From an uncultured Paraglaciecola sp. (GTDB lineage Bacteria > Pseudomonadota > Gammaproteobacteria > Enterobacterales > Alteromonadaceae), in assembly GCF_913058035.1 (NCBI RefSeq), contig NZ_CAJXPA010000025.1, forward strand, positions 1 to 34,825: a stretch of DNA of 34,825 nucleotides, given 5' to 3'. The translations under genes and the position numbers were made by a program. Position 1 is the first letter of the stretch, and the number at the start of each line of letters is the position of its first letter. This document shows, piece by piece, positions 1 to 34,825 of this stretch. The notes beneath the pieces were generated by a model that searched no databases, was not told the origin of the DNA, and was given only the letters and a program-made list of their open reading frames with translations.

Positions 1-21
1 GTATTAAGTAGGAATAACACA

Positions 22-813
22 TTGCCCGCCACAATTAAAACTACAGATGAAATTGAGAAAATGCGTGTCGCTGGTCGACTTGCCGCAGATGTTTTGCAAA
101 TGATTGGTGAATATGTCAAGAAGGGCGTGACCACCAATGAGCTGGATCAGATTTGTCATGACTACATCGTTAACGTGCAAAATTGTATTCCTGCACCTCT
201 CAATTACGGTAACCCACCTTTTCCAAAATCGATTTGTACTTCAGTCAACCATGTCATTTGTCACGGCATTCCTGCCGACAAACAACTTAAAGATGGCGAT
301 TCAGTCAATATTGATGTAACGGTTATTAAAGATGGTTATCACGGCGACACATCAAAAATGTTTGTGGTGGGTGAACCTTCAATAATGGCAGATAGACTTA
401 TTAGAGTGACACAAGAGTCTTTGTACAAAGGAATAAAAATGGTCAAGCCTGGTGTTCGCTTAGGTGACATTGGCCATGCTATTCAACAATATGCTGAAAG
501 CCATAATTACTCTATTGTTCGTGAGTATTGTGGTCATGGCATAGGTGCTAACTTTCATGAAGAGCCACAAGTTGTCCATTACGGAAGACCCAACACAGGC
601 GAAACTCTTGAAGAAGGTATGTGTTTTACTATCGAACCGATGATTAATGCGGGTAAACGATATTCAAAAGTATTACCTGATCAATGGACTGTTGTCACCA
701 AAGACCGAAGCTTAAGCGCACAGTGGGAACATACCTTGTTAGTGACTGCAAACGGTGTCGAAATATTAACTCTGCGTGACGACGAAGAAATTGACCGCGT
801 TATTAACCATTAA
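22..813 (+). CDS. map: Type I methionine aminopeptidase
   Basis: Cytosolic metalloenzyme that removes the initiator methionine from nascent proteins. The 263-aa length matches E. coli Map (264 aa). The metal-binding set of the family is visible: Asp in NIDVT (about residue 97), Asp in HGDTS (about 108), His in CGHGIG (about 171), Glu in TIEPM (about 204) and Glu in QWEHT (about 235), plus the substrate His in HGIPA (about 79). The start is a TTG at 22-24, about 8 nt after an AGGAA Shine-Dalgarno sequence at 10-14; no ATG lies nearby in frame before the conserved EIEKMRVAG segment. It lies 81 bp upstream of glnD on the same strand, the usual map-glnD order. The fold and role are secure; only the rare start codon is inferred. 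Confidence 0.97.
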   Translation: MPATIKTTDEIEKMRVAGRLAADVLQMIGEYVKKGVTTNELDQICHDYIVNVQNCIPAPLNYGNPPFPKSICTSVNHVICHGIPADKQLKDGDSVNIDVTVIKDGYHGDTSKMFVVGEPSIMADRLIRVTQESLYKGIKMVKPGVRLGDIGHAIQQYAESHNYSIVREYCGHGIGANFHEEPQVVHYGRPNTGETLEEGMCFTIEPMINAGKRYSKVLPDQWTVVTKDRSLSAQWEHTLLVTANGVEILTLRDDEEIDRVINH

Positions 814-852
814 CACAATTAGCGTCCAGTTAGTGGGAGCAAAACTTACGAT

Positions 853-886
853 AAATAGCTATTTCTTGCGGTAAATAGCTATTTAC
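853..886. promoter_or_regulatory. Two phased palindromes upstream of glnD
   Basis: AAATAGCTATTT at 853-864 is a perfect 12-bp palindrome. A second copy, GTAAATAGCTATTTAC at 871-886, is a perfect 16-bp palindrome. Their centres (858.5 and 878.5) are exactly 20 bp apart, about two helical turns, so a dimeric regulator could bind both on one face. The pair ends 8 bp before the GTG start used for glnD. It may be an operator or simply a tandem duplication of 20 bp; no regulator can be named. Confidence 0.45.
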
Positions 887-894
887 TACACATA

Positions 895-3567
895 GTGTCT
901 GCGTATTTTGTGCCAATAAATCAAGTCACCACTCATTTAAAGGTATTCACATTGTCTCTAAAAAGCCTACTTAGCCAAATAAAACTGATTAACAGTACAG
1001 ATAATATTGCTGCCTACAAAACTATCGTCACTAATAGCTACGAATGGCTAGAAAGTGAATTAGGTAGAGGTGACGTCACGGGGCTAGTGTTAGGAAGATC
1101 CACAATAGTCGATGCATTGCTCAAGCATATCTGGCAATTAATGGACTTACATAATGAGCATCATTTGGCACTCATTGCAGTAGGCGGTTATGGGCGAGGA
1201 CAACTCCAACCTCATTCAGATATCGATCTGCTAGTGTTAAGCAAAAAAACACTATCTAAGAAACAGCAAGACCGAATTAGTCAGTTTATTACTCTGTTGT
1301 GGGATATAGGTCTAGATGTGGGTCAATCAGTTCGTACCATTAAAGAAACGTTTCAATTAGCAAAACAAGACGTCACTATAGCCACAAACTTAGTAGAAGC
1401 TCGTTTGTTAATTGGTTGCCAGGCAACCTTCGAAGGCTTACAAGATAGACTCAGTTCGAGAGCGTATTGGAGTAGTAAAGATTTTTTCTTAGCAAAATAC
1501 CAAGAGCAAAAGCACCGTCATAAAAAATTCAAAGATACTTCATACAATTTAGAACCTAACGTTAAAGAAAGCCCTGGCTGCTTAAGAGATATTCAGTCAA
1601 TAGGTTGGGTTGCCAAGAAACACTTTAATGCAATGGCCGGAACTGAATTAGTCGAGCATGGTTATTTTAATCAGCAGGAATTTGACGAATTAACAGAATG
1701 TCGAGAAAGCCTTTGGCAAATTAGGTTTGCCTTACATATTGTGGCTGGGCGTAGCGAAAATCGCTTATTGTTTGACTATCAGACCGATGTTGCATCACGA
1801 CTAGGTTATGGCGTCGAAGGTAAAGATTCAGTAGAACGAATGATGAGAGCTTTTTTTAGAACCGTTAGACGTATCAGTGAGTTGAATAAAATGTTGATGC
1901 AACGTTTTAGCCAAGACGTACTTAACTTAAAAGTTCTACAACAAACCAAAATTAATACAGATTTTGAATTACTCGATGGATATATTGCTCCTACTAATGA
2001 GAACGTCTTTGCATCTCCTGAAGCTATTTTACAGTTTCTTCTTCTAATTGCAGATACCCCAGAAGTCAAAGACTTACACTCAAGCTGCTTGCGTCAATTG
2101 CGTTTGGCAAGAAGACGGTTCCGTAAGCAATACTATGTAGAACGAATTGAATGTCGTGAGCTATTTTTACAATTAATAAAACATCCTAATTTCTTTGCAT
2201 TAGGATGGGATATTATGCATAAGCACGGCATTTTACAGGCCTATATTCCACAGTGGGATCAAATAGTGGGCATGATGCAGTTTGATTTATTTCACGCCTA
2301 TACTGTTGACGAACATACTCATCGTCTAGTAAAAAACATTCATCAATATTCACAACCTGACAACAAAGAATTCCCCCGCTGTGGCAATATAGTCAAAAAT
2401 CTTGATAAGCCAGAGCTTTTATACGTTGCCGCTATCTTCCATGATATTGGCAAAGGTCGTAATGGTGATCACTCTAAACTGGGTGCAATAGATGTAGAAG
2501 AATTTTGTCGCCGTCATGGTGTCAATACCACAGATACGGAACTGATTAGATGGTTGGTCGAGAGTCACTTGTTAATGTCTGTCATCGCACAAAGGCGAGA
2601 TATTTATGACCCAGCTGTTATTAACGAGTTTGCACAGTCGGTGCGTACACACAACAATTTAAACCACTTATATGTGTTGACCCTCGCAGACATTCGAGCA
2701 ACCAATGACAATTTATGGAACGATTGGAAAGCTACATTGTTAAGGGAATTATATATACTTACTCAAAAAGCCTTAGACAATGGCCTAGAGTGCAAAGTAG
2801 CTTTACAAGACAGAATTAGTGAACATAAAACTAAAGCGATGGCCTCAATGCTAGAAAATAGCATGAACGAGACTCAAATATTACAGTTTTGGCAACGCTT
2901 AAGTGATGACTATTTTGCACGTTTCAAGCCAGCGCAAATTGCGTGGCATGCTAATTTAATTTTAGCAGCACATCCTATGACAGATGATTTTTTACAAGTT
3001 GGCACTAGTGCTAATACATCCAAAGCTGGTGCAGAACTCATTGTATATGGTAAAGACAAATCTATGATGTTTGCCCAAATTGCCTCCGTCCTAGATAGCC
3101 GAAACTGTTCCATTCATGATGCACAAATTATGCGTACTCAGGATGGTTACTTGTTTGACAGCTTTACTATTTTTGAACAAAACGGCGATAGGATTACGTC
3201 AGAATCACGTTTAGATAGCTTACGTGAGGCGGTAGAAATTCAGTTAAACAAACCCGGCCAAGACCACATCAACAGACGTAAGATGTCTCGTCGAATGAAA
3301 CAGTTAGATGTAAAAACCAAAGTCAGATTTTACCCCAGTCAAACTAATGCCACAATGGTTGAACTCGAAGCTCTGGATGCTCCGGGGTTACTCGCGAACA
3401 TCAGCGAACAATTCATTGCACTTAAATTTAAATTACACCAAGCTAAAATTTCAACCATTGGTGAACGCGCAGAAGATTTATTTATTGTGAGTAATGAATT
3501 TGACCTACCGCTGACTCAGGCTGAGCAAGTTCAGTTAAAAAAACAACTGAGTGAAGCCCTAGATTAA
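895..3567 (+). CDS. glnD: Bifunctional PII uridylyltransferase / uridylyl-removing enzyme
   Basis: GlnD senses glutamine and adds UMP to, or removes it from, the PII proteins GlnB/GlnK, which control glutamine synthetase and the Ntr response. The 890 aa equal the E. coli length. Domain order: nucleotidyltransferase with GGYGRG (from residue 97) and the metal-binding SDIDLL; a GlnE/GlnD-like helical linker; an HD phosphohydrolase domain with FHDIGKGR near residue 516; and two C-terminal ACT domains beginning near residues 714 and 820 (the second carries ALDAPGLLANI). The GTG start at 895 has no clear ribosome site. An in-frame TTG at 952 follows AAAGG by 9 nt and would give an 871-aa protein, so the start is uncertain. 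A dapD gene, the E. coli neighbour, does not follow. Confidence 0.96.
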   Translation: MSAYFVPINQVTTHLKVFTLSLKSLLSQIKLINSTDNIAAYKTIVTNSYEWLESELGRGDVTGLVLGRSTIVDALLKHIWQLMDLHNEHHLALIAVGGYGRGQLQPHSDIDLLVLSKKTLSKKQQDRISQFITLLWDIGLDVGQSVRTIKETFQLAKQDVTIATNLVEARLLIGCQATFEGLQDRLSSRAYWSSKDFFLAKYQEQKHRHKKFKDTSYNLEPNVKESPGCLRDIQSIGWVAKKHFNAMAGTELVEHGYFNQQEFDELTECRESLWQIRFALHIVAGRSENRLLFDYQTDVASRLGYGVEGKDSVERMMRAFFRTVRRISELNKMLMQRFSQDVLNLKVLQQTKINTDFELLDGYIAPTNENVFASPEAILQFLLLIADTPEVKDLHSSCLRQLRLARRRFRKQYYVERIECRELFLQLIKHPNFFALGWDIMHKHGILQAYIPQWDQIVGMMQFDLFHAYTVDEHTHRLVKNIHQYSQPDNKEFPRCGNIVKNLDKPELLYVAAIFHDIGKGRNGDHSKLGAIDVEEFCRRHGVNTTDTELIRWLVESHLLMSVIAQRRDIYDPAVINEFAQSVRTHNNLNHLYVLTLADIRATNDNLWNDWKATLLRELYILTQKALDNGLECKVALQDRISEHKTKAMASMLENSMNETQILQFWQRLSDDYFARFKPAQIAWHANLILAAHPMTDDFLQVGTSANTSKAGAELIVYGKDKSMMFAQIASVLDSRNCSIHDAQIMRTQDGYLFDSFTIFEQNGDRITSESRLDSLREAVEIQLNKPGQDHINRRKMSRRMKQLDVKTKVRFYPSQTNATMVELEALDAPGLLANISEQFIALKFKLHQAKISTIGERAEDLFIVSNEFDLPLTQAEQVQLKKQLSEALD

Positions 3568-3583
3568 ACTAGTGTAAACAGTT

Positions 3584-3611
3584 ATCAAGGTCATGTAATA
3601 ATGGCCTTGAT
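3584..3611 (+). terminator. Hairpin after glnD, possible terminator
   Basis: ATCAAGGTCAT (3584-3594) pairs with ATGGCCTTGAT (3601-3611) over 11 bp with one G-U pair and a 6-nt loop, starting 17 nt after the glnD stop. There is no T-run after it, so it is either a weak terminator or an mRNA 3'-end stabiliser. Confidence 0.4.
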
Positions 3612-3706
3612 GCTTAAATGTTGATTTCACAAGCTCTTAATGGGCTTTGCTTTAGAAATTTATGATAGGTAATTTTTATGATTTTGGCGTCATAACAAAT
3701 CAATTT

Positions 3707-3720
3707 ACTGACTAGTCAGT
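3707..3720. promoter_or_regulatory. Orphan 14-bp palindrome
   Basis: ACTGACTAGTCAGT is a perfect 14-bp palindrome. Its size and symmetry resemble operators of TetR-type repressors, but no regulator gene or promoter-controlled gene is adjacent: glnD ends and yebG ends on either side. It could be a leftover of a lost locus or chance. The regulator family is inference only. Confidence 0.3.
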
Positions 3721-3954
3721 TAGCCAAATGGTTGTGGTTGGCTGTCAGCGCTCTACATGTTTGGTATGATTTTAGGAGAAGATAACTGCTCATAGAAGGA
3801 ACTGGTTAAATTTCTAAACACGCACGAAACACTTACGGGAATTAAATTTACAAACAGCTCGCTTCTATTAGCTCCATCAGCTTAAACATATTTTATATAT
3901 ATATCTGAGTATTGAAAATACACGCTTAAAGATTTACATATTCGCTGACTAATT

Positions 3955-4254
3955 TTAGCTTTTTTTAGCCTTCTTTGGCTCAATAGCCACGACGTCTGCT
4001 TTTTCTTCTGTCAATAAACTACCCGCAGTCACACCTTTTAATAGCTTGCTTAACGAATCTTTGTTTTTAGAAAGCATAATAGACAACTCTTCAAGCACAG
4101 ACATATCAATCTTGATACCTTTGCCTTCTATGTATTCACTAAGATTATCTGCAACATCGAGCATTTTATCGTATTGGTCGGCTTCTTTTTTATCTGCGGT
4201 CACAAACTTCTCCACCCCTTTGTGTTCAACTACATAACGCGTGATTACGGTCAT
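3955..4254 (-). CDS. yebG: YebG-family SOS-induced protein
   Basis: Small cytosolic protein of the YebG family, a DNA-damage-inducible protein of unknown biochemical role. The 99 aa match the family size (E. coli about 96 aa). Shared features are the N-terminal strand with YVVEHKGVEKF, the conserved KKEADQYDKMLDVADNL helix (residues about 22-38) and a second helical segment with LSKNKDSLSKLLK. The tail is lysine-rich. The ATG is preceded by a purine-rich AAGAGAG site. A consensus LexA box 49 bp upstream strongly supports the identity, because yebG is a known LexA target in E. coli. It sits just downstream of fdx, where many relatives have iscX, but is separated from fdx by a terminator and has its own promoter region. 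Confidence 0.9.
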   Translation of the reverse strand: MTVITRYVVEHKGVEKFVTADKKEADQYDKMLDVADNLSEYIEGKGIKIDMSVLEELSIMLSKNKDSLSKLLKGVTAGSLLTEEKADVVAIEPKKAKKS

Positions 4255-4302
4255 AATTTGCTCTCTTTTGATTAACGATGTTGTCCTAGACTAACACGAC
4301 AC

Positions 4303-4318
4303 CTGTATATATAGACAG
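4303..4318 (-). promoter_or_regulatory. LexA (SOS) box of yebG
   Basis: CTGT (4303-4306), eight bases ATATATAG, then ACAG (4315-4318): a match to the gammaproteobacterial LexA consensus CTGT-N8-ACAG with the usual alternating AT core. It lies 49 bp upstream of the yebG ATG, where it would overlap the promoter, so yebG should be repressed by LexA and induced by DNA damage. Confidence 0.88.
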
Positions 4319-4360
4319 TTAATTGTAGTTATTAACCAAAGAAGTTAGTCTTCAGGCAAT

Positions 4361-4386
4361 AAAAAACCAGTTTATAACTGGTTTTA
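4361..4386 (-). terminator. Intrinsic terminator of the isc operon
   Basis: AAAACCAGTT (4363-4372) pairs with AACTGGTTTT (4376-4385) around a 3-nt loop. Read on the minus strand the hairpin is followed by a T-run. It lies about 30 bp past the fdx stop and insulates the isc operon from yebG. Confidence 0.85.
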
Positions 4387-4415
4387 TTGAGAAAAATTAT
4401 ATAACAAGTCAATTA

Positions 4416-4754
4416 CTAATGCCCTTCACTCACCATATTAACTGTGTATTTAGGAATTTCTACTACTAGATCATCATCTTGAATAATAGCTTGGCAACCT
4501 AGTCTAGAATCCGGTTCTAAACCCCATGCTTTATCTAACATGTCTTCTTCTAATTCATCACCTTCATCCAAGGAGCTAAATCCTTCGCGTATAATGATGT
4601 GGCAAGTGGTGCAAGCACATACTTTTTCGCAGGCATGTTCAATACCAATGCCATTTTTCAAAGCAAGGTTTAATACTGAGGTGCCTTTTTCACCTTCTAA
4701 AACAGCACCATCTGGGCACAACTCATCGTGAGGTAAAAAAATTACTTGTGGCAT
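4416..4754 (-). CDS. fdx: ISC-type [2Fe-2S] ferredoxin
   Basis: Electron carrier of the ISC iron-sulfur assembly pathway, thought to supply electrons to IscS/IscU for cluster building. The protein has 112 aa and the adrenodoxin-type fold. The cluster ligands Cys42, Cys48, Cys51 (in HACEKVCACTTCH) and Cys87 (in RLGCQ) fall at the same positions as in E. coli Fdx; the extra Cys46 is also typical. It is the last gene of the operon, 33 bp after hscA, followed by a terminator. No iscX follows, unlike E. coli. Confidence 0.97.
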   Translation of the reverse strand: MPQVIFLPHDELCPDGAVLEGEKGTSVLNLALKNGIGIEHACEKVCACTTCHIIIREGFSSLDEGDELEEDMLDKAWGLEPDSRLGCQAIIQDDDLVVEIPKYTVNMVSEGH

Positions 4755-4787
4755 ACGTAGATTCCTAATATTCAGTAAAGTTATTTG

Positions 4788-6662
4788 TTATATATGGTCG
4801 ACTGATTGTCCAGAGAAGGCGCTTTTGATCGATTGATCCATACGTTTCTGGGCAAATGTTTCGCTTAATTTATCTACTTGTTTGATAGCGGCATTGATCG
4901 CATCTTTGTCTGTGCCCTTAGCAAGCTCATTAAGCCTTGTAAGTCCGTCTTCTATCGCTTGTATTTCAGATGTTTCGAGCAGCGCTTTGCCGTCGGAATC
5001 TAATGCTCCTTGAAGATTTTCTTGCACTCTAGCCGCTTCAACTTGTTGTTCTTTGAGCATACGAGACTGCATATCATCTTGTGCGTTATCCATTGATGCT
5101 TTCAACATATCAGCGATTTCGCTATCTTCTAATCCGTATGAAGGCTTGACTTGAATTTCAGTATGTACGCCTGTGGACTTCTCCATGGCCTTAACATTTA
5201 AAAGTCCATCAGCATCTACTTGAAAGGTCACCCGAATGTGTGCAGCACCTGCAGCCATAGGTGGGATACCTTTTAAAGTAAATTTGGCTAGGGATCTGCA
5301 ATCCTTAACTAACTCACGTTCGCCCTGAACCACATGAACCATCATGGCAGTCTGACCGTCTTTAAAAGTGGTGAACTCTTGCGCTTTAGCAACCGGGATA
5401 GTGGTATTCCTATGTATCACTTTTTCAGTCAACCCCCCCATGGTTTCAATACCCAATGACAATGGCAACACATCCAGCAGTAACATATCGCTGTCAGGTT
5501 TGTTACCCACTAAAATATCAGCCTGAATGGCGGCACCAATTGCTACCACTTTGTCAGGATCAATTGAAGTAAGCGGGGTGCGCTCAAAAAACTCACCAAC
5601 TTGTTGGCAAACTAATGGTACACGGGTAGATCCCCCCACCATGACAACTTCAATTACTTGGTCTTTTACAAGTCCAGCGTCTTTTAACGCTCTGCGACAT
5701 GCACGTAAAGTATTCTTAACTAGGTGACTGATGAGTTTTTCAAATTGGTTGATACTGATCATCACCTCATGGTGTGTACCTGCATCATCATTAAATTGTA
5801 CTGTATGCACTGACTCATGGCTTAATGTTTCTTTAGCTTCTTTGGCCTTATCTAAAAGGATCCGATGCAAACTTTTTGATAAGTCTGTAGTTAATTCACT
5901 TTTTTGACGAATGTATTCTACCAATATGGCATCAAAATCATCGCCGCCAAGTGCAGAGTCTCCACCGGTAGAGAGCACTTCGAATACACCTTTACTTAAA
6001 CGCAAAATAGAAATATCGAAAGTACCACCACCTAGATCATAAACAGCAATAATACCTTCTTGAGATCCTTCTTGCTCTGCATCCAAACCATAAGCAACGG
6101 CCGCAGCAGTAGGTTCGTTAAGTAAACGTAATATCTTTAAACCTGCAAGGGCCGCAGCATCTTTTGTGCCTTGTCGTTGTGCATCATCAAAATAAGCGGG
6201 AACAGTAACAACCGCACCTTGTAATTCATCACCTAAAGTTTGTTCTGCGCGTTTTTTTAATTCACTCAATATTTTTGCTGATACTTGAACAGGGTTAACG
6301 TTACCCGATGTCACCTTCATCACTGGCGATGGAGAGTCAGTAAACTGATAAGGTAAATTTGGGTAAGCCGTTTGAATGTCTTTTACAGAACGGCCTAAAA
6401 AACGCTTAACTGACACAATGGTATTAATTGGGTCAATACTCGCCTGTTGTTTGGCTTCTTGTCCAATCACCTCGTCATCGATTAAATACCTAACTACAGA
6501 AGGTAACAAATGTCTACCTTGCGTGTCAGGTAATGTGAGTGCTTCACCACTGCGCACAGTTGCAACTAAAGAGTTGGTGGTACCTAGATCGATACCTACT
6601 GCTAATTTACGTTGATGAGGAACGGTGCTTTGACCGGGTTCAGATATTTGCAAAAATGCCAT
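4788..6662 (-). CDS. hscA: Fe-S assembly chaperone HscA (Hsp70 family)
   Basis: Specialised Hsp70 ATPase that acts with HscB on IscU to promote transfer of clusters to target proteins. The 624 aa compare with 616 in E. coli. The N-terminal ATPase domain has the phosphate-binding GIDLGTTNS (from residue 23), [15 protein letters not shown] and the second phosphate loop [22 protein letters not shown] is the adenosine motif. The [13 protein letters not shown] linker leads into the substrate-binding domain with [16 protein letters not shown] and a shorter C-terminal lid than DnaK. It lies 37 bp after hscB and 33 bp before fdx, the standard isc order, and has no GrpE/DnaJ partner here, as expected of HscA. 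Confidence 0.97.
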
Positions 6663-6699
6663 GGTTTAATTCGTTTCTTTTAGGTTGCAATAAATAAGA

Positions 6700-7227
6700 T
6701 TAAAAATCACTTAATATGTCTTCCTTCAACAAAATCTCAGACAACATTTTATAAGAAAATTTAAGTTGTCTAATAATATCAGCTGCGCTTTGTTCTGCCA
6801 CTGTTAGGTCACTTTCAAGAAAGTTTCGTAACTTAATTAAATCGCTCTTAATCGTCTGATTAATTTCGTCTTCTAATGACTCTAGGGCTCTCAAGGGATC
6901 AGCTTGCTCTGATATCTCGGATAACTCTTCTCGCCATTCCATTTGTTGCATCAGAAAAGCGGTGTCTTTTATAGTTTGTTGTTCATGTTGCAAATCAATA
7001 CCACGTAAACTTAAGAGGTATTCAGCTCTAGCCAAGGGAGATTTAAGTACTGAATAAGCATCATTTACTTGTGCATTTTTTTGAATTGCCACCAGCTTTT
7101 GTTGCTCGCTACCGCTAGCAAATCTATCTGGATGCGTTAAGCGCTGAAGCTGCTGGTAAGTTTGTGGCAATGCAGACAGGTCCACATCAAAAGAAATTGG
7201 AATATTAAAAAGTTCAAAATAATTCAT
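6700..7227 (-). CDS. hscB: Fe-S assembly co-chaperone HscB (J-protein)
   Basis: J-domain co-chaperone that brings IscU to HscA and stimulates its ATPase. The 175-aa protein has an N-terminal J domain with the essential HPD tripeptide at residues 32-34 (LTHPDRF) and a C-terminal helical bundle that in the family binds IscU; the bundle here is acidic (EEDINQT, ILLKEDILSDF). The length matches the family (E. coli 171). It sits between iscA (57 bp) and hscA (37 bp) on one strand, so it is almost surely co-transcribed. Confidence 0.96.
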   Translation of the reverse strand: MNYFELFNIPISFDVDLSALPQTYQQLQRLTHPDRFASGSEQQKLVAIQKNAQVNDAYSVLKSPLARAEYLLSLRGIDLQHEQQTIKDTAFLMQQMEWREELSEISEQADPLRALESLEDEINQTIKSDLIKLRNFLESDLTVAEQSAADIIRQLKFSYKMLSEILLKEDILSDF

Positions 7228-7284
7228 TTGTGACTAATTAGAATTGATGTGATTTAGGTGCGCGAGAGTTTAACAAAAATTGCA

Positions 7285-7608
7285 TCAAACATTAAAACTT
7301 TCGCCACAGCCGCACTCACCGTTTGCATTGGGGTTGGTAAATTGGAAACCCTCATTCAAGCCTTCTCTGGCAAAATCTAGATGGGTACCATCTAAATAAG
7401 CCAAACTTTTACCATCAATAATGATTTTTACACCATTATCTTCAAATAGTTTATCGTCGGCATTCACGCCGTCAACAAACTCGAGCACATAAGCTAAGCC
7501 AGAACAGCCAGTGGTTTTAACACCAAGACGCAACCCTAATCCAGATCCTCTATTTTCAAGAAATGTTTTAGCACGTAATGCTGCCGTATCAGATACAGTA
7601 ATTGCCAC
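7285..7608 (-). CDS. iscA: A-type Fe-S carrier IscA
   Basis: A-type carrier that accepts clusters from IscU, or holds iron, and passes clusters to apo-targets, especially [4Fe-4S] enzymes. The protein is 107 aa, like E. coli IscA. The three invariant cysteines are at 35 (TTGCSGLAY), 99 and 101 (GECGCGESF), the same numbers as in the E. coli protein. It follows iscU by 32 bp. IscA is distinguished from ErpA by its operon position and the ISC-type C-terminus; that part is context-based but strong. Confidence 0.96.
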
Positions 7609-7640
7609 TAGCTACTCCTACTTAGTTAACTTATTTTTAT

Positions 7641-8021
7641 TTAAACTTGACGGCTTTTATAATCTGCAACTGCTGCTTTTATGGCATCTTCAGCCAGAAT
7701 AGAGCAATGGATCTTTACTGGAGGCAAAGCTAACTCTTCAGCAATATCCATGTTGCTAATGGTAGAAGCTTCATCAATGGACTTTCCTTTGACCCATTCA
7801 GTAACTAATGAGCTCGAGGCAATAGCCGAACCGCAACCATAAGTTTTAAATTTAGCATCTTCGATAATACCATTCGCATCAATTTTTAATTGTAGCTTCA
7901 TTACATCACCACAAGCAGGTGCGCCGACCATGCCGGTTGCAATTGAAGGATCGTTCTTATCAAAACCACCGACGTTACGTGGATTTTCGTAGTGGTCTAT
8001 TACTTTTTCGCTATAAGCCAT
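7641..8021 (-). CDS. iscU: Fe-S cluster scaffold IscU
   Basis: Scaffold on which sulfur from IscS and iron are assembled into a cluster before handover by HscA/HscB. The 126 aa carry the three ligand cysteines at 37 (PACGDVMK), 63 (TYGCGSAIA) and 106 (IHCSILAED), the conserved Asp39, and the HscA-recognised LPPVK motif at residues 99-103. The N-terminal MAYSEKVIDHYENPRNVG is typical. It is separated from iscS by an unusually long 115-bp gap that contains a hairpin (8096-8122), so its expression may be set apart from iscRS. Confidence 0.98.
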   Translation of the reverse strand: MAYSEKVIDHYENPRNVGGFDKNDPSIATGMVGAPACGDVMKLQLKIDANGIIEDAKFKTYGCGSAIASSSLVTEWVKGKSIDEASTISNMDIAEELALPPVKIHCSILAEDAIKAAVADYKSRQV

Positions 8022-8095
8022 GATATTTTACCTTTTTTGGTTATGTGCTGAAACAGATCTCGCTGCAGTACGTAAATATTAATTACTAAATCGTT

Positions 8096-8122
8096 ACAGA
8101 GCTAACCATTGGTTAACTCTGT
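8096..8122. other. Hairpin in the iscS-iscU gap
   Basis: ACAGAG-C-TAACC (8096-8107) faces GGTTA-A-CTCTGT (8111-8122) around a 3-nt loop: 11 pairs with one internal mismatch. It starts 15 bp after the iscS stop in the minus-strand transcript and lacks a T-run. It is a candidate mRNA processing or stabilising element separating iscRS from iscUA-hscBA-fdx. The role is inference. Confidence 0.45.
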
Positions 8123-8136
8123 TCTAAGTGAACTAT

Positions 8137-9360
8137 CTAGTGGTGAGCCCACTCTACTTTGCTTATGTCGATGCCTTCTTTGTACATATCCCAAAGTGGC
8201 GACATATCACGTAATTTATCTATGGCATTACGTATTACACCAATCACATAATCGATTTCAGCTTCAGTAGTAAAGCGTCCCGTAGTGAAACGGATAGAGC
8301 TATGTGCTAATTCGTCACTCAATCCTAACGCACGAAGCACGTATGAAGGCTCCAAGCTAGCAGATGTACAAGCAGAACCAGAAGACACAGCCATATCTTT
8401 CAGGGCCATAATTAAAGACTCGCCCTCAACGTAAGCAAAACTAACATTCAAATTACCTGCGATACGGCTTTCCATATCACCATTTAAATATACTGCTTCC
8501 ATATCTTTGATGCCGTTCCATAATTTGTTACGTAACATCATTAGACGTTCATTTTCAGCACCCATATCTTGTTTAGCAATCCGGAATGATTCGCCCATAC
8601 CGACTATTTGATGAGTTGCCATAGTACCAGAACGCATTCCACGTTCATGACCCCCACCGTGCATCTGCGCTTCCAGGCGTATGCGTGGCTTACGACGAAC
8701 AAACAAAGCTCCGATGCCTTTAGGACCATATGTTTTGTGGGCACAAAACGACATTAAATCGACTTTCATTGTTTGTAAATCGATGGGAACTTTACCAGTG
8801 CTTTGTGCCGCATCAACATGAAACAAAATTTTCCGTTCACGACATACTTCACCAATAGCGGCAATATCTTGGATAACACCAATTTCATTGTTTACATGCA
8901 TGATACTGACTAAAATAGTTTCAGGGCGAATGGCTGCAATTAGCTTGTCTAACAAGATTAAACCATTTGGTTCTGGATCCATGTAAGTGACTTCGTAACC
9001 TTCACGCTCTAGCTGGCGCATGGTGTCAAGCACGGCTTTATGCTCAGTCTTGAGAGTTATTAGGTGTTTGCCTTTTTTACCATAAAAATTAGCAGCACCT
9101 TTAATCGCAAGATTGTTGGATTCAGTCGCACCTGAAGTGAAAACAATTTCTCTTGGGTCAGCATTGACCAAATCAGCAATTTGGTTACGAGCAATATCGA
9201 CTGCTTCTTCTGCTACCCAGCCAAATTTGTGGGAACGAGATGCAGGATTACCGAATATGCCATCAGAAGTTAAGCAGTCTGCCATTTTGGCTGCTACACG
9301 AGGGTCGACTGGTGTAGTTGATGAATAATCCAGATAGATGGGAAGCTTTAATTCGCTCAT
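8137..9360 (-). CDS. iscS: Cysteine desulfurase IscS
   Basis: Pyridoxal-phosphate enzyme that converts cysteine to alanine and gives the sulfur, as a persulfide, to IscU and to tRNA thiolation pathways. The 407 aa match the family (E. coli 404). Visible are [12 protein letters not shown] at the N-terminus, TSGATESNN, the PLP lysine in [10 protein letters not shown] (about residue 208), and the flexible-loop active Cys in [10 protein letters not shown] (about 330). The C-terminus ([15 protein letters not shown]) keeps the IscU-docking end seen in IscS. It begins 11 bp after iscR. Confidence 0.98.
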
Positions 9361-9371
9361 TTTTTACTCCG

Positions 9372-9860
9372 CTAAAGCTGCAAACTGATAGAGATTTCGT
9401 TTGCTGCTAATTGATTAAGATGTTTATGTTTGTCTTGTCTTTCGGCTACTTGTTTCACATCATGCTGCAGCATAAGCTCGCCTAAAGTGATGCCATCTAA
9501 AAATATACTGATCCTGTCGCTAAGGCCTTCCCATAAATTATGGGTCAGACAACGTTCGCCACCTTGACAAGCTCCTTGGCCCTGACACTTAGTCGCGTCA
9601 ACAGACTCATTTACTGCTCGAATGACTTCACCAATCGATATTTCATTAGCTACGCGACCCAACTTGTAACCACCACCAGGACCGCGAACACTATTCACTA
9701 ACTTCTCTCTACGTAAACGAGAGAAAAGTTGTTCAAGATAGGACAAAGAAATTTCTTGACGCTCGGATATATCAGCTAAGGAGACAGGCCCACGTTGTGA
9801 ATGTAAAGACACATCCAACATAGCTGTCACTGCGTAACGACCTTTAGAAGTCAATTTCAT
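9372..9860 (-). CDS. iscR: Fe-S sensing Rrf2 regulator IscR
   Basis: Rrf2-family transcription factor that binds a [2Fe-2S] cluster. In the family the holo form represses the isc promoter, and both forms control other genes. I chose the ATG at 9858-9860, giving 162 aa and the canonical start [11 protein letters not shown]; an in-frame ATG 60 bp upstream would add 20 residues that the family lacks and would place the IscR operator inside the gene. The winged helix covers residues 1-60 with [13 protein letters not shown] as recognition helix, and the cluster ligands are Cys92, Cys98, Cys104 and His107, as in E. coli. Autoregulation is likely from the type-1 site just upstream. Confidence 0.97.
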
Positions 9861-9899
9861 TGTTATTAACCTATTACCAATACAGATAACAACAATTAC

Positions 9900-9924
9900 A
9901 TACCTGACTATTTTAGTCAAGTAT
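9900..9924 (-). promoter_or_regulatory. IscR type-1 operator of the isc promoter
   Basis: On the minus strand ATACTTGACTA, AAA, then TAGTCAGGTAT forms a 25-bp imperfect palindrome that fits the published type-1 IscR consensus (ATASYYGACT...AGTCRRSTAT) at every specified position. It lies 40 bp upstream of the iscR ATG. TTGACT inside it could be a -35 element, so holo-IscR would block polymerase directly. Confidence 0.88.
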
Positions 9925-9980
9925 TTAACCCTGTAGTTTAGTCAAGTATTTAACCTTGTGTTTTAGTCAAGTATTAGCTT
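9914..9980 (-). repeat. 25-bp-spaced IscR half-site repeats upstream of iscR
   Basis: The 11-bp half site TAGTCAAGTAT (plus strand) occurs at 9914-9924, 9939-9949 and 9964-9974, exactly 25 bp apart. The first two units match at 22 of 25 positions; the third is partial. The first copy is one arm of the IscR palindrome. The other two lack the opposite arm. They reach to 5 bp from the cysE stop. They may be extra IscR or polymerase contact sites, or a recent tandem duplication. Confidence 0.85.
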
Positions 9981-9984
9981 TGTG

Positions 9985-10794
9985 TTATATCTTGGGGTCG
10001 AAGGCTTCACTGACTTTTTTAATATCTTCCACATGCTCACCATCTGAGAAGTCTTCTAGCTCTAAAGTAGGTAATGATTTACCACAGACGTCACCACCCA
10101 TCTTATTAATTGCTAAACACATTTCTTCAACTTTTTTATCAACGAGATGAACATGATCCACCATCACCCCAATTGCGTGAGCTATTGGGTCAGGATTATC
10201 TGTTGCTACTGCATACGCATCAAAACCATACTTTTTTGCTATTTTTTGACGCTCACCGTCAGTTGGCGCTTCTGGTTTGTTCTGCTGGGCTACAACGCGG
10301 CCAGGAATACCTATTACCGTTGCGTTTTCTGGTACATCACGCACCACCACTGAGTTTGAACCTATTTTTGCGCCTTTGTGCATAGTAATTGGACCCAGTA
10401 CTTTTGCACCAGCACCAACCACCACGTTATCTTCCAAAGTAGGGTGCCGTTTACCTGCCGTCCAACTAGTACCACCCAGTGTGACGCCATGATACAAGGT
10501 CACATCGTTACCAATTTCTGCTGTTTCACCAATAACGACACCCATGCCGTGGTCGATAAAAAATCGTCGACCAAGTTTTGCACCAGGATGAATTTCAATG
10601 CCCGTTAACCAACGAGAAAAAGTAGAAATAGAACGTGCAAGCCATTGCCAGTTTGCTTTCCACAATCTATGGCTTAGACGGTGAAACCAAACCGCGTGCA
10701 AACCCGGATAATTAGTGACAACCTCCAAAGTATTGCGTGCGGCAGGGTCACGATGAAATACACTCTGAACATCTTCTTTCATTCTGCTGAACAT
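9985..10794 (-). CDS. cysE: Serine O-acetyltransferase
   Basis: Transfers acetyl from acetyl-CoA to L-serine, making O-acetylserine for cysteine synthesis; the family is feedback-inhibited by cysteine. The 269-aa protein has a short helical N-terminal part and then a left-handed beta-helix of hexapeptide repeats, with the family motifs [25 protein letters not shown] and [14 protein letters not shown] around residues 80-160. The catalytic Asp and His of the family are in FIDHG. It starts 7 bp after trmJ and ends just before the iscR promoter. Its place beside iscS fits a supply of cysteine for sulfur transfer. The N-terminal helical part is shorter than in the enterobacterial CysE form, so oligomeric state may differ; that is inference. 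Confidence 0.95.
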
Positions 10795-10801
10795 AATTAA
10801 C

Positions 10802-11542
10802 CTACTGCTCTCGGTTTTTGATATATTTGTCGACCGACGCCAAGATACCGCGCAATATATTCAGTTCTTGTGTCTCTGGACGTGCCCGATTATAGAGACG
10901 TCGTAATTTGGCTATTACCATACCGGGATGTTTGGCAATGATGAAATTCGTTTTAATGAGGGTTTGTTCCAAATGACTATAAAAACCCTCAAGATCCTCG
11001 ACAAGCGGATATTCAGTGTCTTCAGGATGATTTTCTGGGTGTTGGCTACGTGATAGATTTAAGTAAGCCATCCGAAGCTCATAACATAAAGTTTGAACAG
11101 CTGCTGCTAAGTTTAAAGAACTATAATCTGGATTAGCAGGAATACACACATGAAACTGACATAACTGCAGTTCATCGTTACTTAATCCATTATTTTCACG
11201 CCCGAATACCAAAGCAACTGGGTAATTAGGTAATTCACTAATCATCTTCTCACCACAGCCTCTTGGCTCTAACATCGGCCAAGATAATGTACGTGACCGA
11301 GCGCTGGTGCCGATCACTAAGCCACAACCAGCCACAGCTTCGGACAACGTACTTACAATCTTTGCATTAGCCAATACATCCCCAGCGCCTGCAGCTAGCG
11401 CAATGGACTTGCCATCTGGTGCAGAAACTGGATCAACCAATACCAACTGACTTAGTCCCATTGTTTTCATCGCTCTAGCTGCTGAACCAATGTTACCCGT
11501 ATGGGATGTGTTAACTAAAACGATGCGAATGTTTTCTAACAT
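10802..11542 (-). CDS. trmJ: tRNA (cytidine/uridine-2'-O-)-methyltransferase TrmJ
   Basis: SPOUT-class methyltransferase that 2'-O-methylates position 32 of the tRNA anticodon loop using S-adenosylmethionine. The 246 aa match E. coli TrmJ. The N-terminal [29 protein letters not shown] is characteristic, and the trefoil-knot SAM motifs [13 protein letters not shown] and [18 protein letters not shown] lie near residues 113-150. The C-terminal helical extension is that of TrmJ rather than TrmL. It is the first gene of the trmJ-cysE pair, divergent from suhB, as in many gammaproteobacteria. Confidence 0.96.
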
Positions 11543-11585
11543 ATTGAGTATTGTCTTTTGAGTTGCAAGTCACTTTTGGTCGCGA

Positions 11586-11613
11586 ACAATAGCATATATC
11601 CAACTTACCTCAA
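11586..11613 (-). promoter_or_regulatory. Candidate sigma-70 promoter of trmJ-cysE
   Basis: On the minus strand TTGAGG (11613-11608), 16-bp spacer, TATTGT (11591-11586), ending 43 bp upstream of the trmJ ATG. It is a reasonable but not strong match. Confidence 0.35.
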
Positions 11614-11703
11614 AATGACGTTTCAACATAATACAAGGTAGATCAAGCAACGATATATCTCGTAACGTGGGGACTAATAAGGAGTATATCAAAAATATTT
11701 TGA

Positions 11704-11731
11704 TTGCTTAATTAAGCTTTTTTGGTACACT
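11704..11731 (+). promoter_or_regulatory. Candidate promoter of suhB with GC-rich discriminator
   Basis: TTGCTT (11704-11709), 16-bp spacer, TACACT (11726-11731), then ACGCGGCGA. A GC-rich discriminator after the -10 is typical of promoters subject to ppGpp (stringent) control. It would give an ~75-nt leader before the suhB ATG at 11815. Confidence 0.4.
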
Positions 11732-11814
11732 ACGCGGCGATTTTTTGGCTTGGCAGTTTATATATATATCTTGCAAAGTTATATTTAATGTTCTTTTAAA
11801 ATTGGTGGTTTACT

Positions 11815-12588
11815 ATGCATCCTATGCTTAATATAGCGATCCGTGCTGCACGGGCAGCGGGCAACATCATTGCTAATGGGTTTGATAATCAGACTGACTT
11901 GCAAACTGAAGCAAAAGGCGACAACGATTACGTCACTCGTATTGACAGGGAGGCCGAAAAAGCCATAATTCACAAAATCAAGTTATCCTACCCAGAACAC
12001 AGTTTTGTGGGTGAAGAAGGTGGCGTGGTTGAGGGTGACAATGACTTTAAATGGGTAATAGACCCATTAGATGGAACCACTAATTTTATTAAAGGCATTC
12101 CTCACTTTGCGGTATCCATTGCCTTAATGCATAAGGGCCGCCTAGATCAAAGTGTTATATTTGACCCCATACGTGGCGAGTTATTTACAGCTAGCAGAGG
12201 TGCAGGTGCACAGCTTAACGGTTTTCGAATACGCGCCAGTAAAGCTAAAGAGTTAAGCCAAACTATACTAGCCACATCTTTCCCTTTCAAAAATAAAACC
12301 AAATTGCCTCAGTATTTAGAAAGTTTCAATAAAATATTCATGCAATCAGGCGATATACGTCGCAGTGGTTCTGCAGCTTTAGATTTAGCTTATGTTGCAG
12401 CCGGCCGTTATGACGGTTATTGGGAGAGTGGACTAAAACCTTGGGATATGGCAGCCGGTGAATTGATGGTGCGTGAATCTGGTGGATTGGTTACAGACTT
12501 TTCTGGTGGTAACGACCCCATGCATAAAGGCGAAATCGTGGCAGGTAGCCCTAAAGTTGTACAAATTTTAGTGAAACACTTGAAGTAA
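11815..12588 (+). CDS. suhB: Inositol monophosphatase family protein SuhB
   Basis: Mg2+-dependent phosphatase of the inositol monophosphatase family. E. coli SuhB also binds RNA polymerase/NusA and helps rRNA antitermination. The 257-aa protein has the metal-site motifs GEEGG (about residue 66), DPLDGTTNF (about 83-91) and WDMAAGELMVRESGG (about 209-223). Length and position, divergent from trmJ, match E. coli suhB. Whether the main role is enzymatic or in transcription cannot be told from sequence. Confidence 0.95.
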   Translation: MHPMLNIAIRAARAAGNIIANGFDNQTDLQTEAKGDNDYVTRIDREAEKAIIHKIKLSYPEHSFVGEEGGVVEGDNDFKWVIDPLDGTTNFIKGIPHFAVSIALMHKGRLDQSVIFDPIRGELFTASRGAGAQLNGFRIRASKAKELSQTILATSFPFKNKTKLPQYLESFNKIFMQSGDIRRSGSAALDLAYVAAGRYDGYWESGLKPWDMAAGELMVRESGGLVTDFSGGNDPMHKGEIVAGSPKVVQILVKHLK

Positions 12589-12605
12589 GATTTACACAAA
12601 TTTTC

Positions 12606-12632
12606 AAGGCGAGCATTAGCTCGCCTTTTTTA
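12606..12632 (+). terminator. Intrinsic terminator of suhB
   Basis: AAGGCGAGC (12606-12614), loop ATTA, GCTCGCCTT (12619-12627), followed by a T-run; starts 17 bp after the suhB stop. A textbook rho-independent terminator. Confidence 0.95.
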
Positions 12633-12911
12633 CATCTTTTGCTCTGAAAACTAACTGCCTGTTTCATGTATTCGTTCCATATAATCCCAATGATTTTGGC
12701 TATAGGAAGAATAAAAAAATTCTGAAAATTGGAATGTAAAATTCTTGACCCTATGTGGTAAACAATTTTATTGTTTTTTATTTTTTTTATCCAATACCTC
12801 AATTAATTATCTAAGCAACATTAAGAGCCTGATTTTGTAATACTTCATCTCCTTGCTACCGTCATGCAGACCCAAAATTTTTGGGTATACACTTTCCTAT
12901 TTTTATATTTT

Positions 12912-15900
12912 TCATTTTATAGCTTGTTTGCGCCATAACAAATAAACAACAGGCACAATAATCAATGACAGCAAAAGAGCGCTCGCCATTCCGCCTACCA
13001 TAGGAGCAGCGATACGGCTCATGACTTCTGAACCTGTACCAGAGCCATATAAAACTGGTAATAGGCCTATCATAATTGTGGCAACTGTCATCATAACGGG
13101 TCTCACTCTAAGTCCAGCCCCCTGCATTACCGTATCGATCAACTCTTCCAGACTAGGTTTAGTGAGGTTTTTTTGGTGCGTTTGTATCAATTTATTGTAG
13201 GACTGATTGAGATAAACCAACATAATCACACCGATCTCTGCTGCCACGCCGGCCAGTGCGATAAAACCAACACCGGATGCAACAGATAGGTTGAAGTTTT
13301 CTATATACAACAACCAAATGCCGCCAATTAGTGCCAGAGGTAAAGTTCCTATAATAATGGCGACTTCAACAAAACTGCGAAAACTGAGATATAACAAAAT
13401 AACAATTATCGCTAAGGTTAGAGGCAATACATAGGCCAACTTCTCTTTAGCCCGTTGCATATATTCATATTGACCAGCCCAATTTAAGCTATAACCCGTC
13501 GGCAGGTCTAATTCTTTAGATAATAACTGCTTTGCATTTTCAACATAGCTTCCAACATCAATATCTTTAATATCAATGTAGGTCCAACCGTTTATTCGCG
13601 CATTCTCACTTTTTATACCAGGCGGGCCATCTTCTATGTAAATTTCAGCTACATCCGCCAGGGCGATGCGTTGTCCACTTGGTGTGACAACAGGCAATAA
13701 GGCAAGTTGTTCCGGCGAATCCCGATAACTTTGTGGGTAACGTAAGTTGATAGGATAACGCTCCAAACCTTCTACCGATTCAGATACGTTCACTCCTCCA
13801 ATAGCAGTAGATATGACTTGTTGCACATCCGCAATATTTAATCCATAACGAGAGGCTAGTTCACGCTTAATATCAATTTTTATATAACGACCACCCACCA
13901 CCCTTTCCGAATATACTGAAGCGGTGCCTGGCAGCTGAGAAAGAATTTGTTCTATATCTTGTCCGATTCGTTGAATAATACCCAAGTCACCCCCTGCTAC
14001 CTTGATACCAACAGGTGTTTTAATTCCTGTAGCAAGCATATCAATACGGGTTTTTATTGGCATCACCCAAGCGTTGGTTAACCCTGGAAACTGCACCAGC
14101 TCATTCAACATCTCACGCAATTTTTCGGTTGTCATACCTTCACGCCACAATTCTTTAGGTTTGAGCTTAATAAAAGTTTCAATCATTGTCAGTGGAGCAG
14201 GATCAGTAGCTGTTTCGGCGCGCCCAATTTTTCCAAATACATGTTCTACTTCAGGAACCGTAGCAATTAGCTTATCAGTTTGTTGTAACAGCTCACGTGC
14301 CTTACCTATTGATAAACCGGCATAAGTAGTTGGCATATACATTAAATCTCCTTCATCTAAAGGAGGAATAAACTCACTACCGAGTTTGTTGATAGGATAA
14401 AAACCCACCACAGCAATAAGCAAGGTAATCAACACTGTAAACTTTGGGTAATTCAAAACGAGTCGTAAAACAGGTAAGTAAATGGCCACTAACAACCGGT
14501 TGAGTGGGTTCTTTTTTTCACTCACGATTTTACCGCGAATAAAATATCCCATCAGCACGGGCACAAGGGTAATAGCTAAGCCTGCTGACGCCGCCATTGC
14601 ATAAGTTTTAGTATAGGCAAGGGGGGCAAACATCTTACCTTCCTGTGCTTCTAAAATAAATACTGGTAAAAAACTCACGGTGATAATCAATAGACTAAAA
14701 AACAAGGCAGGACCTACCTCGGATGCTGACTTTGCCACCACCTGCCAACGATTTTCATTAGTGAGAGGTGTTTTTTCCATATGTTTATGCATATTCTCAA
14801 TCATCACTATCGCACCATCAGTCATAGCACCAATTGCGATGGCAATGCCCCCTAGCGACATAATATTGGCGTTGACCCCTTGCCAATACATAATGATGAA
14901 TGACACAAGAATGCCTATAGGCAAACTGATAACAGCTACAATTGAGGAACGGATATGAAACAAAAATACAGCACAAACTAAAGCAACAATCAGCAGCTCT
15001 TCGCCTAGTTTAGACCATAGATTTTCCACAGCTCGAGTAATCAAATCTGAACGATCATACACCGTCACTATTTCGACTCCTTCAGGCAAACTGTCTTTTA
15101 ATGTGTCTAATTTTTGTTTTACCCCAGCAATGGTTTGTTGTGCATTTTCACCAAAACGCATCACCACTACAGCACCTGTGACTTCGCCTTCACCATTAAG
15201 CTCTGCAATGCCTCTGCGCATCTGTGGACCAACACGAATATCTGCAACGTCTCTGAGTAATAAGGGTGTTCCTCTATTATTGATCCCCAGAGGAATAAGG
15301 GCTAAGTCTTGAATTGATTGAATATATCCAGAAGCACTGACCATATACTCGGCTTCAGCCATCTCGATAACAGAAGCGCCCACTTCTTGATTACCCTGTT
15401 TGATGGCTAGCTGAATAAGACTTAATGGAATGCCATATGCTCGTAATTTATCTGGGTCGACTATAATTTGGTATTGTTTGACCATGCCCCCAATCGAAGC
15501 GACTTCTGATACCCCAGATACAGTTTGTAATTCAAATTTAAGAAACCAATCTTGAATAGCACGCAACTGACTCAGGTCATGTTTTCCAGTTCTGTCTACA
15601 AGTGCATATAAGTAAATCCAGCCCACACCCGTTGCATCAGGACCTAGTTGCGGTTTTGCCGCAGCTGGTAGGCGGGGTGATACTTGTGACAAATACTCCA
15701 TGACCCTACTACGTGCCCAGTAAAGGTCAGTTTTATCATCAAATATAATATATACAAAGGAGTCACCAAAAAACGAAAAACCACGCACTGTTTTGGCACC
15801 CGGAACAGATAACATGGCAGTAGTAAGAGGGTATGTCACTTGATCTTCGACAACTTGAGGTGACTGTCCGGGGTAATTGGTTTTAATAATCACTTGCACA

Positions 15901-16031
15901 TCAGACAGATCAGGTAAAGCATCAACGGGTGTATTTCGAAGTGCAAATAATCCAAAGCCAATAATAATAAAAGTAGTCAGCAACACAAAAAATCTATTCG
16001 TAATTGACCAATGAATAACTCGTTCAATCAT
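12912..16031 (-). CDS. cusA: CusA-like heavy-metal efflux RND transporter
   Basis: Inner-membrane proton-driven pump of the HME-RND class; with the CusB- and CusC-like proteins it would form a tripartite channel exporting Cu(I)/Ag(I) to the outside. The 1039 aa are typical (E. coli CusA 1047). The three methionines that form the copper site in E. coli CusA are conserved by motif: DLMYMPTT (about residue 565), PLTMIETF (about 615) and RIDMLATGIK (about 664). The proton-relay Asp is in AIGAMTDGAIVMIEN (about 405). Two sets of membrane segments flank the usual periplasmic loops. The Met triad points to Cu/Ag over Co/Zn/Cd (CzcA). The gene overlaps cusB by 8 bp. Confidence 0.93.
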   Translation of the reverse strand: MIERVIHWSITNRFFVLLTTFIIIGFGLFALRNTPVDALPDLSDVQVIIKTNYPGQSPQVVEDQVTYPLTTAMLSVPGAKTVRGFSFFGDSFVYIIFDDKTDLYWARSRVMEYLSQVSPRLPAAAKPQLGPDATGVGWIYLYALVDRTGKHDLSQLRAIQDWFLKFELQTVSGVSEVASIGGMVKQYQIIVDPDKLRAYGIPLSLIQLAIKQGNQEVGASVIEMAEAEYMVSASGYIQSIQDLALIPLGINNRGTPLLLRDVADIRVGPQMRRGIAELNGEGEVTGAVVVMRFGENAQQTIAGVKQKLDTLKDSLPEGVEIVTVYDRSDLITRAVENLWSKLGEELLIVALVCAVFLFHIRSSIVAVISLPIGILVSFIIMYWQGVNANIMSLGGIAIAIGAMTDGAIVMIENMHKHMEKTPLTNENRWQVVAKSASEVGPALFFSLLIITVSFLPVFILEAQEGKMFAPLAYTKTYAMAASAGLAITLVPVLMGYFIRGKIVSEKKNPLNRLLVAIYLPVLRLVLNYPKFTVLITLLIAVVGFYPINKLGSEFIPPLDEGDLMYMPTTYAGLSIGKARELLQQTDKLIATVPEVEHVFGKIGRAETATDPAPLTMIETFIKLKPKELWREGMTTEKLREMLNELVQFPGLTNAWVMPIKTRIDMLATGIKTPVGIKVAGGDLGIIQRIGQDIEQILSQLPGTASVYSERVVGGRYIKIDIKRELASRYGLNIADVQQVISTAIGGVNVSESVEGLERYPINLRYPQSYRDSPEQLALLPVVTPSGQRIALADVAEIYIEDGPPGIKSENARINGWTYIDIKDIDVGSYVENAKQLLSKELDLPTGYSLNWAGQYEYMQRAKEKLAYVLPLTLAIIVILLYLSFRSFVEVAIIIGTLPLALIGGIWLLYIENFNLSVASGVGFIALAGVAAEIGVIMLVYLNQSYNKLIQTHQKNLTKPSLEELIDTVMQGAGLRVRPVMMTVATIMIGLLPVLYGSGTGSEVMSRIAAPMVGGMASALLLSLIIVPVVYLLWRKQAIK

Positions 16032-17589
16032 GGTTATGTCCCTGCATTTGCTCTTGCTCTTGCTCTTGAAGAATTAGTACATAGTCAATAATCAAGAAGT
16101 CACCGTTTTTAATTTCAAACGTGAAACGTATTTTGTCACCTTGCTGTAGTTCGTTCAGAAATACACGTTCAGAAAAAACAAAATCTAGAGTTGCTGGGCC
16201 TCGCTCCCACTTTTCAATAGGCCCACGGCTAATATTAGCCACGCGAGTCTGAACGTTAATTTGGTTAATAACCCCCTCAACATTGGCTGAGTCAAATTGG
16301 CTTTCATAGTTTTCTTGGCTTTCATGGTTTTCATGATGAGCTTTATCATCTTGATTTTCTTGATGATGTTGATGCTCTTCTGCAGTGATAGCTGACATAC
16401 GCATAAAATCAGAATGGATACTACTCTCAGAGTCCAATAAAAACTGCGCTGAGACCACTATTTGTTCACCTTCTTTCACACCACCCAATATTTGCGCAGA
16501 CTTATTAGTAACCTGTCCTAGGATCACCGCAACAGATTTGTATTGCCCTTGCCCCATCACTAATACCACTCGATTTTGAGTGCCAGTGCGAATAACAGCT
16601 TCCTTAGGCACCATTAACGTTTGCTGTCCAGAGTCAGTATGAATGATGACATGAGCAAACATATTTGGCTTTAGTAACATATCAACATTATCAAAACGCA
16701 ACCTCACCTTTAAAGTGCGCGTTTGAGCATCAAGGGTGGGATACACATAATCGACCTGCCCTTGCCATGTTTTGCCTGGTACAAAACCCAGAGTCATAGT
16801 GACCAACTGACCGACTTTAACCTGAGCAGCTTGACGTTCGAACACCTCAGCTTTAACCCATACATCATCCAATGCACCAATAGACATTAAAGTGGTACCG
16901 GGCTTTACGTAAAATCCTTCTCTAATATCTAGATTATCTATCACGCCGGATTGCGGTGCGTTAAATACGATAGTTTGTTGTACCACTTGAGTACTTTTAA
17001 GTCGCCTTAGGGTTTCTTTGGGCATTTGTAATGCTAATAAGCGACTTTCTGCCGCTGACGTTAATTCTTGATTGTTACGCCTTTTTGCCAGTAAGTATTC
17101 CTCTTGTGCATTCACAAGCTCAGGTGAATACAAGGCATACAGAGGCTCGCCTTTATTTACCTGCTCACCTGCCGCTTTGATATAAAGTTTTTCAATCCAG
17201 CCTTCAACACGAGGATGTACATGCAACAGATTGTTTTCATTGTACTGCACATAACCTACTGTTTTTATGGTCTCCTGAAGTATATCTAGCTTAACCTTTG
17301 CGGTCCTCACACCTAAATTATTAATAACATTTGGCGAGATACGAACCACACCAAGATCTGTGTCTTTGGAAGAGTCTGCAAAAACAGGCACTAATTCCAT
17401 GCCCATGGGTGATTTTCCGGGCACATCACGTCGAAAATTAGGATCCATGGGTGCCACCCAATAAATGGGATCTGCACTAGCGGGCATTGGTATATTCATT
17501 TCCTGGGATATTAACTGTGAATAGATAGTAGTAGTTAATATTGTACCGACCACTCCACCGACAATGACGGCATATAGCGTTTTCATCAA
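16024..17589 (-). CDS. cusB: CusB-like periplasmic adaptor with C-terminal CusF-like domain
   Basis: Periplasmic adaptor (membrane fusion protein) linking the RND pump to the outer-membrane channel. An N-terminal hydrophobic anchor (residues about 5-27) precedes a heavy-metal-binding motif, YWVAPMDPNFRRDVPGKSPMGMELVPVF (two-part: YWVAPMDP and PGKSPMGMELVPV, about residues 43-70). Hairpin, lipoyl and beta-barrel domains follow. From about residue 400 comes a His/Glu/Gln-rich linker (HQHH, AHHENH), then a domain aligning with CusF (GVINQINV to the end). The CusF copper ligands (His, Trp and two Met, usually in a WPEMTM-like motif) are absent: the matching segment reads ERGPATLDF. So the fold is kept, but copper binding there is doubtful. 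The stop of cusC and the start codon overlap by 4 bp, and the end overlaps cusA. Confidence 0.9.
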   Translation of the reverse strand: MMKTLYAVIVGGVVGTILTTTIYSQLISQEMNIPMPASADPIYWVAPMDPNFRRDVPGKSPMGMELVPVFADSSKDTDLGVVRISPNVINNLGVRTAKVKLDILQETIKTVGYVQYNENNLLHVHPRVEGWIEKLYIKAAGEQVNKGEPLYALYSPELVNAQEEYLLAKRRNNQELTSAAESRLLALQMPKETLRRLKSTQVVQQTIVFNAPQSGVIDNLDIREGFYVKPGTTLMSIGALDDVWVKAEVFERQAAQVKVGQLVTMTLGFVPGKTWQGQVDYVYPTLDAQTRTLKVRLRFDNVDMLLKPNMFAHVIIHTDSGQQTLMVPKEAVIRTGTQNRVVLVMGQGQYKSVAVILGQVTNKSAQILGGVKEGEQIVVSAQFLLDSESSIHSDFMRMSAITAEEHQHHQENQDDKAHHENHESQENYESQFDSANVEGVINQINVQTRVANISRGPIEKWERGPATLDFVFSERVFLNELQQGDKIRFTFEIKNGDFLIIDYVLILQEQEQEQMQGHNHD

Positions 17590-18944
17590 TATTCTCTCTT
17601 GTTGTATAAGTTTGTATGGCCTTCCAAGAAATACCCAAGTTGCATGCGTATTTTAAACTTTTCGATTTGAATATCGATCAAATCTATTTGCGCATTTAGT
17701 TGAGCGATTCGTGCGCGCATCACCTCAGAAAAATTCCCATCATCAGAGGTATAAGCTGACAAAGACGCATCAGCTTGCTCTTGAACTTGTGGCAATATAG
17801 CGCTCAAAAACCCTTCTTCACGCTGCACAAAACGAACTTCTTGCTGATAGAGACTCAACATTTGGGCTAACATTCTTTGTTGTAATAGACGTTTGTCAGT
17901 TTCTATCACTTCGGCTGTTAGGCGAGAGGCCGCCACTTCACTGTCTTGTTTAGCATAACCAAATATAGGAACATCTACTGTAATACCAATAGAAAAGAAG
18001 TTAGCACGGCTCTGGCCAAGCTGGCTTTCATCGCGATAGGCATAACTAGCATTTACACCCCATTGAGGTTTATACCTTTGTTTGGCTAGGCGGACCGCAG
18101 TGTTTCCTGCTTTAGCTGATTGTTCGATAGCAAGTAAGGCTGGGTGCTGAGTTAATAATTGCAACAATCCCGTGGTATCTTCTTTTTGTAAAAGTACCTT
18201 AATATCGTCTGTCAGTTTTTTGGGGGGGAAAGGTAGTGGAGTTGAAGTATTTTCTGCAAACGTTTTGAATACTGCCCGCTGAGCGGATGGGGAAAGCCAT
18301 TCTGACAAGTTTGTAAGAGCGATATCTCGCTGACTACTCACGGCAGTTAACCTATCATCTAGTCTGGCTAGCTCAAGTTGTGCACTTATCACATCTTGTT
18401 GACGAGTATTTCCTTGGGCAGATGAATAACTTGCTTTTACTATATCGACTAATTGTTCAAAAAGCACTCGGTCACGTCCAATTAAACGAATAGTTTGATC
18501 GGCTTTAATGGTATCTAACCAAAGTTGTGATACCGCTACCTGTATTTTTGCTTTGCGATCCTCTCGCTGATATGGATGTTGATCTGCTTGAAAACTTAGC
18601 TGTTTTTGCTTGATAGCTAAACTATCTCCTCGTGGAAAGGTTTGAGCTAACCCTACTTTAATTTGTGTCATAGGCTCCTGGTCAAATGCAAAACCATCTG
18701 AAGGTAAATTTAACAGTCCCATCGAAAGTGTTGGATCTGGCAAATTATTTGCTCCTTTACTCGCTACTCTTAGCGCCCTTTCTTGAAGCTGATTGCCTAT
18801 TAACCATGGGTCATGTTGGATCGCTATTTTAACTGCGTCATGCATACTTATACTTGCATACACACTAAAGGATAAGGTACTAATCAACATGACGAACAAG
18901 CGTAACGATAATTGCGAAAAATAGAATATGTGAATATATTGCAT
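17586..18944 (-). CDS. cusC: CusC-like TolC-family outer-membrane protein
   Basis: Outer-membrane channel of the tripartite metal efflux system, TolC family. The 452-aa protein has a hydrophobic N-terminal segment (residues about 9-30, ending VYAS, a plausible signal-peptidase site), then two long helical repeats typical of the family, with DAVKIAIQHDPWL near the start of repeat one and LLTQHPALLAIEQSAKAGNTAVRLAKQRYKPQWGV (two motifs: LLTQHPALLA and RYKPQWGVNASY) near the start of repeat two. It lacks an obvious lipobox, unlike E. coli CusC. Its stop overlaps the cusB start (4 bp), implying translational coupling. The start has a weak ribosome site, and an ATG 18 codons later would still leave a signal peptide. 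Confidence 0.88.
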   Translation of the reverse strand: MQYIHIFYFSQLSLRLFVMLISTLSFSVYASISMHDAVKIAIQHDPWLIGNQLQERALRVASKGANNLPDPTLSMGLLNLPSDGFAFDQEPMTQIKVGLAQTFPRGDSLAIKQKQLSFQADQHPYQREDRKAKIQVAVSQLWLDTIKADQTIRLIGRDRVLFEQLVDIVKASYSSAQGNTRQQDVISAQLELARLDDRLTAVSSQRDIALTNLSEWLSPSAQRAVFKTFAENTSTPLPFPPKKLTDDIKVLLQKEDTTGLLQLLTQHPALLAIEQSAKAGNTAVRLAKQRYKPQWGVNASYAYRDESQLGQSRANFFSIGITVDVPIFGYAKQDSEVAASRLTAEVIETDKRLLQQRMLAQMLSLYQQEVRFVQREEGFLSAILPQVQEQADASLSAYTSDDGNFSEVMRARIAQLNAQIDLIDIQIEKFKIRMQLGYFLEGHTNLYNKREY

Positions 18945-19070
18945 GGGTAATCCATGGTGCCTAGTTTTGAAAAACTCAAAAATACTAGGGTATTAATATC
19001 AAAATAAAGTCGGCAAAACTGCCAGCTAACAAAAGAATACTCGCCATTTCAAACACGGATCTATCCCGTG

Positions 19071-19463
19071 TTAACTAAAAATGGGAGGTTTAAGCAATGA
19101 CGGCAGAAATGCGTCTTGTAGTATAAACAGGTAATAAACTGAGGGGTCTGAAGCCGTGTTTAAAGCAGCAGTGGAAGCGGCATGGGTGAGTGTGACGGAA
19201 GCGCAAGTTCCTGAGAGACAGCTACAGTCTTGGTCGCAGCACTCCATAGATATTTGTTTTTGCTGCGTATCATGTTCTTTATGATCAGGCATGTCTTGCA
19301 TGGGCTGGTTGTGCTGCATGGTGACCGAACTATTGGAGGTGGTGTGACCATTGTGCTGACTACTAGCAGGGCCATTCGACTCACAAGGTACAGATGAGTA
19401 GGCATATGACTGGCTGATTAACAGCGCCATTATCAAAACCCATGTCATAACCTTATTTGTCAT
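19071..19463 (-). CDS. Small exported Cys/His/Met-rich protein, copper operon leader gene
   Basis: A 130-aa protein at the head of the efflux operon. A signal peptide (residues 1-22, ending SYA) is followed by a His/Met/Gln-rich part (HNGH, MQHNQPMQDMPDHKEHD) and a Cys cluster, MECCDQDCSCLSGTC, near residues 73-87. The composition fits soft-metal binding in the periplasm. Similar proteins often precede copper efflux genes and are sometimes called CopL-like; I do not claim a firm family. The ATG follows GGGGTGAA by 11 nt. A small hairpin (AACACGG/CCGTGTT, 19052-19072) includes the stop codon, and 126 bp separate it from cusC. Confidence 0.75.
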   Translation of the reverse strand: MTNKVMTWVLIMALLISQSYAYSSVPCESNGPASSQHNGHTTSNSSVTMQHNQPMQDMPDHKEHDTQQKQISMECCDQDCSCLSGTCASVTLTHAASTAALNTASDPSVYYLFILQDAFLPSLLKPPIFS

Positions 19464-19496
19464 CTGTCGAATTCACCCCGTTCACCAAGAAATTTA

Positions 19497-19524
19497 AGAA
19501 TACCATAATGTAACAAACTGTCTA
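19497..19524 (-). promoter_or_regulatory. Candidate promoter of the copper efflux operon
   Basis: On the minus strand TAGACA (19524-19519), 16-bp spacer, TATTCT (19502-19497), 33 bp upstream of the first ATG. No CueR-type dyad or CusR box is evident, and no regulator gene is adjacent. Confidence 0.45.
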
Positions 19525-19530
19525 TTCTTA

Positions 19531-19560
19531 GCTACTATTTGCTACTATTTGCTACTCTTT
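19531..19560. repeat. Three 10-bp direct repeats upstream of the copper operon promoter
   Basis: GCTACTATTT at 19531-19540 and 19541-19550, then GCTACTCTTT at 19551-19560. The 10-bp period places each copy on the same DNA face, directly upstream of the candidate -35. Could be an activator site, a bent UP-like element or replication slippage. Confidence 0.7.
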
Positions 19561-19685
19561 ACTTAATTTGGCCTCATCCACTTCAATAATGTTATCTGCA
19601 ATATACATGTTTTCACAATATTTAGATGAATAACATTGTTGTTGGCTATTTAACACATTTTTGCAAACTAGAACTGGTTCCTTAT

Positions 19686-19940
19686 TTACTTATTGAGGGT
19701 CAGGTCTTCCTTTTCTTCGGGTAGTTTAGCCATTAGAGTTCTTACAAATTTAACATCTTGTTCGAGTCCTTTTTTGGTGAAAAATGGTTTAATTTCACTT
19801 CTACTTCTATGCCCAGTGCGCCTTTCAATATTATCATCCGATGCGCTCTGGATAGCTATATCAGCAAATATTCCAATAACCGTACAACTGTTTGCGACTA
19901 GAACAAAACTAAATAACACCACTACTTTTAAGAATTTCAT
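19686..19940 (-). CDS. Small putative lipoprotein, function unknown
   Basis: An 84-aa protein with a hydrophobic N-terminus and a lipobox-like VANSC at about residues 15-19, so probably a lipoprotein, though the -3 residue (Ala) is less usual than Leu. The mature part is short, charged and helical (NIERRTGHRSRSEIKPFF, GLEQDVKFVRTLMAKL). I chose the ATG at 19938-19940 because TAGGAATAAAT precedes it; an ATG 27 bp upstream has no ribosome site. It lies 74 bp downstream of the M16 protease gene on the same strand, so the two may share a transcript. I do not recognise the family. Confidence 0.65.
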   Translation of the reverse strand: MKFLKVVVLFSFVLVANSCTVIGIFADIAIQSASDDNIERRTGHRSRSEIKPFFTKKGLEQDVKFVRTLMAKLPEEKEDLTLNK

Positions 19941-20014
19941 ATTTATTCCTAATCTCAAAGTATTCAATATATCTAAAAAATAATTAAGTTAAGAACAGAT
20001 TAAAAAACAAAAGC

Positions 20015-22912
20015 TCACTGACCAAGCTGCTGATGGAAGCTGTCGATATCGGTAATCTTAATTGTTCCTTTAGGTTCAATAAAAGCTTTATCAGCAAATT
20101 TAGTACCACGCATTTGAATAAGTACTTGACCAAATTCCTTACCGTCTTCGATACGATTATAAAGATTTATTACATCATCCAAAGTCACTTTTTCAATTGC
20201 CGTGATGAGTCGTTCTCGACTATCAAATTGCCATTGCTGGTCACGCCAATCACCAGTAAATTTACCCATCTCTTCGGACAAATTTTTCGCTGGTAGAGTT
20301 AACGTTATCAATACACTATTTTTAGTGGTCGCGAACTCTTGAGCGGACACGTCAGCTAATTGCTGGGTAAAGCCTTCTCTGAATATTGCTATTCTCTCGT
20401 CTACTTCAATTAATCCTTTGACAGGGGATTGAATATAGTAACCCATCAATATTTGTTCTTTAAATGTTTGACCAAAAAAACCCACCGCATAACCTAGCTG
20501 CTCTTCAGTTCGGATTTGTTTGAACAGGGCAGGTCGGATAATCTGTGACAATACTCTTGCAGATGCTAGGTCTAGATCATTTCGTGGCGCCAGGTAGGCA
20601 TCAATTAAACCGATATCTGTCATGTCCACATCTTCTTCCCAACTATAAATTGTCCCCAACTCAGGTTGTAATAATGGTGATTGATAAACTTCAGATACTT
20701 GACGCTCCGTAGGTAGTTGATTAAAAACTAAATCAGACAGCTGGTTCACTTGTCGCTCAGAATAGTTACCAAAAGCAAATACCCTAAAGTTGGCTTGTTT
20801 TAGCAATTGGTCTCTAAAAGCTGTGATTTCAGACGGCAAAATATTGTCAACTTCTGCTAATAAGGCTTCGTCACTAAATTCATCTAAGTTCGCCACTTGA
20901 CTGAATTTAGGAAATAACTGGTTAAGTAAAATTTGTCGCTTACTGCTTTGAATATCTGATTTAAAACTAGCTTTTAGGTTACCTAATTCACTGTCACTAA
21001 TATCAAAATCTAATATTTTTTTGAACGCATTTGCCAACAAAATGCCTTGTTTATCTGTGAAACCGCTCGCTGTGAGGGACAAACCATTAGATAAGCTGGT
21101 ATTAAGTCCCATACCTGCAGCACCGGCCTCTGATTGAAGCTCGGTTAAGGTTTGGCGTAGACCTCGGTCTAATAGCTCTGCTAAAACATGATTTTTTGCA
21201 GTAGATTTAGTCAAACCACTATTTAAATCTAGCAAAATCCTGCCCTTTGGCTGCTTAAACAGCTCTGAATGACCAAGATGTACCATGTGCCCTTGTTTTG
21301 ACACCAGCTGCATAGGTTGCTCAGTATATTTAGCCTCAACTAAATCAAAGTTTTCTGGCATCAGGCTATTGGCTCTGGGCAAGGCTAAAGTAAACTGTTC
21401 AGAAAGCTGCTGCCACTTTTTCTCTAGCTTAGTATTAATATCGTGCACACTATATTTACCCGCAAAATATTGCATGCCAAGCTCACCCTGTTGGTCTTTA
21501 TCTATATAAAAAATACGAGCATTATCCAAAGTTAATTGGTCAAGAACTGCTTGGATGGCTTGTGGATTAAATCGCTGATATTCATAAGCACTACTGAGTA
21601 CATATTCTGCTGGGATGTGTTGTAAATCAGCAGCAATTTTCATTGCGTAATTATAGTCATTGGTCTTTTCTTTAAAACGAAAACTATTATTGAGTGACTG
21701 CCTTATCTCGTTGAAATATCGAGGGTTGACACCCTTGTCTCGCAATAACGTTAAATACTGAAGCACTGCACCCATGACTTTATCGCGATTTTGCACACCA
21801 GTTTCAGTTAAATCTATATATAAAGTGAAACTGCCTGCATTGCCATATTCATTCGCATCATAGTTTGAATAAACCGCATTACTCAATCCAGCATCTCGCA
21901 ATACCGATGCTAAAGTGCCAGGCATTTCATTAGCAAGTAAATAGTTAACATAACCATTGGGTTTAACCGCAAATTGTTTTGCATTATTTTCAATCACAAA
22001 ATTTATGCGTAATTGTTTCATTTCCGTTTGTGGAATGTAGTGGATCAATTTTTTTAAGTGTTCAGGTTTAGCTACTGCAACTGACATTTCCGGACGTGTG
22101 GTATTTTTATTTGGTATTTGACCAAAATGCTGTTTTGCCAGTTTTTTCATATCTGCAAGGGGCAAATTGCTGATCATCGCACCTTTCATTAAGTTAGCTG
22201 AATAATAAGTGTGGTACATGTTCACCAAAGCAGTATGTAACTTATTGTTTTGTTTATCAGATAATGAATCTAAGTTGCCCCAATTAAACTGCGATACAGG
22301 GTGTTCAAGGTTAAGTGTTAAACCATTAAGCTGTTCCAAGATGACCCAATCATTTGGGCTTTTCATTGTCCACTCAGAATGCACTGCATTTCGCTCTTTA
22401 TCAGCATAACTTTCATCTAATGTGGCTTCATAGAAAAATCCGCTAAAACGTGACAAAGCTTCGTCATAGGCATCGTTATTAACCGCTACCATATAATTAG
22501 TATGGTCTAACTGAGTGTAAGCATTTTGGCTGCCACCATTACGAGTAACAAATTCACCATAATTACCTACTTTAGGAAAACTTTTTGTGCCTAAAAATAA
22601 CATATGTTCTAAGTAATGAGCTAAGCCCCCAAACTCTGTTGGCTCTTGCAAAGACCCAACAGCGACGCTTAATGCAGCTGCTGACTTTTCAATACTTGGA
22701 TCAGATACCAGCATAATTTCTAACTGGTTATCAAGCAAAATGGACGTATATTCTCGTTTATCGATAGGACTTTTTACTATTTCGCTTTGCGGTTCGGGCT
22801 CGGTTGATATAACCACAGACTTGGATTTATTAGTTGAACCACAAGCATTTAACAATATGCTAGCGCCAATCAAAAGGACGAAATATTTGTTACGTCCGGT
22901 CAATGCGGTCAT
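20015..22912 (-). CDS. ptrA: Pitrilysin/insulinase-like M16 zinc protease, lipoprotein
   Basis: Large M16A-type metallopeptidase that degrades peptides inside a closed chamber. The start at 22912 (after AGGAAA) gives 965 aa, close to E. coli protease III (962); a longer start adds 13 residues before the signal peptide. The signal peptide ends in the lipobox LLNAC, so the protein is probably anchored in a membrane facing the periplasm, unlike soluble E. coli PtrA. The inverted zinc motif HYLEH is near residue 96, with the third ligand Glu in ERNAVHSEW (about 174). The C-terminal half keeps the RTEEQLGYAVGF substrate-binding motif of insulysins. The gene symbol is by similarity; substrate unknown. 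Confidence 0.88.
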   Translation of the reverse strand: MTALTGRNKYFVLLIGASILLNACGSTNKSKSVVISTEPEPQSEIVKSPIDKREYTSILLDNQLEIMLVSDPSIEKSAAALSVAVGSLQEPTEFGGLAHYLEHMLFLGTKSFPKVGNYGEFVTRNGGSQNAYTQLDHTNYMVAVNNDAYDEALSRFSGFFYEATLDESYADKERNAVHSEWTMKSPNDWVILEQLNGLTLNLEHPVSQFNWGNLDSLSDKQNNKLHTALVNMYHTYYSANLMKGAMISNLPLADMKKLAKQHFGQIPNKNTTRPEMSVAVAKPEHLKKLIHYIPQTEMKQLRINFVIENNAKQFAVKPNGYVNYLLANEMPGTLASVLRDAGLSNAVYSNYDANEYGNAGSFTLYIDLTETGVQNRDKVMGAVLQYLTLLRDKGVNPRYFNEIRQSLNNSFRFKEKTNDYNYAMKIAADLQHIPAEYVLSSAYEYQRFNPQAIQAVLDQLTLDNARIFYIDKDQQGELGMQYFAGKYSVHDINTKLEKKWQQLSEQFTLALPRANSLMPENFDLVEAKYTEQPMQLVSKQGHMVHLGHSELFKQPKGRILLDLNSGLTKSTAKNHVLAELLDRGLRQTLTELQSEAGAAGMGLNTSLSNGLSLTASGFTDKQGILLANAFKKILDFDISDSELGNLKASFKSDIQSSKRQILLNQLFPKFSQVANLDEFSDEALLAEVDNILPSEITAFRDQLLKQANFRVFAFGNYSERQVNQLSDLVFNQLPTERQVSEVYQSPLLQPELGTIYSWEEDVDMTDIGLIDAYLAPRNDLDLASARVLSQIIRPALFKQIRTEEQLGYAVGFFGQTFKEQILMGYYIQSPVKGLIEVDERIAIFREGFTQQLADVSAQEFATTKNSVLITLTLPAKNLSEEMGKFTGDWRDQQWQFDSRERLITAIEKVTLDDVINLYNRIEDGKEFGQVLIQMRGTKFADKAFIEPKGTIKITDIDSFHQQLGQ

Positions 22913-23082
22913 AAAATTTCCTGATGTTATATTGTGAATATGATTAGCCACAAAATATACCCTATTTAGAGCAATGGGTGGGTGTACAAACTGTTAGAAA
23001 GTATGTTTCCGAATAAAAAAAATACTTAATCAAGGAAACTGGGTAGCTTGTGCAAAAAACAGAACACAGGGTATAAGGAGTT

Positions 23083-23137
23083 ATGTGCCAAGCACATAGT
23101 CTACACTCACAAAAACATTCTTTTCTGTGAGTGTAGA
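23083..23137. terminator. Twin hairpins downstream of secF
   Basis: TCTACACTCACA (23100-23111) pairs perfectly with TGTGAGTGTAGA (23126-23137), a 12-bp stem whose loop can also pair AAAA with TTTT. A second stem, ATGTGC/GCACAT (23083-23088, 23092-23097), abuts it. They lie 35 bp past the secF stop and upstream of the M16 gene. The lack of a T-run argues for a 3'-end stabiliser or a non-canonical terminator. Confidence 0.6.
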
Positions 23138-23171
23138 TCCAACTTAGTTTAAAATATTTGTTTCTAACGAC

Positions 23172-24113
23172 CTAAACCATAGGGTCTTGGTCAGCACCTT
23201 CTTTTTCTATTTCAGTAGGCATTAAGTCTTCTTTGCTGATGCCTAATGTAAGAGCGACCAAGCTGGCAACATATATCGAGGAATATGTACCGATTACTAC
23301 ACCAAATAATAAGGCGGTTGCAAAACCATGAATGGTCGCGCCACCAACAAAAAACAGAGCAAGTAATACTAAGATAGTCGTCAAAGACGTAATGATGGTT
23401 CGGTTCAAGGTTTGTGTAAGAGAAATATTGATAATTTCCTCTGACTCACCTTTTCTTATTTTGCGAAAGTTTTCTCTAATCCGATCACACACCACGATGG
23501 TATCGTTAAGTGAATAACCGATTACCGCAAGTACCGCAGCCAAAACAGTTAAATCAAACTCTAGACCAAGCACCGAAAATAGCCCCAAAGTAAGGATCAC
23601 ATCATGAGTTAACGCGGCTACTGAACCCAAAGCAAAACGCCATTCAAAACGTAACGCAACATATATAAGGATACAGATTAGAGCCACCAGCATAGCAAGC
23701 CCACCTTGTTCTGTTAGTTCTTCACCAACACTAGAACTTACGTAAGAACTGCCACGCATTTCTGCGCTACTGTCTGCCTCTTTTAACACTCTAATCGCTG
23801 CGTCACCTAACTCAGACGGTTTGACACCCTCACGCGAAGCTAAACGTATGAGTACATCTTGGCTACTGCCAAAGTTTTGTACTACTGCATCGTTGAAATC
23901 TGATGCTTCAAGTAGCTTACGTATTTGTACTAAATCTGCAGTTTGTTCATAACCGACTTCAATTTGAGTACCGCCAGTAAAGTCTAACCCCCAATTCAAT
24001 TGGTTAATGGCTAAAGAAGTTAGCGAACCAATAATCAAAAACATCGACAAGAATGCCGCTGGTTTTTTTAACGACATAAAGGCAATGGTGTTTTTCATAT
24101 TTAATATTTGCAT
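23172..24113 (-). CDS. secF: Protein translocase subunit SecF
   Basis: Inner-membrane partner of SecD; SecDF uses the proton gradient to help pull exported proteins through SecYEG from the periplasmic side. The 313-aa protein has the six-segment layout of the family: first membrane segment at about residues 17-35, the periplasmic P1-like part starting WGLDFTGGTQIEVGYE, then five segments with ALTHDVILTLGLFSVLG and the conserved AVLAVIGYSLNDTIVVCDRIREN. It starts 10 bp after secD. The C-terminal end is acidic. Identity is secure. Confidence 0.97.
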   Translation of the reverse strand: MQILNMKNTIAFMSLKKPAAFLSMFLIIGSLTSLAINQLNWGLDFTGGTQIEVGYEQTADLVQIRKLLEASDFNDAVVQNFGSSQDVLIRLASREGVKPSELGDAAIRVLKEADSSAEMRGSSYVSSSVGEELTEQGGLAMLVALICILIYVALRFEWRFALGSVAALTHDVILTLGLFSVLGLEFDLTVLAAVLAVIGYSLNDTIVVCDRIRENFRKIRKGESEEIINISLTQTLNRTIITSLTTILVLLALFFVGGATIHGFATALLFGVVIGTYSSIYVASLVALTLGISKEDLMPTEIEKEGADQDPMV

Positions 24114-24123
24114 GTTGGCACTC

Positions 24124-25968
24124 CTAAATTGACAACTTGGTCAGACGTTTACCGCCCCACCATGCATTAACGATTGCACGAGTCACAATGATTGCAGTAA
24201 ACATTGAAGTGATAATCCCTATCATCAAGGTAATAGAGAAACCTTTTATCGGACCAGTGCCTACAGCAAACAAAATCAGGCCCACAATAAAGGTGGTAAT
24301 GTTGGCATCTAATATGGTCGAAAACGCACTGTCATAGCCGTGATGAATAGCTTGTTGTGGACTTCGTCCATCTTTAATTTCTTCACGTATTCTTTCAAAT
24401 ATCAGTACGTTAGCATCGACTGCCATACCTACAGTCAAGACTATACCAGCCATACCAGGCAATGTAAGTGTGGCACCTGTAACCATCGACATAATGCCAA
24501 TAATCATGACTAGGTTAAGTGTTAAAGCAACATTGGCAACTAAGCCGAATTTTTTGTAATAGATCACCATAAAAATAAGTACTGCGATGAAGCCATAAAC
24601 AATCGCTTTTGTGCCTAAGTCAATGTTTTCTTGACCTAAACTTGGGCCAACCGTTCGCTCTTCAATAATTTGAATGGGTGCAATCAAAGCACCCGCTCTC
24701 AACAATAAAGCTAAATCATAAGCTTCTTGTGGAGAATCTAACCCAGTTGTTTCAAATGCATTACTAAATACACCATTGATGTTGGCAACACTAATAACAC
24801 GCCTCTTCTCTTCAAAAATCAGCTTGTCATTTTCGTCTCGTTCATCAGTGGCTTTAAATTCAATAAAGACCACCGCCATTGGTTTGCCCACTGCTCGCTT
24901 AGTAAAGTTGAGCATCTTGGCACCACCTTTGGAGTCAAGTGAGATAGAGACCTTAGGCATACCATATTGGTCTACACCACTGTTGGCATCGATGATTGAA
25001 CTACCCGCAACAATAACTTTTTTCTTAAGTAATTGTGGCCCACCTTTGTCATAGGGTAATAGTTCAGAGCCAGCAGGTACACGGCCATTAATAGCATCAC
25101 GTACGTCATTCTCAAGGTCGACTTCACGATATTCTAGTGTTGCAGTGGCATTGAGTATTTCTTTTGCTTTTGCGGTGTCTTGGATACCGGGAAGTTGAAC
25201 CACAATTCGATCTGGTCCTTGCTTTTGAACGGTAGGCTCAAGAACTCCCAATTGGTTTACACGGTTACGGATAATGGTGATGTTTTGTTTTACCGCATAA
25301 TCTCGAGTTTCAGCTAGTTTTTGGTCAGACATATTGGCAAAGATAATCAATCCACTTCTTTCAACAAAAACCAAATCACGATTACGATTTTTAAGGAAAA
25401 ACTCTGCTTCATCCAAGGTATCTTGATCACGGAAGTAAATTTCGACACCATCATCTAACTGTTTTACGGTGCGGTAACGAATACCCTCTTCACGTAAAGC
25501 GGTACGAAAATCGTCCACCATATCTTCTAGTGTTTTAGACAGAGCAGATTTCATATCTACCTCCATCAAAAAGTGCACACCACCACGCAAATCTAAGCCA
25601 AGCTTCATTGGTGTGCCACCTAAACTTTCTAACCAAGCGGGTGTATCTGGAGCTAAATTCATTGCCACAAAATAATCATCACCTAAAGCTTTTTCGATTT
25701 TTTCACGGGCGATTAACTGAGTATCCGAATCAATCAAACGAACAAGAATTTGTTCATTTTCTAGCACAATACTTTTACTAGAAATATTAGCAGCAGCCAG
25801 CTCAGCGGTCACCTTTTCAACTACAGCAGCATTAACAACGGCGTTTTTACCTGCGGAAATTTGTACTGCATGATCCTCGCCATACAAATTTGGAGAAGCA
25901 TATAAAGCACAGATGCCGACCACAAATATTACCAATATGTACTTCCATAGCGGAGTTTGATTTAACAC
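24124..25968 (-). CDS. secD: Protein translocase subunit SecD
   Basis: Large subunit of the SecDF export motor. I chose the GTG at 25966-25968 because AAGGAA lies 6 nt upstream and the protein then starts MLNQTPLWKY and has 615 aa, the length of E. coli SecD. The longer reading frame from 26022 would run through a terminator hairpin. First membrane segment about residues 9-27; LGLDLRGGVHFLMEVD begins the first periplasmic part; C-terminal membrane block with MAGIVLTVGMAVDANVLIFERIREE, where the Asp is the proton-path residue of the family. Follows yajC and precedes secF by 10 bp. Confidence 0.97.
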   Translation of the reverse strand: MLNQTPLWKYILVIFVVGICALYASPNLYGEDHAVQISAGKNAVVNAAVVEKVTAELAAANISSKSIVLENEQILVRLIDSDTQLIAREKIEKALGDDYFVAMNLAPDTPAWLESLGGTPMKLGLDLRGGVHFLMEVDMKSALSKTLEDMVDDFRTALREEGIRYRTVKQLDDGVEIYFRDQDTLDEAEFFLKNRNRDLVFVERSGLIIFANMSDQKLAETRDYAVKQNITIIRNRVNQLGVLEPTVQKQGPDRIVVQLPGIQDTAKAKEILNATATLEYREVDLENDVRDAINGRVPAGSELLPYDKGGPQLLKKKVIVAGSSIIDANSGVDQYGMPKVSISLDSKGGAKMLNFTKRAVGKPMAVVFIEFKATDERDENDKLIFEEKRRVISVANINGVFSNAFETTGLDSPQEAYDLALLLRAGALIAPIQIIEERTVGPSLGQENIDLGTKAIVYGFIAVLIFMVIYYKKFGLVANVALTLNLVMIIGIMSMVTGATLTLPGMAGIVLTVGMAVDANVLIFERIREEIKDGRSPQQAIHHGYDSAFSTILDANITTFIVGLILFAVGTGPIKGFSITLMIGIITSMFTAIIVTRAIVNAWWGGKRLTKLSI

Positions 25969-25993
25969 AAAAAATTCCTTACATTCTTCCAAT

Positions 25994-26018
25994 AAAAAGG
26001 GGCTTCTTAGCCCCTTAT
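25994..26018 (-). terminator. Intrinsic terminator between yajC and secD
   Basis: AAGGGGC (25997-26003), 6-nt loop, GCCCCTT (26010-26016); on the minus strand the hairpin runs into a T-run. It starts 13 bp after the yajC stop and ends 29 bp before the secD GTG, so it should reduce read-through from tgt-yajC into secDF. Confidence 0.85.
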
Positions 26019-26029
26019 TCACGCTATAT

Positions 26030-26365
26030 TTATATTGCTTTCATGGTACCTTTTGGCAATACCGCTGAAACTGCAGATTTTTGAATGACAATATTAGTAC
26101 TATCATTCAAAGCAATCTCGATAAAATCTTTCTCATCAGACACTTTTACAATTTTACCCAGCATTCCACCTTGAGTGAGCACCTCATCACCTTTGCCTAA
26201 GGAAGTGACTAGGTTTTTGTGCTCTTTAACACGCTTAGCTTGTGGACGATAAAGCATAAAATAAAAAATAAGACCAAACACGCCTAGCATGATCAACATT
26301 TCGAAACCGCCACCTGCTGAACCACCAGCATCTTGCGCATACGCATTGGATATAAATAAACTCAT
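26030..26365 (-). CDS. yajC: Preprotein translocase accessory subunit YajC
   Basis: Small single-span inner-membrane protein that associates with SecDF. The 111 aa hold one membrane segment (about residues 21-38, MLIMLGVFGLIFYFMLYRPQ), then the family signature RPQAKRVKEHKNLVTSLGKGDEVLTQGGMLGKI, given here as RPQAKRVKEH and LGKGDEVLTQGGM. An Ala/Gly-rich N-terminus (AYAQDAGGSAGGG) precedes the span, as in marine relatives. It lies 43 bp after tgt and before an intrinsic terminator and secD. Confidence 0.97.
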   Translation of the reverse strand: MSLFISNAYAQDAGGSAGGGFEMLIMLGVFGLIFYFMLYRPQAKRVKEHKNLVTSLGKGDEVLTQGGMLGKIVKVSDEKDFIEIALNDSTNIVIQKSAVSAVLPKGTMKAI

Positions 26366-26408
26366 AAATTCCCCTATTTTTTGTAAATTTTAATTATGTT
26401 AATACCCG

Positions 26409-28209
<1,801 letters not shown>

Positions 28210-28372
28210 ATGTTAAGCAAGGCATTGATTCTAGTTTTATTTGCTGCCACCACTAACTTTGTTTTGGCTATATCTGTCCTTAAAATTAATCTCATTAGGG
28301 ATATCGAGCCTGGGCCTTTTATTTTTACATTTAGCTTTGCCACCCTAATTATGCTGCCATTTTTGATTGTTA
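28210..28372 (+). other. Short hydrophobic reading frame, unassigned, probably a gene remnant
   Basis: An ATG at 28210 after AGGAG (very short spacing) opens a frame with two hydrophobic stretches (ALILVLFAATTNFVLAISVL and FIFTFSFATLIMLPFLIVN). The frame runs on to 28458, but from about 28373 another frame encodes the start of a chemoreceptor remnant, so the C-terminal end is likely meaningless. I do not recognise it. It may be a fragment of a membrane protein or chance. Confidence 0.3.
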
Positions 28373-28847
28373 ATGAGCTCAATCATGTTGTTTTTGTCGT
28401 TCTGGTTGCAGGTAATTTTATCTTTATTGGCTGTTATGGTTCTTGTAGTCTATCTTAGCGTCAGGTCACTGAGATCCGAATTTAGTTCGGTGGGCCATAC
28501 CCACAATGTGTTCGACACCACTTAATAAATTGGTGCTGCTGCAGTTGACATGAAAACTGGCATCAGAGGTTTCTACTTGCCGGGCAAGAAGAGCTTCTCG
28601 AACTCTATACTAGTGATAAAGCACATTTTTAGTTTTTGCTCAAAATGCTTTCACAAACTTGTCAGATAATTCCTTCCAGGTAACGCTATTAAGCGATGTT
28701 AGGTCCACGATAGATAACTGGATAATAATCGTGGATGAAGTTGTCTACATGGCGGTGCAAGTAAAAGATAAACAATATTTCGATAAATTTAGGGGCCAAA
28801 TAAAAACCTTTAAAGACCGAGAAAGACAAGTAATTCCTCCCGTCTGA
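28373..28847 (+). pseudogene. Methyl-accepting chemotaxis protein remnant (N-terminal CHASE3-like part)
   Basis: Joining frames gives the N-terminal half of a chemoreceptor. From 28373: a membrane segment (VILSLLAVMVLVVYLSVRSL), then SVGHTHNVFDTT, two stop codons (28524-28529), then IGAAAVDMKTGIRGF. After a frameshift comes AGQEELLELYTSDKAHF and a stop, and after another shift LSDNSFQVTLLSDVRSTIDNW and KDKQYFDKFRGQIKTF to a stop at 28845. The order HTHxV - VDMxTGxRGFxLAG - LYTS - YFDKFR is the hallmark of CHASE3-type sensors of chemoreceptors. The second membrane span, HAMP and signalling domain are missing. At least two frameshifts and several stops; non-functional. Confidence 0.75.
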
Positions 28848-28873
28848 GTTTTAACGGCGAGCATCAACCCAAT

Positions 28874-28908
28874 CCCGATTTGAAACTCATCTTTCAATTT
28901 GAATCGGG
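28874..28908. other. Imperfect hairpin between the two remnants
   Basis: CCCGATT (28874-28880) pairs with AATCGGG (28902-28908), and inside it TTGAAA can pair with TTTCAA. No T-run. It could be a relic terminator of the upstream gene or chance. Confidence 0.3.
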
Positions 28909-28982
28909 CGAAGATTAAACTGCACGAAGTGAAAATGATTTGATTAGCGGAGCTTAGTCATTAGATCTGATATTTATCAAAG

Positions 28983-29674
28983 GAAGAGCTTTATACTTTG
29001 GAGTAAAAGATAGTTCTGGTTCAGCTTAGTTGGGCATATACTGTTTCTAAATCATTATACAAATGATTATAATTTTCGCTGAGTAAATCGGTGATCTTGG
29101 TAATTTATCGGATGCCATTGGCATTTAAGGTCAAACTGACAATGCCATTTATTATAAATCGATCAATTAATTCAGTTTTAATATTGCGACAACTGATGCA
29201 CCCGAAGAAGGCGAAAATGATACCAACTATTTTCTACTAAAAGCTAAACCTCCAATACAGAACAAACTGCAGCGGCCTCTACTATTGGTTATAACCTTGG
29301 ATTATTTAGCCTAGGCGGTAGTTATCAAACTGAAATGGATATTGCTGGATTATCCAGTAATGATCGTGACAGTTTTACAATAGGCGAGGTATTTACGGAA
29401 AAAAAATAAGGGTCAAGATACAATTTTCAAACAGTTAAAGGTAAGGGTATGGAGAAAACAATGGCACAGCTCAAACCACCTTTGAACATGTTTATATTTT
29501 CGATAAACAAACAGCGATGTATATAGCCTACACTAGCACCCGAAATGACAATAACGATAGTTTTGTGTTAATGATAAGGTCCATGGAGATAAAGAAACAC
29601 CGATAATGGGTAATGACTCCAACGCTATTTCGGTCGTTATTGTTTATGCCTTTTCTCATCAATTAATCAAATAA
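28983..29674 (+). pseudogene. Outer-membrane porin remnant
   Basis: A string of frames on the plus strand reads as a Gram-negative general porin: YFGVKDSSG (about 28996); IGDLGNLSDAIGI, stop, GQTDNAIYYKS, stop, FSFNIATTDAPEEGENDTNYF (two pieces, 29088-29238); a frameshift, then NTEQTAAASTIGYNLGLFSL and GGSYQTEMDIAGLSSNDRDSF to about 29380; further shifts, then YNFQTVKGKGME, GTAQTTFEHVYIFDKQTAMY, IAYTSTRNDNNDSFVL and NDKVHGDKE, ending AFSHQLIK and TAA at 29672-29674. Alternating beta-strand patterns and the DNAIYY and IAYTSTRN strand motifs support a porin. At least four frameshifts and several internal stops; the N-terminal signal region is not recognisable. Confidence 0.8.
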
Positions 29675-29786
29675 TGTAAAACCTTATTTCAATCGGAAAA
29701 CTATGGGGGCGGTCCTTAAAATACTTATTGGAAGCACCTTCCAGCCTTATGACTGACGACATATTTATGACAACTAATTTAAACAG

Positions 29787-30272
29787 TTAGACTGACGATG
29801 TTTTTCTTGCAAATGTATCACCACCACATTTTGTGCACGGTAGGATCCTCTGTACGCCAGTAATATTATGACTATGGCCACATTTTTTACAAATAAGCTC
29901 ACCAATAGCTACCAATTCTCCTGCACTGTATGTTCCATGTTGGGCGATATCTATTTGCATTTCAAAAAATTCCAATTTACTCCGATCTGACATACGAGCA
30001 ATTGTCTGCCAAATTTCGTATTTGGTGTTCTGCCACCAAAACGAGTTATCTACATCTTCACTTAAGCGTTGGCTGAAAGCTTTAAAATCCCTTAACAAAT
30101 AGTTTTCTAGAGTATAAATTTCTTCCAAACTAAGATCTTCTGCCGCTCGCAAATAAGCCTTGGCCTGAGTAACTAAATCCATCATTGTTAATAGATCCTG
30201 CTCAGCAGATTGCAGGATCCAATCAGACAAGTTTTCTAACAAAGACTGATAACGAGATTTCTGTTTACCCAT
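29787..30272 (-). CDS. ybeL: YbeL-like zinc-ribbon protein (DUF1451)
   Basis: Cytosolic protein of the DUF1451/YbeL family, function not established. I chose the ATG at 30270-30272 (after AGGGTG, 8 nt), giving 161 aa, the family length (E. coli YbeL about 160); the open frame extends 78 codons upstream but that part resembles nothing. A helical N-terminal part (residues 1-105) leads to HGTYSAGELVAIGELICKKC and a zinc ribbon with Cys128, Cys131, Cys146 and Cys149 in two C-x2-C knuckles. It lies 286 bp downstream of queA on the same strand, within a zone of decayed genes, yet is intact, suggesting selection. Confidence 0.87.
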   Translation of the reverse strand: MGKQKSRYQSLLENLSDWILQSAEQDLLTMMDLVTQAKAYLRAAEDLSLEEIYTLENYLLRDFKAFSQRLSEDVDNSFWWQNTKYEIWQTIARMSDRSKLEFFEMQIDIAQHGTYSAGELVAIGELICKKCGHSHNITGVQRILPCTKCGGDTFARKTSSV

Positions 30273-30558
30273 GGTTAATTCACCCTGCATTATGCAAATA
30301 CAATTGATATTTATTAAATTATAGTCCACATGTAAATATAAGGACTCTTTTACTAACAAATAGGCGACTGTGGCAGGGCGATGGTTTGAATCATTAATTT
30401 CAAACATTTCATAGTCAATAAATTTAATTGACCCCCCTTTTAAAAATGGCTGAGACAAAAACCCTGATTGGCGTTTCAATTTACGAAAAATAAAAGTTTC
30501 CAACACTGACTGCTTTACTGAGTTTAACGACAGCTAATTGATCTATTCCAAATAAGCG

Positions 30559-31599
30559 TTAATTTTTATTCAAAAACATTGCGTCACCGTAGCTAAAGAA
30601 ACGATACTCTTTCTCTATTGCTTGTTGATAAGCACTTTCAATATTTTGTTTTCCACAAAAGGCACTGACTAACATTAACAAAGTAGATTCGGATAAATGA
30701 AAGTTAGTTAACATGGCGTCTATCAGCTGAAACTCATAGCCAGGATAGATAAAAATATCGGTATCCGAAAAAAAAGGTGCCAATTCAGAGCCAGCTTTTA
30801 GTGATGCATGTGCAGCTGATTCTATCGAACGCACTGAAGTAGTCCCCACCGCAATAATACGTTTACCAGCAGCCTTTGTAGCTAAAATAGCATCAACTAC
30901 TTGCTGCGATACTTCTGCATATTCAGAATGCATTTGGTGTTCAATAATATTGTCGACACGAACAGGCTGAAACGTGCCAGCACCGACATGTAAAGTAACA
31001 AATTCACTGTTGACACCTTTGTCTTTTAGCTGCTGTAAAATATCTTCATCGAAATGCAAACCAGCTGTGGGAGCAGCAACAGCGCCGGGCACTTTGTTAT
31101 ACACAGTTTGATAACGTTCTTTGTCTGAATCTTCATCGGGACGATCAATATAAGGTGGCAACGGCATGTGGCCAAACTGTTCAAGTAGGGCTAAAACAGG
31201 TTCATCATTCAAAAATTTCAATTCAAATAAAGCATCATGGCGTGCGACCATTTCAGCTTTCACTGTGCCTTCGAGTATTAATTTACTGCCTACTTTTGGC
31301 GCTTTACTGGCTCTAACGTGAGCTAGTACACGGTGTTCATCTAATACACGCTCAATCAAGATTTCAACTTTACCACCTGATTCTTTCTGACCTAATAACC
31401 TTGCTGGGATCACTCGAGTGTTATTAAAAATTAACAAATCGCCTTCGTCGATTAAACCAAGGATGTCTGTGAATTGTTTGTGCGTGATATCACCACTTTT
31501 ACCATCTAAGTGCATCAGGCGACTGCTACTGCGCTTTTCGGTAGGGTAACGAGCTATAAGGTTTTCTGGAAGAACGAAATGGAAATCAGATAGTTTCAT
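30559..31599 (-). CDS. queA: S-adenosylmethionine:tRNA ribosyltransferase-isomerase
   Basis: Transfers and isomerises the ribosyl part of S-adenosylmethionine onto preQ1 in tRNA, forming epoxyqueuosine, the step after Tgt. The 346-aa length matches the family (E. coli 356). Signature segments: [17 protein letters not shown] at the N-terminus, [15 protein letters not shown] (about residue 56), [13 protein letters not shown] (about 171-183), [15 protein letters not shown] (about 199-213), [10 protein letters not shown] and [17 protein letters not shown] near the end. The start is ATG at 31599. It is separated from tgt, its usual neighbour, by 3 kb holding ybeL and two pseudogenes. Confidence 0.97.
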
Positions 31600-31678
31600 A
31601 GTTGTCTCAACATTATTTGTAGTCTATTTTACGTATATTAATTAATACCTGCAATCAGGTCTGCATACCCAATTTTAA

Positions 31679-31706
31679 TTGCAGATAAATTTTACTAAAT
31701 TAGAAT
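31679..31706 (+). promoter_or_regulatory. Candidate sigma-70 promoter of a possible small RNA
   Basis: TTGCAG (31679-31684), 16-bp spacer, TAGAAT (31701-31706). Transcription would start near 31713 and meet a strong intrinsic terminator at 31754-31788. Confidence 0.45.
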
Positions 31707-31712
31707 GAGTTA

Positions 31713-31788
31713 ACAGTTAGATTATTGACGTTTTCTCCCAAAAACTGCCATTTGCTCGGTTATCACTTCGATGTCCGAGCTTTTTTTT
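31713..31788 (+). ncRNA. Candidate small RNA, about 75 nt
   Basis: A good promoter and a good terminator frame about 75 nt with no ORF. The 5' half is mostly unpaired (AU- and C-rich, for example TTTTCTCCCAAAAACTGCC), and the 3' end is a hairpin plus eight U, the layout of Hfq-dependent regulatory RNAs. It might instead be an orphan leader of the dead antiporter gene at 32006. I cannot match it to a known RNA family. Confidence 0.4.
31754..31788 (+). terminator. Intrinsic terminator with eight-T tail
   Basis: GCTCGG (31754-31759) pairs with CCGAGC (31775-31780), loop of 15 nt, followed by TTTTTTTT (31781-31788). No plus-strand gene ends just upstream, which is why a small RNA is suspected. 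Confidence 0.75.
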
Positions 31789-32005
31789 GTCTTGATATTT
31801 ATTGCTGCAGACAAGTCACATTGACTAATACTGCAGCTCTTTCAAAAAAACAATCATCAGCTTAAAAGTTAATTTGTACTACCTAATATTCTTTTTTTTT
31901 CTACACGATCTCATTTATTTGTGCTTTTTAGTAAATATTAACGGTTCAAAGTTTTTACAAATAATTAAAAAAGAATATTTTGCGGATGTTGTCTAGTTAG
32001 TAACC

Positions 32006-33080
32006 ATGTTAATTATTATTAATCAAAGGAATAGCTGCCACTGCAACGACATGGTTCAGTAAGTTACCTTTAACACTATGTATTTTGTTTTGGGGCATGT
32101 CGTCTTAACCATAATTCCCATTATAGTTTTTAATGCAGCGCTTTATATCAACAATCATATTATGTGACCTTTAATCGGATTTATTTTACTCAGCGTCACC
32201 ATTGGTATGTTAACAGCAGCATTAATAGCATTAACAGAAAATGATATTATTTTTTACTAGGTTGAACATGCACAATCTTTTCCCTGGATAGCGGCACCGA
32301 CTTATGGTCAGTTATTTTTACTACCGATCCTGTTGCAGTTGTTACTCAGCTAAATAAGGCCAAAGCACCCTGTAAATTCGCTAACTTGATTTAAATATAA
32401 AGTCTGTTTAACGATGCTACAGCAACCGAACTGTCTGATGTTTTGTCAGCCGCTTCCCTAGATGAACACCAATTAACAGATTTTGGTGCTATTGGCTTGT
32501 TAGCAAAAGTTATAAGCAGCGGCTTAATAGTCGGTGTTATTATGGCCAGATTGACTATCTTCGTTTTAAAAATGATCCCTACAACTTATACTAATATTAT
32601 CATCACTGGCCTTGTATTAGCTTATGGTGGTCTTTACCTGCTAGCATATGTTTTCATGTGTCAGGGAACATTACTTTATTATTTACCGCGATAATTGCTA
32701 TAGATATCTTATTAAGTTTTAAGGTGTACAAATAGAAATTCATCAGAGTTGGGTTTTTTTGGCTTTCTGACCAACTTAATTTTACTTAGTGGGCTTCATG
32801 TTCACATTAAATATGTTGTTGATCATCGGTAGCTATTCTTATTTTGGTATTGGCCGCTTTTACTTCAGCCTTAATTGGCAACTATTTATCCATTGGGCTT
32901 GGAAAGTTTGTGCAAAAAACACCACACAATTTAATTGTACATTATGGTTTAGGGCAACTGATCACCATCACTTTATTGCTCTCCTTGTTAATTGAATTGG
33001 AACACTGCTGGACAATACAATCTATCGGATTTGGTGTGGAATAGTTTATTAATCCATTCAAGCAACAACTCATCCATAGT
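32006..33080 (+). pseudogene. CPA1-family Na+/H+ antiporter remnant (NhaP-like)
   Basis: Joined frames give a monovalent cation:proton antiporter. In order: MLIII, shift, GIAATATTWFSKLPLTLCIL, stop; IIPIIVFNAALYINNHIM, stop, PLIGFILLSVTIGMLTAALI; PWIAAPTYG; shift to TTDPVAVVTQLNKAKAPCKF (the family's ATDPVAVV motif, about 32320-32380); then NLI, stop, I, stop, SLFNDATA, where the family has NLIEGESLFNDATA, so both Glu codons have become TAA. TDFGAIGLLAKVISSGLIVG to about 32660 and SGNITLLFTAIIAIDILL follow. Further on come FTSALIGNYLSIGLGKFVQK, HYGLGQLITITLLLSLLIE, IQSIGFGV and finally SIQATTHP. Numerous shifts and stops; dead. Confidence 0.85.
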
Positions 33081-33116
33081 CAGTAAAACAAACTTTAAAC
33101 AGAAACACGCCTGAAT

Positions 33117-33434
33117 CTAATCTAATGGACTATCTAAGTCGGCAAAGATTTCAATAATGTCATCTCGCTCAATTTTGCGCATATTGAGCACATACATGAT
33201 TTGTAACAACAAATCTGCACCCATAATGCCCTTATTAATTTTATTTCTAAGGTTGTCTGCGCTTTGATGTATCCCTATATTAGATAATCTATCGCTAAGA
33301 TCTTGGTACTTAGTGCCACGCTTTGACATTTCAGCTTTGAGTAGACGCTGAACCAGTTGTCGCCAATCGGCTGCAAGCGATGGTATGGTACTATTTGCAT
33401 TTACATCTGTTGTTTCATCATTGTTTTTGGACAT
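33117..33434 (-). CDS. DUF6471-like small protein
   Basis: A 105-aa soluble protein. After a polar N-terminus (residues 1-20) comes a helical domain, DWRQLVQRLLKAEMSKRGTKYQDLSDRLSNIGI, followed by ADNLRNKINKG and a C-terminal helical part ending acidic. The layout (a helix, KRGTKYQDLSDRL, then LRNKINKG) is like DUF6471 domains and resembles a helix-turn-helix of the XRE type, so DNA binding is possible; this is inference. It is divergent from the DUF2170-pspA operon with ~185 bp between the start codons, so it could regulate that operon. Start chosen at the ATG before SKNNDETTD; no strong ribosome site. Confidence 0.72.
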   Translation of the reverse strand: MSKNNDETTDVNANSTIPSLAADWRQLVQRLLKAEMSKRGTKYQDLSDRLSNIGIHQSADNLRNKINKGIMGADLLLQIMYVLNMRKIERDDIIEIFADLDSPLD

Positions 33435-33465
33435 AGCTTTATTTTTACCCGATAGTCAAACGTGA

Positions 33466-33487
33466 ATTATAATTTACATTTAAAACT
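33466..33487 (-). promoter_or_regulatory. Candidate promoter of the DUF6471-like gene
   Basis: On the minus strand TATAAT (33471-33466) is a consensus -10, 32 bp before the ATG. The -35 region (16 bp upstream) is AT-rich with a poor match. Confidence 0.35.
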
Positions 33488-33516
33488 TATAAATATCAAA
33501 TGTTGTAAAATATAAT

Positions 33517-33546
33517 TTGACATATTAACTTTAAACTGACTAAAAT
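33517..33546 (+). promoter_or_regulatory. Candidate sigma-70 promoter of the DUF2170-pspA operon
   Basis: TTGACA (33517-33522), a perfect -35, 18-bp spacer, TAAAAT (33541-33546). It would start transcription about 65 nt before the first gene. No sigma-54 (GG/GC -24/-12) element is seen, unlike the classic psp operon. Confidence 0.6.
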
Positions 33547-33619
33547 ATAAAACGTAATATCACTGATGGTCAACATCTTTGAGTTGCGGTTTAGTCAATA
33601 GCCCTACAGGAGAGTAGCC

Positions 33620-34009
33620 ATGACTTGGGATCTTAACCAACTTGAGACCCTTTTAGCAGACAACGAAGACTTAGTTGTCACTAAAGAAGAAAATTGTTTA
33701 TTAATAGCAAATAGCGACGGTATAGATGCATGGTTAGCCATTAGTGGTGAGCAAATTTTGGTTGAATCACTGCTATTTGCCAAAACCGAAGTCAAGGACT
33801 GTGTGGCATTGAATGAAGAAATTCTAAAAACACACATGATATTTCCACTGACTACAGTGGGCATATCGCAAGTCGCTGGTGAAGAATATTACACCGCGTT
33901 TGGATCGTTAAGCTCACAGTCAAAAGCTGAGAGTGTGATGATTGAGCTAGTTACCCTGTTTCAAAATGTTGAAGCATTTTTAGATGCATATCAAGATCAT
34001 TTGCAGTAG
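33620..34009 (+). CDS. yjfI: DUF2170 (YjfI-like) protein
   Basis: A 129-aa cytosolic protein of the DUF2170 family, like E. coli YjfI; biochemical role unknown. It is acidic, with MTWDLNQLETLLADN at the N-terminus, a central strand-rich part (LLIANSDGIDAWLAISGEQILVES) and the family segment NEEILKTHMIFPLTTVGI (about residues 68-85) leading to EEYYTAFGSLSSQSK. The start ATG follows AGGAGAG by 5 nt. It is 29 bp ahead of the pspA-like gene, so the two are co-transcribed. DUF2170 next to a PspA homologue is a repeated pairing in proteobacteria and suggests a membrane-stress role; that role is inference. Confidence 0.88.
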   Translation: MTWDLNQLETLLADNEDLVVTKEENCLLIANSDGIDAWLAISGEQILVESLLFAKTEVKDCVALNEEILKTHMIFPLTTVGISQVAGEEYYTAFGSLSSQSKAESVMIELVTLFQNVEAFLDAYQDHLQ

Positions 34010-34038
34010 CATTTATTTTATAAATTAGGAGTAGGAAT

Positions 34039-34719
34039 ATGTCAGTTTGGAGAAAATTAGTCACTGCTGTTAAAGGCGGAGCAACTGAAGCGGCGCAATC
34101 TGTCGCTGATAGTCAGGCCATTCGTATTCTTGAACAAGAAATTCGTGATGCCAAAGACGAACTGCGTAAGTCAGATCATGCGAGAACTCAAATATTGGCC
34201 AAATGCAAATTAGCTCAACAAAAAGTTGATAGCTTGCAAGGTTCTGTCGAGCAATACGAGACGCACGCTCGTAAGGCAATAGATACAGACCGTCAATTAG
34301 CCTTGGACTGTGCACAAAAAGTGGGTGATTTACGTGCCGAGCAAGAAGGTGAACAAAAGTACCTTGATCAGTTTAAGCAGTCTGAAAAACAACTGGCTGT
34401 AAATATTAAGCAAGCTAAATCAAACTTAAAACGTCTAGAGCAACAGGTTGATATGGTAAAGGCTACTGAGTCAGTACAAAAAGCTCAGGTTGCAGTATCA
34501 TCTCGCCACCTAGGCGCTAATAGTAAAATGAAAACTGCCACTGAATCACTATCACGTATTCAAGACAAGCAGAACTTGCGTAATGCTGAATTACAAGCTG
34601 CCGAAGAGTTGGCAACTGAAGAGTCGAGTGATGATTTGAGTAAACGTTTAGCTGAAGCAGGCATAGCTGGCGGCAGTTCATCTGCAGATGACGAACTCAG
34701 CCGTATTTTAGGCAAATAA
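34039..34719 (+). CDS. yjfJ: PspA/IM30 family protein (YjfJ-like)
   Basis: A 226-aa coiled-coil protein of the PspA/IM30/Vipp1 (ESCRT-III-like) family, which coat and protect the inner membrane under stress. The N-terminus MSVWRKLVTAVKGGATEAAQSVADSQAIRILEQEIRDA carries the amphipathic helix and the family's AxRxLEQEIRDAKxEL motif (here IRILEQEIRDAKDELRK). Long coiled coil runs from about residue 30 to 185, and the tail is Gly/Ser/Asp-rich ending DDELSRILGK. It is the YjfJ branch, not the phage-shock PspA that pairs with PspBC. The AGGAG ribosome site is 7 nt before the ATG. Confidence 0.9.
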   Translation: MSVWRKLVTAVKGGATEAAQSVADSQAIRILEQEIRDAKDELRKSDHARTQILAKCKLAQQKVDSLQGSVEQYETHARKAIDTDRQLALDCAQKVGDLRAEQEGEQKYLDQFKQSEKQLAVNIKQAKSNLKRLEQQVDMVKATESVQKAQVAVSSRHLGANSKMKTATESLSRIQDKQNLRNAELQAAEELATEESSDDLSKRLAEAGIAGGSSSADDELSRILGK

Positions 34720-34754
34720 CTCATTAGCATTTGAATTGAAATAAGACAAAGCAA

Positions 34755-34825
34755 ATGATGTTTCCAAAGTTACGCAAAATGTTGGTTCGAGTGTTTGCTG
34801 AGATGCGCTGGTACAATATTGTACT
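34755..34825 (+). CDS. Partial gene at the window edge, possible membrane/ion-channel protein
   Basis: An open frame from ATG ATG at 34755-34760 runs off the end: MMFPKLRKMLVRVFAEMRWY. It starts 35 bp after the pspA-like stop on the same strand. The Lys/Arg-rich start and the EMRWYNIV stretch look like the cytosolic lead into a first membrane span, as in ion-channel-type proteins found in some DUF2170-PspA operons; this is only a guess from 23 residues. The ribosome site is weak. Confidence 0.5.
   Translation, partial: MMFPKLRKMLVRVFAEMRWYNIV

Follow-up and report, generated by a model that had tools for sequence, protein, structure and literature searches.

Three tandem IscR type-1-like boxes spaced at 25 bp ahead of iscR in an uncultured Paraglaciecola sp.

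Introduction

The iscR promoter of Escherichia coli K-12 carries two type-1 boxes (sites A and B), which score 24/25 and 22/25 against the consensus. Their positions relative to the ATG, -133 and -108, differ by exactly 25 bp. The left arm of the proximal box contains TTGACC, and TG-T-CAGACT is found at a 17-nt spacer from it. In PMC6599224, each of the two sites is said to be bound by IscR independently of the other, and a minor, nonconserved site C is also mentioned second-hand. A site C in the same 25-bp register is not supported, since the sequence one such step beyond the distal box scores 13/25. Moreover, PMC12594620 states that an oxidised or lost cluster weakens the binding of E. coli IscR to type-1 sites.

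In Pseudomonas aeruginosa, the iscR promoter presents two abutting 25-bp boxes, a strong proximal one and a weak distal one. According to PMC6599224, site A (-67 to -43) and site B (-42 to -18) are arranged in tandem within one footprinted region (-67 to -18) and repress the promoter, IscR filling site B first and then site A. The role of the latter is described there as minor, its mutation raising the basal activity, otherwise 2.1 U/mg, to 2.9 U/mg (about 1.4-fold). By our own count, site A scores 17 and site B 20, against the 76% (i.e. 19) given for site B in PMC6599224.

The tandem 25-bp layout is already standard, and the third box is what differs in the locus described here. This locus was found in a stretch of 34,825 nucleotides (hereafter, the window) from an uncultured Paraglaciecola sp. 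Its iscR promoter shares the exact 25-bp register, the TTGAC-containing proximal left arm and the TG-preceded hexamer at a 17-nt spacer with E. coli K-12, and the strong proximal and probably weaker distal boxes with P. aeruginosa. However, three boxes are found in the window and two in each of those promoters, and the proximal box of P. aeruginosa (20/25) is less perfect than that of the window. Three boxes in exact 25-bp register are also present in the iscR promoter of Paraglaciecola polaris LMG 21857 (G009; L020, L039), which differs from the window in belonging to a separate clade and in its box scores (22, 22 and 24/25). A literature search covering titles and abstract openings returned no paper on a three-box 25-bp array; nevertheless, three sites are not claimed here as new in print, because PMC3899308 attributes a report of three IscR sites in E. 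coli to Giel 2013.

Methods

Boxes were scored against the published 25-bp type-1 palindrome ATASYYGACTRWWWYAGTCRRSTAT, the consensus being taken from PMC3899308 and PMC6599224. The comparison set comprised 208 iscR upstream stretches. Of 60 relatives, 58 had a match and supplied 59 stretches, one genome contributing two genes. A further 88 came from the 90 additional genomes of the class with a match (all but G515 and G523), and 61 from the 98 additional genomes of the family with a match, this last part being made up of best-scoring genomes plus a hand-picked 40 and not of a random draw. For the register test, the best box of each stretch was taken as the anchor in 179 of the 208 stretches, the 29 without a 20/25 box being dropped. 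The tree had 27 rows and was built from the 1900 bases of iscR and iscS that begin at the iscR ATG, leaving out the promoter. Finally, the middle box was compared with a hybrid of the proximal left and distal right parts and with a plain copy of the distal box in the window, G009, L056, L041 and L191, with L194 left out.

Results

Direct reading and a repeat search identified three 25-bp IscR type-1-like boxes, placed head to tail on the minus strand between cysE and iscR (U1, U2 and U3; Table 1). The whole array is 75 bp long (9900-9974), with no gaps between units, and immediately precedes the iscR gene of an iscRSUA-hscBA cluster, the minus-strand order being cysE-iscR-iscS-iscU-iscA-hscB-hscA. 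The encoded IscR keeps the cluster ligands C92, C98, C104 and H107, plus E43. In the repeat search, TTTTAGTCAAGTATT-like copies appeared at 9911, 9936 and 9961, with spacings of 25 and 25. All three units start with the left arm ATACTTGACT, which occurs exactly three times in the window, always inside the array, while 0.125 occurrences were expected from base composition. U3 matches the palindrome ATASYYGACTRWWWYAGTCRRSTAT at every position. The right arms of U1 and U2 keep 5 of 10 positions each, compared with 10 in U3 and 3.4 expected by composition, so the binding of IscR to these two boxes may be weak or absent.

An earlier note on this DNA, made from the sequence alone, had proposed an isc promoter with a near-ideal type-1 palindrome and further copies upstream at an exact 25-bp period, each containing TTGACT. 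The isc promoter region, the palindrome and the repeats were borne out, TTGACT being present in all three boxes. The extra copies, described there as single arms, have perfect left arms (10/10); their right arms are degenerate, and they are 25-bp boxes rather than clearly bare half sites.

Table 1. Positions of the boxes, the putative promoter elements and the genes around the array in the window
Feature	Positions	Strand	Remarks
cysE	9985..10794	-	upstream neighbour; stop codon ends 10 nt before U1
U1 (ATACTTGACTAAAACACAAGGTTAA)	9974-9950	-	distal type-1-like box, 20/25; left arm 10/10, right arm 5/10
U2 (ATACTTGACTAAACTACAGGGTTAA)	9949-9925	-	middle box, 19/25; left arm 10/10, right arm 5/10
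U3 (ATACTTGACTAAAATAGTCAGGTAT)	9924-9900	-	proximal box, 25/25 type-1 consensus; both arms 10/10; holds the putative -35
Putative -35 (TTGACT)	9915..9920	-	inside U3
Putative -10 (AATTGT)	9892..9897	-	3/6 matches; TGT stands before it (9900-9898), as in an extended -10 (TGn)
iscR	9375..9860	-	ATG at 9860; above the TIGR02010 cut-off, below the NF008110 cut-off
iscS	8140..9360	-	
iscU	7644..8021	-	
iscA	7288..7608	-	
hscB	6703..7227	-	
hscA	4791..6662	-	

The possibility that the array is an assembly artefact was judged unlikely, given that the three units differ in sequence and that the array is only 75 bp long; the assembly consists of 348 contigs, with a listed contamination of 5.48%. U3 was also considered as a terminator (minus strand, 9924-9900) and rejected, the stem being the IscR palindrome and the sequence after it GTAATTGTTG. 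An Rfam search of 9000-11000 matched no family. As for the boundary with cysE, in the relatives L003, L005, L006 and L008 the final base of the stop codon doubles as the opening base of the distal IscR box, and the array of the window begins 10 nt past the stop.

Elsewhere in the genome, ATASYYGACTRWWWYAGTCRRSTAT-type palindromes with up to three mismatches were found in three places, one of them upstream of erpA and another upstream of nfuA. None had a 25-bp neighbour above 13/25, i.e. these boxes were single. The 23/25 type-1 palindrome L044 (G000:C30:22829-22853) lies in 3-kb surroundings without a listed ORF of at least 80 aa and without an Rfam match.

Regarding the promoter itself, the proximal TTGACT is followed, after a 17-nt spacer, by AATTGT, which matches TATAAT at only three of six positions and is preceded by TGT, a geometry common to relatives. 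Of the three boxes, only the promoter-proximal U3 is followed by a -10-like hexamer at this spacing. Because this -10 is poor, the promoter assignment leans on the relatives: among the 93 arrays with at least two boxes, the hexamer placed 17 nt after the proximal TTGAC had both A2 and T6 in 69, compared with at most 30 arrays at any of the other 17 offsets tried (-4 to +13), and TG was found at the box end in 77. The mean TATAAT match over the 93 arrays was 3.10/6 at the chosen place, hardly above the value three bases upstream (3.06). A generic sigma-70 scan listed one site (10223-10195) and none on the array. With a start placed near 9885, U3 would extend from about -39 to -15, U2 from -64 to -40 and U1 from -89 to -65, the iscR sites of P. 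aeruginosa being three bases off these box positions.

At a cut-off of 20/25, no box was found in 29 of the 208 stretches, one in 90, two in 80 and three in 9, and 74 of the 98 neighbouring box pairs were exactly 25 bp apart. The 4160 stretches obtained by 20 rounds of mononucleotide shuffling held 9 boxes in all. At this cut-off the window counts as two boxes 50 bp apart, U2 being 19. In the register test, a box of at least 17/25 appeared at -25 from the anchor in 73 of 179 stretches and at +25 in 20 of 175, compared with 95 of 22868 places (0.4%) at other offsets. Exact-register runs at the 17/25 cut-off had one box in 86 stretches, two in 88 and three in 5, the last being those of the window, G009, G052, and G157 and G130, which belong to one genus.

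All 22 Paraglaciecola genomes searched had boxes in the 25-bp register, two in 20 of them and three in 2. Among the 76 other upstream stretches of the family, 57 were in exact register (two boxes in 55 and three in 2), the remaining 19 having one box, while the 110 stretches from the order and class had two boxes in 13, three in 1, one in 67 and none in 29. The box pair is general among close relatives and a minority with distance, and the E. coli-type consensus may fit the distant ones less well. The earlier note had left the presence of the repeats in related genomes to be checked: the 25-bp pair is kept throughout the genus (22/22), but the third copy is not (2/22). Furthermore, its view that the regular spacing is unlike that of E. 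coli had to be abandoned, as the E. coli K-12 pair is also exactly 25 bp apart and the P. aeruginosa sites abut likewise (PMC6599224).

Three-box runs outside the genus were found in L056, L191, L194 and L041. A strict triple TTGACT pattern, too strict for a census, gave two matches in 395 family genomes, namely the window and G009. A GTDB-wide pattern scan returned seven stretches, including L039 (P. polaris) and L041, the latter recognised by eye as a three-box iscR promoter; the other five, also judged by eye, were set aside as looking like unrelated simple or tandem repeats. In L041:5753-5811 (JACZXW010000051.1, a Proteobacteria MAG), all the boxes of this iscR promoter look like nearly full palindromes. 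A different three-box layout, in which a 25-bp pair is accompanied by a separate 20-24/25 box starting 51-56 bp above the distal box of the pair, was observed in 14 of the 76 other family upstreams (L052, L053, L054, L057, L195, L196, L198, L207, L208, L215, L216, L222, L223 and L224).

In the iscR-iscS tree, the window and G009, the genomes of the genus with three boxes, fell in separate supported clades, and the sister of the window, L008, had two boxes, the starred branches forcing two changes. U1 was identical to the distal box of L008 at 24 of 25 positions (by eye), which suggests that U2 is probably the extra copy. Tandem duplication of an ancestral two-box operator, perhaps by unequal crossing-over or slippage between near-identical boxes, is the probable source of the third box. 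The differences of the middle box from the hybrid and from the plain distal copy were 2 and 3 in the window, 0 and 1 in G009, 4 and 7 in L191, 4 and 4 in L056, and 7 and 7 in L041 (6 from the opposite hybrid). Because the hybrid gains one position in the window and G009 and none in L056 and L041, a crossing-over hybrid as the manner of duplication is suggested at most.

Discussion

We consider it likely, judging from the sequence, that the array is an ordinary operator for autorepression of isc by holo-IscR, in which U3 would block RNA polymerase and U1 and U2 would be weaker auxiliary sites, the extra box being the result of a probable tandem duplication. [2Fe-2S]-IscR bound to U3, which overlaps the putative -35 and ends at the putative extended -10, would keep RNA polymerase off, and its binding to U3 would be lost when clusters are scarce or oxidised, leading to derepression of the isc operon. 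U2 and U1, which continue U3 upstream in the standard 25-bp register, would probably be weaker holo-IscR sites filled after U3, and their filling would make the basal expression slightly lower or the response sharper. Both boxes (19 and 20, respectively) exceed the score of the footprinted low-affinity site A of P. aeruginosa (17) and are close to that of site B. The graded repression raised in the earlier note is possible, the parallel being the filling of site B before site A in P. aeruginosa. The data show the box sequences, their register and conservation, the ligand residues of IscR and the promoter geometry of the relatives, while we infer the binding of IscR, the order of filling, the start site, the size of the effect and the manner of duplication. 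A third site need not help, because the two E. coli sites are said to take up IscR without depending on each other (PMC6599224).

It is also possible, though on the doubtful side, that the extra box is a neutral leftover of duplication without measurable effect and that the whole function falls to U3, perhaps together with a single upstream box. Such a leftover would agree with the sporadic occurrence of the third box in the genus, with the weak right arms of U1 and U2, and with the shift of only about 1.4-fold caused by mutation of site A in P. aeruginosa (PMC6599224). However, the left arms are intact in all three boxes, an upstream box is kept in every genome of the genus, and three-box runs also appear outside it, all of which speak against a neutral leftover.

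A more far-reaching proposal, which we regard as rather unlikely, is that box number at the isc promoter acts as an evolvable dial, the near-identity of the 25-bp boxes letting unequal crossing-over or slippage add further boxes repeatedly, each of them shifting the Fe-S set point or the steepness of the response. If so, each added box would extend the occupancy of holo-IscR upstream, and several separate lineages have an added box.

The alternative start points of the earlier note, for which each TTGACT would be a working -35, are very improbable. TTGACT is indeed found in all three boxes, but the copies in U1 and U2 are followed at 17 nt by ACTTGA (1/6 to TATAAT), because at 25-bp intervals the following box occupies this place, and the best hexamer at spacers of 15-19 reaches 3/6 (TTGACT, spacer 19). 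The hexamer of U3 likewise matches at 3/6, but it is accompanied by TG and conserved in relatives. Titration of IscR away from other targets, also put forward in that note, is hardly credible even with three boxes at one locus, as a single chromosomal locus has room for no more than three dimers, here on the promoter itself, which is little in view of general knowledge of repressor numbers, and no evidence for it was found.

The autorepression operator proposed here is mostly ordinary and departs only slightly from a known control element, i.e. the standard tandem type-1 isc operator with one extra box. E. coli, P. aeruginosa and most of the Alteromonadaceae-like relatives examined have the 25-bp head-to-tail register in their isc promoters, and the number of boxes varies on top of it. 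The sister species with two and three boxes (L008 and the window, respectively) offer a natural comparison for the role of auxiliary IscR sites.
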